DNA of 64,000 nucleotides from contig JAJPHC010000030.1 of the NCBI GenBank assembly GCA_021325515.1, positions 204,976-268,975 on the forward strand, given 5' to 3'. Each line of letters starts with the position of its first letter. Positions within the stretch are counted from its first letter, which is position 1. The translations under genes and the position numbers were made by a program. Positions 1 to 64,000 of this stretch are shown in pieces. The notes under the pieces were generated by a model, which ran no database searches, was not told where the DNA came from, and was given only the letters and a program-made list of their open reading frames with translations. The DNA is from Acidobacteriota bacterium (GTDB taxonomy: Bacteria; Acidobacteriota; Thermoanaerobaculia; Gp7-AA8).

Positions 1-22
1 AGCGCAGCGGATGCTCGGCACG

Positions 23-36
23 CGCCTCGTGAGGCG
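23..36. other. small hairpin upstream of the TonB receptor gene
   Basis: CGCCT and AGGCG form a 5-bp stem around CGTG. The other bases before position 174 show no recognisable riboswitch core. The hairpin could be the end of an upstream transcript, but no T tract follows it. Confidence 0.25.
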
Positions 37-173
37 TATCATGAAGGAAAGTCCAATTCCCCAAGCTCATGACACAGCCCGCAGGTTGCGCATCGATTCA
101 GGATCGGAGCGACGTCATGGTTCCCTCCGCTCCCTTCGGCCGGTCGGGTGAAACAGAAAGAAAGGAGCGTCTG

Positions 174-2123
174 ATGCGGAGATCGCCGATCCTCGTACTC
201 CTCCTGGTGGCCGCTGCACTTCCTTCGTTCGCACAGCAGAAGAAATCCATCGAAGAGATGACCCTCGATGAGCTGCTGGCGACGGAGATCCAGGTCGCGT
301 CGAAAAAAGAGCAGAGCCTTCGCGAGGCGCCCGGCATCGTCACCGTCATCACGGAAGAAGAGATCCGCAATTCCGGTGCTCGCGATCTGATCGATCTGCT
401 GCGGCAGGTGCCCGGCTTCGACTTCGGCGTCGATGTGCAGGGCGTCGCCGGTGCCGCGATGCGCGGCAACTGGGGCCACGAGGGGAAGATCCTCCTTCTG
501 CTCGACGGCGAGGAGATGAACGAGGCGCTCTACTCCACGCTGCAGTTCGGGAACCGTTTCCCGCTCAGCCAGCTCGATCACATCGAGATCATCCGCGGCC
601 CCGGCTCCGCAATCTATGGCGGCAACGCAGAGTTAGGCGTCATCAACCTGATCACGAAGAGCGCCGCGAAGCTCGGCGGCTTCAATGTCTCGCTGCTGCA
701 CGGCTTCAACGGCGGAGTGGGAATGCATTCGCGCGCCGATGCGGCGTACGGCAACGTCAGCGGCGCGATGAGCTACAGCGCTCTCGCCTCCCTCTCCGGC
801 GGCCGCCGCAGCGCGCGCGACTTCACCGACTTCAACGGCGACACGTACAACATGCGCTACAACTCCGATCTCGACGATCGCCTCGTCGATGTCCGCTTCG
901 CGCTGAGCAGCTTCAAGACGCGCTTCACCGCGGAGCGCTATCACACCACCGAGCGCGATCAGTTCGGCGAGAACCTGCCGCACAAGACCGGGGTCGACTT
1001 CGACTCCTGGTACGCCGAGGCTGCGCTCGTGCATCCGGTCAGCGAGCATCTCGTGATCACGCCGCACTTCTCGTTCCGCCATCAGACTCCCTGGAAGGAG
1101 CACGACGAGTTCTTCTATTACGACAAGAGCGTCGACCGCGCGCAGGGCGACGTCACGCTCGAATACGAGCCGTCGAGCGCGCTCAACGTGCTGTCCGGCG
1201 TCTCCTACTTCCAGGACCACGCGACGGCCAAAGCGCAGACCTCCGCCGACCTCTTTCCGAACGGCAAGGATTCCATCAACTATCAAAACCTCGCCGCCTT
1301 CTCCCAGGCGATCTTTTCCACGTCGATCGGCAAGTTCACCGCGGGTGCGCGCTACGAACATCACTCCGCATTCGGCTCTTCATTCGTGCCGCGGCTCGCG
1401 ATGACGCGCGTGCTCGGCAGGATGCACTTCAAGGCGCTCGCCAGCCGCGCGTTCCGCGCGCCGGGAATCGAGAACATCCGTCTCAGCGCGAACAATGCGA
1501 TCCGCCCGGAAAAAACGACGGCCTACGAACTGGAAGCCGGCTACCAGATCAATGATCAGATGATCGTGACCGGCAATCTCTTCGACACGAAGATCCACAA
1601 CCCGATCGTCTACTTCGTCAACAGCGCGACGGACGAAGAGGGCTACGTGAATTTCCCCCGCACCGGCACGCGGGGTCTCGAGCTCGAATATCGCCTGCGC
1701 AGCTCGTGGGGCTATCTCACGGCGAGTTACTCCTACTACCGCGCGAACGACAATCGCGTCCCCGACTACGACACCTCGGCCGGAAACTACATGCTCGGCT
1801 TCTCACCGAGAAAGCTGGCGATGATGGCGAGCTTCAAGACCGGACCGATCCGCGTGAATCCTTCCGTCGTCTGGTTCGGCCAGCGCTACGGCTACACGAG
1901 TGCAGCGGAATCGGACGCCGGCACGCCCCACCGCATCGGCTCGACGCCGCTCGCGAATCTCTACTTCAGCCATCACATCGAAGGGACGAACATCCGCATC
2001 GGCGCCGGCGTCTTCAATCTGCTCGACCGGAAGTATGCGTTCATTCAGCCGTACAACAGCTTGCACGCACCGCTGCCTTCGGATGACCGGGAAGTGATGG
2101 TGCGTGTGCAGTGGGGCGGGTGA
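174..2123 (+). CDS. TonB-dependent outer-membrane receptor
   Basis: Predicted outer-membrane beta-barrel transporter, 649 aa, which would take up a ligand (siderophore, vitamin or similar) using TonB energy. The chosen start at 174 follows AAAGGAG and opens a clear signal peptide (hydrophobic LVLLLVAAALPSFA, cleavage near residue 20). An upstream ATG at 69 would bury this signal, so it is rejected. A plug domain follows at about residues 30-160, with the family-typical MTLDELLATEIQVASKKEQ start and IRGPGSAIYGGNAELGVINLIT near its end. The rest is barrel strands, ending in an aromatic-rich C-terminal strand (VMVRVQW). The substrate cannot be told from the sequence. The gene stands alone and faces the B12-binding mutase subunit gene, which may hint at a cobalamin link, but this is weak. 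Confidence 0.9.
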   Translation: MRRSPILVLLLVAAALPSFAQQKKSIEEMTLDELLATEIQVASKKEQSLREAPGIVTVITEEEIRNSGARDLIDLLRQVPGFDFGVDVQGVAGAAMRGNWGHEGKILLLLDGEEMNEALYSTLQFGNRFPLSQLDHIEIIRGPGSAIYGGNAELGVINLITKSAAKLGGFNVSLLHGFNGGVGMHSRADAAYGNVSGAMSYSALASLSGGRRSARDFTDFNGDTYNMRYNSDLDDRLVDVRFALSSFKTRFTAERYHTTERDQFGENLPHKTGVDFDSWYAEAALVHPVSEHLVITPHFSFRHQTPWKEHDEFFYYDKSVDRAQGDVTLEYEPSSALNVLSGVSYFQDHATAKAQTSADLFPNGKDSINYQNLAAFSQAIFSTSIGKFTAGARYEHHSAFGSSFVPRLAMTRVLGRMHFKALASRAFRAPGIENIRLSANNAIRPEKTTAYELEAGYQINDQMIVTGNLFDTKIHNPIVYFVNSATDEEGYVNFPRTGTRGLELEYRLRSSWGYLTASYSYYRANDNRVPDYDTSAGNYMLGFSPRKLAMMASFKTGPIRVNPSVVWFGQRYGYTSAAESDAGTPHRIGSTPLANLYFSHHIEGTNIRIGAGVFNLLDRKYAFIQPYNSLHAPLPSDDREVMVRVQWGG

Positions 2124-2135
2124 TCGCTAAGCGGC

Positions 2136-2244
2136 AACGATGAACGATGAACGATGAACGTTGAACGATGAACGAGGAACGAGGAACGAGGAACGAAGCC
2201 CGCGGAGCCGTTCATCGTTCATCGTTCATCGTTCATCGTTCTCA
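2136..2244. repeat. inverted array of GAACGAT-like heptamers
   Basis: About eight head-to-tail heptamers of the type GAACGAT/GAACGAG are followed, after a short GC spacer, by the complementary run (TTCATCG repeated). The whole array can fold into a long hairpin between two convergent genes and could act as a bidirectional terminator. The same heptamer family reappears at 48003-48217. Confidence 0.8.
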
Positions 2245-2253
2245 TAGGGACCG

Positions 2254-2649
2254 TTACGCGACTGCGGAACGGATCGCGTCGACGGCGGCCGACGTCGGAG
2301 TGCCCGGCAGAAAAATCTCGCGGATGCCCATCGACTTCAGCTTCGGGATGTCCTGCTCGGGAATGATCCCGCCCGCGAAGACGACGATGTCTTCCGCCCC
2401 TTCTTCCTTCAGCAGACGCATGATCTCGGGGAAGAGGACGTTGTGCGCGCCGGAGAGAATCGAGAGGCCGATGGCGTCGACGTCTTCCTGCACCGCGGCC
2501 GCCACGATCTGCTCCGGCGTCTGCCGCAGGCCGGTGTAAATCACTTCCATTCCGGCATCACGAAGGGCGCGGGCGATGACTTTGGCTCCGCGGTCGTGAC
2601 CGTCGAGGCCGGGCTTGGCGATGAGGACTCGGATCTTGTGGTCTGGCAT
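2254..2649 (-). CDS. cobalamin-binding subunit of a methylmalonyl-CoA mutase-type enzyme
   Basis: This 131-aa protein is a stand-alone B12-binding domain. It has the base-off cobalamin signature ([20 protein letters not shown], with D-x-H-x-x-G), the conserved SILSGAH stretch and a C-terminal [12 protein letters not shown] helix. Its length fits the small subunit used by acyl-CoA mutases whose catalytic domain is a separate chain; that partner gene is not in the window. The start at 2649 is the first Met directly before the fold; longer readings upstream are non-family arginine-rich sequence. Likely substrates are methylmalonyl-CoA or a related branched acyl-CoA, by family knowledge only. Confidence 0.9.
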
Positions 2650-2693
2650 AGAGAACGGCGCAATTCTATACGCAACAGGTGCAGGACAAGCTC

Positions 2694-3275
2694 TCAGCTT
2701 CTCCCCTCTCGAAACACCGACAGGATCACGATGTCGTGCCACGTCCCCTCGCGATAGAAGTCCTTCTTCAGCTTCCCCTCTTCGACGAAACCCTGCGCGG
2801 CGAGGACGTGCTTTGCGCGGTCGTTGTAGTCGAAGACGTTGATGCGGAGCTTCTCGAGGTTCATGTCGTCGAAGGCGAAGCGGACGAGGGTGCGGATCGC
2901 ATCGCCGCCGAAGCCGCGGTTCCACGCCGAGGGCTCGCCGATGAAGAGGCCGAACCACGCGGTGCGCGAGACCCAGTCGATGTCATGAATGGAGGCATTG
3001 CCGATATGGGATCGGTCGTCTTTGCGCTCGATGGCGAAGTGGCGCTCGAAATGGCTCGGGTGCATCGCACCTTCCAGCCACTCGGCCTCGTTCTCGAACG
3101 CGATCGGATAGCGGGTCTTCAGAGTGCGGACGATGTTCGGATCGTTCATCCAGCGGTAGCAGCGCTCGACATCCTCGCGCTCGAAGGCGCGGAGAATGAC
3201 GTGCTCGCCGGCGATCATGAATCGCCGCCGTCCCTGATCGCGCGGATCGGGTGCGAGGTCGCGTTCGGTACGCAT
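2694..3275 (-). CDS. GNAT acetyltransferase, RimJ/RimL type
   Basis: Predicted acetyl-CoA-dependent N-acetyltransferase of 193 aa, cytoplasmic. The RimL-like order is visible: a [20 protein letters not shown] start, a central beta-bulge region, and the acetyl-CoA loop [15 protein letters not shown] followed by [28 protein letters not shown] box lies about 11 nt upstream of the 3275 ATG, so a leaderless start there is plausible; a second Met at 3218 (MIAGEH) is where homology would normally begin. It is transcribed away from the dipeptidase gene. The acceptor substrate is unknown. Confidence 0.85.
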
Positions 3276-3297
3276 GCGGGGCGGGATTATATGTTGC

Positions 3298-3303
3298 TAC
3301 TCT
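3298..3303 (+). promoter_or_regulatory. -10 box (TACTCT) of the dipeptidase gene
   Basis: TACTCT lies 7 nt before the ATG at 3311, matching the leaderless spacing seen at other genes in this window. Confidence 0.45.
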
Positions 3304-3310
3304 TCGCACC

Positions 3311-4408
3311 ATGACCGATCTCCACCGCCGGGCGATCATCGTCGACGGCCACTGTGACTCGCCCTACCGCATGCTGCGCCACAACGTGCATCTCGATGAG
3401 CATGATGCCGAGGCGCAGCTGGATCTCGCGCTGCTGCAGAAGAGCGGGATCACGGCCTCGTTCTTCGCCGCGTACGTCCCGCCGTTTTACGCCGGGCGCG
3501 GCGCCGCGGACTTCGCCTACCGCCTCATCACGCTCATTCACGAGGAAGCGAGACGGCGTCCCGACGTCCTCGCGTTCTGCACCGATTCGGAAGGCATCCG
3601 CACAGCGAAGCGCGATGCGAAGCATGCGCTCCTGATCGGCGTCGAAGGGGGACATGCGATCGAAGACTCGCTCGACATCCTCCGCGACTTCTACGCGCGC
3701 GGTGCGCGCTACATGACGCTGACGCACGTGAATACGAACAACTGGTGCGACTCGTCGGGCGACGCGCCGCGGCACAACGGCCTCAGCGATTTCGGCCGCG
3801 AGGTCGTCCGCACCATGAACAACCTCGGCATGATCGTCGATGTCTCGCATGTCTCCGACGCCGCCTATTACGCGGTGCTGGAGACGACGCGCGTGCCGGT
3901 CGTCGCGACGCACTCCTCATGCCGCGCGCTCTGCAATCACCCGCGGAACATGACCGATGAGATGCTGCGCGATCTCGCGAAGAACGGCGGCATCTGCATG
4001 ATCAACTTCTTCGCCGCCTTCATCAGCAACGACGTCGCGCAGGTGATGAAGAATTCGACGAAGCGGTCACAGGGCGGCGGCACCGGCGGAACGGAAGAGA
4101 TGCCCGACGACCGCACCGACTGGGACAGCTATCTGCAGTGGTTCCAGTCCCTGGGACTCCCGAAGGCGACGCTGGACCAGGTCGCCGATCATGTGATTCA
4201 TGCGGCGACGGTGGCCGGGGTCGATCACGTCGGCATCGGCTCGGACTTCGACGGCGTGCCCGCGCTGCCGGAGGGGCTGACCGACGCATCGATGCTGCCG
4301 GCGCTGACGGAACGCCTGCTGCAGCGCGGCGTTAGCGAGTCAGACGTGGAGAAGATTCTGGGAAAAAACTTCCTGAGGGTTTTCGAACAAATCGAGCAAC
4401 GCAGATAA
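3311..4408 (+). CDS. membrane dipeptidase (peptidase family M19)
   Basis: Zinc dipeptidase of the renal dipeptidase family, 365 aa; hydrolyses dipeptides, often with broad stereospecificity. Metal-binding motifs are complete: VDGHCDSP (HxD) near residue 14, GVEGGHAIEDS (bridging Glu), the THVNTNNW stretch, DVSHVSDAA and VATHSSCRAL for the second-site histidines, and GIGSDFDG near the C terminus. No signal peptide or lipobox is present, so the product is probably cytoplasmic, unlike the mammalian enzyme. The start is the ATG with a -10-like box 7 nt upstream. It is transcribed divergently from the GNAT gene. Confidence 0.92.
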   Translation: MTDLHRRAIIVDGHCDSPYRMLRHNVHLDEHDAEAQLDLALLQKSGITASFFAAYVPPFYAGRGAADFAYRLITLIHEEARRRPDVLAFCTDSEGIRTAKRDAKHALLIGVEGGHAIEDSLDILRDFYARGARYMTLTHVNTNNWCDSSGDAPRHNGLSDFGREVVRTMNNLGMIVDVSHVSDAAYYAVLETTRVPVVATHSSCRALCNHPRNMTDEMLRDLAKNGGICMINFFAAFISNDVAQVMKNSTKRSQGGGTGGTEEMPDDRTDWDSYLQWFQSLGLPKATLDQVADHVIHAATVAGVDHVGIGSDFDGVPALPEGLTDASMLPALTERLLQRGVSESDVEKILGKNFLRVFEQIEQRR

Positions 4409-4501
4409 TCGCACGCCGGCAGGCGTGCCTCATCGATCCCAATAGCCGAGCCGGGACGCGTCGCGGTGGAGATCACGGCCGCCGTTCGATATATTGATCC
4501 C

Positions 4502-4900
4502 ATGCCATCCGAGGTTGAAATTCTTCGCGAGATCGCGCGCAAGTTCTACAACGGCGAACCGATTCCCTGTCCGAAGCATCCCGGCGGCACGCTCAGCGGC
4601 TCCTTCGTCCACACCACGTTCGCCGATCACATCGCGCTGGCCTGTGATCGCGGCAGGGAGACGATGACGATTCCGCAGCGGCCGAAGCAGAAAGAGTTCC
4701 TCGCGCAACAGACCGAGGGGTTCGTCGAGAATCTGCAGCGCGGCGATTCCATCCTCTGCTATCGCTGCCAGTCGCCGCTCGAAATCGAGCGCCACGACAA
4801 CGTCACCACGGGTGTCGCCGACTTCACCTTCACCTGCATCCGCTGCCTCTCCTGGGGTTCGTGGAGCGGCAAGCCCGAGCTCGCGAAGATCGGCGCATGA
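4502..4900 (+). CDS. conserved hypothetical protein with a C-terminal zinc ribbon
   Basis: 132 aa, function not recognised. The C-terminal part has two CxxC pairs (CYRC near residue 85 and CIRC near 115), spaced as in a zinc ribbon, and a further C-rich N-terminal stretch (PCPKHPGG). No membrane segment or signal peptide is present. The start at 4502 is supported by a TATATT box 6 nt upstream. Its stop overlaps the ndh start as ATGA, so the two are translated together; a role linked to the respiratory chain is only an inference from this coupling. Confidence 0.75.
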   Translation: MPSEVEILREIARKFYNGEPIPCPKHPGGTLSGSFVHTTFADHIALACDRGRETMTIPQRPKQKEFLAQQTEGFVENLQRGDSILCYRCQSPLEIERHDNVTTGVADFTFTCIRCLSWGSWSGKPELAKIGA

Positions 4901-6120
4901 AGCACGTCGTGATCCTCGGTGGTGGCTTCGCCGGGCTCTACGCGGCGCGCCGCCTGGCGCACGCGCCGGTGCGCATCACGCTCGCCGACCGCCGCAACTT
5001 TCATCTCTTTCAGCCGCTGCTCTATCAGGTCGCGAGCGCCGCGCTGAATCCGAGCGACATCGCGACGCCGATCCGCTCCATCCTCGCCCGGCAGCGCAAC
5101 GTCGAAGTCATCCTCGGCGAGGCGGCCGCGATCGATCCCGCGAAGCAGCAGGTCGCGCTCGGCGACGGCTCGACGCTCGCCTACGACTACCTCATCGTCG
5201 CCACCGGCGCGACCCACTCCTACTTCAATCATCCGGAGTGGGAGTCATTCGCGCCGGGACTCAAGACGATCGAAGACGCGCTCGAGATCCGCCGCCGCGT
5301 GCTGCTCGCGTTCGAGGCGGCGGAACGTGAGACCGACCCCGAAGCGCAGAAGGCGTGGCTGACGTTCGTCGTCGTCGGCGCGGGCCCGACGGGCGTCGAG
5401 CTCGCCGGCGCGCTGAGCGAGATCGCGCGGCAGACGATGATCCGCGACTTCCGCCACATCGATCCGGCCAGCGCGCGCGTGATCCTCGTCGAAGGCCGCG
5501 ACCGCGTGCTTCCGCCCTATCCGCCCGGATTGTCTAACAAAGCGCAGCACCAGCTCGAAAAGCTCGGCGTGGAAGTCATCACGCGCGGCACCGTGACGAG
5601 CCTCGACGATCACGAGGTCTGGATCGGCGAGACACGCATCGCGGCACGGACGGTCCTCTGGGCCGCCGGCGTCCAGGCCTCCCCCCTCGCCCGCACCCTC
5701 GGCGTCCCTCTCGATCGTGCGGGCCGCGTCATCGTGGAACCCGATCTGACGATCCCCGGCCATCCCGAGGTGTTCGTCGTTGGTGATCTGGCGTTCGTGG
5801 AAGGAGTGCCGGGCGTTGCGCCGGCCGCGATTCAGGAAGGGACGTACGCAGCGGGCATCATCGCCGGCAATCCGCGGACGCCGTTCCAGTATCGCGACAA
5901 AGGCTCGCTGGCGACGATCGGACGCGCCGCGGCCGTCGCCGACCTCGGCTTCATCAAGCTGAGCGGCTTCCTCGCCTGGCTCGCCTGGCTGACGATCCAC
6001 ATCTTCTTCCTGATCGGCTTCCGCAATCGCCTGCTGGTCATCACGCAGTGGGCGTGGGCCTATCTCACGTTCCAGCGCGGCGCGCGATTGATCACCGGAG
6101 CAGAGCGCTCAGAGCATTGA
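4897..6120 (+). CDS. ndh: type II NADH dehydrogenase (NDH-2)
   Basis: Single-chain, non-proton-pumping NADH:quinone oxidoreductase, 407 aa, on the inner face of the membrane. The FAD site is at the N terminus (VVILGGGFAGLYAARRL) and the NADH site in the middle (VVVGAGPTGVELAGALSE). VFVVGDLAFVEG is the second FAD motif. The C-terminal 45 residues are hydrophobic and aromatic (WLAWLTIHIFFLIGFRNR), as in the membrane anchor of this family. The ATG at 4897 overlaps the stop of the preceding zinc-ribbon gene. The 3' end overlaps the convergent SnoaL-like gene by 12 nt. It would feed electrons to quinone in a chain that may include the oxidase encoded at 31-34 kb. Confidence 0.93.
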   Translation: MKHVVILGGGFAGLYAARRLAHAPVRITLADRRNFHLFQPLLYQVASAALNPSDIATPIRSILARQRNVEVILGEAAAIDPAKQQVALGDGSTLAYDYLIVATGATHSYFNHPEWESFAPGLKTIEDALEIRRRVLLAFEAAERETDPEAQKAWLTFVVVGAGPTGVELAGALSEIARQTMIRDFRHIDPASARVILVEGRDRVLPPYPPGLSNKAQHQLEKLGVEVITRGTVTSLDDHEVWIGETRIAARTVLWAAGVQASPLARTLGVPLDRAGRVIVEPDLTIPGHPEVFVVGDLAFVEGVPGVAPAAIQEGTYAAGIIAGNPRTPFQYRDKGSLATIGRAAAVADLGFIKLSGFLAWLAWLTIHIFFLIGFRNRLLVITQWAWAYLTFQRGARLITGAERSEH

Positions 6121-6522
6121 GTTCCACGCCGCCGAGGCGATCCACCACCGCGTGCCGTCGTGGACGAGCTGGATGCTGTTCTTTCCGCCGCCGATCACCG
6201 GGCCGTCGAGCGCGTACTTCGACTCGTAGGTGCTGAGCACATGCGCGACGCTGCCGTACAGCCGCGTCTCGCGCTCCGTCTCGTATTCGAAGAAGCCATG
6301 CTCCACAAGCCACGCGTCGACGCGCGCGTTGTACTGCGCCTTCGTCTCGACGCGAATGCTGTTGTCCTTGCGCACCTGAAAGAAGAGCGCCTGCGGGAGG
6401 TGAAGCGCGGAGTCGCGATTCCATTGGCGCGGCGCGCCTGCGGGGCCGGAAATGACTTCGTAGAACGCTTTGATGATCGAGTCGATGCTCTCGATGTCTT
6501 CCGCGCGCGGCTGGTCGATCAT
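6109..6522 (-). CDS. SnoaL/DUF4440-like protein
   Basis: 137 aa. The pattern of an N-terminal helix (IESIDSIIKAFYEVISG), a middle stretch with charged residues and a closing IQLVHDGTRWWIASAAWNSM strand fits the cone-shaped SnoaL-like/NTF2 fold, which includes enzymes and small-molecule binders. Catalytic function cannot be assigned. The start follows AGAGGAAC, and the ATG overlaps the TGA of the upstream lipoprotein gene (ATGA), so the two form an operon. Confidence 0.75.
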   Translation of the reverse strand: MIDQPRAEDIESIDSIIKAFYEVISGPAGAPRQWNRDSALHLPQALFFQVRKDNSIRVETKAQYNARVDAWLVEHGFFEYETERETRLYGSVAHVLSTYESKYALDGPVIGGGKNSIQLVHDGTRWWIASAAWNSML

Positions 6523-7103
6523 GATTTCTGTTCCTCTGTGATTTCGAGCTCGACCGCGGGAAACGCGCTGCCCGCGCCCGAGCTCTGGATCTTCGCGAGA
6601 TGGCCGGAGGCAGTCAGCCAGACGGATACGCTCTCGTTCGTGTTGAGGTTCTTGAACTCGAGATGATCGCCGGCAACCTGCGGCGGCGTCTTCTGCGGAT
6701 CGTTGAACATCACGATCCATTGATAGACCGCATCGGCGAACGGCGGCTCGTTCTTCTCAGGCTTTCCGTTTCGCTGCCACGCGACGCCGGCCGGCTGGCG
6801 CGTGGCGGTCCATTCGTCGCCGCCGCTCCGGAAGTGAAGCGTCTCCATTCCGATGCGAGGCCGGACGAGATCGCCGGACGCTTTCTGCTTTCCGATCGCG
6901 AGCTCGAAATGAAATCCGGGAGAACTGCGAAATGCGACCACCGCCTTGTCATACGAGGCCGGCGTCGCCGGTGCGACTTTCACATCACCGCGCACCACCC
7001 CGCTCCCCTCTCCCCGCGCCGCGGGGGAAGGGGCCGGGGGTGAGGGGCGCTCTTTCTCACGAGAACAAGCCACGAGCAACAGGAGCAACAGAACTTTTTT
7101 CAT
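6519..7103 (-). CDS. hypothetical lipoprotein
   Basis: 194 aa with a short lysine-led signal and lipobox (LLLVAC, Cys at residue 13), so probably lipid-anchored. The mature protein has a low-complexity Pro/Ala/Gly linker (about residues 19-37) and then a beta-rich domain (DKAVVAFRSSPGFHFELAIG, GDEWTATRQPAGVAWQ) resembling LolA/LppX-like lipoprotein folds in general pattern only. The linker is encoded by a GC-rich hairpin repeat that elsewhere in the window is intergenic, see findings. It is the first gene of a two-gene operon. Confidence 0.75.
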   Translation of the reverse strand: MKKVLLLLLLVACSREKERPSPPAPSPAARGEGSGVVRGDVKVAPATPASYDKAVVAFRSSPGFHFELAIGKQKASGDLVRPRIGMETLHFRSGGDEWTATRQPAGVAWQRNGKPEKNEPPFADAVYQWIVMFNDPQKTPPQVAGDHLEFKNLNTNESVSVWLTASGHLAKIQSSGAGSAFPAVELEITEEQKS

Positions 7104-7114
7104 CCGCGCGCGAT

Positions 7115-7120
7115 CATAAT
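7115..7120 (+). promoter_or_regulatory. -10 box (CATAAT) of the rluB-like gene
   Basis: CATAAT ends 9 nt before the ATG at 7130, in keeping with the short start distances of other genes here. Confidence 0.35.
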
Positions 7121-7129
7121 CCGGCGCAC

Positions 7130-7858
7130 ATGACTGCCCGCAAGCTCCCTCCCGGTGACCGGCCGCTCAAGACGCTGGAGCGGGTGATCTCGAAGTCTGG
7201 GATCGGCTCGCGCAGCGAGGCGCGGAGGTGGATCGCGGCGGGACGGGTGACGGTGAACGGGAAGCCGGTCCTCGATCCCGATCACTGGGTCGATCTCGAG
7301 CGGGATCGCGTGAGCTTCGACGGCAATCCGATCGCATCGGCGAAGCGCATCTACCTGCTGATGCACAAGCCGGTGGGCTATCTCACGACGTACAGGGATC
7401 CAGAGGGGCGGCCTACCGTCTACGATCTGCTTCCGGAGCGCGGGCGGTATGTGTTTCCTGCCGGGCGGCTCGATCTCGACACGAGCGGCCTGCTGATTCT
7501 GACCAACGACGCGCAGTTCGCGGAGAGGATGACGAATCCGGAGTTTCATGTGCCGAAGACGTATTCGGTGAAGGCGTCGAAGCCGCTGAGCGACGAGCAG
7601 CTCGAGCGGCTGCGCAACGGGATCGAGCTGCGCGACGGCCCCACGCGTCCCGCGAAGGTGACGCGCACCGGCGTGCGCGCGTTCGAGATCACGATCACCG
7701 AAGGGCGCAATCGTCAGGTGCGGCGGATGGTGGAAGCGCTCGATGCGAAAGTCGAGAAGCTGACGCGCATCGCGATCGGCGCGCTCACCCTCGGCGAGAT
7801 GCCGGCCGGAACCGTCCGCGAACTGAGTGAGCAGGAAGTGAAGGGGCTGGTGAGGTAA
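7130..7858 (+). CDS. rluB: 23S/16S rRNA pseudouridine synthase (RsuA/RluB family)
   Basis: 242-aa enzyme converting a specific rRNA uridine to pseudouridine. An N-terminal S4 RNA-binding domain (residues 14-60: LERVISKSGIGSRSEARRWI) precedes the catalytic domain. The catalytic aspartate lies in GRLDLDTSGLLILTND, and the late motif EGRNRQVRRM is typical of the family. RluB versus RsuA or RluE/F cannot be settled from sequence alone; the symbol is the best family guess. The ATG at 7130 was chosen because the S4 domain starts right after it; sequence upstream belongs to the opposite-strand lipoprotein. Confidence 0.9.
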   Translation: MTARKLPPGDRPLKTLERVISKSGIGSRSEARRWIAAGRVTVNGKPVLDPDHWVDLERDRVSFDGNPIASAKRIYLLMHKPVGYLTTYRDPEGRPTVYDLLPERGRYVFPAGRLDLDTSGLLILTNDAQFAERMTNPEFHVPKTYSVKASKPLSDEQLERLRNGIELRDGPTRPAKVTRTGVRAFEITITEGRNRQVRRMVEALDAKVEKLTRIAIGALTLGEMPAGTVRELSEQEVKGLVR

Positions 7859-7894
7859 CAACCGCGAGCCCGCGCACCCGCGAGCCCGCGTAAC

Positions 7895-8410
7895 CTACAA
7901 CCCGGCCGCCAGCTCATCGACGACCGGCCATGTCGCATCGCGCCATTCGCCGGCCATCAGCAATCCTGCCGAGGCGAGATAGAGCGCGACCTCGCGCTGG
8001 GGAAACTGCGTGAGTGCGGTGACGGCTTCGCGGACCTGGGCTGCAGTCGGAGTCTTGTACTCGTCGTTCTCGATCGAGCCGTTCTCGTGCGGCACGTGCC
8101 AGAAGTCGAGGAACGCGGCGAGCATCTCGTTCTTGTTGTGCGTGAGGTAGTGCATCAGCGAGGCCTCGAGGACCTGCTCGAACTCCGGCGCGGCGAGGCG
8201 CGACGCGAGGAGGTCGGCTTTTTTCGGCGGAGGCATCTTGCGGATCGACTCTTCGCGGAAGTGGAGGGCCTTGGCGAGCTGCACGATGGCCATCGCACGC
8301 GACTGCGCGTCGCCGTGGCGCCAGAAGGATGCGAGGACATCGCGGCGGAGATCAGCATCAGCGATCTGGCGGAGGATGTGCCGTGCATCCCAACGGTTGT
8401 TCTCAGTCAT
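7895..8410 (-). CDS. hypothetical protein, helical
   Basis: 171 aa, mostly helical, with no signal peptide, membrane segment or known motif. Features that can be seen are a charged N-terminal helix (RHILRQIADADLRRDVLASF) and a KMPPPKKADLL linker. Codon usage matches the neighbours. It is a single gene between the pseudouridine synthase and a large hairpin next to the tRNA genes. Function unknown. Confidence 0.65.
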   Translation of the reverse strand: MTENNRWDARHILRQIADADLRRDVLASFWRHGDAQSRAMAIVQLAKALHFREESIRKMPPPKKADLLASRLAAPEFEQVLEASLMHYLTHNKNEMLAAFLDFWHVPHENGSIENDEYKTPTAAQVREAVTALTQFPQREVALYLASAGLLMAGEWRDATWPVVDELAAGL

Positions 8411-8455
8411 GGCGGCGGAGGGTATCAGATACGCGCGAGGCGGCGGGAGAGGGTG

Positions 8456-8548
8456 CGCGGGCGTGCGGGTGCGCGGGCTCGCGGTAGGGACACTGATTCG
8501 CGATCAGCTTCACCGCGAGCCCGCGAGCCCGCGCACCCGCACGCCCAC
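8456..8548. repeat. long GC-rich inverted repeat
   Basis: An arm rich in GCGGGCGTGCGGGTGCGCGG faces its complement about 40 nt downstream, separated by an AT-richer loop around GACACTGATTCGCGATCAGC. A half copy of the same motif (CGCGAGCCCGCGCACCCGCG) lies at 7865-7892. Together they look like copies of one short intergenic repeat. Confidence 0.7.
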
Positions 8549-8623
8549 TTTCGATCTGCTCGAAATTTTCGTGCGGCGATCGCGTTAGCATCCGAGCGAA
8601 GCAGCGTCCGGCAGAAATCCTGC

Positions 8624-8629
8624 TAGGAT
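8624..8629 (+). promoter_or_regulatory. -10 box of tRNA-Lys
   Basis: TAGGAT lies 15 nt upstream of the mature tRNA. No convincing -35 box is seen. Confidence 0.35.
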
Positions 8630-8644
8630 GCACGGTCGCGTCGC

Positions 8645-8719
8645 GGGCCCGTAGCTCAGTGGTAGAGCAGTTGGCTTTTAACCAATTGGTCGTAGGTTCG
8701 ATCCCTACCGGGCTCACCA
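8645..8719 (+). tRNA. tRNA-Lys(UUU)
   Basis: All arms pair: acceptor GGGCCCG/CGGGCTC (one G-U pair), D stem GCTC/GAGC, anticodon stem GTTGG/CCAAT with loop CTTTTAA (anticodon TTT), and T arm GTAGG/CCTAC with TTCGATC. The discriminator A and CCA are encoded (8716-8719). Confidence 0.96.
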
Positions 8720-8776
8720 TCGCGATCACCGCCGAAACGGTTGGAATATCGACGCGGTGCGATCGTTTAAGCCCCG

Positions 8777-8806
8777 TTGACTCCGCAGTTTGGCGCGTGC
8801 TAGTTT
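8777..8806 (+). promoter_or_regulatory. promoter of tRNA-Glu
   Basis: TTGACT (8777-8782) and TAGTTT (8801-8806) are separated by 18 nt and lie 22 nt before the mature tRNA, a good sigma-70-type promoter. Confidence 0.6.
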
Positions 8807-8827
8807 GCGCGCTCCCCGCTGAAAGAC

Positions 8828-8903
8828 GTCCCCATCGTCTAGGGGCCTAGGACACCGCCCTTTCACGGCGGCAACACGGGTTCGAATCCCGTTGGGGACG
8901 CCA
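8828..8903 (+). tRNA. tRNA-Glu(UUC)
   Basis: Acceptor GTCCCCA/TGGGGAC, D arm starting GTCTAGGGG, anticodon stem CCGCC/GGCGG with loop CTTTCAC (anticodon TTC), and T arm CGGG/CCCG around TTCGAAT. Discriminator G and CCA are encoded. Confidence 0.96.
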
Positions 8904-8953
8904 ACCTCAAAGTCCTGCATTGATCGCTGCTCCCTGCGGCAATTTCCCCTCGA

Positions 8954-8971
8954 CTGACTTACACTAGTCAG
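8954..8971 (+). promoter_or_regulatory. operator/promoter of the phd-vapC pair
   Basis: CTGACT and AGTCAG are perfect inverted half-sites flanking TACACT (8960-8965), the likely -10 box, which ends 7 nt before the antitoxin ATG. This is a good candidate site for autorepression by the antitoxin or the toxin-antitoxin complex. Confidence 0.55.
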
Positions 8972-8972
8972 C

Positions 8973-9269
8973 ATGACCAGAATCAAAAAACTGCGGCCCG
9001 CCAAGGCTACAGCCCGCGGCAAGTGGGCACTCCAGGACGCAAAGGCGTGCTTCAGCGAGGTCGTTCGGATGGCGAAGCGTGAAGGGCCGCAACGCATCAC
9101 GGTTCACGGCCGCGAGGAGGTCGTCATCGTCTCGGTGGAGGAATATCGGCGCTCCAAAGGACAGCCTACGGGTGAAGCGCTCGTGCGGCTCCTGCGCAAC
9201 TCGCCTCTTCGAAACGTGAAGATCGAACGGACGCGAACTCGCGGACCGGTTCGGGATGTCGATCTGTGA
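8973..9269 (+). CDS. Phd/YefM-family antitoxin
   Basis: 98 aa. The N-terminal half fits the Phd/YefM DNA-binding fold (WALQDAKACFSEVVRMAKRE, then QRITVHGREEVVIVSVEEYR), and the basic C terminus would wrap the toxin. It precedes a PIN-domain toxin with a GTGA overlap, the classical type II order. A palindrome over the -10 box suggests autorepression. Confidence 0.88.
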   Translation: MTRIKKLRPAKATARGKWALQDAKACFSEVVRMAKREGPQRITVHGREEVVIVSVEEYRRSKGQPTGEALVRLLRNSPLRNVKIERTRTRGPVRDVDL

Positions 9270-9691
9270 CCGCCTGGCTTCTCGATACGAACGTTCTCTC
9301 GGAGCTGCGCAAGCCGAAGCCGGACGCAAGGGTCGTTCACTTCGTCGCTGCGCAGCCGCTCGATCTGCTTCACGTCAGCGTCGTTACCTTTGCCGAGATT
9401 CGCTTCGGCATCGAGCTGATCAAGGATGCCGCTCGCCGGATGCAGCTGAACGAGTGGCTCGACCACAAGCTGCGGCCCATGTTCGAGCACCGTGTTCTCG
9501 AGATCACCGAAGAGATCATGCTGAAGTGGCGGCTGCTCGTCGAGGAAGGCCGAAAGAGCGGCCACACATTCGCGCAGCCAGATCTAATCATCGCCGCCAC
9601 CGCGATTCATCACGGCTTCACGATCGTCTCGCGCGACACATCGGAGTACGAGCTGGCGAACGCCGCTGTCGTCAATCCCTGGTCGATGTGA
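9266..9691 (+). CDS. vapC: PIN-domain toxin, VapC type
   Basis: 141-aa predicted Mg-dependent RNase toxin. The acidic PIN residues are all present: Asp in LLDTNVLSEL (residue 7), Glu in FAEIRFG (about 45), Asp in QPDLIIAATA (about 109) and Asp in VSRDTSEYE (about 127), so the protein looks active. The GTG start overlaps the antitoxin stop codon (GTGA). VapC toxins usually cut tRNA or rRNA; the target here is unknown, although two tRNA genes lie directly upstream. Confidence 0.9.
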   Translation: MTAWLLDTNVLSELRKPKPDARVVHFVAAQPLDLLHVSVVTFAEIRFGIELIKDAARRMQLNEWLDHKLRPMFEHRVLEITEEIMLKWRLLVEEGRKSGHTFAQPDLIIAATAIHHGFTIVSRDTSEYELANAAVVNPWSM

Positions 9692-9711
9692 GTGAGTGTG
9701 TGTCCCTTCGT

Positions 9712-9891
9712 CTAGTGCTCTGTCCTCGAATTCGGCGCAATACCGTTGCAGTTCTGACGGCCCGAACGCGCGAAGCCCCGACGCAGGCGATGCGGGACAT
9801 CGTCGAGGAGGGGCGACAAAGCGAGCGGCCCGTCAGAACCACAACCCTCCGGGCTGGTGGTGATTGCGCCGAATCGAGGACAGAGCACTAG
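9712..9891. mobile_element. 180-bp MITE-like element with terminal inverted repeats
   Basis: Both ends carry CTAGTGCTCTGTCCTCGA followed by (A)TTCGGCGCAA in inverted orientation, about 28 bp with a single indel. A second inner inverted pair (GTTCTGACGGCCCG / CGGGCCGTCAGAAC-like) extends the symmetry. There is no coding capacity. The right end interrupts the 3' part of the nucleotidyltransferase pseudogene. A 29-bp palindrome made only of the tips occurs at 13873-13901. Confidence 0.75.
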
Positions 9892-10211
9892 TGGCGTGTA
9901 AAAGATCGTTTGGGACCGGTGATCCGTTTGGAGACGTCGACGTATCCGACGGAGGCGAGAGTCGCGCGGTCGCAAGCCTGCCGGTAGCCTCATGCTCGAC
10001 GATCGCGAGCGGCTCATAACCTCGAAGCCGCAACTCCCGAATGAGATTCTCAGCCTTGCGATCGGAACTCGTATCGCCAGCCCTCCACGTCACGTGTGAG
10101 TCTCGGTTCGCCGAGGACTGAGACGGCGAGACCACCGACAAGCGCCCATCGCACACCGATCTCATCGAGATCGCGCCCGATACGTTTCAATGCGGCTTCG
10201 AGTCGATTCAC
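9892..10211 (-). pseudogene. nucleotidyltransferase-fold gene, frameshifted and truncated
   Basis: The first part from the GTG at 10211 reads NRLEAALKRIGRDLDEIGVR and then a typical nucleotidyltransferase core, VGGLAVSVLGEPRLTRDV. It then shifts frame exactly where the catalytic D-x-D should be. The remainder continues in the next frame (DRKAENLIRELRLRGYEPLA, then IVEHEATGRLATARL) until the MITE-like element cuts it near VPNDLLHA. Intact relatives are AbiEii/MNT-like nucleotidyltransferases, often toxin partners. Two independent lesions make it inactive. Confidence 0.75.
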
Positions 10212-10423
10212 TCCGTCTCCGCCGGGACGCGCCGAACTCCCACAGCATCCCCGTCCGGGGCGCCGGGACGATCGCGCAGCCACTCGATCAGCTTACGCTC
10301 GACCTCATCATCGGTCGCCGCGGGATCGGCACGCCGAAGGTTCTGGCGCATGATCGTTTCCGCGGCCTCAAATAGCTCGAACGCTATCCTCAACCCCGCT
10401 TCACGATCTCTTGCGTCGCCCAT
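10208..10423 (-). CDS. small partner protein of the nucleotidyltransferase
   Basis: 71 aa, charged and helical (REAGLRIAFELFEAAETIMR, then ADPAATDDEVERKLIEWLRD). The TGA overlaps the GTG start of the broken nucleotidyltransferase (GTGA), as in two-gene toxin-antitoxin-like operons. It appears intact although its partner is dead. Whether it acts as an antitoxin is inferred only from position and size. Confidence 0.55.
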   Translation of the reverse strand: MGDARDREAGLRIAFELFEAAETIMRQNLRRADPAATDDEVERKLIEWLRDRPGAPDGDAVGVRRVPAETE

Positions 10424-10469
10424 GACCGCGACTCTGACAGAATGGAGTTGCCGCGGCTAAGCGATACGG

Positions 10470-10475
10470 CATACT
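10470..10475 (+). promoter_or_regulatory. -10 box (CATACT) of the selenoprotein gene
   Basis: CATACT ends 8 nt before the GTG at 10484 and supports that start over the ATG at 10442. Confidence 0.45.
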
Positions 10476-10483
10476 TCCCCACC

Positions 10484-11020
10484 GTGAAACGCTGGCTCCT
10501 TCTCACGGCACTCCTCCTCATCGGCGCGGCCGCCGCGCCGCCTCGCGTTGGCGACGTCGCACCTGACTTTCGTCTTCTCGATCAGAACGATCACGTCGTC
10601 CGCCTCTCCGCTGCGCACGGCCACAAGGTCGTGCTCGTCTTCTATCGCGGCTTCTGGTGACCGTACTGCGTCCGGCAGTTGGTCGGACTTCGCGATCTCG
10701 CCCGCATGTTTCCCGACGCTCGAATCTTTGCGATCAGCCGCGACAAGCCGGAGGAGAGCAGGAGCCTCGCGAAGAAGATCGAGTCCGACCATCGCGGGCC
10801 GCTCGGCGTCGCCCTGCTGTCCGATCCCGAATCGCACACGATCGATCGATACGCGCTGCGCGATCCCGAGTATGCGAAGCAGAAGATCGACGGCGTTCCT
10901 CGCCCGTCCGTGTTCGTGCTCGATCAGGAAGGCCGCGTGCGCTGGCAGAAGATCTCGGCCGACTACCGCGAACGCCCGTCTGTCGAGGAAGTCGCCGCGG
11001 CGCTCGATGCGTTCGACTGA
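10484..11020 (+). CDS. peroxiredoxin-like protein, probable selenoprotein (in-frame TGA read as Sec)
   Basis: Read through the TGA at 10658-10660, the gene encodes 178 aa: a signal peptide (KRWLLLTALLLIGAAAA), then an AhpC/TSA thioredoxin fold (RVGDVAPDFRLLDQNDHVV). The TGA sits exactly where the catalytic residue of a CxxC-type peroxiredoxin belongs: FYRGFW-U-PYCVRQL, giving a UxxC motif. The frame continues for 120 more conserved residues (SRDKPEESRSLAKKIESDH, GVPRPSVFVLDQEGRVRWQK) to a TGA stop. A hairpin starts 10 nt after the TGA (GTCCG/CGGAC around a 9-nt loop GCAGTTGGT, 10670-10688), as expected of a bacterial SECIS. Product probably periplasmic. The alternative is a Cys-to-stop nonsense mutation, but the precise location and the intact downstream frame argue for Sec. 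The 3' end overlaps the ankyrin gene by 58 nt. Confidence 0.8.
10670..10688 (+). promoter_or_regulatory. candidate bacterial SECIS hairpin
   Basis: Five base pairs GTCCG/CGGAC close a G/T-rich 9-nt loop. A GCG/CGC extension with a bulge is possible below. It lies inside the coding region right behind the in-frame TGA, where SelB-binding elements sit in bacteria. The distance of 14 nt from TGA to loop is slightly short. Confidence 0.45.
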
Positions 11021-12333
11021 AGGTTGTCGCATCCGTCTTTGTCGCCGCCGTCGCACGCGCGGCGGAACAGCGCCTGCGCCTTCGCTTCGCTCTTCGCGAC
11101 GCCGCGCCCTTCCTCGAACATGATGCCGAGGTTGTTGCAGGCGAAGGTCTCTCCGGCGTCGCAGAGCGGCTCGTAGAGCATCGCCGCCCGCACGGGATTG
11201 GCGGCCACGCCCTTCCCCTCGTCGTAGTCCCACGCCAGCGAACCGCACGCGTCGTTGTCGTGATCCGCGCACCGGAACTCGGCGACGGCGAACTTGCGCT
11301 GCTCCTCAGTAGCGCCGGCGAGGCGCCGGCATGGTCCGCCCGCGTCGAGAAAACGGACGATGCTCCGGCGGCCTTCGACCCAGATCCTGCTGCTCTCCTT
11401 CTGGAGTCCCTCGCGCGCGATACCCAGCGGCGTCGAGCCGGAGTTGTCATGGTCGCCGGGATCGAGCCCGCACGCACAGAGCAGTGCGAGGACATCGAGA
11501 TCGCTGCGCAGATTCTGCGGCGATTGCGCGGCGAGATGCAGCGCCGTTCGTCCCTGATCATCGTGCGCCTTTGGATCAGCACCGCGCGCCAGAAGCATCG
11601 CCATGTCTTTGACATTGCCCGCCGCGGCGAGCAGCGGCGTCTTGTTGTGGCGGTCGCGCGGATCGATCTCCGCGCCATGATCGAGGAGCTGCGTGATCGA
11701 TCCGGTATGGTCTCCATGCACCATGACGGCGTAATGCAGTGCCGTATGCCCGTAGTAGTCCTTCGCTTTCACGTCCGCGCCATGCTGCAGCAGTAGCGCG
11801 ACCGCCCGCGCATCCTCCGCATGCGCCATCAGCGGCGTCCGCTCCAGATCATCCTTCACGTTGACCGATGCACCGTGCGCCAGCAGCGCCCTGACCACGG
11901 CCTCGCGGCGCAACGAGTACGACTCTCCGTGGGATCCGTTCTCCCCGGCTGCATGGAGCGCGGTACTGCCGTCTTCGAGATCCGCATCCACCATCGCCCC
12001 ATTCTCGAGAAGAAACTCGACCACCTCGGGATGCAGCCCCTTCGCCGCGGCGTGCAGCGGTCGATTCACGATCGCCGCGTCCCGGCGCTGAATCGAGTTG
12101 ATGAAGAGCGGCTGCTCCCTGGCCATTCGCTGCACCGTCGCGAGATCGCCGCTGCCCGCCGCGGCGATGAACGCCTCCATCACCTTCGACACACGCCACG
12201 CCCGGATCCCGGTGAACAGCAGATAGCCGCCGAGCGAGAGCATGACGAGCGCAGCAACCATCGCCGGCTTCTTTCTCGTCAGTGCGACGAGGAGGCCGAT
12301 GACTGCCAGCACGATCCCGATGACGATCTTCAT
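10963..12333 (-). CDS. membrane-anchored ankyrin-repeat protein with Sel1-like tail
   Basis: 456 aa. Two N-terminal hydrophobic helices (residues 3-20 and 24-44) anchor the protein. Residues about 90-330 hold six to seven ankyrin repeats (RPLHAAAKGLHPEVVEFLLE, TALHYAV, TALHLAAQ with linking LLxHGAD turns). Residues about 355-440 form Sel1/TPR-like repeats with regular cysteines (FACNNLGIMFEEGRGVAKSE, then RACDGGDKDGCDNL), as in Hcp-type cysteine-rich proteins. Such proteins mediate protein contacts; the partner is unknown. The 3' end overlaps the convergent selenoprotein gene by 58 nt. Confidence 0.85.
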   Translation of the reverse strand: MKIVIGIVLAVIGLLVALTRKKPAMVAALVMLSLGGYLLFTGIRAWRVSKVMEAFIAAAGSGDLATVQRMAREQPLFINSIQRRDAAIVNRPLHAAAKGLHPEVVEFLLENGAMVDADLEDGSTALHAAGENGSHGESYSLRREAVVRALLAHGASVNVKDDLERTPLMAHAEDARAVALLLQHGADVKAKDYYGHTALHYAVMVHGDHTGSITQLLDHGAEIDPRDRHNKTPLLAAAGNVKDMAMLLARGADPKAHDDQGRTALHLAAQSPQNLRSDLDVLALLCACGLDPGDHDNSGSTPLGIAREGLQKESSRIWVEGRRSIVRFLDAGGPCRRLAGATEEQRKFAVAEFRCADHDNDACGSLAWDYDEGKGVAANPVRAAMLYEPLCDAGETFACNNLGIMFEEGRGVAKSEAKAQALFRRACDGGDKDGCDNLQSNASSAAATSSTDGRSR

Positions 12334-12439
12334 GGCGCTCTCGCGGGATGGCTCGATGATACGCGCATGGACCTCGGGCTTGCAGGAGTACGATCAGCGT
12401 AAACAAAGTACCGGCTTCGTTCGTCTTGTCGAGACCCCT

Positions 12440-13822
12440 ATGCCCTTTCTGACGCTGGTTCTTGCGGCGAATCTCTTCGGAATCCTTCCGAACGATCCTC
12501 CTGCGCTGCCGCCCTCGACGGTTGCCGCGGCGCTCCATCCTCAGTACTACCGTGTATCCGTCTTCTGGTCCGACGAGCAGCCCTCGCCCGGATCCGCCAT
12601 CAGCTTCGCCACAAAGGCCGACAGCGCGATCGCCGCGGCCGAGGCGGCGGGTATGAGAGTGTTTCCTTCGATCTATGTGGGGCGCGCCACCTGGATCAAC
12701 GGTCACAACGAGCCGGCCGGTTCGCACGTTGCGGCCTCGTATCCCCCTTCCGATCTCAACGCGTATTCGAATTTCGTCCGGACGTTCGTTGCGCATTACG
12801 CGGGGCACTTCGACTATGTCGCCGTGGAGAACGAAGAGAACTCGTCGCTCTATTGGGGCGGGACAGCCGGCGACTATGTGCAGCTCGCGAAGGCCGCGAT
12901 CGACGCGATCCATGCTGCGGATCCCGCCGCCAGAATCACCGACGGCGGCATCGTGTCGAGCGTCTGGGGAACGGTGATCGCGAAAGACTGGATTCTGAAG
13001 GGGACGCGGTCGCGCACCGATTCACTCAACTGGGCCTATGGCTACTTCACCGACGACCAGCCGGCGGGGAGCATCGACCCGCGCCTCGGCACGGCGTCGC
13101 AGATCGGTCAATACATTGACGATCCGTCGTCGACGCTCAACGTACAGACCTGGCCTTTCGTCAACACGGTCTTCGACCAGCTCGCGCCCAGGCTCGACGC
13201 CATCAACTTCCACTTCTACCAGTCGCCGCGCTATCTCCCGGACGTCGCCGGCTGGCTCGCGCAGAGAACCGGCAGGCCTGTGCTGTCCAATGAGATGTCG
13301 TTGCGCATCGCTGCCGATCAGTGCGATCCCTCCGCGCCGTTCAGCGCCGCAACGCTCGATCGGATGGCGCAGCTCGTCTTCGACTATCTGTCGACGGCGC
13401 GCGGCGAAGCGATCGGCCCCGTGATCTGGTTTTCCATCGACACGGTGTGCGATCCCAATCGCATCGCCGACATGTACAACGCCAGCCTGCTCGATCAGCC
13501 ACCGGCCAACTCTTCCCGCCCGTCCGGCCTCACCTATGCGCGCATGGCTTCGACGTTGGAGACGACGCCCGGCGTGCGCATCAGCGCAGGTCCGGCACTG
13601 TTCGCCTGGCAATACGGCCCATCGCTGTTCGCAGCGTGGACGACCGGCTCGCCTCAAACGCTCACGCTGAATGCCGGAGGATCGGCGACGGCGACGATCA
13701 CCGACTACGCCGGCAGCACGTCCACGATCAACGCGGCAGGCGGCACGTTCACGGTCACGGTGAACAGGCCGCTGTTCGTGCGCATCAACGGTGCCGGACG
13801 GCGGAGAACCGCGCGGCACTGA
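12440..13822 (+). CDS. secreted glycoside-hydrolase-like protein (TIM barrel)
   Basis: 460 aa. A short hydrophobic N terminus (FLTLVLAANLFGIL) is a weak signal peptide. Residues about 25-340 look like a clan GH-A (beta/alpha)8 barrel: DYVAVENEEN carries an Asn-Glu pair at the place of the acid/base, and RPVLSNEMSLRI is a candidate nucleophile region. A beta-sandwich-like C-terminal part (about 380-450: TLNAGGSATATITDYAGSTS) follows, as in GH30/GH39-type enzymes. The exact GH family and substrate cannot be told. The ATG at 12440 was chosen; the frame upstream lies over the start of the opposite ankyrin gene. Confidence 0.6.
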   Translation: MPFLTLVLAANLFGILPNDPPALPPSTVAAALHPQYYRVSVFWSDEQPSPGSAISFATKADSAIAAAEAAGMRVFPSIYVGRATWINGHNEPAGSHVAASYPPSDLNAYSNFVRTFVAHYAGHFDYVAVENEENSSLYWGGTAGDYVQLAKAAIDAIHAADPAARITDGGIVSSVWGTVIAKDWILKGTRSRTDSLNWAYGYFTDDQPAGSIDPRLGTASQIGQYIDDPSSTLNVQTWPFVNTVFDQLAPRLDAINFHFYQSPRYLPDVAGWLAQRTGRPVLSNEMSLRIAADQCDPSAPFSAATLDRMAQLVFDYLSTARGEAIGPVIWFSIDTVCDPNRIADMYNASLLDQPPANSSRPSGLTYARMASTLETTPGVRISAGPALFAWQYGPSLFAAWTTGSPQTLTLNAGGSATATITDYAGSTSTINAAGGTFTVTVNRPLFVRINGAGRRRTARH

Positions 13823-13872
13823 CGGCGCGCGTCGGGTTGCGCGGAGCAGACGATTTTGCCTCCGGAGAGGAA

Positions 13873-13901
13873 CTAGTGCTCTGTCCTCGACAGAGCACTA
13901 G
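13873..13901. repeat. 29-bp perfect palindrome, solo tips of the MITE-like element
   Basis: CTAGTGCTCTGTC and its exact complement surround a 3-nt CTC. The arms match the termini of the element at 9712-9891, so this looks like an internally deleted copy or an excision product. It sits 14 nt upstream of the -10 box of the zwf gene. Confidence 0.75.
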
Positions 13902-13915
13902 CACGCCGCTTGTCC

Positions 13916-13921
13916 TACACT
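13916..13921 (+). promoter_or_regulatory. -10 box (TACACT) of the zwf fusion gene
   Basis: TACACT ends 8 nt before the GTG at 13930, implying a leaderless or nearly leaderless mRNA. Confidence 0.5.
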
Positions 13922-13929
13922 TGTCGATC

Positions 13930-15906
13930 GTGACCGACAGCGCAAAAGTCATCCGCTCTTTCAGTCTCGACTCGTCCGGCACCCAGCCGCAGAGCGAACC
14001 GTGCATCATGGTCATCTTCGGCGCGACCGGCGATCTCACCAAACGCCTGCTCGTCCCCGCGCTCTACAACCTCATCTGCGACGGCCTTCTCAACGAGCAC
14101 TTCGCCATCGTCGCCGTCGGCCGCGGCGACATGACGAGCGAGCAATTCCGCGAAAAGATCGGCGGCAGCGAAGACGGCCTGCGCAACTTTCACACGCGCC
14201 GGGAATTCGACGAAGCGAAAGCGAACGAGCTCCTGAGCCGCATTCACTTCGTCTCGGCCAACATCGACGCCGGCGATTTTCGCAAGGTGAAGGAAGAGGT
14301 CGCGCAGCTCGATGCGAAGTACCAGACCGGAGGCAACGTCCTCTTCTACTTCGCGATGGCTCCGAAGTTCTTCGGCATCCTCTGCGACACGCTCTACGAC
14401 GCCGGCTTTCAGGACGACCGCGGCTGGAAGCGCATCATCGTCGAGAAACCGTTCGGCACCGATCTCTCCTCCGCGCAGCAGCTCAACAAGGAAATCCTGA
14501 AGCACTGGAACGAAGATCAGATCTACCGCATCGATCACTACCTCGGCAAAGAGACGGTGCAGAACCTCCTCGCCTTCCGCTTCTCCAACGGGATGTTCGA
14601 GCCGCTCTGGAACCGCAGCTACATCGACAACATCCAGTTCAACGTCTGCGAAGCCGTCGACGTCCAGGGCCGCGGCGGCTACTACGACTCCTCCGGCGTT
14701 CTGCGCGACATGATGCAGAACCACATGTTCCAGATGCTCGCCTATCTCTGCATGGAGCCGCCGGGCTCGCTCACGGCCGATTCCATCCGCAACGAGAAGG
14801 CGAAGCTGCTGCAGTCGGTGCGCATCTACGATCGCAATGAAGTGCCGCAGCACGTCGTGCGCGGCCAGTACGGACCGTCCTACGACGAGAACGGCAACAT
14901 CGCGAAGCCGGGCTATCGCCAGGAGAAGGACGTCGATCCAAACTCGAGCACGGAGACGTTCGCCGCCGCGCGCTTCTTCATCGACAACTGGCGCTGGAAC
15001 GGCGTGCCGATCTATCTCCGCTCCGGCAAGGCGCTCTGGAAGCGCGGCACCGAGATCGTGGTCGAGTTCAAGAAGGCGCCGGAGGCGATCTTCCGCGGCA
15101 CGGAGGTCGATCAGCTCGAGCCCAACCGGCTCGTGTTCCACATCCAGCCATCGCAGGGCATCGAGCTGCTGTTTCAGGCAAAAGTTCCCGGACCCTCGCT
15201 GCAACTGCAGAAGGTCGACATGCGCTTCAGCTATGGCGATGCATTCAAGGCGTCGCGCTACACCGGCTATGAAGTGATGCTCTACCAATGCACGCGCGGC
15301 GATGCGACGCTCTTCTCACGCGGCGATCTCGTCGAAGCCGCCTGGCGCATCGCACAACCGATTCTCGACTGCTGGCAGTCGACGCCCGCAGGCGATGCCT
15401 TCCCCAACTACATGCGCGGAACATGGGGACCGCCGGCTGCCGGCGATCTGATCGAGCGCGACGGCCGCCGCTGGTTCGAAGTCGTCACGCCCGATGTCCT
15501 CGAGCGCTCTCCCATGTTCCTCGGCGCCGATCCTCTGTTGCTCAATTCGGTGATCATGGCGCTGCGGCCCTGCTCCGCCGAAAAAGGCGAGACGATCCTG
15601 CGGCACGGCGATCCGTCGAAGGAGATGTACATGATCCTGCGCGGCGAGGTCGACGTCTTCGACAAGCATGGCCACCTCGTGAAGACGCTAAAGGATGGCG
15701 AAGTGTTCGGCGAGATCGGCCTGCTGATGTCGACGCCGCGCACGGCGACAATCGTCGCGAAGACGCAATGCGATCTCTTCGTGCTGGAGAAGAAGGACTT
15801 CAGCCGGATTCTGCGCGACTACCCGCAGTTCGCCGAGGCGATGATCGCGGTGGCGAAGGACCGGTACGATCTGATCGTATCCAATGAAGAGCTGATGGCG
15901 CACTGA
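13930..15906 (+). CDS. zwf: glucose-6-phosphate dehydrogenase fused to a cyclic-nucleotide-binding domain
   Basis: 658 aa; the usual G6PDH is about 490-510. Residues about 25-510 are a full enzyme: NADP-binding GATGDLTKRLLVPALYNL, EKPFG, and the catalytic signature RIDHYLGKETVQN. It oxidises glucose-6-phosphate to 6-phosphogluconolactone in the oxidative pentose phosphate pathway. Residues about 518-650 form an extra CNB (CRP/PKA regulatory-type) domain: LRHGDPSKEMYMILRGEVDV, then GEVFGEIGLLMSTPRTATIV, with the Gly-Glu and Arg of the phosphate-binding cassette present. This suggests control of carbon flux by cAMP, cGMP or another small ligand. The GTG start is backed by TACACT 8 nt upstream. 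No pgl or gnd gene is nearby. Confidence 0.92.
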   Translation: MTDSAKVIRSFSLDSSGTQPQSEPCIMVIFGATGDLTKRLLVPALYNLICDGLLNEHFAIVAVGRGDMTSEQFREKIGGSEDGLRNFHTRREFDEAKANELLSRIHFVSANIDAGDFRKVKEEVAQLDAKYQTGGNVLFYFAMAPKFFGILCDTLYDAGFQDDRGWKRIIVEKPFGTDLSSAQQLNKEILKHWNEDQIYRIDHYLGKETVQNLLAFRFSNGMFEPLWNRSYIDNIQFNVCEAVDVQGRGGYYDSSGVLRDMMQNHMFQMLAYLCMEPPGSLTADSIRNEKAKLLQSVRIYDRNEVPQHVVRGQYGPSYDENGNIAKPGYRQEKDVDPNSSTETFAAARFFIDNWRWNGVPIYLRSGKALWKRGTEIVVEFKKAPEAIFRGTEVDQLEPNRLVFHIQPSQGIELLFQAKVPGPSLQLQKVDMRFSYGDAFKASRYTGYEVMLYQCTRGDATLFSRGDLVEAAWRIAQPILDCWQSTPAGDAFPNYMRGTWGPPAAGDLIERDGRRWFEVVTPDVLERSPMFLGADPLLLNSVIMALRPCSAEKGETILRHGDPSKEMYMILRGEVDVFDKHGHLVKTLKDGEVFGEIGLLMSTPRTATIVAKTQCDLFVLEKKDFSRILRDYPQFAEAMIAVAKDRYDLIVSNEELMAH

Positions 15907-15922
15907 GCGCCGTCCTGGCCAA

Positions 15923-16018
15923 GTGGGGTGCGGACGTCTCGTCCGCACATCCTTTCATTCAACACAGCACCGCCGCCTCGACGGCGGCGGTTCGCGGACG
16001 AGGACGTCCGCGCCCCAC
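15923..16018. terminator. long inverted repeat between convergent genes
   Basis: GTGGGGTGCGGACGTC and its near-complement (GACGTCCGCGCCCCAC) form arms of about 25 bp with one mismatch and one indel. A second hairpin, ACCGCCGCC/GGCGGCGGT, lies inside. It probably terminates both zwf and the opposing phnD-like gene. Confidence 0.6.
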
Positions 16019-16028
16019 CTTTTGCACA

Positions 16029-16844
16029 TCAGTGGTACGTCTTATCGAACAGCACCTTGCAGAGAAACCGCACCTTGTTGAAATCGGCGTCGTTGATCGC
16101 TTCCGCACCCGCGCTGAAGCGCTGCCGCCGCGCGTTAGGGCCCGGCTTGTAGGCGACCATCGCGGCGCGGATCTTCTCGAACAGCGGCACATCGATCTCC
16201 TTGTGCGCGACGATCGTGCCGCCCGGCACGCGCTCTGAGACATCGAGCGCACGCAGCTTGTCCTTGTTCGCTTCGTACACGATGGTCGCCAGCGCGCCGG
16301 CGTCCGCCGATCCGCTCACCACGGCGCGCACGATCGCATCCTGCTGCGAACCGAGATACTGCGCCTTCAGATCCGTCATCTTCATCTGATGCTTCGACAG
16401 CAGGAGCCGCGGCAGCAGATCGGTCGTCGTCGAGCCTTCGTAGCCGAACGCGAATCGCTTCCCTTTCAACTGCTCGAACGTCCGGATGGGAGAGCCCGTC
16501 GCCACGACGATCACCGACTCCTGCCACTTCGGCGCCTCGGCCACGACGGGAATCGCGCCGATCTCATGATGTGCCTGCACGTATTTCACGGAGCCGACGA
16601 GCATCAGCTCGGCCTTTCCCGCTTTGAACGCGTCGTATGCGGCGTCATAGCTCGGATACGTCGTCACCGTGAAATGCATCTCGGGCTGCGCGTTGAGATG
16701 CGCGAGCAGACCCTCGAGCTCGGTCGCCGCCGCTCCCGGACTCTTCCCTTCCGCCGTCGCGATGACAAAGGTGCGCGGCGCAGCAGCGGTCGCGAAAGCG
16801 ACAAGAAGACAGCAAAGAGTCGTGAGAAACCGGTGAATGCGCAT
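16029..16844 (-). CDS. PhnD-like phosphate/phosphonate-type ABC substrate-binding protein
   Basis: 271 aa with a signal peptide (FLTTLCCLLVAFATAAA). The periplasmic-binding fold is of the phosphate/phosphite/phosphonate type: TYPSYDAAYDAFKAGKAELM, FAFGYEGSTTTDLLPRLLL, and GSADAGALATIVYEANKDKL. No permease or ATPase gene lies next to it, so it may be an orphan binding protein or serve as a sensor input. The start at 16844 is set by the signal peptide and by TATACT (16854-16859, minus strand) 9 nt upstream; longer starts are non-hydrophobic. The ligand is unknown. Confidence 0.85.
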   Translation of the reverse strand: MRIHRFLTTLCCLLVAFATAAAPRTFVIATAEGKSPGAAATELEGLLAHLNAQPEMHFTVTTYPSYDAAYDAFKAGKAELMLVGSVKYVQAHHEIGAIPVVAEAPKWQESVIVVATGSPIRTFEQLKGKRFAFGYEGSTTTDLLPRLLLSKHQMKMTDLKAQYLGSQQDAIVRAVVSGSADAGALATIVYEANKDKLRALDVSERVPGGTIVAHKEIDVPLFEKIRAAMVAYKPGPNARRQRFSAGAEAINDADFNKVRFLCKVLFDKTYH

Positions 16845-16853
16845 GAGGTGCAC

Positions 16854-16859
16854 AGTATA
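16854..16859 (-). promoter_or_regulatory. -10 box (TATACT) of the phnD-like gene
   Basis: TATACT on the minus strand ends 9 nt before the ATG at 16844. Confidence 0.5.
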
Positions 16860-16963
16860 GGCGGGCGCCTCAGTAAATAACTGATTGACTTGCACTACCG
16901 CGATCCTCAAAATCGCCCGCGGTCCAAAGACCGCCGGCCGTCGTCCCCGGCGATTCAGACTGA

Positions 16964-16982
16964 AAAACCAGGTAGGGGTTTT
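16964..16982. promoter_or_regulatory. possible operator upstream of the giant DUF11 gene
   Basis: AAAACC and GGTTTT are inverted around AGGTAGG, about 60 nt before the start codon at 17045. It may be a regulator site, without a recognised family. Confidence 0.25.
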
Positions 16983-17044
16983 ACCGGGAGCGGAACTTCC
17001 TCAGCGGGAGTTTTCTGCACCTGCGTGAGCCGAGGAGTGATCCG

Positions 17045-20000
17045 ATGAAAAATTACCGACTGGCCGTCCTGTTTGCGCTCGTTGCCATCGCTGCACTGCC
17101 CGTCTACGCAACTCTGACGGTCAATCCGATCACCTGGAACATCGTCGGACTCGACAGCAATAGCCCGGCCTCGGGCCCTCATCTCTTTCCAGTCGGTGCG
17201 CGCGTCTGTTCGAACGTTGCCACGACGAACGTCGCCGTCAACTTCGTCTGGGACAGTGCGAACGCGAATGTGAATCTTCGCGCTGGATCGGCGAGCACGA
17301 TCAACCTCGCATCGATCGGTGCGGGTCAGTGCGCCGATGCGTACTTCGAAGTCGACATCACGCAGACGGCCGCTGCCTTCGACACCACGAGGCGCTATCA
17401 CATCACCGCACAGGACGGAAGCGGCACGGTCTCGACGACGATACCGCGCGAGCTCTTCGTCGAACACCTCATCTCGCAGAGCCGCAACTCGATCAACGAC
17501 GTGAAATATGGACCCGTCGGAGGTCCGTACACGTCGGTCGCGGCCGGCGGTTCGATGGCGCTCCTCGTCGGCAACACCTACGACATCCAGCTCCTCGGCG
17601 GCACGGCGACGCAGGGCTACAACCAGTTCGAAGAGTTCATCAACTTTCCCAACACGATTTTTCAGATCACCAAAGTCAGCACCTCGTATTCGGCAGACGA
17701 TTCACCCTTCGTTCCGAACCCGAACGACAAGCTGTACGCGGATGCCTGCCAATGGGAGAACGATCCGAACAGCCCGAACTACCTCGCCTGTGTAGGCGGC
17801 GACTTCAAGGCCGGCGGCAGCAACGTCGTCACGACGTACACGCTGAAGATCATCAGCGGCGGCGGCACGAACCAGTCACTCGGCTCGCTGCTCTATGACT
17901 TCTCCGGCAGCAGCTTCCACTACAACGCCGACTTCGGTGTCGGCGCGCGCATCGCGGCGATCATCGATCCCACGGCGTCGACCATCGCGAAGTCGTTCAC
18001 GCCGAATCCTGCATCGCTCAACGGCGTCTCGACGCTCAAGTTCACGCTGACGAATCCCAACGGCGCACCGTTAAGCGGATACAACTTCGTCGACAACCTT
18101 CCGGCGAATCTGACGATCGCCAATCCGAACGGCGCCACGACGAGCGGCTGCGGCACGCCGGCGCTGACGGCGACCGCAGGAACGAGCACGATCACGTTCT
18201 CGAACGGCACCGTCGCAGCGAACGGCACGTGCGTCATCAATGTTAATGTGACGCCCTCCGCGACAGGCACGCTGACCAACACCACGAACAATCTTTTCAT
18301 CGGCACGATCGACACCGGCAAGACGGCGACGGCGAATCTGACCGTGAACAATGCGCCGCCTCCGGGAACGGGGCTTTGCGGCACCGTCATCGCGAAGTGG
18401 ACCTTTCCCAGCGGATTCACACTGGCATCCCCGGCGCCAACGACGAACACAGTCACGGCATCCGCAAACCCCGGCCCCGGTCTCTCGAGTCCGACCATTC
18501 AATCGACGAACAGCACGACCACCGCGGATGGAACGGCTTCGTGGGGCTCGAACGGTGCCATCACGACAGGCACGACGCTGACGACGGCGAACGACGACTA
18601 TTTTCAGTTCGTCATCGACACGACCGGGATCACGAGCGTCACGCTGAGCTTCGACGCGCTGAAGAAAACGCCCAATGGACCAGCGGGTCTCGCGGTGTTC
18701 CACACGACGGCGGCCAAGACGAACGGCTCCGCCGAATCCGTGTCCGCGGACTTCAACAACGTGAACGCGCTTCCTTCGCAGAATACCTGGGTGACGTTCG
18801 GTTCGATCACCGTGAGCTCGGGGCTGAACGCGGCAGGGAATACGTTCTTCCGCATCTATCCGTACAACTCCGGGAACACGAACTCCGGCTCCGACAGCAA
18901 CATCGACAACGTGACGTTCACGGTTTGCACGACCGCGATCAAGCCGACGATTGCGAAGTCGTTTTCGCCAAACCCCATTGCGGTCAATGGCGTCTCGACG
19001 CTCACCTTCACGCTCACGAATACGAACACCGCGCAGCTCACGGGCGCTGCGTTCACCGACGCGCTCCCCGCGGGCACGCAAGTCGCCGCGACTCCTTCGG
19101 CTTCGACGACGTGCAGCGGTGCGAGCTGGGCTCCCGCCGCCGGCAACACCACGCTTACGTTCAGCGCCGGCACGATTCCGGCGAGCGGCTCGTGCACCGC
19201 GCAAGTGAATGTCACGGCGACGACCGCCGGCCCTCACGCCAACATCAGCAGCAATCCTTCGACAACAGAGAGCGGCACGACGACGGATAGCGTCGCCACC
19301 GCAACGCTGACCGCGGTCCTTCCTCCGTCGATCTCGAAGCAGTTCGCGCCGAATCCGATTCTCGCCAACGGCGTCTCGACGCTGACGTTCACCATCACGA
19401 ATCCGAATCCGAACAACGCGATCAGCGGCGTTGCGTTCGGCGACACCTTCCCCACCTCGCCGGGAGCGATGGTGGTTGCAGGGACTCCCGCGGCGACGAC
19501 GAACGGCTGCGGCGCGCCGACGTTCTCACCCGCCGCCGGCGCTGGGAGTATCTCCTTCAGCAATGGCACGATCGCCGCGGGTGGAACGTGTACGGTGACG
19601 GTCAACGTCACGGCGCCAACGGTCGGCAACTACAACAACACGAGCGGCAATGTCTCCCACATCATCAACGCCGCCACGGTGAACGGCAACACAGCGAGCA
19701 GCACGCTCACCGTGACTCCGCCGCATCCGTCGATCGGCCTGCTCAAGCAGGTCGGGCTTTCGGCGACCGGCCCCTGGACCAACTATCAGGCGATCACGAC
19801 GGGATCTCCCGTCTACTATCAATTCACCGTAGAGAACACGGGCGACGTTCCCCTCAGCCCCATCAGTCTCACCGACAACACGCTCAACGTGTCGACATGC
19901 AATGCGACATTCTCATCGCTCACGCTGCCGGTCGCGGTCGCGGCGAACAACAATCACATCGTCACCTGCGTCGTCGGACCCGTTTCGACAACCTCCGGCC

Positions 20001-23000
20001 TGCACACGAACATCGCGCATTCGACCGGGACCTTCAGCGGCACTCCGTACAACTCGCCGAACTCCTCGGCCAGTTACGCCACGACCGGTCTGACGCTCGT
20101 GAAGAGCGCCACGGAGTCCACGTTCACGCTCCCTGGCGATGTGCTGCACTACAGCTATCTCGTCACCAACAGCGGCTTCGCGCCGCTCGCCGGCCCGGTT
20201 ACCGTGAGCGACAATAAGACGACCGTGACCTGTCCGAGTGTGACGACGGTCGGCGATCTCGACAACTATCTCGATCCGGGCGAGTCGATCACCTGCACGG
20301 CGACCTACACGATCACCGGGACGGACGTCTCCAACGCCTCGGTTACGAACACCGCGACTGCGACGGTGTTCGGAGTCAACTCCAATAGCTCCAGCAAGAC
20401 CGTTCCGCTCTCGACCTCGGCCGATGTCTCGATCGTCAAGACGTTGACGACCGCAGGTCCGTACCACGCCGGCGACTCCATCAGCTACACACTCGTCGTC
20501 GCCAACGCAGGCCCGTCGACGGCGACCAGCATCCAGGTGACCGACACGCCGTCGAACATGACGATCACCAACGTCAGCGGCAGCGGCTGTGCGGCATTAC
20601 CCTGCACGATCGCCTCGCTCGCGTCCGGGAACAACACGACCATCAACGTCACGGCGACGATCACCGCGGCCGGCGCGTTCGACAACAGCGCGACGGTCAC
20701 GGCGGCACAGCCCGATCCGGTGCCGGGCAACAACACCGACAACACCGGCAACGGCGGCACCGCGGCTGCCGCGGCCGATGTGTCGATCGTCAAGACATTG
20801 ACCACCGCCGGCCCGTATCACGCCGGCGATTCGATCAGCTACACGCTCGTCGTGGCCAACGCCGGTCCCTCGACGGCTACCAGCATCCAGGTCACCGACA
20901 CGCCGTCGAACATGACGATTACCAACGTCAGCGGCAGCGGCTGCTCCGCGTTCCCCTGCACGATCGCCTCGCTCGCGAACGGTGCGAACACCACGATCAA
21001 CGTCACGGCGACGATCACCGCCGCCGGCGCGTTCGACAACAGCGCCACAGCCACCGCGGCGGAGTTCGACCCGAACACCGGCAACAACACCGACAACACC
21101 GGCAACGGCGGCACCGCAGTCGCCTCGGCCGATGTGTCGATCGTCAAGACATTGACCACCGCCGGCCCTTTCCACGCCGGCGATTCGATCAGCTACACGC
21201 TCGTCGTCGCCAACGCCGGCCCCTCGACCGCGACGAGCATCCAGGTCACCGACACGCCGTCGAACATGACGATCACCAACGTCAGCGGCAGCGGCTGTGC
21301 GGCTCTCCCCTGCACGATCGCTTCGCTCGCGAACGGCGCCAACACAACGATCAACGTCACGGCGAAGATCACCGCCGCCGGCGCCTTCGACAACACGGCG
21401 ACGGCGACCGCCGTGCAGTTCGACCCGAACACCGGCAACAACACCGACAACACCGGCAACGGCGGCACGGCGGTTGCCGCGGCCGACGTCTCACTGGTCA
21501 AGACATTGACCACCGCCGGCCCCTATCACGCCGGAGACTCGATCAGCTACACGCTCGTCGTGGCCAACGCCGGCCCCTCGACCGCGACCAGCATTCAGGT
21601 CACCGACACTCCGACGAATCTGACGATCACGAACGTCAGCGGCAGCGGCTGCTCGGCGCTTCCCTGCACGATCGCCTCGCTGGCCAACGGTGCCAACACG
21701 ACGATCAACGTCACGGCGACGATCATCGCCACGGGCGCATTCGACAACACCGCGACCGCGACGGCCGCGGAGTTCGATCCGAACACTTCCAACAACACCG
21801 ACAGCACCGGCAATGGCGGTACGGCCGTCGGGTCCGCCGACGTCTCTCTGGTCAAGACATTGACCACTGCCGGCCCGTACCACGCCGGCGATTCGATCAG
21901 CTACACGCTCGTCGTGGCCAACGCCGGTCCGTCGACGGCCACCAGCATCCAGGTCACCGACACGCCGTCGAGCATGACGATCACCAACGTCAGCGGCAGC
22001 GGCTGCTCGGCGCTCCCCTGCACAATCGCCTCGCTCGCGAACGGCGCCAACACCACGATCAACGTCACGGCGACGATCACCGCCGCCGGCGCGTTCGACA
22101 ACAGCGCGACGGCGACCGCCGTCCAGTTCGACCCGAACACCGGCAACAACACCGACAACACCGGCAACGGCGGCACCGCAGCCGCCTCGGCCGATGTGTC
22201 GATCGTCAAGACATTGACCACCGCCGGCCCCTACCACGCCGGCGATTCCATCAGCTACACGCTGGTCGTCGCCAACGCCGGCCCCTCGACCGCGACGAAC
22301 ATCCAGGTCACCGACACGCCGTCGAACATGACGATCACCAACGTCAGCGGCAGCGGCTGCTCGGCTTTGCCTTGCACGATCGCTTCGCTCGCGAACGGCG
22401 CCAACACCACGATCAACGTCACGGCGACCATCACCGCCACCGGCGCGTTCGACAACACCGCCACGGCCACGCCTGCCGAGTTCGACCCGAACACCGGCAA
22501 CAACACCGACAACACCGGCAACGGCGGCACCGCCGCGGCGGCCGCGGACGTGTCGGTCGTGAAGACGCTCGTCACCGCCGGCCCCTATCACATCAGCGAT
22601 TCGATCCAGTACACGCTCGTCGTCGCCAACGGCGGTCCGTCGACAGCGACGAACGTCCAGGTCACCGATACGCCCACGAATCTCGCCATCACCAACGTCA
22701 GCGGCGGCGGCTGCTCGGCGCTTCCCTGCACGATCGCCTCGATGGCCAACGGCGCCAGCGTCACGATCACGGTGACGGCGACGATCACCGCGACGGGCAC
22801 GTTCGACAACAGCGCCACCGTCACCGCGGCGGAGTTCGACCCGAACACCGGCAACAATTCCGACAACACCGGCAACAGCGGCACCGCGACGGCGCTGGCC
22901 GACGTCTCGATCGTCAAGACATTGACCACCGCCGGTCCCTACTCGCTCAACGAGTCGATCCAGTACACGCTGGCCGTCGCCAATGCCGGACCTTCGACGG

Positions 23001-26000
23001 CGACGAACGTCCAGATCGCCGACACGCCAACCAACATGACGATCACCAACGTCAGCGGCGGCGGATGCTCGGCGCTTCCCTGTACGATCGCCTCGATGGC
23101 ATCGGGCGGCAGCGCCACGATCACGGTAACGGCCACGATCACGGCGACCGGCGCCTTCTCCAACACCGCGACGGTCAGCGCGACGGAGCCCGATCCGAAC
23201 AGCGGCAACAACTCTTCGACGGCGGGCGGCAACGCCTCCGCCGCGGCCGACGTCTCGGTCGTCAAGACGTTGACCACCGCCGCTCCGTACACGCTCGGCC
23301 AGAATGTGACCTACACGCTCCTCGTCGCGAACGCCGGACCTTCGACGGCGACGAATGTCCAGGTCACCGACACCCCGACGAATCTGACGATTCAGACCGT
23401 CAGCGGCGGCGGCTGCGCGGCGCTCCCCTGCACCATCGCCTCGCTGGCCAACGGAGCGAGCGTCACGATCACCGTCACAGCAACGATCAACGCCACGACC
23501 TTCGACAACAGCAGCACGGTCAGCGCGACGGAGCTCGATCCGAACCCCGGCAACAACACGGACAACACCGGCAATGCCGGCTCGACCGGCACACCGGCCG
23601 ACATGCAGATCGTCAAGACGTTGACGACCAGCGGTCCGTTCTCCGCCGGCCAGAGCATCACCTACACGCTGCAGATCACCAATGGCGGCCCGGCCAACGC
23701 CACCAGCATCCAGGTCACCGACACGCCCACGAACCTCACGATCACGAACGTGACGGGCGGCGGCTGCTCCGCGCTCCCCTGCACGATTCCCAGCATGCTC
23801 AACGGCGCGAGCGTGACGATCACCGTGACGGCGACGATCAACGCCGCCGGCGCCTTCGACAACTCGGCGAGCGTCTTCGCAGCCGAGGGGGATCCGAATC
23901 TGGCGAACAACACGGACAGCACGGGAAATGGCGGCAACGCCGCCGCCGCGGCCGACGTCTCGATGGTCAAGACGTTGACGACCGCGGGCCCCTATGCGCC
24001 GGGACAGGCGGTCAGCTACACGCTCGTCGTGGCCAACGGCGGCCCGTCGACGGCGACGAACATTCAGGTCACCGATACGCCGGCGAACCTCACGATCACC
24101 AACGTCAGCGGCAGCGGCTGTTCCGCGCTCCCCTGCACCATCGCCAGCCTGGCCAGCGCCGCGAGCACCACGATCAATGTTACGGCCACGATCAACGCGG
24201 CGGGCGCGTTCGACAACGGCGCGACTGCCACCGCAACGGAGACGGATCCGAATCCAGGCAACAACAGCGACAGCAGCGGCAACGGCGGCACGGCAGTCTC
24301 GGCCGACGTCTCGGTCGTCAAGACATTGACCACCGCGGGGCCCTATCTCCAGGGCCAGACGCTGACGTACACCCTGCTCGTCGCCAACGCCGGACCGTCC
24401 ACGGCGACCAGCATCCAGGTCACCGACACGCCGTCGAATCTGACGATCACCAACGTCAGCGGCGGCGGCTGCTCGGCGCTCCCCTGCACCATCGCCAGCC
24501 TCTCCAGCGGCGCCAGCACGACGATCACCGTGACGGCCACGATCAACGCGCCGGGCGCCTTCGACAACAGCTCCACGGTCGCCGCGGCCGAGCCGGATCC
24601 CAATCCGGCGAACAATACGGATAGCACCGGCAACGGCGGCAACGCGTCTCCGGTCGCCGACGTCTCGATCGTCAAGACGTTGACCACCGCAGGACCCTTC
24701 AGCTCCGGCCAGAGCATCACCTACACGCTGGTCGTGGCCAACGGCGGTCCGTCCGCGGCGACGTCGATTCAGGTCACCGACACACCGACCAACCTCACGA
24801 TCACCAACGTCAGCGGCGGCGGTTGCGCGGCACTCCCCTGCACGATTGCCAGCCTGGCCAACGGCGCCAGCGTGACGATTACGGTGACCGCCACGATCAC
24901 CGCCAGCGGCGCGTTCGACAACAGCGCGACGGCCACGGCGGTGGAAGCCGATCCCAATCTCACGAACAACACGGACAACACGGGCAACAACGGCATCACC
25001 GGGGCTTCCGCCGATGTGTCGATCGTCAAGACGTTGACTACCGCAGGGCCGTTCACGGCTGGGCAGTCGATCGCCTACACGCTCGTCGTGGCCAACGCCG
25101 GCCCCTCGACGGCGACGAACGTCCAGGTCACCGACACGCCCACGAATCTCACCATCACCGGCGTGAGCGGCGGCGGCTGTGCGGCGCTTCCCTGTACGAT
25201 CGCCAGCCTGGCGTCGGGAGCTAGCGCAACGATCAACGTCACGGCGACGATCAATGCCAGTGGTGCGTTCGACAACACCGCCACCGTCTCGGCAACCGAG
25301 CCCGATCCGAATCCCGGCAACAACACCGACAGCACCGGCAACGGCGGCAACGCCTCGCCGCTGGCCGATGTCTCGATCGTCAAGACGTTGACCACCGCCG
25401 GACCGTTCACCGCCTCGCAGCAGGTCGCCTACACGCTGGTCGTGGCCAACGCGGGCCCGTCGCCGGCGACGACGATTCAGGTCACCGACACGCCCACGAA
25501 TCTCACGATCACCAGCGTGAGCGGCGGCGGCTGTGCGGCGCTTCCCTGCACCCTTGCCAGCCTCCCGGTCGGAGCCAGCGTCACGATCAATGTCACGGCG
25601 ACGATCAACACCAACGGCGCGTTCGACAACAGCGCGACCGCGCTCGCCGTCGAGACCGATCCCAATCTCGCCAACAACACCGACAACACCGGCAACGGCG
25701 GCACGGCCGGCGCGCAGACCGTCGACGTGATGATCACCAAGACCGCCAATGTCACGCAGTTGCAGGTCGGCGGAACCCTCGACTACACGCTCACCGTGCA
25801 CAACAACGGCCCCGGCACCGCGACGGGCGTGACCGTCACCGATCCGCTGCCGTCGTCGTACACGCTCCTGAGTGCAACGGCGAGTCAGGGTACGTGCAGC
25901 GGCACGACCACCGTGATCTGCTCGCTCGGAACGATGCTCAACGGCGGGACGGCAACGATCACGCTGCACGGCATCGTGACCCAGCCCGGCAATCTCACGA

Positions 26001-26173
26001 ACACGGCAACCGTCGTCGCCAACGAGTCCGAGACCTCAACATCCAACAACTCCTCGGTCACCGGCGTCGCCGTGATCCCGGGCGCCGCAATCCCGACCCT
26101 GAGCGAATACGGCCTGATGCTCATGGCCCTCTTCCTCGGCATCGCCGCAGTGATCGCAACGAAACGAAGCTGA
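17045..26173 (+). CDS. giant secreted DUF11-repeat protein with IPTL-CTERM sorting tail
   Basis: 3042 aa; predicted extracellular or outer-surface protein. A signal peptide ends near ALPVYA (residue 23); GAGGAG precedes the ATG. Residues about 24-310 are unique. They are followed by several beta-sandwich units starting with variants of IAKSFSPNPIAVNGVSTLTF (at about 18990, 19335 and elsewhere), then two different DUF11-type units. From 20420 come 15 tandem units of about 118 residues (354 nt), each starting ADVSIVKTLTTAGP, then a divergent 16th. The C terminus has the IPTL-CTERM tripartite signal: IPTLSEYG, a hydrophobic helix and KRS. The related sorting enzyme is not in the window. The threonine/asparagine-rich repeats suggest a stalk or adhesin and possible glycosylation. 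The first six repeats are much more alike than the last nine. Confidence 0.93.
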   Translation: MKNYRLAVLFALVAIAALPVYATLTVNPITWNIVGLDSNSPASGPHLFPVGARVCSNVATTNVAVNFVWDSANANVNLRAGSASTINLASIGAGQCADAYFEVDITQTAAAFDTTRRYHITAQDGSGTVSTTIPRELFVEHLISQSRNSINDVKYGPVGGPYTSVAAGGSMALLVGNTYDIQLLGGTATQGYNQFEEFINFPNTIFQITKVSTSYSADDSPFVPNPNDKLYADACQWENDPNSPNYLACVGGDFKAGGSNVVTTYTLKIISGGGTNQSLGSLLYDFSGSSFHYNADFGVGARIAAIIDPTASTIAKSFTPNPASLNGVSTLKFTLTNPNGAPLSGYNFVDNLPANLTIANPNGATTSGCGTPALTATAGTSTITFSNGTVAANGTCVINVNVTPSATGTLTNTTNNLFIGTIDTGKTATANLTVNNAPPPGTGLCGTVIAKWTFPSGFTLASPAPTTNTVTASANPGPGLSSPTIQSTNSTTTADGTASWGSNGAITTGTTLTTANDDYFQFVIDTTGITSVTLSFDALKKTPNGPAGLAVFHTTAAKTNGSAESVSADFNNVNALPSQNTWVTFGSITVSSGLNAAGNTFFRIYPYNSGNTNSGSDSNIDNVTFTVCTTAIKPTIAKSFSPNPIAVNGVSTLTFTLTNTNTAQLTGAAFTDALPAGTQVAATPSASTTCSGASWAPAAGNTTLTFSAGTIPASGSCTAQVNVTATTAGPHANISSNPSTTESGTTTDSVATATLTAVLPPSISKQFAPNPILANGVSTLTFTITNPNPNNAISGVAFGDTFPTSPGAMVVAGTPAATTNGCGAPTFSPAAGAGSISFSNGTIAAGGTCTVTVNVTAPTVGNYNNTSGNVSHIINAATVNGNTASSTLTVTPPHPSIGLLKQVGLSATGPWTNYQAITTGSPVYYQFTVENTGDVPLSPISLTDNTLNVSTCNATFSSLTLPVAVAANNNHIVTCVVGPVSTTSGLHTNIAHSTGTFSGTPYNSPNSSASYATTGLTLVKSATESTFTLPGDVLHYSYLVTNSGFAPLAGPVTVSDNKTTVTCPSVTTVGDLDNYLDPGESITCTATYTITGTDVSNASVTNTATATVFGVNSNSSSKTVPLSTSADVSIVKTLTTAGPYHAGDSISYTLVVANAGPSTATSIQVTDTPSNMTITNVSGSGCAALPCTIASLASGNNTTINVTATITAAGAFDNSATVTAAQPDPVPGNNTDNTGNGGTAAAAADVSIVKTLTTAGPYHAGDSISYTLVVANAGPSTATSIQVTDTPSNMTITNVSGSGCSAFPCTIASLANGANTTINVTATITAAGAFDNSATATAAEFDPNTGNNTDNTGNGGTAVASADVSIVKTLTTAGPFHAGDSISYTLVVANAGPSTATSIQVTDTPSNMTITNVSGSGCAALPCTIASLANGANTTINVTAKITAAGAFDNTATATAVQFDPNTGNNTDNTGNGGTAVAAADVSLVKTLTTAGPYHAGDSISYTLVVANAGPSTATSIQVTDTPTNLTITNVSGSGCSALPCTIASLANGANTTINVTATIIATGAFDNTATATAAEFDPNTSNNTDSTGNGGTAVGSADVSLVKTLTTAGPYHAGDSISYTLVVANAGPSTATSIQVTDTPSSMTITNVSGSGCSALPCTIASLANGANTTINVTATITAAGAFDNSATATAVQFDPNTGNNTDNTGNGGTAAASADVSIVKTLTTAGPYHAGDSISYTLVVANAGPSTATNIQVTDTPSNMTITNVSGSGCSALPCTIASLANGANTTINVTATITATGAFDNTATATPAEFDPNTGNNTDNTGNGGTAAAAADVSVVKTLVTAGPYHISDSIQYTLVVANGGPSTATNVQVTDTPTNLAITNVSGGGCSALPCTIASMANGASVTITVTATITATGTFDNSATVTAAEFDPNTGNNSDNTGNSGTATALADVSIVKTLTTAGPYSLNESIQYTLAVANAGPSTATNVQIADTPTNMTITNVSGGGCSALPCTIASMASGGSATITVTATITATGAFSNTATVSATEPDPNSGNNSSTAGGNASAAADVSVVKTLTTAAPYTLGQNVTYTLLVANAGPSTATNVQVTDTPTNLTIQTVSGGGCAALPCTIASLANGASVTITVTATINATTFDNSSTVSATELDPNPGNNTDNTGNAGSTGTPADMQIVKTLTTSGPFSAGQSITYTLQITNGGPANATSIQVTDTPTNLTITNVTGGGCSALPCTIPSMLNGASVTITVTATINAAGAFDNSASVFAAEGDPNLANNTDSTGNGGNAAAAADVSMVKTLTTAGPYAPGQAVSYTLVVANGGPSTATNIQVTDTPANLTITNVSGSGCSALPCTIASLASAASTTINVTATINAAGAFDNGATATATETDPNPGNNSDSSGNGGTAVSADVSVVKTLTTAGPYLQGQTLTYTLLVANAGPSTATSIQVTDTPSNLTITNVSGGGCSALPCTIASLSSGASTTITVTATINAPGAFDNSSTVAAAEPDPNPANNTDSTGNGGNASPVADVSIVKTLTTAGPFSSGQSITYTLVVANGGPSAATSIQVTDTPTNLTITNVSGGGCAALPCTIASLANGASVTITVTATITASGAFDNSATATAVEADPNLTNNTDNTGNNGITGASADVSIVKTLTTAGPFTAGQSIAYTLVVANAGPSTATNVQVTDTPTNLTITGVSGGGCAALPCTIASLASGASATINVTATINASGAFDNTATVSATEPDPNPGNNTDSTGNGGNASPLADVSIVKTLTTAGPFTASQQVAYTLVVANAGPSPATTIQVTDTPTNLTITSVSGGGCAALPCTLASLPVGASVTINVTATINTNGAFDNSATALAVETDPNLANNTDNTGNGGTAGAQTVDVMITKTANVTQLQVGGTLDYTLTVHNNGPGTATGVTVTDPLPSSYTLLSATASQGTCSGTTTVICSLGTMLNGGTATITLHGIVTQPGNLTNTATVVANESETSTSNNSSVTGVAVIPGAAIPTLSEYGLMLMALFLGIAAVIATKRS
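20420..25729 (+). repeat. 15 tandem 354-bp DUF11 coding repeats
   Basis: The unit boundary GCCGATGT recurs at 20420 and 20774, exactly 354 nt apart, and then at about this period to 25.7 kb. Units 1-6 share HAGDSISYTLVVANAG almost unchanged. Units 7-15 vary at this place (SLNESIQYT, LGQNVTYT, SAGQSITYT). Such an array is prone to copy-number change and misassembly. Confidence 0.9.
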
Positions 26174-26181
26174 CCGTCGCT

Positions 26182-26214
26182 CCCCCTCGCCCCGGCTCCG
26201 TCGGGGCGAGGGGG
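26182..26214 (+). terminator. strong hairpin after the giant gene
   Basis: CCCCCTCGCCCCG and CGGGGCGAGGGGG pair perfectly over 13 bp with a 7-nt loop, starting 9 nt after the stop codon. A GTTAAAAG tail follows rather than a T tract. Confidence 0.6.
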
Positions 26215-26219
26215 GTTAA

Positions 26220-26356
26220 AAGCGAAATTCAAAAAGCAGAAGGCAGAACGCAGAACGCAGAATTGAGAATTCAGAATTGATGTGGCGCTTCGCGCGTCGC
26301 TCTTCCTGAATTCTTCATTCTGCGTTCTGCGTTCTGCGTTCTGCATTTCGCTTTTG
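26220..26356. repeat. inverted array of CAGAACG-like heptamers
   Basis: AAGCGAAATTC, then repeated GCAGAAC units, face TTCTGCG repeats ending in ATTTCGCTTTT. The arms are complementary, giving a long hairpin that fills most of the 294-bp gap before the kinase gene. The remaining gap holds no ORF. Confidence 0.8.
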
Positions 26357-26467
26357 ACTCTCGTTGAAGAAGACACGAAAAGCGAAATTCAGAATTCTTG
26401 AATTTCCTCGCGCTCCGTCACCGCTGCCAGCTCCGCACGAACTGAAGCTGCGACAATAGTCGCCGGA

Positions 26468-29025
26468 ATGCATCTCCATCCCGGCGACAAACTCGGCCGA
26501 TATGAGATCGTCTCATTCATCGGCGCGGGCGGCATGGGTCAGGTCTATCGCGCGCGCGATGCGCAGCTCGCGCGCGAAGTCGCCGTCAAGCTCCTGCCCA
26601 CCGCATCCGCCGGCAACCCTCAGATCGTCACGCGATTCCAGCAGGAGGCGCGCGCCCTCGGCCTCCTCAATCATCCGAACCTCGTCACCGTGTACGACTT
26701 CGGCACGTCCGGCGATTCGTTCTACATCGTGCTGGAGCTGCTCGAAGGCGAGACGCTTCGCGAGCGCATCACGCGCGGCCCGCTCTCGCCGCGCCGCGCG
26801 ATCCAGTACGCCACCTCCATCGCGCGCGGCATGGCCGCCGCGCACGATCGCGGAATCGTCCATCGCGATCTGAAGCCGGAGAACGTCTTTCTGACGAAGA
26901 GCGGCGGGCTGAAGATCCTCGACTTCGGTCTGGCGAAGATGAATCCCGCGTTCGATCTCTTCGCCGCCGACGACGACTCCCCGACGCTCGTCGGCGTCTC
27001 GCAGCCGGGGATGGTCATCGGCACCGTCGGCTACATCGCGCCGGAGCAGTTGCGCGGCGAAGCCGTCGATCATCGCGCCGACATCTTCGCCTTCGGCGGC
27101 ATCCTCTTCGAGATGCTGACGGGCAAGCGCGCCTTCAAGGGTCCGACAGCCGTCGCGACGATGAGCGCGATTCTCAACGACGATCCCGCCAGCCTGCAGG
27201 ACCTCGGTTCCGCGGCCATCCCCGGACTCGATCTGATCGTCGCGCGGTGTCTGGAGAAGGATCCGGAGAATCGCTTTCAGAGTGCGCACGATCTCGCCCT
27301 CGCGCTGGAGGCGCTGGGCAGTTCGACCGACAGCCTCGCGATTCCCTTCGCTGCGAGACTGCGAGGCAGCGCGCGACGATTCAAACGGTACGCGCTCACA
27401 GCGGCCGCGGCGCTCGTTGCCGCTGCCATCGGTGCCTTCCTCTGGACGCGCCTCCAGCCGCATCCCCAGCCGCGCTATCGCCAGCTCACCTTCCGCCGCG
27501 GCGACATCTCCGCCGCGCGCTTCACTCCCGACGGCGGCATCGCCTACTCCGCCGCATGGGAGGGCGGCCATATTCGATCTACACCTCGCGCCTGGACTCC
27601 ATCGAGTCGCGCGATCTCGAGCTCCGCAGCAATGAACTGTTAGGCGTCAGCCGCACCGGCGCACTCGCCCTCATCGTGAAGGAAACGGAGGTCGGGGGAA
27701 CGCTCGCGGTGGCCTCGCTGTCGGGTGGCGCACCGCGCGAAGTGGCGGACGATGTCGTCGCGGCCGACTGGTCGCCCGACGGCAAAACGCTGGCACTCGC
27801 GCGGCGCACGAGCAGCGGCGAATATCAGATCGAGTATCCGCCGGGAAAGATCCTCTACTCCGGCCCGACGCGCATCCGCGATCTGCGTGTCTCGCCCGAC
27901 GGAACGATGCTGGCCTTCCGCCTCCGCGAGGCGCGGCTCGGCAAGGCCTTCGCGGTGGCCATCCTCGACTCTAACCATCGGCTGCACAAGCTCGGCGACT
28001 GGAACAACGCCAAGGGGCTGGTCTGGACGCCCGATGGCGCGAAGGTCCTCTTCGCCTCGAACGAGAATGGCTCGACGGCCTTGCGCAGCGTGACGCCATC
28101 CGGCCGCGTGGAAGTCATCGGACGCTTCGACGGCTTCGTCAAACTTCACGACATCGCGCCGAACGGCGAGCTGCTGATGACGCGCGATGACTATCGCGAA
28201 GGCATCATGGCCCGCGCTCCCGGAGCCGATCATGAGCGCGATCTCTCCTGGTTCGACGGCTCCGGAGCCTCCGACATCTCACCCGATGGAACGCTTCTCC
28301 TGATGAGCGAGTTCGGCGAAGCCGGCGGCGCGAAGTACTCCGCCTACGTCCGTCCGATGAACGGCGATCCCGCCGTGCGCCTCGGCGACGGCTACGGCGT
28401 CGCGCTCTCTCCCGATCTCACTTCCGCGCTGGTCATCGTTCCCGGCACCACACCACACCTCGCGATCGTCCCGCTGGGCGCAGGCGAAACCCGCACCGTT
28501 CCCCGCGGCAACATCGAAGACTACGAGTTCGCCTCCTGGCTTCCCGACGGACACACGATCGTCTTCACCGGACGCACCGCGAACACGCCGATGCGCGTCT
28601 ACCTGCAGGACACGCGCGGCGGCGTCCCCGTCGCGATCGGCCCGCCCGACGTCCGCCTCGCGCAATCCTCGCGGCCCGTCTCGCCTGACGGAAAACGGCT
28701 CGTCGTCCGGCGCGACGACGGCGCGATCCTCATCGTCTCCACCGATGGAAGCGGCACACCCCACGTGCTGCCGATCGACAAGCGCTATCGCCCGATCACG
28801 TGGTCGCCCGATGGCCGCGAGCTCTTCGTCTACGGCGAGGCGGAGATTCCGGCGAAGATCTATCGCGTGAATGTCGAGAACGGAACACTGACGTTCGTTC
28901 GCGATCTGATGCCGGCCGACGCCGCAGGTGTGTATCGCCTGCTCGACGTCGTCATCACACCCGACGGAAGAGCCTACGCCTACGGCGTTCTGCGCAATCT
29001 CTCGACTCTCTTCCTCCGCCAGTAG
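26468..29025 (+). pseudogene. Ser/Thr protein kinase with TolB-like propeller, interrupted by a frameshift
   Basis: Two adjacent frames together make one protein of about 850 aa. Residues 1-280 are a Hanks-type kinase with all key motifs: GAGGMGQVYRARD (P-loop), AVKLL (Lys), HRDLKPENVF (catalytic) and DFGLAKM. A single membrane helix lies at about 306-325 (ALTAAAALVAAAIGAFLW). The C-terminal part is a TolB/WD40-type beta-propeller with repeated WSPDGK and VSPDG blades. The frame is lost near 27560, at GGGAGGG. Reading one base back gives the continuous A-W-E-G-R-P-Y-S-I-Y, so one base seems to be missing. No slippery heptamer supports programmed shifting; a sequencing error or a recent mutation is more likely. 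This architecture is frequent in Acidobacteriota. Confidence 0.85.
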
Positions 29026-29037
29026 CACACTAAGGGG

Positions 29038-30522
29038 ATGCCGGTCATCACGAGTGCCGCTTCGTGGATGTTCCTCGCTCTCGCCACGCCCGCGCGCCGC
29101 CGCCCGTCGCCGCAACCGTGGCAACCGAATTTCACTGTGGCGAAGATCGGCCCCATCACCGTTGCTGCGAAAACGTTCCATGCATCAGGACGAGTGAGCG
29201 CGCAGTGGAACAGCGCAGCATCGGCCGATCATTACGAAGTGACTGCGACGAAGGCGAACGGCGGCGTTCCCATCGTCTACAAGATGAACCAGAGCGGAAC
29301 GCTGACGGGCCTTGCGTCATCGACCGAATATCGCTTCGCGATCAAGGCATGCCTCGACGCCGCGTGCTCCTCTTCGATCGACGGCGGAACAGCGTCCGCG
29401 ACGACGGACGAGGAGTATTGGCAGATCCGGGGAACCGGAAGCACGTTCGCGACCGCGGACAGGATCGTGTCCGACGGAAACACCAAACCCTGGGTTGTGC
29501 GCTGGGGTGCGGATGCAGGCTCGAGCCTCGCGAACCGCGCGCAGCTCTACTACGACCCGATCCCTTCTTCGGAGAAGGGCATCAAGATCGGGACGAACAG
29601 CAACGCGATCACCTCGGCGGATTCGGTCGCGTCATGGACGCCGCTCTCCGGCTACGGATTTCATCGCAATGATGGAAATGGAAAAGCCGGCACAGGCCCT
29701 CTGACGTTTCAGGTCATCCCGCTCAGCGCCCGAACCGGCGGTGCGGCACTTCTGATCTACGAAGCGACGGATGCGGATGGTCACGGAAGGATCTACTCAA
29801 TCAAGAGCCGCGACGGCTGGCTCGGACGCGATTTCAACAAGAGTGCAAGCACGATCTGTGCAGACACCGACCTCGTCGCCGGCGGCAACTGCGAAGCGAA
29901 GCTCGAGATCGGCATCGCGAGCGACGGCAATCCGCACGTGAACGAGGCGCGCCAGTTCAAGGTGGGACTGCCGCTGCTCGATCAGTGGACGTGGGACGGC
30001 GACTCCGGCACTTTCATGGTCGTCACACTGCACTTCGGCAACGACACTGCCTGCAGCACGAGCTTCTTCAACATGGGTTCCGCGTTCTATGGGAACAGCA
30101 AGTGGACTCTCGAATACGGCAGCAACGGCTGTCCGAAAGTGATCCCCGGAGTCCAGGCACCGATGCCGGTGCACCTCGGTGCTCTTCGCTACAAGCTCTA
30201 TTTCAATCACAACACGAATGCGAGCGGCTCCGCCGATCAGTTCAAGCCGATGAAGCTGCTCTACGCCGACGGCGCCGGAGGTCTGAGCCCGGCGCTCGTG
30301 GAATTCGCGGACTGGGAAGACATCTCGCAGGCTCGCCGCGTCAACATATTCTGGCCCACGGGCGTGCTCCTCACCGATCAGGAGAAGAGCATGTTCGACG
30401 ACTATCAGGTGTGGATGCCGGCCGGCGATCCTCAACTGCAGGTGATGTACTCGAACATGAGCTGTCCGAACAACGCGTGCGGCCCGCCGTTCATCGGGAT
30501 GGCTGTGCTGTTGAATCCGTGA
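29038..30522 (+). CDS. fibronectin type III domain protein, probably exported
   Basis: 494 aa. The N terminus has a short hydrophobic stretch (SWMFLALATPA) that could be a weak signal peptide. Residues about 45-125 form one FN3 domain (ADHYEVTATKANGG, LTGLASSTEYRFAIKAC). The rest is unrecognised, with several cysteine pairs (TACSTSF, MSCPNNACGP) fitting an extracytoplasmic location. The ATG lies 13 nt after the kinase stop, so the two genes may be co-transcribed. A CACACT box 6 nt upstream could give a separate start. The 3' end overlaps the sco gene by 32 nt. Confidence 0.65.
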   Translation: MPVITSAASWMFLALATPARRRPSPQPWQPNFTVAKIGPITVAAKTFHASGRVSAQWNSAASADHYEVTATKANGGVPIVYKMNQSGTLTGLASSTEYRFAIKACLDAACSSSIDGGTASATTDEEYWQIRGTGSTFATADRIVSDGNTKPWVVRWGADAGSSLANRAQLYYDPIPSSEKGIKIGTNSNAITSADSVASWTPLSGYGFHRNDGNGKAGTGPLTFQVIPLSARTGGAALLIYEATDADGHGRIYSIKSRDGWLGRDFNKSASTICADTDLVAGGNCEAKLEIGIASDGNPHVNEARQFKVGLPLLDQWTWDGDSGTFMVVTLHFGNDTACSTSFFNMGSAFYGNSKWTLEYGSNGCPKVIPGVQAPMPVHLGALRYKLYFNHNTNASGSADQFKPMKLLYADGAGGLSPALVEFADWEDISQARRVNIFWPTGVLLTDQEKSMFDDYQVWMPAGDPQLQVMYSNMSCPNNACGPPFIGMAVLLNP

Positions 30523-31102
30523 GCGGCTTCGTTCGCTCGCCGAGGAGAGTGACGAGATACACCATCGCCATGAGGGCGATGAACAGCAGTACGGCGATGA
30601 TGATCCCTGCGTAGCGGCCGAGCCAGTCGGTGCGGCCGCGTGCGATCGCGAGCGCCTCGTCGATCTGCTTGCCCGAGTATTCGGTGCCGAGAAGATATTT
30701 CACGGGCCGCAGACTGGCGTCGAGGACGATGATCTGATTCGGGTGTGCGAACAGTCCGTTCGCATCCGCGTAACGATAGCCGAGGGGATCGAGAAACTCG
30801 TGCGGATTCCGGGACGAGACGAGGGTCCACGAAAGAGGCAGCGCATGCCGCTCGCGAAAACGGCGCAGATCGGCCGGTGTGTCGCGCGGGTCCATGGAGA
30901 AGAGGATGACGCGATACGACGAGGGTGACGCCGCCGACTCCGCGACTCCGCGCTTCAGCCCATTCGCAATCAGAGGACAGGCCAGCGGACACCGGCAGTA
31001 AATCGGCGCGACGATCACCGGAGCCCCGCGGAACTCGTCCGTCGAGCGAACGCGGTTGGTGTCGTCGGTGGTTAGGATGGCGAGGAGAATGAGAGTGAGC
31101 AT
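30491..31102 (-). CDS. SCO1/SenC-family copper chaperone
   Basis: 203 aa; thioredoxin-like copper protein involved in assembling the CuA site of cytochrome oxidase. The copper motif is in YCRCPLACPLIANGL (CPLAC), and the later histidine is in FAHPNQIIVLD. An N-terminal hydrophobic stretch (LTLILLAILT) and a C-terminal membrane helix (IIIAVLLFIALMAMVYLVTLL) place it at the membrane facing the periplasm. It lies just downstream of the oxidase subunit genes on the same strand, separated by a repeat array, which supports a role in that enzyme's assembly. Confidence 0.85.
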   Translation of the reverse strand: MLTLILLAILTTDDTNRVRSTDEFRGAPVIVAPIYCRCPLACPLIANGLKRGVAESAASPSSYRVILFSMDPRDTPADLRRFRERHALPLSWTLVSSRNPHEFLDPLGYRYADANGLFAHPNQIIVLDASLRPVKYLLGTEYSGKQIDEALAIARGRTDWLGRYAGIIIAVLLFIALMAMVYLVTLLGERTKPLTDSTAQPSR

Positions 31103-31116
31103 GATTGCTAGTGGAA

Positions 31117-31258
31117 AGGATGGGACGGATGGGACGGATGGGACGGATGGGACCGATGGGACGGATGGGACCGATGGGACGGATGGGACGGATGGGACTC
31201 CGATGCGGTTCTACCCATCCGTCCTATCCGTCCCATCCGTCCCATAGTCCCATCCCAT
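31117..31258. repeat. inverted array of GGGACGGAT nonamers
   Basis: Eight or more GGGACGGAT/GGGACCGAT units are followed by ATCCGTCCC units in reverse orientation. They fill the space between oxidase subunit I and sco. Related nonamers occur at 33853-34107 and 47945-48000. Confidence 0.85.
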
Positions 31259-31262
31259 TCAT

Positions 31263-32936
31263 CTATTCAGCCACCGGGCTCCCGGGCAAATACCTCGGTG
31301 CGCCTTCGTAGTTCGCCTTCGCCAGTTCGTAGAACGGCGCGGTGTACGCGAGGATCAGGAGAATCACGGCCGCGATGATCCAGGGGCGGAAGCTCTGCAC
31401 GGCCGGAACGCGTTCGTCGTGCAGCGGCTCGCTCACCGGAAGGTCGAGTGCTGCTTCGCGCGTCTTGCTGCTGAGCAGCGTCGTGAAGAAGACGATGAAG
31501 TAGAGCGCCATCGCCGTGAACATGATCACGCCGCCGATCGTCCCGACGAGCTTCGCCACTTTCCACGCCGGCTGATACAGCGGTGATGCGGGGTTCGTGT
31601 ACGACAGCCCCATGTTGGTGCGGCGCGGCTCGCCGGCGATGCCTCCGATGAAGAGTCCCGTCGAGAACACCATGATGCCCAGCGTCCAGAGATACGGCAC
31701 CCAGGCATTGAGTCCCTTGAACCGGATGTCGCGCCCGGTTAGACAGGAGATCAGCAGGAGACTCCCGCCGATGAATGCGAGAAACACCGGCCCGGCCACC
31801 GTCTGATGAAAGTGCGCCGGCATCCACGCCGTGTTGTGCACGACGTTGTCGAGGTTGTAGGAAGCGTTGATGATCCCTGTGATGCCGCCGAAGATGAAGA
31901 TGAAGAGACCGCAGAAGAGATAGCCGAACATCCAGCGCTCGCGATCGAGCCACGGCAGCTTCTTCCACCAGCCGAACAGTCCCTCGCCTCCCTGCTTCCG
32001 CGCGCCGTACTCCATCGATGCCGCGAGCGTGAACGCCGTGACGAGACTCGGAATCGCCACGAGCAGCGTGAAGAACGCATGCACCGACTTCCAGGTCGTG
32101 CTGATCGCGGGCTCCGTCTATTGATGATGGATCCCGATCGGCGCGGAGAAGGCGACGAGCCAGAGGAACGTGAATCGTCCCGCGAAATCGGAGTAGAGCT
32201 TTCCGCCGGCGAGCTTCGGCAGCATCGTGTAATACATCACGTACGCCGGCAGCAGCCAGAAGTAGACGAGCGGGTGGCCGAAGAACCAGAAGAGCATGCG
32301 CGCCAGCGGCACGTTCACGGTCTTCGTGATGCCGAGGGACCAGGGGATCAGCAGGAAGATGATCTCCACCGCGACCGGCAGCGTGGCGATGAACCAGACG
32401 ATGAACGTGGCGAAGATGCCGGTAATCGCCAGCGGCGTCTTTTCGCCGGGATGTTCGCGCTTCCACGCGCGATAGGTCGGAATCCAGCAGAAGAACGCGA
32501 CCCACGACCCAACCACGAGCAGCACCAGTCCGATGTAGAACGCCGGATGCGCCTTGAGCGGCGGATAGAACGTGTAGAGCACGCTCGCATGTCCGGTGAG
32601 CATCGGCACGGCGGCCATCAGCGTCCCGATCACCATCAGCCACATCGACGCCGAGGCGCCGCCATGGATCAGCGGCTTGCCGGTGTAGAAGCGCATGATC
32701 GCGTGTCCGAACGCGACGGCGAAGAACGTCGTGAAGACGACGGCGTTGATCGCACCATGCAGCGTCAGCCCCTGGTAGTACTCGATGCCGAGGAAGGAGC
32801 GGGAGCGGATGACGCCGGCGCGATAGAGCACCTGCAGCAGTCCTGTCGCGATGCCGAGGATGAGGAGGACCATCGGAAAGGCGATCTCGGTGAGGATGAT
32901 CGTGCGGAGGCCGGGCTCGATCTCGGTGCGCGTCAT
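31263..32936 (-). pseudogene. cbaA: ba3-type cytochrome c oxidase subunit I, interrupted by an in-frame amber codon
   Basis: Catalytic heme-copper subunit, 557 codons long, as in ba3-type enzymes. Both halves lie in the same frame, separated only by TAG at 32118-32120 (codon 273). Key residues are intact: low-spin heme His in GLTLHGAINAVV, CuB His and linked Tyr in FGHPLVYFW, the CuB His pair in GIHHQ, and heme ligands in WMPAHFHQTVAG. The stop directly follows HHQ, where relatives have an aromatic residue. The rest has the ba3-like LVTAFTLAASMEYGARK stretch. Other genes nearby end in TAG, so the codon is not reassigned. Either a point mutation or an assembly error. ATGA overlap with the subunit II gene. 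Confidence 0.85.
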
Positions 32937-33679
32937 TTCAGGGTCTCCAGATACTCGACGATCGTGTGCAGGTCGTTCGGCGGAATTTCCATCGCAGGCA
33001 TCACCGGGTCGAAGCCTTTGACGATCTGCGAGTCCGGCTTCTCGATCGACTGCTTGAGATAGTCGTCCGTCGCGGTGACCGTCTTGCCGTCGGCGAGCGT
33101 CCGCTTGCTGCCGTAGAGACCCTTGAACGTCGGGCCGGGCGACGGCGTGCCGTCGAGCGAATGGCAGGCCGTACAGCCGTATTTGTCGAGCAGATCCCTC
33201 CCCGACGCTGCTGCAACGGCTGGTTGGGGCGGCGGCTCCGGCGGCTTGTCGGTGACGTGAATGCGTCCCGCCATGTTGTGATGCTGCACGCCGCAGTACT
33301 CGTTGCAGACGACGAGGTAGTCGCCCGCCTTGTCGAACTTCACGCGCGCGTAGTTGACGGCGCCCGGCACGGCCATCAGATTCACGTTCGTGCCGATGAT
33401 CTGCATCCCGTGCGTGACGTCGGCAGTGCTCAGATAGATGTCGACGGTCGAACCGGGAACGACATTCAGATCGGCAGGCTCGAACTTCCACATCCGCGCC
33501 ACGTAGTGCACCTCGTAGCGCTTCGGCCCCTGCTCGATGACCTTCGCATCCTTGAAGGGGCGCACGTCGTTGAGGCAATTCGGCACATCGATGCCGAAGA
33601 CGCGGACGGAAAGAGCGATCACGCCGGCGATCGCAAGGACGAAGATGGTCGCAGCCGCGATGATTCGTTTCTCGAGCAT
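32933..33679 (-). CDS. cbaB: cytochrome c oxidase subunit II with CuA site and C-terminal cytochrome c domain
   Basis: 248 aa. One N-terminal membrane helix (IIAAATIFVLAIAGVIALSV), then a cupredoxin domain with a full CuA site: His in VTHGMQI and CNEYCGVQHHNM. After a proline-rich linker a class I cytochrome c domain carries CTACH and a distal Met in VMPAMEIPP. So electrons pass from an attached heme c to CuA and subunit I. The start at 33679 is the Met just before the membrane helix. It lies 2 nt after the cbaD-like gene and overlaps subunit I by ATGA, forming one operon. Confidence 0.93.
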   Translation of the reverse strand: MLEKRIIAAATIFVLAIAGVIALSVRVFGIDVPNCLNDVRPFKDAKVIEQGPKRYEVHYVARMWKFEPADLNVVPGSTVDIYLSTADVTHGMQIIGTNVNLMAVPGAVNYARVKFDKAGDYLVVCNEYCGVQHHNMAGRIHVTDKPPEPPPQPAVAAASGRDLLDKYGCTACHSLDGTPSPGPTFKGLYGSKRTLADGKTVTATDDYLKQSIEKPDSQIVKGFDPVMPAMEIPPNDLHTIVEYLETLK

Positions 33680-33681
33680 CG

Positions 33682-33795
33682 CTAGCCCCGCGCCACCATG
33701 ATGCCCATGATCAATCCCCAGAGCGCGACGTAGAACAGCATCATCGCGACGAAAAAAGCAATCGCACCACGAGGAACGAAATCTTCGTCTTCCAT
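33682..33795 (-). CDS. cbaD: tiny ba3 oxidase subunit IIa (CbaD-like)
   Basis: 37-aa single-helix protein: MEDEDFVPRGAIAFF, a hydrophobic helix, then GIMVARG. The pattern matches the 34-aa subunit IIa of Thermus ba3 oxidase, which has PKGALAVI and ends FFARG. It is the first gene of the oxidase operon, 2 nt upstream of subunit II. Position and similarity both support it. Because of its size it is easily missed. Confidence 0.8.
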   Translation of the reverse strand: MEDEDFVPRGAIAFFVAMMLFYVALWGLIMGIMVARG

Positions 33796-33852
33796 AAAAG
33801 GAAGAAAACATGGGGGCGAAAGGGTGCAGGGTGTTCGTTGTCACATGGCGGT

Positions 33853-34107
33853 GTGATGGGATGGGACTATGGGACGGATGGGACCTATAGGACCTATAGG
33901 GAGTTACCGTCTAACCTCGGTTCCGCCCACAGGGTCCCATTGGTCCCATAGGTGTCCCATTAGTCCCCCATAGTTACCGTCTAACCTCGGTTCCGCCCAT
34001 AGGTCCCATAGGTCCCATAGGTCCCATTAGTCCATAGTTACCGTCTAACCTCGGTCCGCCCATAGGTCCCATCCGTCCCATCCGTCCCATCCCAACCATC
34101 ACACTCC
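33853..34107. repeat. nonamer array with three copies of a longer unit
   Basis: GGGACGGAT/GGGACCTAT units open the array and ATAGGTCCC/ATCCGTCCC units close it. Between them AGTTACCGTCTAACCTCGG occurs three times (starting 33902, 33972 and 34036). The whole 250-bp region between the oxidase and benzoyl-CoA operons is non-coding and could fold into a branched hairpin. Confidence 0.8.
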
Positions 34108-34159
34108 CCGGTGACCGCTCACACCGCCCTTCGTGCGACGCTTCTTTACCGTTCGTTTC

Positions 34160-35191
34160 ATGGCGGTCACAGTGGAAGCAATCGGTTACCGGCTGACACC
34201 GGATGGGTCTTTCATTCGCGGCGGGTTCCTGGTCGATCCCAAACCTGACGAAGTCGTCGTCGAAGTTGCGGGCTGCGGCCTGTGTCACACCGACATCGGG
34301 TTCGCGCGCGGCGGCGTCGCGACGCGGCATCCGCTCCCGCTGATTCTCGGCCACGAGATCTCCGGGCGCGTGATCGATGCCGGTGCAAGCTCGGCGCAGT
34401 GGGTGGGCCGCGCCGTCATCGTTCCGGCGGTCATTCCCTGCGGCGACTGCGATGCGTGCCGCGCGCATCGCCCGACGATCTGCCGCCGGCAGTTCATGCC
34501 GGGCAACGATGGCGACGGCGGCTTCGCGTCACACGTCGTCGTGCCGGCACGCGGTCTCTGCCCCGTTCCTGAAACATTGCCGGATGGCATCACGCTGCCG
34601 ATGCTCTCCGTGCTCGCCGACGCGATCAGCACTCCATTCGAAGCGATCGATCGCGCCAACGTCGGCCCTGACGACGTCGCGGTTTTCGTCGGCGTGGGAG
34701 GAGTCGGCGGCTTCGGCGTGCAGATCGCCGCGGCACTCGGCGCCTGCGTCGTCGCGATCGACGTCAGCGAGATGAAGCTCGAGCTCGCGAGCCAGCATGG
34801 CGCATCGCTCACCTTGAATGCGCGCACTCTGACGCCGAAGGAAATCAAAGCGGGCATCCGCTCCGTCGCGCGCAAGGGGCTGAAGATTTTCGAGACGAGC
34901 GGCACGACGGCCGGCCAGCAGACCGCATTCCAACTGCTCGACTACGGCGCGTATCTCGCGATCGTCGGCTTCACTCCCGACAAGGTCGAGCTGCGGCTCT
35001 CGAACCTCATGGCCTTCGACGCCACGGCGCGCGGTAACTGGGGCTGCGCGCCGGCGAAGTATCCCGCCGCCCTGAACCTCGTGCTCGAGGGAAAGATCGC
35101 CATCGCCCCGTACATCGAGCTCCACTCGCTCGACGAACTGCCTGCGCTCATCGACCAACACACGCCACTGCGTCCGGTACTGCTGCCATGA
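34160..35191 (+). CDS. had: 6-hydroxycyclohex-1-ene-1-carbonyl-CoA dehydrogenase
   Basis: 343-aa zinc alcohol dehydrogenase. In the benzoyl-CoA pathway it oxidises 6-hydroxycyclohex-1-ene-1-carbonyl-CoA to the 6-oxo compound with NAD. Visible motifs: catalytic zinc [10 protein letters not shown] and GHEISG, structural zinc [15 protein letters not shown], and nucleotide-binding [19 protein letters not shown]. The family alone would allow other alcohols; the assignment rests on the genes that follow (oah, bcrCBAD). Start 34160 is preferred ([12 protein letters not shown]) over 34133 because a TACCGT box lies 7 nt upstream. First gene of a seven-gene overlapping operon; its stop overlaps the oah start (ATGA). 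Confidence 0.85.
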
Positions 35192-36264
35192 AAAATCACA
35201 ACCTCACCAGCGATTTCTCTCCACGCGAGATCCTCGTCTCACGGCACCGCGTCGCGGACGGACTGCACAGCGTCTGGATCACGCTCAACAACCCGCGCGA
35301 GATGAACAGCTACACCAGCGAGATGGTGAAGGAGATCATCCTCGCCATTCGCGAGGCGAGCAACGATCGCGCAGCGGTCGCCGTCGTCCTGACCGGCGCC
35401 GGCAGCTCCGCCTTCTGCGCCGGCGGCAACACGCGCGAATACGCGGAGCTCTACGCCGGCCGTCCCAACGAATACCGGCAGTACATGCGGCTCTTCAACG
35501 ACATGGTCACCGCGATTCTCCATTGCGACAAGCCGGTGATCTGCCGCGTGAACGGCCTGCGCGTCGGCGGCGGACAGGAGATCGGGATGGCCTGCGACTT
35601 CTCGATCGCCAGCGATCTCGCCCTCTTCAGTCAGGCCGGACCGAAGCACGGCTCCGCTCCCGACGGCGGCAGCACCGACTTCCTCCCGCTCTACGTCGGC
35701 GCCGAGCGTGCGATGTACAGCGCGACGCTCTGCCAGACGTGGAGCGCACACCGCTTCTACTGGCTCGGCGGCCTCACGCAGATCGTTCCCGCGCTGCGCG
35801 TCGACGGCCAGTGGTTTGCGAATCCGCTCGTCGTCACCGATCGCCTCATGGACGAATACGGCCGCATGATCATCGGCGAGCCGAAGAGCGGACCGGCGCG
35901 CGAGGAAGCGAAGGCACTCCTCGCACGCGGCAGCGTCGATCTCTCCCTCCTCGACGACGCCGTCGACGACCTCATCCAGAAACTGCTGCACACAATGCCC
36001 GACTGTCTGATCAAGACGATCGAGAGCGTGCGCAAGCACAAGCTCGAGCATTGGGACCGCAACCGCGAATCGAATCGAGCCTGGCTCTCGCTCAACATGA
36101 TGACCGAGGCGAATGCGGGATTCCGGGCATTCCACTACGGAACGAAGCAGCAGCGCGAAGTCGACTTCGTGAAGCTGCGCCAGCGTCTCGCCGAAGGCGC
36201 GGCATGGAGCGAGGAGCTCATCGAGGAGGTCGCACCGTGGCTTGCACCGAAAGTGAATGTGTAG
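35188..36264 (+). CDS. oah: 6-oxocyclohex-1-ene-1-carbonyl-CoA hydrolase (ring opening, BamA/Oah)
   Basis: 358-aa member of the crotonase superfamily. It adds water to 6-oxocyclohex-1-ene-1-carbonyl-CoA and cleaves the ring to 3-hydroxypimelyl-CoA. Oxyanion-hole regions are visible as [14 protein letters not shown] and [16 protein letters not shown]. The long stretch [19 protein letters not shown] is typical of this hydrolase and not of ordinary enoyl-CoA hydratases; the length also exceeds that of simple crotonases. This gene is a widely used marker of anaerobic aromatic degradation. ATGA overlap with had; 28-nt overlap with bcrC. Confidence 0.92.
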
Positions 36265-37385
36265 CGGACTGCGTCCGGCGCGCCGAAACGCTCGCGTTCG
36301 CAGATCCTCCCCCGCACTCGATCGGCTACATGCCGATCTATGTTCCGCGTGAGCTGATTCACGCTGCAGGTCTTCTCCCCGCCGGCCTCTACGGCGGCGG
36401 CGATCGCCTGGAGATCATCCGCGGCGATGCTTACTTCCAGTCCTACATCTGCCGCATCCCGCGCAGCACGATCGAGCTCGCGCTCTCCGGCCATCTCGAT
36501 CGCCTCGACGGAATGCTCTTCCCTTCGATCTGCGACGTCATCCGCAATCTGTCGGGGATGTGGCAGATGCTCTTCCCCGACCGCTACGTCCGCTACATCG
36601 ACGTGCCGCAGAACTTCGATCCCGCAGTCGGCGGGCGTTTCTGGCGGCACGAGCTCGAGACGCTGCGCCGCGACATGGAGCGCATCGCCGGCCGCCCGAT
36701 CGACGACGAGGCACTGCGCAACAGCATCGCCGTCTACAACGAAAATCGCGCCGCGATCCGCGAGCTCTATGCGCAGCGCAGCCGCGCTCCATGGCGCTTC
36801 CCGCTGTCGGAAGCGTATCTCGTGCTGCGCGCCGGAAACTCGGTGCCGCCCGAAGAGCACACCGCCCTCATTCGCGACTACATCCGCGGCGCGGAGAACG
36901 ACCTCTCGCGCCGCGAGATGGATCAGAGCCGCGTCGTCCTCGCCGGCATGTTCTGCGAACAGCCGCCGCACGGCCTCCTGGTGACGCTGGAACGCGCCGG
37001 CTGTGCCGTCGTCGACGACGATCTCTTCCTCGGCATGCGCTGGATCCAGGGCGACATCCCGCTCGATGGCGATCCGCTGCAGAATCTCGTCGACGCCTAT
37101 CTAACAGCGAGCGCAACCACTGCATCACGCTACTCGCCGGAAGGCCACCGCGCGAAATGGCTGCTCGAGTCCTACCGCCGGAATGAGGCCGAGGGGGTGA
37201 TCTTCTGCGCGCCGAGCTTCTGTGATCCGGCGCTGCTCGAGCAACCGATGCTCGTGGCCGCACTCGATCGCGCAGGGATTCCGCACACGGAGTTCAAGTA
37301 CTCGGAAGACACCGGGCAGTTCGCGGTGATCCGGGAGCAGGCCGGGACATTCTCCGATTCGATCAGGCTGTGGAGTGCTTCATGA
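36237..37385 (+). CDS. bcrC: benzoyl-CoA reductase, subunit C
   Basis: 382 aa, 2-hydroxyglutaryl-CoA dehydratase D-component family. With BcrB it forms the catalytic module that reduces benzoyl-CoA to cyclohexa-1,5-diene-1-carbonyl-CoA. Conserved cysteines for the iron-sulfur cluster are at [18 protein letters not shown] and FCAPSFCDP. The start is the GTG at 36237 ([20 protein letters not shown]), which gives the usual family length and overlaps the end of oah. Other readings further upstream are in the wrong frame for homology. Next gene joined by ATGA. Confidence 0.93.
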
Positions 37386-38638
37386 AAGAAAACTCGATGC
37401 TGCTCCAGAAGCAGCTCCTCGCCGATCACTTCGACGCGCTCGCACGCGCCAGGGACGAAGGGAAGAAGGTCGTCTACACATTCGTCCCCGGCAATCTCAA
37501 CGAGCTCGTTCGCTCCTTCGATCTGCTGCCGGTCCTGCCGGAGATCAACGCGCTGCAGTCCGGCATGCGCAAGCTCTCCGGCGGATACATCACCGAAGCC
37601 GAAAAGAGCGGGCACAGCGAAGATGTCTGCACGTACGTGAAGTGCGACATCGGCATGCTGCGCAAGGGCAACATCGGCCCCACCGGAAAGCCGCTGCCGA
37701 AACCCGATCTGCTGCTGCTGTCGTACACCGGCTGCTTCACCTTCATGAAGTGGTTCGAGCTTCTGCGCGAGGAGTACGACTGCCCCGTCGCGATGCTGCA
37801 CGTGCCGTATCAGTCGGAGGGACGCATCGAGCCGCACCAGCGCGAGTACATCGTGCAGCAGCTCCGGAGCGAGATCATTCCGAAGCTCGAGCAGGTCAGC
37901 GGCAGGGAGTTCGACATCGAGAAGCTGCGCAGCATGCTCCGGCTGTCGTCGAAAGCGGAAGACGATCTCGTCTGGGTGCTGGAGAGCGCGAAGAACACTC
38001 CCTCCCCCATCGATGCCTTCTTCGCCGGTGTCTACTACCTCGGGCCGATCTTCAGCGCGTTCCGCGGAACCGAAGACGCCGTGCAGTACTACCGCACGCT
38101 GCGGGGCGAGATCGAAGAGCGGATCGCGAACAAGGAAGGGCCGATCACGCCGGACGGTCCGATGAAGGGCGAGCGCTACCGGCTCGTCGTCGAAGGTCCG
38201 CCGAACTGGACGAGCTTCCGCGACTTCTGGAAGATGTTCTACGAGGAAGACGCCGTCGTCGTTGCCAGCACGTATACGAAAGTCGGCGGCTTGTACGACC
38301 AGGGCTTCCGCCACGATCCCGATCATCCGCTCGAGACGCTCGCCGATTACGCGCTCGGCTGCTACACGAATCTGAGTCTGCCGGCACGCGTCGATCTGCT
38401 CGCCAGATACATTCGCGACTATCGTGCGGATGGCTTCCTCGTGAACAGCGTGAAGAGCTGCAACTCGTTCAGCGTCGGACAACTGCTGATGCTGCGGCAG
38501 CTCGAGGAGCGCACCGGAGTGCCGGGCGCATTCATCGAAAGCGATCTCGTCGACCCGCGCTACTTCTCCGCAGCGAACATCAAGAACCGCATCGAGAGCT
38601 ACCTGCAGATGCTCGATCAGAAGCGTGGTGCCGCATGA
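37382..38638 (+). CDS. bcrB: benzoyl-CoA reductase, subunit B
   Basis: 418 aa, partner of BcrC in the catalytic module and expected to bind benzoyl-CoA and iron-sulfur clusters. Cysteines are at [23 protein letters not shown] and [10 protein letters not shown]. The ATG at 37382 overlaps the bcrC stop (ATGA) and is preferred over an in-frame ATG 12 nt upstream. The C-terminal region with [16 protein letters not shown] matches the substrate-domain end of this family. The gene order C-B-A-D is that of Thauera and Rhodopseudomonas clusters. Confidence 0.93.
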
Positions 38639-39888
38639 AAGTCTTCGTCGGCATCGACCTCGGCTCCACGACGACAAAGGCCGTGATCCTCGACGAAGAG
38701 GAGCGCGTCATCGGCCGAGGCATCACGAACAGCCGCAGCAACTACGACGTCGCGTGCGCGGTCGTGCGCGAGGAAGCATTCGTCCGCGCCCGTTTCACGA
38801 TGATCGAGCGTGGACTGCGGACGCCTCGCCCGCACGTCATTCAGGATCTGGAGCGCAACTTTCGCCTGCACCAGCACCTCGAACAGCTCGATCGCCTGCG
38901 CGAGGCGATGCTGATGCTCGCCGCCAGGCGCGGCACGCCGGCGTCGATCATCAACGGCATCTGCGACGAGATGGCCATCCGGGCGCGCAAGCACTTCGCA
39001 CCGGGCGCGACGCGCAAGAGCGATTTCTTCCGCGACCTCGCCGCCGCGGACTACATGTCGCTCGCCGAAGCGATCCGCGAAGTCTCCTTCGAGAGTCTCT
39101 GCGCGATCTACGACGCGGCGATCCTCGCCGTGGAGAACCTGACGCTCGATCGCGCCTTCGAGCGCCACATCGGCTCCGCACTCCAGGAGACGGAGGATGG
39201 CGAGAGCCTGAAGGAGGCGGTCGGGGCCGCGTGCAACGCTGAGTTAGTCGAATCGGGAAGCGTCGGCACCGGCTATGGCCGGCAGCGCCTCCCCTTCCCG
39301 AAAGAACAGATCCGCAGCGAGATTCTCTGCCATGGACTCGGCGCGCATGCGATGTTCCCCGGCACGCGGACGGTGCTCGACATCGGCGGCCAGGATACGA
39401 AAGCGATCCAGCTCGATCCGAACGGAATCGTGACGAGCTTCCAGATGAACGACCGCTGCGCGGCGGGCTGCGGACGCTACCTCGGATACATCGCCGACGA
39501 GATGAACCTCGGACTGCACGAGCTCGGGCCGCTGGCGAACGAGAGCCGGCATCGCGTGAAGATCAACAGCACGTGCACGGTGTTCGCCGGCGCCGAGCTG
39601 CGCGACCGGCTGGCGCTGGGGCAGAAGCGGGAGGACATCCTCGCCGGACTCCATCGCGCGATCATTCTCCGTGCGATGTCGCTGCTCGCGCGCTCGGGCG
39701 GAATCAGCGACGAGTTCACGTTCACCGGAGGCGTCGCGCGCAACAGCGCCGCAGTCGGCGCACTGCGCGACCTGATCGCGGAGAACTACGGCGCGCGGAC
39801 CATCAACATCTCGCACGAGTCGATCTACACAGGCGCGCTCGGTGCGGCATTGTTCGCAACACGTTCCGCGGTGAGGGGTAACGCATGA
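38635..39888 (+). CDS. bcrA: benzoyl-CoA reductase, ATPase subunit A
   Basis: 417 aa, BadF/BadG/BcrA/BcrD ATPase family (ASKHA fold). With BcrD it forms the electron-activating module that hydrolyses ATP to push electrons from ferredoxin to the catalytic module. Phosphate-binding loops: [15 protein letters not shown] at the N terminus and [16 protein letters not shown] in the second half. Cluster-ligating cysteines that bridge the two ATPase subunits are in [11 protein letters not shown] and NSTCTVFAG. The extended N-terminal insertion (about residues 50-200) separates BcrA from the shorter BcrD. ATGA overlaps at both ends. Confidence 0.93.
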
Positions 39889-40688
39889 CGATCGCGGCGG
39901 GAATCGACGTAGGCTCCAGCGCAGTCAAGGTCGCGATGATCATCGGCGACGAAGTCCTCGCGCTCCACAGCGAGCGCATCCGGCGCCGCGAGCTTCGCAA
40001 AGTCATCAACGACGCCTACTCCATCGCCCTCGGCATGGCCAATGTCAAAGAGAGCGATCTCGCGTACGTCGCGACCACCGGCGAAGGCGAGCTCGTCGAA
40101 TTTCGCCGCGGGCACTTCTACGGAATGACGACGCACGCGCGCGGCGCGATCCATCTGCTGCCGGAGACGCGCGCCGTCCTCGACATCGGAGCGCTGCATG
40201 CGCGCGCGATCCAGATGGACGACAGGAGCCGCGTGCTCAACTATCGGATGACGTCGCAGTGCGCGTCGGGCTCGGGCCAGTTCCTCGAGAACGTCGCGCG
40301 CTACCTCGGCATCGCGCTGGAGGAAGTGGGGCCGCTGTCGCTGCAGGGCGATGCGCCGGAGACCGTCAGCAGCATCTGCGCGGTGCTCGCCGAGACGGAT
40401 GTCATCAACATGGTCAGCCGCGGGATCAAGCCGGCCGACATTCTCAAAGGCATTCACATCTCGATGGCCGGGCGCTACGTGAAGCTGTTGCGCGCGAGCG
40501 GAAACGCGACCGATGTCGCGATCACCGGCGGACTCGCTTCCGATGTCGGACTGGTCGAGGCCCTGCGCGAGAACTGCGCGGACCTGCGTTTTCACACGCA
40601 TCCCGACTCGACCTACGCCGGCGCGATCGGCGCGGCGTTCTGGGGCGCTTATCGCCACCGAGTGCTCGAGTCGCGAAAGGCATCATGA
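39885..40688 (+). CDS. bcrD: benzoyl-CoA reductase, ATPase subunit D
   Basis: 267 aa, second ATPase of the activating module. Motifs: [48 protein letters not shown] and [15 protein letters not shown], the last two holding the cysteines that share a [4Fe-4S] cluster with BcrA. An unusual feature is the second phosphate loop, DIGALHARA instead of the common DIGGQD; in D-type subunits this loop is often less conserved. ATGA overlaps with bcrA and with the SDR gene. Confidence 0.92.
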
Positions 40689-41341
40689 CGATCGCGGTCG
40701 TCACCGGCGCGCGCGGCGGGATCGGAAGCGTGATCGTCACGACGCTGCGCGAGGCGGGGATGACCGTCCATGCGCTCGATATCGAAGAATGCGATCTGCG
40801 CGATGACGACGCGGTGCGCGTCGCGCTGGAACGCGTCGCGGCATTCGATGTGCTCGTGCACACGGCGGGCGTGTCGCGCGACGGCGTGGTCTGGAAGCTC
40901 GATCCTGACGACTGGGACTTCGTGCAGCAGGTGAACCTGCGCAGCGCGTTCTTTCTGCTGCGGCACGCGATCCCGATCATGCGGGCGCGCGGCGGCGGGC
41001 GCGTGGTGCTGATCGGCTCCATCAACGGCTCGCGCGGAAAGATCGGCTTGTCGGCTTACGCTGCGAGCAAGGCGGGGCTCATCGGCCTCGCGAAGAGCGT
41101 TGCGCGCGAGACGGGGCGCTTCGGAATCTGCGTCAATGTGGTCGAGCCCGGCTGGGTGCGGACTGCGCTGACCGATTCGAGACCGGAGGAGTTGCGCGAG
41201 GCCGCGCGCGGCGAGACCGCTCTCGGCGAGCTCGTCGAACCGGCCGACGTCGCGGCCACGGTCGCGTTCCTCTGCGGACCGGGCGGACGGAGGATTACCG
41301 GGCAGGTGATCCGCGTCGACGCCGGGCAGCTCATCGGTTGA
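40685..41341 (+). CDS. short-chain dehydrogenase/reductase of the benzoyl-CoA operon
   Basis: 218-aa classical SDR. The NAD(P) loop is TGARGGIG at residue 8; the catalytic Ser is in IGSINGS, and Tyr/Lys are in SAYAASKAGLIGLAKS; VVEPGWVRT follows. By sequence it resembles FabG-like 3-oxoacyl reductases. As the last gene of the operon, joined to bcrD by ATGA, it may oxidise 3-hydroxypimelyl-CoA, the product of Oah, to 3-oxopimelyl-CoA. This is inference from position. It cannot replace the missing hydratase (Dch) by known chemistry. Confidence 0.85.
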   Translation: MTIAVVTGARGGIGSVIVTTLREAGMTVHALDIEECDLRDDDAVRVALERVAAFDVLVHTAGVSRDGVVWKLDPDDWDFVQQVNLRSAFFLLRHAIPIMRARGGGRVVLIGSINGSRGKIGLSAYAASKAGLIGLAKSVARETGRFGICVNVVEPGWVRTALTDSRPEELREAARGETALGELVEPADVAATVAFLCGPGGRRITGQVIRVDAGQLIG

Positions 41342-41371
41342 CGTGGCAATCGTCATGCAATCGCGATTCGC

Positions 41372-41773
41372 ATGCGCCGAGCACTTCTCGCACTGCTTCT
41401 GACCTTCCCGATGTATGCCGACTGTCCCTGCGTTCCGCGCGAGAACATGTGGGTCGTCAGGACCTGCGATGGCTTCAACTGCGCGATGAGCTCGCTCGCC
41501 GTGGCCAACGGAGATCCGCTGACCTTCGCCATGCCGGCGGGAATGGAGGACCCGAGGTGGATCGTGCTGCAACGCGTGGTTGGGGGAACGTATACCGATG
41601 ACGGAAGCGATCCGTTCCGCGTCGAGCAATTCCCGGCTCTCGATGGCGCGACGGCGCGCATGAACGCGATCACGTCCGACCACCGCCCGATGATCGTGAG
41701 CGCCCCCGACGGCGCGCTCCTCGTCCTCTCCCTCCGCAACCCCATGACGCCCCGCCACCGCTCCACCCGTTAA
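41372..41773 (+). CDS. hypothetical exported protein ending in a REP element
   Basis: 133 aa with a signal peptide (ALLALLLTFPMYA) and then several cysteines (DCPCVPREN, RTCDGFNC), consistent with a disulfide-bonded periplasmic protein. No family recognised. The TAA stop at 41771-41773 is supplied by the REP palindrome that begins at 41770, so the natural C terminus may have been changed by the insertion. It lies 30 nt after the benzoyl-CoA operon. Confidence 0.6.
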   Translation: MRRALLALLLTFPMYADCPCVPRENMWVVRTCDGFNCAMSSLAVANGDPLTFAMPAGMEDPRWIVLQRVVGGTYTDDGSDPFRVEQFPALDGATARMNAITSDHRPMIVSAPDGALLVLSLRNPMTPRHRSTR

Positions 41774-41811
41774 GTTGGTTTTCGGGGGTCACACCTGGAA
41801 AATCAACTTAA
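41770..41811 (+). repeat. REP palindrome, copy 1
   Basis: 42-nt imperfect palindrome, TTAAGTTGGTTTTC...GAAAATCAACTTAA, left flank of the RAYT gene. It contains the stop codon of the preceding gene. Confidence 0.9.
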
Positions 41812-41896
41812 CGCGATCCCGGTTGTGCTAGCCTGAGCATCTCCACTTGATCGGCGACTCGATTCGCCCTTCCCGGCACGCCTCTCTTCTACATGC

Positions 41897-42856
41897 GTGT
41901 CCAGACAACTCAGACTTGAGCATCCCGGTGCCTTATGGCACATCACCAGCCGCGGCAATGAGCGCCGTCCGATCTATTACGACGACGAAGACCGCCGCCG
42001 CTTCATCCGCTTCATGGCCCATACGGTCAGCGTCCGCCGATGGGTGCTGCACGCGTGGGTCCTGATGACGAATCACTATCACCTGCTGCTGGAGACACCC
42101 GAGGTCGGGCTGTCGATCGGCATGAAGTGGCTCAACGAGACCTACGTCGATTACTTCAACCGGCGTCACTCGCGAGTCGGCCATCTGTTCCAGGGCCGGT
42201 TCAAGAGCATCCTCGTCGAGAAGGAAGGGCATCTTCTCGAATTGATCCGCTATCTCGTGCTGAATCCCGTGCGCAGCGGCACCGTCGTCTCTCCGGCGGA
42301 GTATCCATGGAGCAACTATCACGCAACGAGCGGGGACGCCGCGGCGCCGTCGTGGCTCGAGACGGGCTGGACCCTCGACCAGTTCGACCCGCGCGATCAC
42401 GACAACGCAGGAGTCGCCTATCGCGAGTTCGTGGCCTCGGCACGCGGCGTCTCGTACAACCCCTGGGCCTCCCTCCGCGGTCAGATCTTCCTCGGCAGCG
42501 ACGAATTCTGCCAGCGGATGCAGTCGCTGGTTAGCCAGAAGATCCGCAGCGGAGAGCATCCGAAGTCGCAGCGGAGGTTCGTCCGCCCGCCGCTGGAGTC
42601 GGTCGTATGGGAAATCACGACGCGCTTCGGGACCACGGTCGATGCACTGCGCCGCAAGGCGCGCGCCGGCATGCATCGCAAGGCGCTCGCACATCTCGCG
42701 GTCGACGAGTGCGGCCTCACGCTGCGCGATCTCGCCGGCTGGATGAACGCGACGCCACAGGCGATCTCGAAGATGCGCCAGGCGTCGTGCGAGTTGTACG
42801 CGATCAACGGCTCGTATCGGAAGCTGATCGACGGGATCACGAGGTCGTTAAGTTGA
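41897..42856 (+). CDS. REP-associated tyrosine transposase (RAYT)
   Basis: 319 aa, Y1 HUH-type single-strand nuclease family (IS200/IS605-like TnpA-REP). The HUH motif is in MTNHYHLLLETPE (His-Tyr-His), and the candidate nucleophile tyrosine lies in the ETYVDYFNRRHSRVGHLFQG segment. WHITSRGNERR near the N terminus and LIRYLVLNPVRSG are family hallmarks. A C-terminal helix-turn-helix (LTLRDLAGWMNATPQAISKM) may bind REP DNA. The GTG start at 41897 gives the conserved N terminus. Its TGA stop lies in REP copy 2. Flanked by REPs in opposite orientation, the standard arrangement for these domesticated transposases. Confidence 0.92.
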   Translation: MSRQLRLEHPGALWHITSRGNERRPIYYDDEDRRRFIRFMAHTVSVRRWVLHAWVLMTNHYHLLLETPEVGLSIGMKWLNETYVDYFNRRHSRVGHLFQGRFKSILVEKEGHLLELIRYLVLNPVRSGTVVSPAEYPWSNYHATSGDAAAPSWLETGWTLDQFDPRDHDNAGVAYREFVASARGVSYNPWASLRGQIFLGSDEFCQRMQSLVSQKIRSGEHPKSQRRFVRPPLESVVWEITTRFGTTVDALRRKARAGMHRKALAHLAVDECGLTLRDLAGWMNATPQAISKMRQASCELYAINGSYRKLIDGITRSLS

Positions 42857-42889
42857 TTTTCCAGGTGCGACCCCCGAAAACCAACTTAA
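42848..42889 (-). repeat. REP palindrome, copy 2
   Basis: 42 nt, inverted relative to copy 1 (TTAAGTTGATTTTCC start). It overlaps the last codons and stop of the RAYT gene. One base (G for T) differs in the loop. Confidence 0.9.
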
Positions 42890-42910
42890 CGATGGCACGA
42901 GGGCCGTGAG

Positions 42911-42952
42911 TTAAGTTGATTTTCCAGGTGTGACCCCCGAAAACCAACTTAA
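42911..42952 (-). repeat. REP palindrome, copy 3
   Basis: 42 nt, same orientation as copy 2 and 21 nt after it. Its right end supplies the TAA stop of the opposing gene at 42949-43572. Confidence 0.9.
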
Positions 42953-43572
42953 CGCCAGATGATGATGCGGGGGCGGGTGGGGGTGGGCTCGTTCCCGTCG
43001 GTGTGCGGCATGGCGGGATAGCCGAGCTCGGCCGCGACTTTGTGCCACTGCTCCTGGAAGTCGGGGCGATTGTGGTGCGGGAGGCTGATGCCGCGCGCGT
43101 AGAACGAGATGTGCAGCATCTCGCCGGCCCATGCGATCGCCATCAGATCCGAGGGGGTTGCGGGATGGCCTGCGACTGGAATCACGCCGCGCGATACTCC
43201 GTACGTCGGGTTGAGGATCAGCGTGTAGACCTTGATCTTCGAATGATCGTTCGCCGCGACGAGCGTCGCGATTCCCGGCTGCGGCGCGCGTCCCGCTCCC
43301 CCTTCGTTCGGATCTTCCTCGACGATCACCCGATATTCCTTCGGATCGAAGCGGTTCATGATGCGCTGCCCTTCGCCGGTCGCCGCCCAGCGGACCAGAC
43401 CGGAGCGCGTCGCGTCGAAGCTGTTCCGCACCTGCAGCGCGCTGAACTGCGGTCTGGCCGCAGCATCGAACTGCACCGGCTCGCCGGCGAGGATGAGCGC
43501 CGCACTCTGGCGCGGCTCACGAAGTCCGCACAGAAGCAGCACCGCGATCAGCGCGGAAACCCGCTTCAACAC
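42949..43572 (-). CDS. hypothetical exported protein
   Basis: 207 aa. A GTG start with TACACT 6 nt upstream opens a signal peptide (RVSALIAVLLLCGL). Readable features of the mature part are IVEEDPNEGGAGRAPQPG and VAGHPATPSDLMAIAWAGEM. A family could not be recognised; the second half resembles the TIGR03435/DUF3738 proteins of Acidobacteria only loosely. The TAA stop lies in REP copy 3. Confidence 0.65.
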   Translation of the reverse strand: MLKRVSALIAVLLLCGLREPRQSAALILAGEPVQFDAAARPQFSALQVRNSFDATRSGLVRWAATGEGQRIMNRFDPKEYRVIVEEDPNEGGAGRAPQPGIATLVAANDHSKIKVYTLILNPTYGVSRGVIPVAGHPATPSDLMAIAWAGEMLHISFYARGISLPHHNRPDFQEQWHKVAAELGYPAMPHTDGNEPTPTRPRIIIWR

Positions 43573-43578
43573 GAAATC

Positions 43579-43584
43579 AGTGTA
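43579..43584 (-). promoter_or_regulatory. -10 box (TACACT) of the exported protein gene
   Basis: TACACT on the minus strand ends 6 nt before the GTG at 43572 and decides that start over the ATG at 43635. Confidence 0.5.
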
Positions 43585-43634
43585 GGCCACTCTGCTGCAA
43601 TACGGATTACCATCATCGGGGTTCACCCTATCCA

Positions 43635-45713
43635 ATGGTGCTCGTTCCGTCGGACCGCGAAGAGTCCTCGCGGCGCAAGCTGTTCACTACGCTCGTCCTG
43701 CACGGGACGGCAGGGCTCGCTACGCTTCTCGCCATCACGTTCCTCCGGCTCGAGGAAACGCGCCGCGTTCTCCATGCTCTCGGGTCCTCGGCGCTCCCGC
43801 TGATCCTCATCTTCGTCGCGTTTGCGTTCTCGCTCTCGCTGCTCAAGTTCAAGCTGACCAACCGCGTCTTCGTCGCGCTCGGCATGATCGGCGCGACGAC
43901 GATGCTTCCTCTCCTCGGCGTCGTTCTGTCCGCCTGGATCGCCGTGGCTGCCTCGGCGATTTCGCGCCTTCTCGCGATCAAGCAGATCGGCCCGAACAAA
44001 TCCGATCTCGACGATCCGGTGATGGACTACCTGCGCGCCTTCGCGCAGTTCGCGACGTACGGAATCCCGACGCTGTTCGCCGGGACGATCTATCAGCTCA
44101 TCGGCGGCGTCACGCCGCTTCAGGCCGCCACGTGGCCCGCGGCGGGACGCGTCGCCGTCGCGGGCTTCTCTCTCCTCCTCGCCAACCATACGGTCATGAA
44201 ACAGGTCGAGGCCGCCTACGGCTACAGCGCCGTCAAGATGATCAAGGTCTCGGTGATCGACGGCGCGATCTACACGCTGGCGCTCCCCTTTTCCGTTCTC
44301 ATGGTCATGAGCTACCCGCCCCTCGGCGCGGGTGCAGTGCTTGGTTGGGCTTTCACCGGAGTGCTTCTCAACTGGGTCTCGCGCAATCTCGCGCTGACCC
44401 GCGCCACCCGCGACCACCTCGTTCACCAGCTCGCGTCGCTCTCCAATGTCGGAAAGACGATCTCCCTCCGCTTCACGACAGACGAGCTTCTGATGGCGAT
44501 CTACAAGGCCTGCCGCGAGGCCGTCGACGTCACGTTCCTCACGATCGCGCTCTACGACGAGACGACGAACGAGCTGGCCTGCGAGCTCGATGTCCGCGAG
44601 GAGGAGTTCCTGCCGAAGTTCCGCGTGCAGCTCGGCGACGGTCTCAACTCCTGGGTCGTGAAGAACGCCCGCCTGCTCAATCTCGCGTCGAGCCGGGAGG
44701 AGGCGAACTTCGGCATCGTCGCGTACGACGATGGCAAGCCGACGGAGTCATGGCTCGGAGTTCCGATGATCGCGCGCGATCGCGTCATCGGCGTCATCTC
44801 GGTTCAGAGCTACCGGCGGAACGCGTTCTCGCCCGACGACGAGATCCTGCTGACGACCATCGCGAATCAGGCAGCCGTGGCCCTCGACAACGCGCAGCTC
44901 TTCCGCGATCTCGAAGGGCTGACGACCGAGCTCGAGCAACGCGTGCTGCAGCGGACGACCGAGCTCAATGAGACCAACGTCCGCCTCCAGGCTGCCGACC
45001 GGACGAAGAATCAATTCCTGGCGAACATGTCGCACGAGCTGCGGACGCCGCTGAACTCCATCATCGGTTTCTCCGCCGTGCTGCTGAACGCAGCAACGGA
45101 TCTCCTTCCCGCGCGTCTCTACAAGTTCGTCGAGAACATCCACATGGCGGGCAATCACCTGCTCAACCTGATCAACGACATTCTCGACCTGTCGAAGATC
45201 GAAGCCGGCCGCCTCGAGCTCCAGCCGCAGCGCTTCGACCTCCGCAACACGATCACCGCCGTGGAGCGGGTGGCAAAGGGCATCTGCTCCGCGGCCGACG
45301 TCACGCTGCTGACGCGCGTCGACGATTCGCTGCCCATGGTCGTGCTCGACGAAGGGCGGACGAAGCAGATGCTCCTGAATCTCATCTCCAATGCGGTGAA
45401 GTTCTCGAACCCGCGCAGCGTGGTCCATCTGGACGTCTCGCATCTGGCGGACGAATCTGCGGTGCAACTGGTGGTTAGAGACAACGGCATCGGCATGCCG
45501 CCCGACGAACTGCCGAAGATCTTCGACCAGTTCTACCAGATCGAGCGCCACGGGTCCTCCGCCCGTCCCGGCACCGGCCTCGGGCTCTCCCTCACGAAGG
45601 GATTCGTGGAGCTCCATGGCGGCTCGATCGCGGTCGAATCACAGGCCGGCCGCGGATCGACGTTCCGCATCAAGCTCCCTCTGGAGTGCGTCACCGCTGA
45701 AACGCGTAACTGA
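43635..45713 (+). CDS. membrane sensor histidine kinase with GAF domain
   Basis: 692 aa. Residues 1-250 hold about six to eight membrane helices. A GAF domain follows at about 285-430 (DVTFLTIALYDETTN, SWLGVPMIARDRVIGVISVQ), then a short coiled coil. The HisKA dimer/phosphoacceptor helix is FLANMSHELRTPLNSIIGFS (His near residue 465), and the HATPase domain is at about 560-690 with the N box (LLNLISNAVKFS), G1 (RDNGIGMP) and G2 (GTGLGLSLTKGFVELHGG). No receiver domain and no neighbouring regulator, so an orphan kinase. The 3' end overlaps the convergent DUF5916 gene by 23 nt. Confidence 0.92.
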   Translation: MVLVPSDREESSRRKLFTTLVLHGTAGLATLLAITFLRLEETRRVLHALGSSALPLILIFVAFAFSLSLLKFKLTNRVFVALGMIGATTMLPLLGVVLSAWIAVAASAISRLLAIKQIGPNKSDLDDPVMDYLRAFAQFATYGIPTLFAGTIYQLIGGVTPLQAATWPAAGRVAVAGFSLLLANHTVMKQVEAAYGYSAVKMIKVSVIDGAIYTLALPFSVLMVMSYPPLGAGAVLGWAFTGVLLNWVSRNLALTRATRDHLVHQLASLSNVGKTISLRFTTDELLMAIYKACREAVDVTFLTIALYDETTNELACELDVREEEFLPKFRVQLGDGLNSWVVKNARLLNLASSREEANFGIVAYDDGKPTESWLGVPMIARDRVIGVISVQSYRRNAFSPDDEILLTTIANQAAVALDNAQLFRDLEGLTTELEQRVLQRTTELNETNVRLQAADRTKNQFLANMSHELRTPLNSIIGFSAVLLNAATDLLPARLYKFVENIHMAGNHLLNLINDILDLSKIEAGRLELQPQRFDLRNTITAVERVAKGICSAADVTLLTRVDDSLPMVVLDEGRTKQMLLNLISNAVKFSNPRSVVHLDVSHLADESAVQLVVRDNGIGMPPDELPKIFDQFYQIERHGSSARPGTGLGLSLTKGFVELHGGSIAVESQAGRGSTFRIKLPLECVTAETRN

Positions 45714-47898
45714 CTTTCATGAATACGGACCGCGCTGCCTTCCTGAAATCGCCCTCCTCCGCAGTCACATCGTGAAGATCGCCGGCGCCGACAAAGAGCA
45801 CCGTCTGCCAGTTGACCTTGTAGGCAAAGAGCAATTGCGACGCGATCCTGCCGGCGTGCTGACTGATCGTCTGATCGTCGAACAGCACGCGGTTGCGATT
45901 CGCCCGCTGGTTCTGCACGACGAGGCGCAGATAGCGTTTCGAATCGAACGTCCATGTCGCGCGGACGCGCTCGGTCTGCGCGGTGAAGAGCCGCCCATGA
46001 TCGACGTTCAACCAGCGCACGGCATTCGTCAGCCGGATCTCGAGATGATTGTTCGGACGGATCACCGCCCCGGGGCTGACGTTCGCACCATCGCCGAGGC
46101 GGTTCTTCGAGAAGTCGACTTCCTGTCCGACCCAGCCATCGAGCGTGACGAAGGAGAGCACGCGATTCACCGCGAACTGCAGCGTGTAGTAGAGGCGGCT
46201 GCGCTGGAAGATCTCGTCGCCGCTGCGCACGTTCTCATTCGCCAGACGGAAGCGCCAGAACGAACGATGCCGGCCGTCCGCTCCGAATCCCGCTGAGACC
46301 AGACGATAGAGCTGCTTCCCATCCTGCTCCGACTCGTACTGCGACATCGCATAGACGCGCACGCGGCTGAAGAATCCCTTCGGCCGGAACGTGTGCCCGG
46401 CTTCGCCGTAGTTCGACTTGTAGCCGACCTGCGGCACGAAGCCGTCATCCGCGCGGAACCCGTCGCCCAGGTCGAGATACTCGACGAAGAGATCGTCCTT
46501 CTCCGAATTGCGGGAGACGCGCAGATCGCCGGCATACGAGCGCAGGCGGCGGCCGTCCCACTCCGGATCGAGCAGCTCGCCTGCCGCGGTCCGGAGATTC
46601 GGCGTGACCGTGTCGCTCAGCAGCAACTGGCCCGTGACGGTGTAGTGATCGTTGATGCGCCAGACGAGATCGGGGCCGAGCACGCGATTGTGCGCGCCGC
46701 CGGAAATCTCGCGCGTGGTGCCGAGAAGACTGATGAACGAGGTCGAGCCGAAATCGTGGCGCACCCGTCCGATCGCGACACTCGACGAGAAGTCCTGATC
46801 GACGAAACGCGAATCCTCCGGCCCCGGCACGATCGTCTGCCCGCCGCCGCGATCCTGCGCGACGAGCAGCGTCCAGGCGTCGCTCGCGTACTTGCCCGTG
46901 CCGCGCAGTCCCCATCGCGGCGACGTGATGGAGCGCGTCGATACGGCCTGGATCGGCGTCTGAAACAGGTTCACATCTTCGAGAAAGAACGGCCGCTTCT
47001 CCGGATAGAAGACCGCGAAGCGCTCGTTCGCGGTGATCGCCGCGACATCCGACTCGATCTGCGAGAAATCAGGATTGATCGTCGCGTCGACGGCGGTGTA
47101 GGCGTTCGGCGTCCACTTCACATCCGCACCCTCGTCGTTGCGGAAGTGACCGTCGTCGCGTCCCGCCGTCACATACGGCGCAGCGATCAGATGCTGGCCG
47201 GAAGGGAGATCGGCCAGCCCTGTGATCTTGTTGTAGTTGCAGACGAAGCACGACGAGCCGCGCGGCATGCGATGCGTGAACATCTGATAGCGGCGGTCGC
47301 GCGGATAGTTGCGGTAGAGGATCATCCCCCACGTCTGCAGATCCTTCCCGCTCTTGTAGCGCAGCGATGCGAACGGAATGCGCAGTTCGAGCTGCCATCC
47401 CGACGGCGTGATCTTCGTCGCCGAGTCCCAGAAGTAGTCGGGTGAATTGTCCTCGCCGGTGTTGTCGTCGGTGGCGGCGTCGTACTGGATGTTGTTCGCG
47501 TTGGCGAGGAAGAGAATCGCGGTCTTGTTGTCGTTCCGCGAATCGATGATGACGCCGGCGTAATCATCGGTGCTGCCGCTCACGGCATCGTGATCGCCGA
47601 GGGGCGCGCGGATCTGCGACGGATTCGGATCTTCCATCCGGATCGCGACGTAGAAGAAGCGGTCGTCGTAGGTGACCCAGCCCGTCTGCTTCACCGGCGG
47701 AGGACCGTTGTCGCTGACGTTCGTCTCGAACCACTCGTCGAACTTCGTGGCGCTCTGCCATGCCGGGTCGGACAGATCGCCGTCGATCGTGATCGGACCG
47801 CTGGCGCGGGTGATGCTCACCGGCGGCTCGTCCGCGTACACGAAGAGGGTTGAGCAGAGCAGGACCAGAAGGAGAACAACGCGGGCCGTCGTCGTCAT
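45691..47898 (-). CDS. CBM9/DUF5916 outer-membrane protein
   Basis: 735 aa with a signal peptide (VVLLLVLLCSTLFVYA). The N-terminal part is a carbohydrate-binding family 9-like domain (ITIDGDLSDPAWQSATKFDE, VTYDDRFFYVAIRMEDPNP). The remainder is the DUF5916 region: NPDFSQIESD, then VFYPEKRPFFLEDVNLFQTP, followed by a long stretch of alternating strands ending in Phe-Gln-Arg, as in outer-membrane barrels. Found mainly in Bacteroidota and Acidobacteriota; function unknown, perhaps polysaccharide or peptide uptake. Single gene. Confidence 0.88.
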   Translation of the reverse strand: MTTTARVVLLLVLLCSTLFVYADEPPVSITRASGPITIDGDLSDPAWQSATKFDEWFETNVSDNGPPPVKQTGWVTYDDRFFYVAIRMEDPNPSQIRAPLGDHDAVSGSTDDYAGVIIDSRNDNKTAILFLANANNIQYDAATDDNTGEDNSPDYFWDSATKITPSGWQLELRIPFASLRYKSGKDLQTWGMILYRNYPRDRRYQMFTHRMPRGSSCFVCNYNKITGLADLPSGQHLIAAPYVTAGRDDGHFRNDEGADVKWTPNAYTAVDATINPDFSQIESDVAAITANERFAVFYPEKRPFFLEDVNLFQTPIQAVSTRSITSPRWGLRGTGKYASDAWTLLVAQDRGGGQTIVPGPEDSRFVDQDFSSSVAIGRVRHDFGSTSFISLLGTTREISGGAHNRVLGPDLVWRINDHYTVTGQLLLSDTVTPNLRTAAGELLDPEWDGRRLRSYAGDLRVSRNSEKDDLFVEYLDLGDGFRADDGFVPQVGYKSNYGEAGHTFRPKGFFSRVRVYAMSQYESEQDGKQLYRLVSAGFGADGRHRSFWRFRLANENVRSGDEIFQRSRLYYTLQFAVNRVLSFVTLDGWVGQEVDFSKNRLGDGANVSPGAVIRPNNHLEIRLTNAVRWLNVDHGRLFTAQTERVRATWTFDSKRYLRLVVQNQRANRNRVLFDDQTISQHAGRIASQLLFAYKVNWQTVLFVGAGDLHDVTAEEGDFRKAARSVFMKVSYAFQR

Positions 47899-47944
47899 TT
47901 GCAGTGAGACGAAAATTCGGGCCGAGGGTTGGTGAACGAACGGT

Positions 47945-48217
47945 TACGAATGGATGGGAGGAATGGGAGGAATGGGACCTATGGGACCTATGGGACTTAT
48001 GGGAACGATGAACGGGGACGAAGAAACGATGAACGAAGAAACGATGAACGATGAACGATGAACGATGAACGAGGAACGGGGGACGAAGTTCCCTGTTTCC
48101 CCGTGGTTCTGGAACGATGAACGATGAACGATGAACGAGGAACGAGGAACGGTAAACGAAGTTCCCTGTTCTCCGTGGTCTCCGTTCATCGTTCATCGTT
48201 CATCGTTCATCGTTCCA
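47945..48217. repeat. mixed nonamer and heptamer arrays
   Basis: GGGACCTAT nonamers (47945-48000) run into GAACGAT heptamers, which occur in two blocks and are then mirrored by TTCATCG units up to 48217. CCGTGGTTCTGG and CTCCGTGGTCTCC interrupt the blocks. No ORF of interest in this 346-bp gap. Confidence 0.8.
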
Positions 48218-48224
48218 AAAGTCC

Positions 48225-48230
48225 TATACT
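48225..48230 (+). promoter_or_regulatory. -10 box (TATACT) of the PAS-GGDEF-EAL gene
   Basis: TATACT lies 14 nt before the ATG at 48245, right after the repeat array. Confidence 0.45.
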
Positions 48231-48244
48231 TTCAGTGTCCACTC

Positions 48245-49963
48245 ATGTCCGACCTGGTCGATGCCGAGGAACTGCGGCAGAGCGAGGAGCGCTACGCGCT
48301 TGCGGCTCGCGGCGCGAACGACGGTCTGTGGGACTGGAAGCTCCAGACCAACGAGATCTATTTCTCGGAACGATGGAAGCAGATGCTCGGTTTCGAGGAC
48401 CACGAGTTGCCGAACGTCGTGCAGTCGTGGCTGGGCCGCGTACATCCCGATGACCTTCCGGTGCTGCAGGCGCAGATGCAGCTTCATCTCGAAGGGCAGA
48501 CGCCGCACTTCGAATGCGAGTACCGGATCCTGGAGCAGGGAGGCACGTATCGCTGGATGCTCGGCCGCGCGATGGCCGTGCGCAACATCGACAACGTGGC
48601 CTATCGCATCGCCGGCTCGCAGACGGACATCACGGAGCGCAAGCTGGCGGTCGAAGAACTGCTGCAGGCCGCCTTTCACGACAGCCTCACCGGCCTTCCG
48701 AACCGGATGCTGTTCATGGACCGCCTCACCGGCGCCGCGAACCGCGCGAAGCGGAAGGACTATCAGATCGCGGTGCTCTTCATCGATCTGGACCGCTTCA
48801 AGATGATCAACGACACGATGGGGCACGAGATGGGCGACGCCGTGCTCGTCGAGATCGGGCGCCGTCTCGAAGGCTGCGTCCGGCCGGGGGACACGGTCGC
48901 GCGTCTCGGCAGCACCGTCGCGCGTCTCGGCGGCGACGAGTTCACGGTGCTCGTCGAGCGCATCAGCGATGTCGCCGACGCCGTCCGCATCGCCTCGCGC
49001 ATTCTGGAAGTCGTGAAGCAGCCGCTGCTCGTCGACGGACAGGAAGTGATGACCACGGCCAGCATCGGCGTGGCCACGAGCACGACCGGCTTCGAGCGGC
49101 CGGAGGATCTGCTGCGCGACGCGGACGCCGCGATGTATCGCGCGAAGAAGATGGGAAAGGCGCGCTACGAGGTGTGCGACCGGCAGATGCACGAGCATGC
49201 GCTGGAGCGGCTGCACATCGAGCGCGATCTGCACGGCGTCATCGATCGCGATGAGCTGCGCGTCGTCTATCAACCGGTCGTTGCACTCGCCGACGAAAAG
49301 GTCATCGGCTTCGAAGCTCTGATCCGCTGGGAACATCCGACGCGCGGGACGCTCAATCCGGACGACTTCATCACCATCGCCGAGAGCGCCAATCTCATCC
49401 ATCCGATCACGCTCTGGACGATGGGCCGCGCCCTGCGGCAGTTGCAGCAACTGCGGGAAGACGAAAACGCACGCGAGCTCACGATGAGCGTGAACGTGTC
49501 GGGCCGCGACTTCGGCTATGCCGATTTCGTCGAGGAGCTGACCTCGGCGCTGCAGGCGCGTTCCATCGACGCGAGCGCCATCAAGCTCGACATCACCGAG
49601 GCCGCCATCATCCGCAACGCGGAAACCGCAGGCCGGGTGATGGGAGAGCTCGCAGGCCAGAACATCCGCTTCACACTCGACGACTTCGGCACCGGCTATT
49701 CATCGTTCGCGAATCTGCTGCGCTATCCCATCGACACGCTGAAGATCGATCGCTCATTCACCGCGCACATCAACGAGCCGGAAGGCCTCCGCGCCGTTCA
49801 GATGATGGTGACGATGGCCCGCGTCCTCGGCATGACCGCCGTCGCGGAAGGCATCGAGACGCGCGACCAGCTCGAGGCGCTGCGCCTGCTCAACTGCCCG
49901 CTGGGACAGGGATATCTCTTCTCGAAGCCGCTTCCGGGAGAAGAGATCGCGGCGCTGCTGTAA
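48245..49963 (+). CDS. PAS-GGDEF-EAL cyclic-di-GMP enzyme
   Basis: 572 aa, cytoplasmic. An N-terminal PAS/PAC sensor (residues 10-130; DGLWDWKLQTNEIYFSERWK) is followed by GGDEF (about 140-305; intact GGDEF at residue 228) and EAL (about 310-565; EALIRW at 356, DDFGTGYSSFANLLRYP). All core residues for both synthesis and breakdown of c-di-GMP seem present. An 8-residue tandem duplication (VARLGSTVARLGGDEF) stands directly before the active-site loop. Start 48245 is chosen because the reading upstream is repeat-array sequence. Confidence 0.92.
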   Translation: MSDLVDAEELRQSEERYALAARGANDGLWDWKLQTNEIYFSERWKQMLGFEDHELPNVVQSWLGRVHPDDLPVLQAQMQLHLEGQTPHFECEYRILEQGGTYRWMLGRAMAVRNIDNVAYRIAGSQTDITERKLAVEELLQAAFHDSLTGLPNRMLFMDRLTGAANRAKRKDYQIAVLFIDLDRFKMINDTMGHEMGDAVLVEIGRRLEGCVRPGDTVARLGSTVARLGGDEFTVLVERISDVADAVRIASRILEVVKQPLLVDGQEVMTTASIGVATSTTGFERPEDLLRDADAAMYRAKKMGKARYEVCDRQMHEHALERLHIERDLHGVIDRDELRVVYQPVVALADEKVIGFEALIRWEHPTRGTLNPDDFITIAESANLIHPITLWTMGRALRQLQQLREDENARELTMSVNVSGRDFGYADFVEELTSALQARSIDASAIKLDITEAAIIRNAETAGRVMGELAGQNIRFTLDDFGTGYSSFANLLRYPIDTLKIDRSFTAHINEPEGLRAVQMMVTMARVLGMTAVAEGIETRDQLEALRLLNCPLGQGYLFSKPLPGEEIAALL

Positions 49964-49968
49964 GGGTC

Positions 49969-50274
49969 TTACGCCACCGGCTCGACATCCCGACGGCAGT
50001 GCTTGCAGACACGCGCCTTCTTGAGAATCAGCTCCGCACAGAAGGGGCACTCGCGCTCGTCGCGCACGAGCACAGGTGCAGCGGATGGTTGAGACGCATC
50101 GGATGCCTGCCCCGCCGGCTGCTTCTTCTTCATCGCGGCGAGATACGTCTGCGCCATCGCCGACAGACGTGCGTCGTGCTGGCGGCGTTGCGCCTCGGCG
50201 CGCTGCATGAACAGCCGGAGCGCGAATACGACCGCGATCAGCAGGAGAAGGGTAATGACCACTCCCAGGAACAT
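49969..50274 (-). CDS. membrane-anchored zinc-ribbon protein
   Basis: 101 aa: one N-terminal membrane helix (GVVITLLLLIAVVFALRLFM), a charged linker, and a C-terminal zinc ribbon CPFCAELILKKARVCKHC. Function unknown; such proteins often contact others at the membrane. The ATG at 50274 follows a purine-rich AGGGGG. It lies downstream of the GGDEF-EAL gene on the same strand, after 55 nt. Confidence 0.75.
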   Translation of the reverse strand: MFLGVVITLLLLIAVVFALRLFMQRAEAQRRQHDARLSAMAQTYLAAMKKKQPAGQASDASQPSAAPVLVRDERECPFCAELILKKARVCKHCRRDVEPVA

Positions 50275-50329
50275 GCCCCCTATTTTCCTCGAAATTCTGC
50301 ATTTCGGTTTTCGCCGCCTGCACAGCCCC

Positions 50330-52732
50330 TCACCCCTGACTCCTCTCCCCGCTTTGCGGGGCGAGGGAGACGGGGGATCCATTTTGCATTTTGTCCACAC
50401 TCCCCCATGGTGAGGTGGCGAACCATTCCGCGAACTTCTCCGCCGGCAGCGGCGCGCTCATGTAGTAGCCCTGCGCCATGTCGCAGCCGAGGCGCTTGAG
50501 GATCGCCCACGACTCCTGCGTCTCGACTCCTTCGGCGATGACGATGAGCCCCATGTTGTGACCGAGCTCGATCGTCGAGCGGACGATGACCAGATCATCG
50601 GCCGCGCTCTCCGTCAGGTTCTGCACGAACGACTTGTCGATCTTCAGCTCATCGACCGGCAGCCGCTTGAGATGTGCGAGCGACGAATAGCCGGTCCCGA
50701 AATCATCGATGGCCAGGCTCACGCCGCGTTTCTTCAGATCGCGCAGCACCTTCAGTGCATGCGCCGCATCCTTCATGATCGCGCTCTCCGTGATCTCCAG
50801 GACGACTCGCGACGGTGGCAGCCCGGTCTCGGCGAGCAGGCCGCTGATCAGCGTCGGCAGCTCGGCGTCGAGCAGATCGAGGGCGGAGAGATTCACCGCG
50901 ACGGCGAGGTCGACTCCGTTCCGCTGCCACTGCGCGCACTGTGTGATCGCCTTGCGCAGCACCCATTTCGTGATCATCCCGATCTTGCCCGACTGTTCGG
51001 CCAGCGGAATGAATTCGTCGGGCCGCATCACGCCATGTTTCGCATGCTTCCAGCGCACGAGAGCTTCGACATGGGCGACATGCTCGCTGGGCACGTCGAT
51101 CTTCGGCTGGAAATGCAGTTCGAGCTCGTCGCGCGCGATCGCCTGCCGCAGCTCCATCATCAGCGCCAGACGGCGGAGGCTGTGCTCATCGCGTCCGGCC
51201 TCGTAGATCGCGATGCCGCTGTGATTCTTCTTCGCGTCGTACATCGCGATGTCGGCGCGCTTCATGAGGGTGTCGGCGTCGTCGGCATGATCGGGGAAGA
51301 GCGCGATGCCCATCGAGGAGTTCACGTCCACCGACACGTCGCCGAGGTTGAAGGGCGAGTCGAATGCGGTGCTGACGCGCTGCGCGACCTCTTCCGCGAA
51401 CGTCGCATTCGGCGCGGTGAACTTGATCGCGAACTCGTCGCCGCCGAGGCGCGCGACGGTGTCGGTCTGGCGAAGAGTCTGCTCCAGCCGCCGGCCAATC
51501 TCGATCAGGAGCTGATCGCCGAAGTGATGGCCGAGCGTGTCGTTGATCTCCTTGAAGCGGTCGACGTCCATCATGATCATCCCCACCGCGCTCCGGCTCC
51601 GGCGCGACTCGCCGATCGACTGCGACAGCCGGTCGAAGAAGAGCGTGCGGTTCGGCAGTCCGGTGAGGCTGTCGTGCGTCGCCTGATGGATGATCTGATC
51701 CTCGCGCGCCGCGATTGCCGCGCGCATCTGATTGAGCGCGATGCCGAGATGGCCGATCTCGTCGGACTGCGTGACGCGGACCGGCGTGGAGTAATCGCCG
51801 CGCTCGATCTGCCCCGCCGCATCGGCCAGCGTGCGCAGCGGGCGCGTGACGCCCCGCGCGAAGAAGATGGCCACGATCACCGAGAGCAGCAGCATGATGA
51901 ACGACAGTCCGAAGATCTGCAGCTCGAGCGTGTCGAACGGCTTGCGCGCTTCCTCAACCGAGCGTTGCAGCAGACTCTCGATCTTCGAGCCGTCGCCGGT
52001 CCGCAGCGGCTGCAGTTGAGACATGTACAGGCCGCTGTGAAGATGGAGCATGTCCGGCGCTCCGCCCCCGCGCAGCTTCGCCAGCAGATCGGTCCGATCT
52101 TCGGAAGGGAGCGTCGAGATCACCTCCGCCTGCGCACCGTCGGGCTGCGACCAGATCGAGACATCCAGCGCCGTCAGTTGCTTCACATCGGTGAGCACGC
52201 GCTCGCCGATCTCGAAGCGCGCGCAGACCCAGGCGATCGTGCGAGGCGCGAGCACGGGGACGACGACGACTTGCGCCGGCCGGCCGCGGAAGGAGACCGT
52301 TGCCGATGCCTCGCCCCGGTCCTCTGCCGTTCGCAGCAGCGCGGCGAACGGAAACGGCTTTCCGATCAGACCATCGTTCGCCGTCTCCGCCGTCACCGTT
52401 CCATCGAGGCCGATGAGCACCACGGCATCTGCTCCGATTCGCGAGCCGTGATTCGCCAGGACGGACGTGATCGTCGGAGCGTCGGCCGACGCGATCGCCT
52501 CGCGAAACGCGAAGTCGAGGGCGAGCACCCGCAGCGAGTCCTCGAGCTGGCGCGCGCGCGTCTCGAGCACACGCTCCAGCACGCGCGCACCGACGCGCAA
52601 CTCCTGGTCCACGCTGCGGTGCAATGTCCGCTGACCCGCGTAATGAACGGAGACGAGCGTTCCCGCCTGCAGCAGGACGAGCCCGGCGATGACCAGGATC
52701 AGAAACTTCGTCTGAAAACTACGGATGGCCAT
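50330..52732 (-). CDS. membrane GGDEF-EAL protein with periplasmic sensor and HAMP
   Basis: 800 aa. Membrane helix at 8-30, periplasmic sensor at about 31-265 (double-CACHE-like), second helix at about 268-292 (FGLSFIMLLLSVIVAIFFARG), HAMP at about 292-345, GGDEF at about 355-520 (DTVARLGGDEFAIKF) and EAL at about 530-785 (VEALVRWKHAKHG, DDFGTGYSSLAHLKRLP). Both active sites look intact. The last 15 residues (SLAPQSGERSQG) and the stop are encoded by a GC-rich hairpin repeat. The start overlaps the cupredoxin gene by 14 nt, so this sensor is co-translated with a copper-type periplasmic protein. Confidence 0.92.
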   Translation of the reverse strand: MAIRSFQTKFLILVIAGLVLLQAGTLVSVHYAGQRTLHRSVDQELRVGARVLERVLETRARQLEDSLRVLALDFAFREAIASADAPTITSVLANHGSRIGADAVVLIGLDGTVTAETANDGLIGKPFPFAALLRTAEDRGEASATVSFRGRPAQVVVVPVLAPRTIAWVCARFEIGERVLTDVKQLTALDVSIWSQPDGAQAEVISTLPSEDRTDLLAKLRGGGAPDMLHLHSGLYMSQLQPLRTGDGSKIESLLQRSVEEARKPFDTLELQIFGLSFIMLLLSVIVAIFFARGVTRPLRTLADAAGQIERGDYSTPVRVTQSDEIGHLGIALNQMRAAIAAREDQIIHQATHDSLTGLPNRTLFFDRLSQSIGESRRSRSAVGMIMMDVDRFKEINDTLGHHFGDQLLIEIGRRLEQTLRQTDTVARLGGDEFAIKFTAPNATFAEEVAQRVSTAFDSPFNLGDVSVDVNSSMGIALFPDHADDADTLMKRADIAMYDAKKNHSGIAIYEAGRDEHSLRRLALMMELRQAIARDELELHFQPKIDVPSEHVAHVEALVRWKHAKHGVMRPDEFIPLAEQSGKIGMITKWVLRKAITQCAQWQRNGVDLAVAVNLSALDLLDAELPTLISGLLAETGLPPSRVVLEITESAIMKDAAHALKVLRDLKKRGVSLAIDDFGTGYSSLAHLKRLPVDELKIDKSFVQNLTESAADDLVIVRSTIELGHNMGLIVIAEGVETQESWAILKRLGCDMAQGYYMSAPLPAEKFAEWFATSPWGSVDKMQNGSPVSLAPQSGERSQG

Positions 52733-53306
52733 GGGCGTGAATCACGAACGAGAGGTCGGCGCGCTCGCTGCCGGAGATCGTGACGTTGCCCGGACGCGGT
52801 TCGTCGCGCATGTCGGGATACCAGACGTGAACCACGTACCGCCCCGGCTCGATGTCGCGAAGCGCGACGTGTCCATCGCCGCCGGTGCGATCGAAATAGG
52901 GAGTGTCGACGACGATGATGAACGCATTCATCTGGTCATGAATGTTGCAGCCGAGGGTGACGACGCCCGGCTTGTCGAAGAGGACGGGACTGGCCGGCGT
53001 CCCTTTGTAGAGCGGGAGCTGAAACGGTTTTGCAGGTGAGAAGGAGTAGACGTGATGGCGGATGTCATCCGAGTTCGGGAACCTGACGGAGGTGCCGGTC
53101 TGGATGACCAGCACGTGCGGAATGAACATCCGGTTCTTCTGATCCATCACCGCCGTCCTCTTCGCCAGCGGCAATGCTCTCCCCTCGGGCACGGCGTAAA
53201 CGACGGCGTCTTTGACCGCAGCGCCGTGCGCATCCTGCACCCGGACATCGATGGTACCGGCCGAGAGCGGAACTGCGAGCAGGAGCGAAAGAACAAGGGG
53301 GCGCAT
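52719..53306 (-). CDS. cupredoxin-like periplasmic protein (methylamine-utilisation type)
   Basis: 195 aa with a signal peptide (LVLSLLLAVPLSAG). A plastocyanin-like domain follows: SVRFPNSDDIRHHVYSFSPA provides the first histidine and VTLGCNIHDQMNAFI the Cys-His-Met set of a type 1 copper site. A carboxypeptidase-regulatory-like beta region follows (DIEPGRYVVHVWYPDM). Likely a copper protein or metal-sensing partner of the GGDEF-EAL receptor encoded next. Start at 53306; CATAAT stands 11 nt upstream. Divergent from the porin-like gene. Confidence 0.85.
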   Translation of the reverse strand: MRPLVLSLLLAVPLSAGTIDVRVQDAHGAAVKDAVVYAVPEGRALPLAKRTAVMDQKNRMFIPHVLVIQTGTSVRFPNSDDIRHHVYSFSPAKPFQLPLYKGTPASPVLFDKPGVVTLGCNIHDQMNAFIIVVDTPYFDRTGGDGHVALRDIEPGRYVVHVWYPDMRDEPRPGNVTISGSERADLSFVIHAHGHP

Positions 53307-53383
53307 AGTGAATTCAAATTATGGACCCAGTACAGGACAACTGCCGGATGCGCGTTCCAGATGGACAAGCGGAGAGGTTGCCC

Positions 53384-53389
53384 TACACT
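53384..53389 (+). promoter_or_regulatory. -10 box (TACACT) of the porin-like gene
   Basis: TACACT ends 7 nt before the GTG at 53397, again a leaderless arrangement. Confidence 0.5.
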
Positions 53390-53396
53390 TCTCCTC

Positions 53397-54449
53397 GTGC
53401 GTGTCGCGATCCTGCTTTTCATCGCGTTGCCGGCCCTCGCCTCCGATTCCCTGCAGTGGAGCGGCTTCGCGCTCCTGCGCGCATCGAACAGGCCGGAGCG
53501 GGTTCCCTTCGACGATCATGCGGTCTCGGCGCAGGTGCAACTCGGCATCGACTGGGATCCGTCCCTCCGCTTCGGCGGACATCTTCATCTTCTCGCGCGC
53601 AATGACGGCGATGGCGGAGACCGCGCGCGCTTCGGCGTCGTCGAGGCCTATCTCGAGCAGAAGTTCTATCCCGGCGAAGACAGGATCCGCATCATGGAAG
53701 GAGCGTTCTTTCTTCCGACGAGCCGCGAGAATGTCGACGCGCTCTGGGAGTCGCCTTACACGATCAGCCCCTCTGCGCTGAACAGTTGGATGGGAGAGGA
53801 GTTTCGTCCGATCGGAATCGACGCGTCGTACACATGGCGGCATGCGATCACGATCGGCGGCACGGCATTCACGGGCAACGACACGTTCGGCGCGCTGCCC
53901 GCGGGCCGCGGCTGGATGCTGCGCGATCACTGGGCGCTCCTCGGCGAACATCTGGAAGCAGGCTTCGGCAATTACTCGTCGGTTTCCGCGGAGACGGACC
54001 ATCGCATCGGGTGGTCAGCGCGTGCGCGCTGGAGCAACGACTTCGCGCTCGTGCAACTGACGCACATCGACAATCGCGCCGACGCGCTCCAGCATGGAGA
54101 GCTCTACAACTGGGAAACGCGCTTCGACATCGCCGGCGCGAGCGTCAACTGGAACGACTGGACGGTTGCTGCAGAGGATGGTTGGGGACCGACGGCCATC
54201 AACGTCTACGGAAGCAATTACAAGGACGATCTCGTCGCGAAGTATCTGCTCGTATCGCGGAGGGTCGGCAATCATCGAGTCTCGATACGCGGCGACGGAT
54301 TTCAGACCGGCGAGTCGCACCGGCACGCGCTGACGGTGGCCTGGTTCTGGGCACCGGCGGGACCATTTCGCACAGGCGTCGAAGTGATGACGAGCGGCCG
54401 CGACCACAAGGTGTCAGCCGAGGTTCGCTACAACTTCGCAGGGCATTAG
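53397..54449 (+). CDS. porin-like outer-membrane protein
   Basis: 350 aa with a signal peptide (VAILLFIALPALAS). The mature part alternates short amphipathic strands (SLRFGGHLHLLARN, RARFGVVEAYLEQKFYPGED, KVSAEVRYNFAGH) and has the LFFLPTSRENVD-type loop seen in a family of proteins encoded beside cupredoxin and GGDEF-EAL genes. Probably a 12-16-strand barrel. The GTG start is placed by the signal peptide and TACACT upstream. Confidence 0.75.
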   Translation: MRVAILLFIALPALASDSLQWSGFALLRASNRPERVPFDDHAVSAQVQLGIDWDPSLRFGGHLHLLARNDGDGGDRARFGVVEAYLEQKFYPGEDRIRIMEGAFFLPTSRENVDALWESPYTISPSALNSWMGEEFRPIGIDASYTWRHAITIGGTAFTGNDTFGALPAGRGWMLRDHWALLGEHLEAGFGNYSSVSAETDHRIGWSARARWSNDFALVQLTHIDNRADALQHGELYNWETRFDIAGASVNWNDWTVAAEDGWGPTAINVYGSNYKDDLVAKYLLVSRRVGNHRVSIRGDGFQTGESHRHALTVAWFWAPAGPFRTGVEVMTSGRDHKVSAEVRYNFAGH

Positions 54450-54457
54450 AACGTCGA

Positions 54458-55234
54458 TCACGACGCCAACACCACCGAGCGCATCGACAACGTGGCGTAC
54501 TGGAAGCCTTCGTAGATCGTCGACAGCGAATCGTCCGCAAACGCGGCACCGAGAACGATGAGCAGCGGCTCGAAGTGCTCCGGTGTAGGCACGGCGAGCG
54601 AAGCGCCGGGCGCGCTGCGATAGCGGGCGATCGCATCGAAGTCGCGAGCGTTCATCCGGTCCGCGATCCACCGGTCGAACTCCGACGCCCACCCGAGCGG
54701 CTCCGCGTTCTTGTTGCCGAGGTCGAGGATGCGCAGGTTGTGGACGATGCCGCCGCTGCCGGCGATCGCGACTCCTTTGTCGCGCAGCGGCGCGAGTGCA
54801 GCGCCGAGTTGGGCCAGCTCGCGCGGCTCCGCTCCGGCAGGGAGCGCGACTTCGACGATCGGGATGTCCGCCGCGGGACGGATGTGCAGCATCGGCACCC
54901 ACACGCCATGATCCCAGCCGCGCTCGCTTTCCAGCGGCGCGCCGATGAGCGCCGCGATCTCTTTCGCGAGCTCCGGCGCGCCGGGCGCTGCGTACTCCAT
55001 CTGGTATAGCTCGGGCGCGAAGCCGCCGAAGTCGTAGATCATCGCCGGCCGTGCCACTGCATTCACGCGCGCCGGGCCGCGCGACTGCCAGTGCGCCGAG
55101 ATGAACGCGATGCCGCGCACCCCTTCGAGCGACTTTCCGAAGGCATTGGCGGCGCGGGTGAAATCGTCCTGCTCGATCGCGAGCGACGGCGCGCCGTGCG
55201 CGACGAAGAAGGCGGGTGCACGCATGCCGGACAT
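54458..55234 (-). CDS. ygiD: class III extradiol ring-cleavage dioxygenase (LigB/YgiD type)
   Basis: 258 aa. Relatives include the zinc-containing 4,5-DOPA dioxygenase. Metal ligands: His in VAHGAPSLAI (residue 13), His in FISAHWQSRG, and His in SGGIVHNLRIL; WDHGVWVPMLHI holds the active-site histidine. The natural substrate is probably a catechol derivative. A second start at 55225 is possible. Not part of the benzoyl-CoA cluster 13 kb away. The start of DUF1579 is divergent. Confidence 0.9.
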   Translation of the reverse strand: MSGMRAPAFFVAHGAPSLAIEQDDFTRAANAFGKSLEGVRGIAFISAHWQSRGPARVNAVARPAMIYDFGGFAPELYQMEYAAPGAPELAKEIAALIGAPLESERGWDHGVWVPMLHIRPAADIPIVEVALPAGAEPRELAQLGAALAPLRDKGVAIAGSGGIVHNLRILDLGNKNAEPLGWASEFDRWIADRMNARDFDAIARYRSAPGASLAVPTPEHFEPLLIVLGAAFADDSLSTIYEGFQYATLSMRSVVLAS

Positions 55235-55290
55235 CCGATGCGAATCGTGCGCCGTACATTCATCAAACGCAACCTAAGAAGGAGTCCGCC

Positions 55291-55812
55291 ATGAAACTTC
55301 GCTCCACGCTCGCCCTCCTCTCGCTCGCTGTCACGGCTGTTCTCTCCGCGCAGGAAGCGCCGAAGCCGGACCCGGCACTCAAAGGCCTGGCCGCATTCAC
55401 CGGGACCGTGCAGTGCAAAGGCTCGCAAACGTTTACCGGCAAGACGATTCACTACACGCAGACCGTCACCGGCGCGTGGGTCCTCGACGGGATGTGGCTC
55501 GACGTCCGCGTGACGCAGCACAAGACAAAAGAGAATCCGATGCCGTTCCGCGGCCGGTCGTACATGGGCTACGACGCCCAGTCGAAGAAGTTCGTCATCT
55601 ACTGGGTCGACAACACCGGCGGCTTCGAGACTGCGGAAGGCAACGGCTGGGAAGGCGACAAGTTCACGTTCGAAGGCACCGCGCACATGGGCCCGATCGT
55701 GACGAAAGGCCGCGACGTCTTCACCAGGAGCGGCAAGAAGCTGACGCACACCTACGAGATCGAGCAGGACGGCAAGTGGAATGAAGTGATGAACGAGACC
55801 TGCACGAAGTAG
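55291..55812 (+). CDS. DUF1579-like secreted protein
   Basis: 173 aa with a signal peptide (LALLSLAVTAVLSA) and a lipocalin-like single domain: GLAAFTGTVQCKGSQTF, WVLDGMWLDVRVTQ, SYMGYDAQSKKFVIYWVDN. The repeated pattern matches DUF1579, a family of unknown function. A perfect Shine-Dalgarno (AAGAAGGAG) lies 6 nt upstream of the ATG, in contrast to the leaderless neighbours. Confidence 0.8.
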   Translation: MKLRSTLALLSLAVTAVLSAQEAPKPDPALKGLAAFTGTVQCKGSQTFTGKTIHYTQTVTGAWVLDGMWLDVRVTQHKTKENPMPFRGRSYMGYDAQSKKFVIYWVDNTGGFETAEGNGWEGDKFTFEGTAHMGPIVTKGRDVFTRSGKKLTHTYEIEQDGKWNEVMNETCTK

Positions 55813-55819
55813 CAGGGAC

Positions 55820-55857
55820 GAGTGATGAGTGCTGAGTGACGAGTGATGAGTTGTGAG
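55820..55857 (+). repeat. GAGTGAT heptamer run
   Basis: Five to six degenerate GAGTGAT/GAGTGCT/GAGTGAC units follow the DUF1579 gene, another variant of the intergenic heptamer arrays, here without a clear inverted half. Confidence 0.6.
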
Positions 55858-55955
55858 CGTGGCGCTCGCCGCGTCGCGTCTCATTCCGATGACCGCACGC
55901 GCGCTGCGATCCTGACCCTCGGCCTCGCGAAGTTCGCCCTCCGGGACCAGGGCTG

Positions 55956-55961
55956 TAGACT
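55956..55961 (+). promoter_or_regulatory. -10 box (TAGACT) of the DUF885 gene
   Basis: TAGACT ends 9 nt before the ATG at 55971. Confidence 0.45.
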
Positions 55962-55970
55962 TGCGCCGCT

Positions 55971-57230
55971 ATGCGCAAGATACTCACACTCCTCGCCGCC
56001 GCCGTGTTTGCCGGATGCGCGAGCACAACGACGCCTCCCATCTCGATGAACGCTCAGTCCGAACGCTACGTCAAACTCGTTCTCGCCCTCGGCGAACATG
56101 ACACCGACTACGTCGACGCCTACTACGGCCCGCCCGAGTGGCGCGACGCGGTGAAGGCGCAGAAGCGCACCGTCGATCAGATCCACACGGACGCCGTCGC
56201 ACTCGACAAGGAGCTGCGCGCGATGCAGCAGCCTGCGGACGAAATGCAGGCCCTTCGCCGCGAGTACCTCGCGCGGCAGACCGAGGCGCTGATCGCGCGC
56301 GCGGAGATGCTGCAGGGGAAGAAGCTGACCTTCGATGAGGAATCGAAGGCGCTCTACGACGCCGTCGCGCCGCACCACGATGAATCGTATTTCGAGCAGC
56401 TCACCGCACAGTTGAACGCGGAGCTGCCGGGCGACGGCGCGATCGCCGATCGTCTCGACGCGTTCAAGAAGGATTTCATCATCCCGAAAGAAAAGCTCGA
56501 CGCCGTTTTCAAGCGGGCGATCGAAGGCTGCCGCGCGCGCACGCTGCAGCACATGGAGCTTCCCGCCGGCGAGACGTTCACGATCGAGTACGTCACCAAC
56601 AAATCGTGGAGCGGCTACAACTGGTACAAGGGGAACTTCCACAGTCTCATCCAGGTGAATACCGACCTGCCGATCTACATCGACCGCGCGATCGATCTCG
56701 CCTGCCACGAGGGCTATCCCGGACATCACGTCTACAACGCGCTGCTCGAGAAAAACCTCGTGCGCGACCGCGGCTGGCAGGAGTTCACCGTCTATCCCCT
56801 CTTTAGTCCGCAGTCGCTGATCGCCGAGGGGAGCGCGAATTACGGGATCGACATCGCGTTTCCGGCGAACGAGCGCGTCGAGTTCGAGAAGACGAATCTC
56901 TTCCCGCTGGCCGGGCTCGACGCGTCGAAGGCGGCGAAGTACTACCGGGTGCAGGAGCTGGTTGGGAAGCTGGCGTACGCCGGCAACGAGGCTGCACGCG
57001 GTTATCTCGACGGGAAGCTGACCGCGGATCAGGCAGTCAACTGGTTGACCAGATACGCGCTGATGTCGGAGCCGCGCGCGCGGCAGCGGCTGAAGTTCAT
57101 CGAGCAGTACCGCAGCTACGTCATCAACTACAACCTCGGCAAGGATCTCGTCGCGAAGTGGGTGCAGGGCAACTGGGACCGCTTCAAGCTGCTGCTTTCA
57201 TCGCCGCGGTTGCCGTCGAGTCTGAAGTAG
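55971..57230 (+). CDS. DUF885 lipoprotein, zinc-peptidase-like
   Basis: 419 aa. A lipobox (FAGC, Cys at 16) makes it a lipoprotein. The DUF885 hallmark CHEGYPGHHVYNAL near residue 245 supplies HExxxHH zinc ligands, and SPQSLIAEGSANYGIDIAF contains the second glutamate typical of gluzincin-like metallopeptidases. Substrate unknown. The length is shorter than many DUF885 proteins (about 550-600 aa), mostly in the N-terminal half. Two hairpins follow the stop. Confidence 0.85.
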   Translation: MRKILTLLAAAVFAGCASTTTPPISMNAQSERYVKLVLALGEHDTDYVDAYYGPPEWRDAVKAQKRTVDQIHTDAVALDKELRAMQQPADEMQALRREYLARQTEALIARAEMLQGKKLTFDEESKALYDAVAPHHDESYFEQLTAQLNAELPGDGAIADRLDAFKKDFIIPKEKLDAVFKRAIEGCRARTLQHMELPAGETFTIEYVTNKSWSGYNWYKGNFHSLIQVNTDLPIYIDRAIDLACHEGYPGHHVYNALLEKNLVRDRGWQEFTVYPLFSPQSLIAEGSANYGIDIAFPANERVEFEKTNLFPLAGLDASKAAKYYRVQELVGKLAYAGNEAARGYLDGKLTADQAVNWLTRYALMSEPRARQRLKFIEQYRSYVINYNLGKDLVAKWVQGNWDRFKLLLSSPRLPSSLK

Positions 57231-57251
57231 GACGACCTCTCAGGTCGTCCT
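57229..57251. terminator. perfect hairpin 1 between convergent genes
   Basis: AGGACGACCT/AGGTCGTCCT, 10 bp with a CTC loop, at the stop codon of the DUF885 gene. Confidence 0.6.
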
Positions 57252-57260
57252 CCTCACCCG

Positions 57261-57281
57261 GGGCAAGCTGAGAGCTTGCCC
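57261..57281. terminator. perfect hairpin 2 between convergent genes
   Basis: GGGCAAGCT/AGCTTGCCC, 9 bp with a GAG loop, at the 3' end of the opposing decarboxylase gene. Confidence 0.6.
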
Positions 57282-58669
57282 TACGCCATCTTCGCCAGCT
57301 CTTCGCGGACGTCCTCGAGGAGCATGTCGATCCGCTCGCGATGCGTGCGATGCGAGACGATGCAGACGCGGATGACTACCTCGCCTTTCACTACGGCACT
57401 GGTGAGCATGACGCGCTTGCGCCGGTTGACGCGCTCCAGCAGCTCGCGGTTGTCGCGATCCGAGCCGTCGATCCGGAACGCAAGCGTCGAGAGCTCCGGC
57501 TCGGCGACGATGCGCAGGCCGCGGTTCATCGCCAGACCGTCGCGGGCGACGGCGATCAGGTCGAGCTTTTCGTCAAGTTGTTGACGAAATGGCTCGATGC
57601 CGAAGAGCTTCAGCGGCAGCCAGACGCGCAGGCCGCGAAAATCGCGCGAGAGCTCGGGCGACAGCTCGCAGAAATCGACGAGCTCGTCCGCGTCCTGCAT
57701 TTCCGGAAGATAGTCGGCGTGCGATGAATGCGCGGCGCGCAGCAGACGCGCATCTTTCACGAGCAGCGCACCCGTTCCGAATGGCAGGAAGAGCGTCTTG
57801 TGCGGATCGAGGATCACGGAATCCGCTTCTCCGATGCCGCGCAGCCGCGCCTTCCCGCGCTCCGTCAGATTGAAGAACGCGCCGTACGCGCCGTCGACGT
57901 GGAACCAGAGCGACTGCTCGCGCGCGATCCGCGCGAGTCCCGCCAGATCGTCGACCGCGCCGGTGTTGGTCGTGCCGGCGCTTCCCGCGACGAGAAACGG
58001 TGTGAAGCCGTCCGCGCGATCGCGCGCGATCGCTTCCTGCAGGGCGTCGAGCCGGATGTGAAACTTCTCATCCGATGGAATCTCCCGCACGCTGGCGTGG
58101 GGGAACCCGGCGAGGTTCGCAGCTTTCTGAAACGAGTGATGGATCTGATCCGAACAGTAGAGCGTCCCGCGCAGAAAATCCTCGGGCAACCTCGTGCGGC
58201 GCGCGGTGACGATCGCCGTGAAGTTCGCGAGCGAGCCGCCGCTGGTCAGCACGCCGCCCGCTCCGGCCGGAAGCCCGAGAATCTCAGCGAACCAGCGGAT
58301 GACATTCGCTTCGAGCTGCACGAGTGCAGGCGCCGCGGCGCAGACTCCGACGTAGCGGTTCACGGAGTCCGAGATCAGATCGGCCACGGCGGCGTGAAAG
58401 ATCCCGCCGCCCGGGACGTACGCGAGATATCCCGGTCCCGCCGCGTTGAACGAGCGGGGGATCAGTTCGTGGAAGAGAAGGTCAAGAAGTTGACCATAGT
58501 CACTCCCCCGCCGCGGCAGCGGCTCGATCAACGTACGCGCAAACTCCGTCGCACCTTCCACAGCCTGCGCAGGTTGCGACGGCAGCGACTCGATGTGCGA
58601 AACGATGTGCCGCATCGCCTCATCGACGAGACGGCGCATTTCCATGGCATCGGGCTCGAGCGGATACAC
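57281..58669 (-). CDS. PLP-dependent amino-acid decarboxylase (group II)
   Basis: 462 aa; aromatic-L-amino-acid/tyrosine/glutamate decarboxylase family. GVLTSGGSLANFTAIVTAR binds the PLP phosphate, FHVDGAYGAFF holds the Asp that contacts the pyridine nitrogen, and ILDPHKTLFLPFGTG contains the Schiff-base lysine after its His. LRVWLPLKLFG and C-terminal RVCIVSHRTH match the family. The substrate could be an aromatic amino acid; sequence alone does not decide. The start is a GTG at 58669, 16 nt from a GATAAC box. Divergent from the sortilin-like gene. Confidence 0.9.
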   Translation of the reverse strand: MYPLEPDAMEMRRLVDEAMRHIVSHIESLPSQPAQAVEGATEFARTLIEPLPRRGSDYGQLLDLLFHELIPRSFNAAGPGYLAYVPGGGIFHAAVADLISDSVNRYVGVCAAAPALVQLEANVIRWFAEILGLPAGAGGVLTSGGSLANFTAIVTARRTRLPEDFLRGTLYCSDQIHHSFQKAANLAGFPHASVREIPSDEKFHIRLDALQEAIARDRADGFTPFLVAGSAGTTNTGAVDDLAGLARIAREQSLWFHVDGAYGAFFNLTERGKARLRGIGEADSVILDPHKTLFLPFGTGALLVKDARLLRAAHSSHADYLPEMQDADELVDFCELSPELSRDFRGLRVWLPLKLFGIEPFRQQLDEKLDLIAVARDGLAMNRGLRIVAEPELSTLAFRIDGSDRDNRELLERVNRRKRVMLTSAVVKGEVVIRVCIVSHRTHRERIDMLLEDVREELAKMA

Positions 58670-58711
58670 GGCCCGAGGTTATCATTTGCGAAGAAGGTCC
58701 GGAGGTGATCG

Positions 58712-61700
58712 ATGCTTCGCAGGATCGCTGTGCTGTTGTTCCTCGCGTGTGCCAGCTGCCGCACATCGCAGCATGTCCCGATTCGCCCGCTTGCCGAATC
58801 GGAAGCGTTCGCGCGGCTCGCGCTGCAGGATGAGCACGGGCGCGTCCGTCCCGACGGGTTCATGCATGCGCTCGAGCAGAAACGCGCGCTGCCCATCGCA
58901 CCGACCGCCGCCGGCCTGACTCGCGAGAGCTGGACCTGGCTCGGCCCGGGCAACATCGGCGGACGCATCGCCGCACTCTGGTTTCATCCCACGACCGCGG
59001 GCGTCATGCTCGCCGGCTCGACCGGCGGCGGCATGTGGAAGAGCACCGACAGCGGCGCGAGCTGGGCGCCTGTCGACGACTTCCTCCCGTCGCTCTCCGT
59101 CACCTCCATCGTCTCACTCCCCAACGATCCGAACACGATCTTCGCCGGCACAGGCGACGGATGGTTTGCCTCGCTCTCCATTCGCGGCGCCGGCATCTAC
59201 AAGTCGACCGACGGCGGCGCGAAGTGGACGCAGCTTCCATCAACCGCGAACACGAATTTCCTCGCGGTCAACGCTCTCGCGGTTTCCGCTGATGGCTCCA
59301 CGCTGCTCGCCGCAGTCACCAATCAGGTGGCAGGCAGCAGCGGCGGCATCTACCGCTCGACGGACGGCGGCACGACGTGGACGAAGAGCGTCGAAGGTGC
59401 GGACTTCGGCGTCGTCGAGTTTCATCCGACCGATTCGTCGAAGGCGATCGCATCGACGCGGACCGGGCAGGCGGTCTACTCGACGGATGGCGGGACGAGC
59501 TGGAACGTCGCCACCGGCTTCACCTCCGACAATCGCATCCAGGTGAAGTACGCGCCATCGAATCCGGCGATCGTCTATGCGTCGGTCGATGCGAGGAACA
59601 GCGAGCTGTGGAAGAGCACCGATGGCGGTGTGACGTACTCGAAAGTCAACGACTCGACGAAGTGGCTCGGCACGCAGTCGTGGATTCACAACACGATCTG
59701 GGTCGATCCGACGAATGCTGACACAATCGTCACCGGCGGGCTCGATCTCTACCGCAGCACCGACGGAGGAGTCACGCTGACGAAGATCAGCAAGTGGCAG
59801 AAATCGCCGCAGCAGTCATCGCACGGCGATCAGAAGCTCGTGACCAACCCACCGCAATTCAACGGCAACTCGAACAAGACCGTCTACGTCGCGAACGACG
59901 GCGGCATCTATCGGACGCAGGACATCTACTCCGTCGAAGAGCTCGGCGGATGGGAGAACCTCGACAACAACCTCGGCGTCACGCAGTTCTACGGCGTCGC
60001 CGGAAATCCGCGGAGCGGCGCGATCGTCGCGGGCGCACAGGACAACGGGACGGTGCTCTTCTCCGGCGATCCGCAGAAATGGACGGAGTGGTACGGCGGA
60101 GACGGCGGCTACGTCGCGGCCGATCCGTCGAATCCCGATTACTTCTATGGCGAGTACACCTATCTGACGATCTTCCGCACGTCGGACGGCGGAAGGACGA
60201 AAGGCGATGAGATCTACGGCCGCTATTGGTCGTGGAATGGTTCCGCGTGGGAGGAATTGCAGCGCGCGAATCCGATCACGGAGGCCAAAGCGGGCTCCGC
60301 GAATTTCATCGCGCCGTTCATCATCGATCCCAACAATCCAACCCGTCTGCTCGCCGGCGCAAAGTCGCTGTGGGCGACGAACAACGCGCGGAAACCGAAT
60401 GGCGAAGGAGGCCCCGACTGGTCCGCGATCAAGCCGGCGGCCTCGCAGCCGATCAGCGCGATCGCCGTCGCGCCCGGCGATTCCGATCAGATCTGGGTCG
60501 GGCACAACGACGGTTCCCTCTATCGCACGGCGAATGGAACGACCGGTTCGCCGGCGTGGACGCGCGTAGGTGAAGGGACGCTCCCTGCGCGCCAGGTGTT
60601 GTCGATCGCCGTCGATCCGCGCAGCAGCAATACCGTGTTCGCGACGTTCGGCGGATACACGACGAACAACATCTGGAAGACCACGGATGGCGGAGCGACG
60701 TGGGTCGCATCGGCAGCAGGCCTTCCATCCGTCGCGATGCGCAGCCTCGCGATTCATCCGACGAACTCGAACTGGGTTTATGTCGGATCGGACATCGGCC
60801 TCTTCGCCAGCGAAGATGGCGGAGCGACGTGGAAAGTGCCGCAGGACGGGCCGGCGAATGTCGCGGTGCGGCAGCTCATCTGGTTGAACGACACGCTCGT
60901 GATCGCGACCGCGGGCCGCGGTGTCTTCAAGGCGGCGACCGGCGGCAGCCAGAGCACGACCTCGCTCGCGGCGATCTCCGATGCGTATCACCTTCGCGTG
61001 AAGGCGGCGGCGAACGATTGCTACGCGCTGACGATTCTCATCGACCCGCCGAACAGCGGCGCGGTCACGCCGAAGCAGGCGCCGGACTGCGGCACGAAGT
61101 ACACCGCGGGAGCCGTCGTCGTTCTCAAAGCGTCGCCGGCGACGAACTTCGCGTTCGGCGGATGGCGCGGTGCCGTGTTCGGAACGGATCCGGTCGCGAC
61201 GGTGAAGATGAAATCCGATCAGACGATCACGGCGCGATTCGCACCACCGGCAACGAATGACGATCCGGCGACCGCATACGACCTGACCCCGGAACTGACG
61301 AACGCGAAGGCGGCGTCGATTGCCGAGGACACGTCGAATGCGTCGAACTCCGGAGATGATCCGACGACGTGCGAGGCAGGAAAAGGGGGCAAGACGGTCT
61401 GGTTCCGCTTCACGCCGGCCGTCGACGGCAAGCTCCATCTCGACACGAAGGGGAGCAACTACGACACCTCGCTGACGATCTACACCGGGAACATCGGATC
61501 GCTCGTGACATCGGCATGCGACAGCGAGGACGAGAATGCAGACGCGTCGGATGGCACGCCGGTCGACATCGGAGTCGAGGCCTCGTCGCTGGCCGAGCTC
61601 GATGCGCTCCTCCGCGCGAATGTCACGTACTGGATCGAAGCAGGCGATGCGACGCCGCCGGATCTGATCGAAGAAGAATCGAGCGGCGGCGATCCAACCG

Positions 61701-61780
61701 ACTCCCCGGAGGGAGGCCTGCTGATCCTGAACGCGCGCTTCGGCCAGGGCCCCCCAAGAGTCCGCGCCGTCCGCCATTAA
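58712..61780 (+). CDS. sortilin/GH74-like propeller lipoprotein with InlB-type and PPC-like C-terminal domains
   Basis: 1022 aa. Lipobox FLACASC at the N terminus. Residues about 65-750 carry many Asp-box blades (KSTDSGASW, RSTDGGTTW, YSTDGGTSW, KTTDGGATW, SEDGGATW), as in VPS10/sortilin and GH74-type tandem propellers. Residues about 770-850 resemble a divergent InlB B-repeat (FGGWRGAVFG, QTITARFAPP), and about 860-1000 a PPC-like domain (TVWFRFTPAVDGKLHLDTKG). Likely a cell-surface binding protein. GGAGGTGATCG precedes the ATG. The TAA stop falls in REP copy 4. Confidence 0.85.
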   Translation: MLRRIAVLLFLACASCRTSQHVPIRPLAESEAFARLALQDEHGRVRPDGFMHALEQKRALPIAPTAAGLTRESWTWLGPGNIGGRIAALWFHPTTAGVMLAGSTGGGMWKSTDSGASWAPVDDFLPSLSVTSIVSLPNDPNTIFAGTGDGWFASLSIRGAGIYKSTDGGAKWTQLPSTANTNFLAVNALAVSADGSTLLAAVTNQVAGSSGGIYRSTDGGTTWTKSVEGADFGVVEFHPTDSSKAIASTRTGQAVYSTDGGTSWNVATGFTSDNRIQVKYAPSNPAIVYASVDARNSELWKSTDGGVTYSKVNDSTKWLGTQSWIHNTIWVDPTNADTIVTGGLDLYRSTDGGVTLTKISKWQKSPQQSSHGDQKLVTNPPQFNGNSNKTVYVANDGGIYRTQDIYSVEELGGWENLDNNLGVTQFYGVAGNPRSGAIVAGAQDNGTVLFSGDPQKWTEWYGGDGGYVAADPSNPDYFYGEYTYLTIFRTSDGGRTKGDEIYGRYWSWNGSAWEELQRANPITEAKAGSANFIAPFIIDPNNPTRLLAGAKSLWATNNARKPNGEGGPDWSAIKPAASQPISAIAVAPGDSDQIWVGHNDGSLYRTANGTTGSPAWTRVGEGTLPARQVLSIAVDPRSSNTVFATFGGYTTNNIWKTTDGGATWVASAAGLPSVAMRSLAIHPTNSNWVYVGSDIGLFASEDGGATWKVPQDGPANVAVRQLIWLNDTLVIATAGRGVFKAATGGSQSTTSLAAISDAYHLRVKAAANDCYALTILIDPPNSGAVTPKQAPDCGTKYTAGAVVVLKASPATNFAFGGWRGAVFGTDPVATVKMKSDQTITARFAPPATNDDPATAYDLTPELTNAKAASIAEDTSNASNSGDDPTTCEAGKGGKTVWFRFTPAVDGKLHLDTKGSNYDTSLTIYTGNIGSLVTSACDSEDENADASDGTPVDIGVEASSLAELDALLRANVTYWIEAGDATPPDLIEEESSGGDPTDSPEGGLLILNARFGQGPPRVRAVRH

Positions 61781-61818
61781 GTTGGTTTTTGGGGGTCACA
61801 CCTGGAAAATCAACTTAA
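61777..61818 (+). repeat. REP palindrome, copy 4
   Basis: 42 nt, same orientation as copy 1, with one change (TTTTTG for TTTTCG). It provides the stop codon of the sortilin-like gene. Confidence 0.9.
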
Positions 61819-61839
61819 CGCCGTGCCAACTCCTGCCCG

Positions 61840-61881
61840 TTAAGTTGATTTTCCAGGTGTGACCCCCGAAAACCAACTTAA
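61840..61881 (-). repeat. REP palindrome, copy 5
   Basis: 42 nt, inverted relative to copy 4 and 21 nt away; the pair forms a BIME-like unit before the permease gene, 20 kb from the RAYT. Confidence 0.9.
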
Positions 61882-61892
61882 CATTTGGGGGG

Positions 61893-63233
61893 ATGGCGGA
61901 GCTTCGGCGGGAGATTGGGTTGTGGCGCGGGATCGCGCTCAACATGATCGATATGGTCGGGATCGGGCCCTTCATCACGATCCCTTTCATTCTCTCGGCG
62001 ATGGGCGGCGGGCGCGGGATGCTCGCGTGGGTGCTCGGCGGTCTGCTGGCGATCTCCGACGGTCTCGTCACCGCGGAGCTGGCGTCGGAGCTCCCCTCCT
62101 CCGGCGGCTCGTATCACTTTCTCCGCACGTCGTACGGCCGCTACGGGCGGCTCGTCTCGTTTCTGTTTCTCTTTCAGATCCTCTTCTCCGCACCTCTCTC
62201 GATGGCCTCGGGATGCATCGGCTTCGCGAACTACCTCGGCATCCTCGTGCCATGGGTGAAGACGCACGGCCCGGTGACGGCGACGATCGTCTGCCTGATC
62301 ACCGTCGCGCTACTGCTGCGCCGCATCGAATCGATCGGCAAGTTCTCGATCCTCCTCTGGATCGGCGTCCTCGGGACGCTGACGATCGTGATCGGCGCCG
62401 GCCTTCCGCACCTGAAACTGAGCGCGTTCGCGTTCTGGTCGGCGCCGCGGCTCGATGGCGCCAGCGGCTTCACCGGCCTCGGCGCCGCGCTCCTCATCGC
62501 GGTCTACGACTATCTCGGTTACTACAACATCTGTTACCTCGGCGATGAGGTCATCGAGCCATCGAAGACGATTCCGCGCGTCATCGTCATCTCGATTCTC
62601 GCGATCGGCGTGATCTACCTCGTGATGAACGCCTGCCTCATCTCGGTGCTCCCGATGAAGCAGGCGATGACGTCGCAGACGGTCATCGGCGATTACATCG
62701 CCGTGCTGCTGGGCGCACGCGGCGCGAAGATCGTGACGGTCCTGATTCTCTGGACCGCGTTCGCGTCGATCTTCTCGCTCATGCTCGGCTATTCGCGCAT
62801 CCTCTACGCGGCCGCGCGCGACCGGAACTTCTTCGGCATCTTCGCGACGCTGCACGCGACGGAGGCGTATCCGATCGTCTCGCTGCTCTATCTCGGCGTG
62901 GTTGCGGCGCTCTTCTGCTGGAGGATTCCGCTGGAGACCGTGATCCGCGGCATCATCACGATTCGCGCGATCATCCCGTTCATCGCGCAGATCATCGGCG
63001 CCGTGATCCTCCGCATCCGCGAGCCGGAGCGCGAGCGGCCATTCCGGATGTGGCTCTATCCGCTGCCAGCGATCATCGCACTGGGGCTGTGGATGTACGT
63101 CCTGTCATCGCCGCAGAAGGGCATCAAGATGACAGGCGTGTACGTGATGGCGGCGGGCGTCCTCTTCTTCTTCGCACGCGAGTACTTCACGCGGCGAGCG
63201 ACAAGGCAGCACGCTGATCAAGTCCGCTCGTGA
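61893..63233 (+). CDS. amino-acid permease, APC superfamily
   Basis: 446 aa with about 12 membrane helices. The first helix holds the unwound substrate site typical of the family (MIDMVGIGPFITIPF), followed by LPSSGGSYHFLRTSYGR. DYLGYYNICYLGDEVIEPSK in helix 6 matches cationic/neutral amino-acid transporters. Substrate unknown. GGGGGG, directly after REP copy 5, acts as ribosome-binding site. The 3' end overlaps the LOG gene by 16 nt. Confidence 0.9.
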   Translation: MAELRREIGLWRGIALNMIDMVGIGPFITIPFILSAMGGGRGMLAWVLGGLLAISDGLVTAELASELPSSGGSYHFLRTSYGRYGRLVSFLFLFQILFSAPLSMASGCIGFANYLGILVPWVKTHGPVTATIVCLITVALLLRRIESIGKFSILLWIGVLGTLTIVIGAGLPHLKLSAFAFWSAPRLDGASGFTGLGAALLIAVYDYLGYYNICYLGDEVIEPSKTIPRVIVISILAIGVIYLVMNACLISVLPMKQAMTSQTVIGDYIAVLLGARGAKIVTVLILWTAFASIFSLMLGYSRILYAAARDRNFFGIFATLHATEAYPIVSLLYLGVVAALFCWRIPLETVIRGIITIRAIIPFIAQIIGAVILRIREPERERPFRMWLYPLPAIIALGLWMYVLSSPQKGIKMTGVYVMAAGVLFFFAREYFTRRATRQHADQVRS

Positions 63234-63799
63234 TCGATCCAGCGCGCGACATCGGGCGCTTCGTACTCGAGGAAGCGATCGATCAATCTCTCCGGATCGC
63301 TCTCGACGATGGCGATCTGGCGGAATCGCGGCGCGAGGAACCGCTCCTCGACCATGCGATCGAGAAACTCGAAGAGCGGCTCGAAGAAGCCGTTGACGTC
63401 GAGGAAGCCGCACGGCTTCCGGTGCGATCCGAGTTGCGCCCAGGTCCACACTTCGAAGATCTCCTCGAGCGTGCCGATCCCGCCGGGAAGCGCGATGAAG
63501 CCGTCCGCGAGGTGCGCCATCTTCGCCTTGCGGTCATGCATCGTCTCGACGACGTGCAACTGCGCGAGACCTGCATGGCCGACTTCACGTTCGGAGAGCA
63601 TGCGCGGAATGACACCGACGACGTCGCCCTTCCGCGCGAGCATCTCGTCGGCGAGGATGCCCATCAGCCCGACGCGGCCACCGCCGTAGACGAGGCCGAT
63701 GTCGCGCGCCGCGAGAGTCGCCGCCATGTCGCGTGCAGCGGCGGCGTAGTCGGGCCGAAGGCCGACATTCGAGCCACAGAAGACACAGAGACGCTTCAT
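63218..63799 (-). CDS. LOG-family nucleotide phosphoribohydrolase
   Basis: 193 aa. Hydrolyses nucleoside 5'-monophosphates (cytokinin-type or AMP) to base and ribose-5-phosphate in characterised members. The LOG motifs are complete: VYGGGRVGLMG, the DRKAKMAHLADGFIALPGG stretch and PGGIGTLEEIFEVW. Start ATG at 63799. The alternative old name lysine decarboxylase is wrong for this family. Confidence 0.92.
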   Translation of the reverse strand: MKRLCVFCGSNVGLRPDYAAAARDMAATLAARDIGLVYGGGRVGLMGILADEMLARKGDVVGVIPRMLSEREVGHAGLAQLHVVETMHDRKAKMAHLADGFIALPGGIGTLEEIFEVWTWAQLGSHRKPCGFLDVNGFFEPLFEFLDRMVEERFLAPRFRQIAIVESDPERLIDRFLEYEAPDVARWIDHERT

Positions 63800-63806
63800 G
63801 AGTCCT

Positions 63807-63812
63807 TAAGAT
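63807..63812 (+). promoter_or_regulatory. -10 box (TAAGAT) of the serine hydrolase gene
   Basis: TAAGAT ends 6 nt before the ATG at 63819. Confidence 0.4.
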
Positions 63813-63818
63813 TAACGG

Positions 63819-64000
63819 ATGCGACGCGTAATCGCCCTTCTCTTTTTCGTTCTGACGCCGGCCGCGCTGGGCCAGACGGCCGATCTCGCACTCCGTGCCG
63901 AGCATCTGGCGCTGGATGCCATGCAGAAGTGGAATCTCCCCGGCCTTGCGGTCGCGATCGTGAAGGATGACAAGGTCGTCCTCGCGAAGGGCTACGGGGT
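63819..64000 (+). CDS. serine hydrolase, beta-lactamase class C family, 5' part only
   Basis: The first 60 codons are seen; the gene runs off the window. A signal peptide (VIALLFFVLTPAALG) is followed by LALDAMQKWNLPGLAVAIVK and DDKVVLAKGYG, the conserved start of class C beta-lactamase/DD-peptidase-like hydrolases. The catalytic SxxK motif lies beyond the edge. Confidence 0.75.
   Translation, partial: MRRVIALLFFVLTPAALGQTADLALRAEHLALDAMQKWNLPGLAVAIVKDDKVVLAKGYG

Follow-up and report, generated by a model that had tools for sequence, protein, structure and literature searches.

A predicted peroxiredoxin-like UxxC selenoprotein, with a conserved in-frame TGA and a covarying SECIS hairpin, in the acidobacterial class Thermoanaerobaculia

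Results

The locus and its reading frame

The window, by which we mean the whole stretch of 64,000 nucleotides that was analysed, contains at 10484-11020 a predicted selenoprotein gene in a single frame of 178 codons, interrupted only by an in-frame TGA at 10658-10660 and continuing for 119 codons after it. The features of this region are as follows.

8973-9269: antitoxin-like ORF (translation only)
9266-9691: PIN-domain-like ORF (translation only), MTAWLLDTNVLSELRKP
10442, + strand: in-frame ATG, alternative start of the selenoprotein gene
10484-11020, + strand: predicted Prx-like selenoprotein gene; GTG start, TGA stop at 11018-11020, 178 aa with Sec59
10484-10543, + strand: hydrophobic N-terminus, probable signal peptide; approximately residues 3-20, after K-R
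10658-10660, + strand: TGA codon, predicted to be read as selenocysteine 59, in the motif R-G-F-W-U-P-Y-C
10667-10669, + strand: Cys62 codon, putative resolving partner of Sec59; invariant in 68/68 aligned relatives
10670-10688, + strand: putative bacterial SECIS hairpin; 7-bp stem GTCCGGC/GTCGGAC, loop AGTTG at 10677-10681
10904-10906, + strand: Pro141 codon, at the place of the Prx active-site Arg and at the cis-Pro position of the thioredoxin fold
10963-12333, - strand: convergent ORF

Judged from their translations, the two short ORFs at 8973-9691, upstream, resemble a type II toxin-antitoxin module, and the product of the convergent ORF has ankyrin-like repeats and, C-terminal to them, a Sel1-like part; the ends of this ORF and of the selenoprotein gene overlap. 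Relatives align at the gene itself only, and we observed no conserved neighbour genes within 1.5-2 kb, so that no redox partner is indicated.

The original prediction held that a gene caller would split the frame into two fragments, and standard ORF calling did return one ORF of 72 aa at 10442-10660 and another of 113 aa, with a TTG start, at 10679-11020. The read-through protein matched PF00578 (AhpC-TSA) with 92.7 bits (cut-off 26) over residues 22-154, a span that includes the TGA at residue 59, and a Redoxin profile with 61.1 bits. The segment to the 3' side of the TGA is stop-free in all three forward frames, so that the open downstream frame is weak evidence by itself. Comparison of the window gene with six same-family relatives gave dN values of 0.25-0.40 on both sides of the TGA (0.25-0.34 downstream) and dS values that were mostly ~0.7-1.4, again on both sides, which argues that purifying selection has acted alike upstream and downstream. 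At the level of sequence, this conservation excludes a read-through frame that is open by chance, and it bears out the claim that the two sides of the TGA belong to one conserved frame.

Codon 59 among relatives

We searched 148 related genomes and scanned named genomes with patterns that left codon 59 free. In the aggregate, TGA was observed at codon 59 in 99 homologous loci, corresponding to ~89 distinct genes when copies common to both searches are subtracted, and TGC or TGT in 7 loci. Within the family of the source organism, seven more genomes carry the gene, and TGA occurs in all six that can be read at this position (7/7 with the window gene included); the seventh locus, L031, begins past codon 59 at a contig end. 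In their core, the six readable loci match records of Thermoanaerobaculia, 'gp7' Acidobacteria and other Acidobacteriota MAGs identically, which assigns the window to that lineage. At the level of the class, TGA was found in 26/26 genes read, these being the window gene and 25 further homologues. The scan of named genomes yielded 80 loci (73 TGA, 5 TGC and 2 TGT), mostly from Acidobacteriota and also from Rokuibacteriota, Gemmatimonadota, Myxococcota and others. The alignment of relatives, which had been suggested as a check for Cys or Sec, displays the pattern expected of a bacterial selenoprotein, namely UGA where relatives have Sec or Cys; relatives carry the first Cys of a CxxC motif there, in agreement with placement of the TGA at the first redox position of UxxC.

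These observations bear on the possibility that the TGA is a real stop, either in a pseudogene or between two short genes, with the downstream part decaying or independently started. The two ORFs obtained by standard calling, the second with its TTG start at 10679, are consistent with such an arrangement. However, the TGA is the same in 99 loci, dN is well below dS to either side of it, in several phyla the stop falls exactly where CxxC has its Cys, Cys codons being its only replacements, and the hairpin that follows it covaries, as described below. We regard a true stop at this position as extremely improbable.

Selenocysteine machinery in the source genome and its relatives

The source assembly is 99.84% complete, and a whole-genome search of the kind originally proposed recovered intact selA, selB and selC (tRNA-Sec) together with selD, the set expected of a genome that encodes a bacterial selenoprotein. 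The match to selA scored 392 bits (E 3.5e-117) and that to selB, which is an intact ORF of 628 aa, 374 bits (E 1.7e-111). One tRNA-Sec, with anticodon UCA, was found by covariance model (69.8 bits); a second tRNA hit, on contig C10, was ruled out as a second tRNA-Sec and is a tRNA-Ser(UGA). In the selD gene (L010, G000:C2:290240-291178) a TGA lies in frame within the active-site motif GGUACK, and the SelD protein is probably a selenoprotein as well. Two canonical peroxiredoxins with T-x-x-U, TPVU in L056 (G000:C16) and TPGU in L057 (G000:C20), are probably two further selenoproteins of this genome.

SelA was present in 139/148 relatives of the source genome and in 108/109 of the better genomes, and nearly the whole of this acidobacterial class appears to use Sec. 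Among genomes with a TGA-containing homologue, 14 of 15 have SelA, as against 3 of the 7 with a Cys-containing homologue, a fourth having a weak match (Fisher p = 0.02 for TGA-form vs Cys-form genomes). The TGA-carrying genome that gave no SelA match, G162, is a draft assembly of unstated completeness.

The reading frame alone would formally permit a UGA that is read as Trp, Gly or Cys, through a code change or a suppressor, and also an assembly error for TGC or TGT. Yet the selenoprotein gene itself ends with TGA, so that TGA is not globally reassigned; the genome has a complete set of Sec machinery, and the covariance model identifies the UCA-anticodon tRNA as a full tRNA-Sec. With regard to error, TGA is found in all of the same-family assemblies, and a base error at this codon is very unlikely because the genomes that hold the six same-family genes were assembled separately. 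Recoding to another amino acid, or a misassembled Cys codon, is in our estimate very improbable.

A SECIS hairpin to the 3' side of the TGA

A hairpin soon after the TGA had been predicted, together with a bSECIS check of the segment 10655-10700. Such a hairpin was observed within that segment, at 10670-10688, with a UGA-to-loop spacing of 16 nt and an MFE of -11.4 kcal/mol. The bSECIS model given in Fig. 2 of PMC13188914 specifies a loop of 3-9 nt, a stem of 4-16 bp, a spacing of 16-37 nt, G in the first two loop positions and an MFE of at most -7.5; the hairpin, with G then U in its loop, lies within all of these limits and fits the published model. Rfam gave no bSECIS match at the locus, as is expected because bSECIS elements are diverse. 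Taken by itself, the hairpin of the window gene is unexceptional, as 132 of 2000 synonymous recodings (6.6%), and up to 15%, fold as well, and an unconstrained 66-nt fold of the window sequence favours another hairpin in which the UGA is included. This alternative should melt once a ribosome holds the UGA in its A site. Judged on the window gene by itself, hairpin strength is a weak test, and the case for a SECIS element therefore rests on data from the family.

Among 25 aligned Sec genes, 89.7% of cells were paired, vs 11-45% for slid partners. Double-sided stem changes were observed in 17 cells, vs 8.3 in shuffles, and none of 500 shuffles reached 17. The loop codon in these 25 genes is Leu TTA or TTG in 22, Val GTT in 3 and CTN in none. 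TTR was used at the loop Leu in 22/22 Sec genes, compared with 21% of the other Leu codons of those genes (p = 2e-14), and in five close Cys homologues the loop codon is CTT or CTG (0/5 TTR, p = 1e-5), these p-values being guides, since the sequences are related and independence is overstated. The window gene itself uses TTR in 0 of its 19 Leu codons outside the loop. In most of the five close Cys homologues the stem is broken.

In summary, we consider it highly probable that 10484-11020 encodes a selenoprotein. The predicted U-x-x-C selenoprotein is strongly supported by the Sec machinery, by the conserved TGA with its Cys alternatives and by the covarying SECIS hairpin.

Protein fold, active site and location

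An AlphaFold2 model built with 68 relatives had a mean pLDDT of 94.4, with lower values only in residues 1-20. Residues 19-178 of the model match peroxiredoxins, the match to Bcp4 (3hjp) having Z 24.1 and rmsd 1.7 over 153 residues (VIA-align) and that to AhpE having Z 23. The predicted fold is that of a peroxiredoxin. The catalytic motif P-x-x-x-T/S-x-x-C with an active-site Arg is absent. Relative to the canonical peroxiredoxins of the same genome, Pro is replaced by Arg55, Thr by Sec59 and Arg by Pro141, and Cys62 falls at the peroxidatic Cys or Sec of their TPGC, TPGU and TPVU motifs. Among the 68 relatives, R55, W58, position 59 (Sec or Cys) and C62 are invariant, and position 141 is Pro in 61/68 and Arg in 0/68. 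A W-C-x-x-C sequence together with a cis-Pro is a thioredoxin-type arrangement. The name peroxiredoxin, as originally proposed, stands for the fold and is probably wrong for the chemistry, since P, T and R of the Prx site have been replaced.

The N-terminus of the window protein reaches a hydropathy maximum of 2.29 over 15 residues, and similar stretches are seen in nine relatives. Two homologues, L033 and L036, have no signal peptide and carry three hydrophobic, probably transmembrane, segments ahead of the redox domain, an arrangement that supports an extracytoplasmic domain. The redox domain probably lies outside the cytoplasm; the claim that the protein is exported is supported by the hydrophobic N-termini, short of proof.

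Discussion

Proposed function

With a W-C-x-x-C-type site and a cis-Pro in place, and the peroxiredoxin P, T and R replaced, disulfide exchange appears to be the likelier chemistry, and we are inclined, with some reserve, to view the product as a predicted envelope thiol:disulfide oxidoreductase rather than a peroxidase. Translation would pause at UGA 10658, and the hairpin at 10670-10688 would recruit SelB loaded with Sec-tRNA-Sec, with insertion of Sec at residue 59. The product, with its peroxiredoxin-type thioredoxin fold, would be exported or envelope-anchored. Sec59, placed where the active-site helix begins, would serve as the nucleophile, form a selenenylsulfide with Cys62 and be re-reduced by a thioredoxin-like donor. 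Outside the cytoplasm the enzyme would reduce or exchange disulfides, or other forms of oxidised sulfur, and peroxide reduction is a possible side activity.

The same selenoprotein might instead be a true (seleno)peroxiredoxin in which Cys62 or Sec59 reduces envelope hydroperoxides. Sec reacts readily with peroxides, the peroxiredoxin fold extends over the whole domain (Z 22-24 to Bcp4, AhpE and PrxQ), and Cys62 occupies the peroxidatic place of the genome's own enzymes. Yet only the Cys remains of P-x-x-x-T-x-x-C ... R, the Arg being found in none of the 68 relatives, and the described family is named Prx-like thiol:disulfide oxidoreductase in PMC1794560 and PMC13188914. A peroxidase is, on balance, the doubtful assignment. 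This question concerns function only, and leaves the selenoprotein reading as it is.

Relation to known selenoproteins

The gene adds a member to the already described Prx-like UxxC selenoproteins, which have been listed since 2005 (PMC1088965, with 22 genes; PMC1794560; PMC5029168; PMC13188914, Table 1). These Prx-like thiol:disulfide oxidoreductases belong to pfam00578, have UxxC or UxxU, and include the Sargasso Sea 'Prx-like protein' and proteins of Geobacter and other deltaproteobacteria. The window protein has in common with them the AhpC/TSA domain, a Sec-first UxxC and the absence of TxxU (PMC1088965, PMC1794560, PMC13188914); it is a pfam00578 protein with U-P-Y-C in place of the peroxiredoxin TxxC/TxxU, a likeness drawn from domain and motif; the reference member of the family is WP_010940744.1. 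It differs in that its acidobacterial class is absent from the available parts of the published descriptions, and in its probable signal peptide.

Canonical Sec-peroxiredoxins (TxxU), of which the source genome has two, share fold and domain family with the window protein. In those enzymes Sec is peroxidatic and is surrounded by Pro, Thr and Arg, whereas in the window protein Sec is at the place of the Thr and the Arg is lost. SelL-related proteins (NF040769) share a Trx-fold redox domain, and 68/68 aligned relatives match that model to some degree; the window protein scores 42.9 bits vs a cut-off of 120, and it has Cys rather than Sec as the second residue of the active site. The ResA/TlpA thiol-disulfide oxidoreductases are exported, as the window protein probably is, and share with it W-C/U-x-x-C and Pro at the cis-Pro place; in contrast to them, the window protein is nearer to peroxiredoxins in fold and in PF00578, and the ResA model NF002854 gives 30 bits vs a cut-off of 170. 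No NCBIfam model that would name the window protein scores above its cut-off, and the plasmid collection yielded only relatives at 33-35% identity.

It had also been suggested that this gene would extend selenium use to the lineage. A 2006 study (PMC1794560) had already attributed 4 selenoproteins to Acidobacteria, and that paper and passing mentions are the literature we found on acidobacterial selenoproteins. The suggestion fails for the phylum on this account, and the SelA counts given above point the same way for the relatives; it retains some force for the class Thermoanaerobaculia, for which we found no paper on selenocysteine in the literature available to us.

Probable conversion of Sec to Cys

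On a tree of 99 homologues, the Sec/Cys label requires four changes. Five Cys genes from Blastocatellia / Pyrinomonadaceae (L081, L082, L084, L086 and L090) are nested deep in a Sec clade, and all five have CTN in place of the TTR codon of the SECIS loop; the genomes of L086 and L090 gave no SelA match. Such nesting argues that Sec gave way to Cys there at least once and that the SECIS loop was lost with it, and on this phylogenetic evidence conversions in Blastocatellia are probable. A review calls this direction rare and documented mainly for FdhA and SelD.

Thermoanaerobaculia-type Acidobacteriota are known largely from metagenomes. The broader picture would be of a class with near-universal Sec and under-annotated, Sec-first, Prx-folded enzymes of the envelope, and of some Blastocatellia that have reverted to Cys; for this picture as a whole we see the chances as evenly balanced. 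The near-universal SelA of the class and the probable conversions in Blastocatellia are the less expected of our results.

At the locus itself, two truncated gene calls are corrected into one enzyme. Beyond it, full Sec use is indicated for a widespread acidobacterial class. Aerobes rarely keep selenoproteins, in the view put forward in PMC13188914, and such acidobacteria, if they are aerobic soil organisms, would test that view. The alternation of TGA and Cys codons, with matching loss of the SECIS element, provides a natural series on Sec gain and loss.
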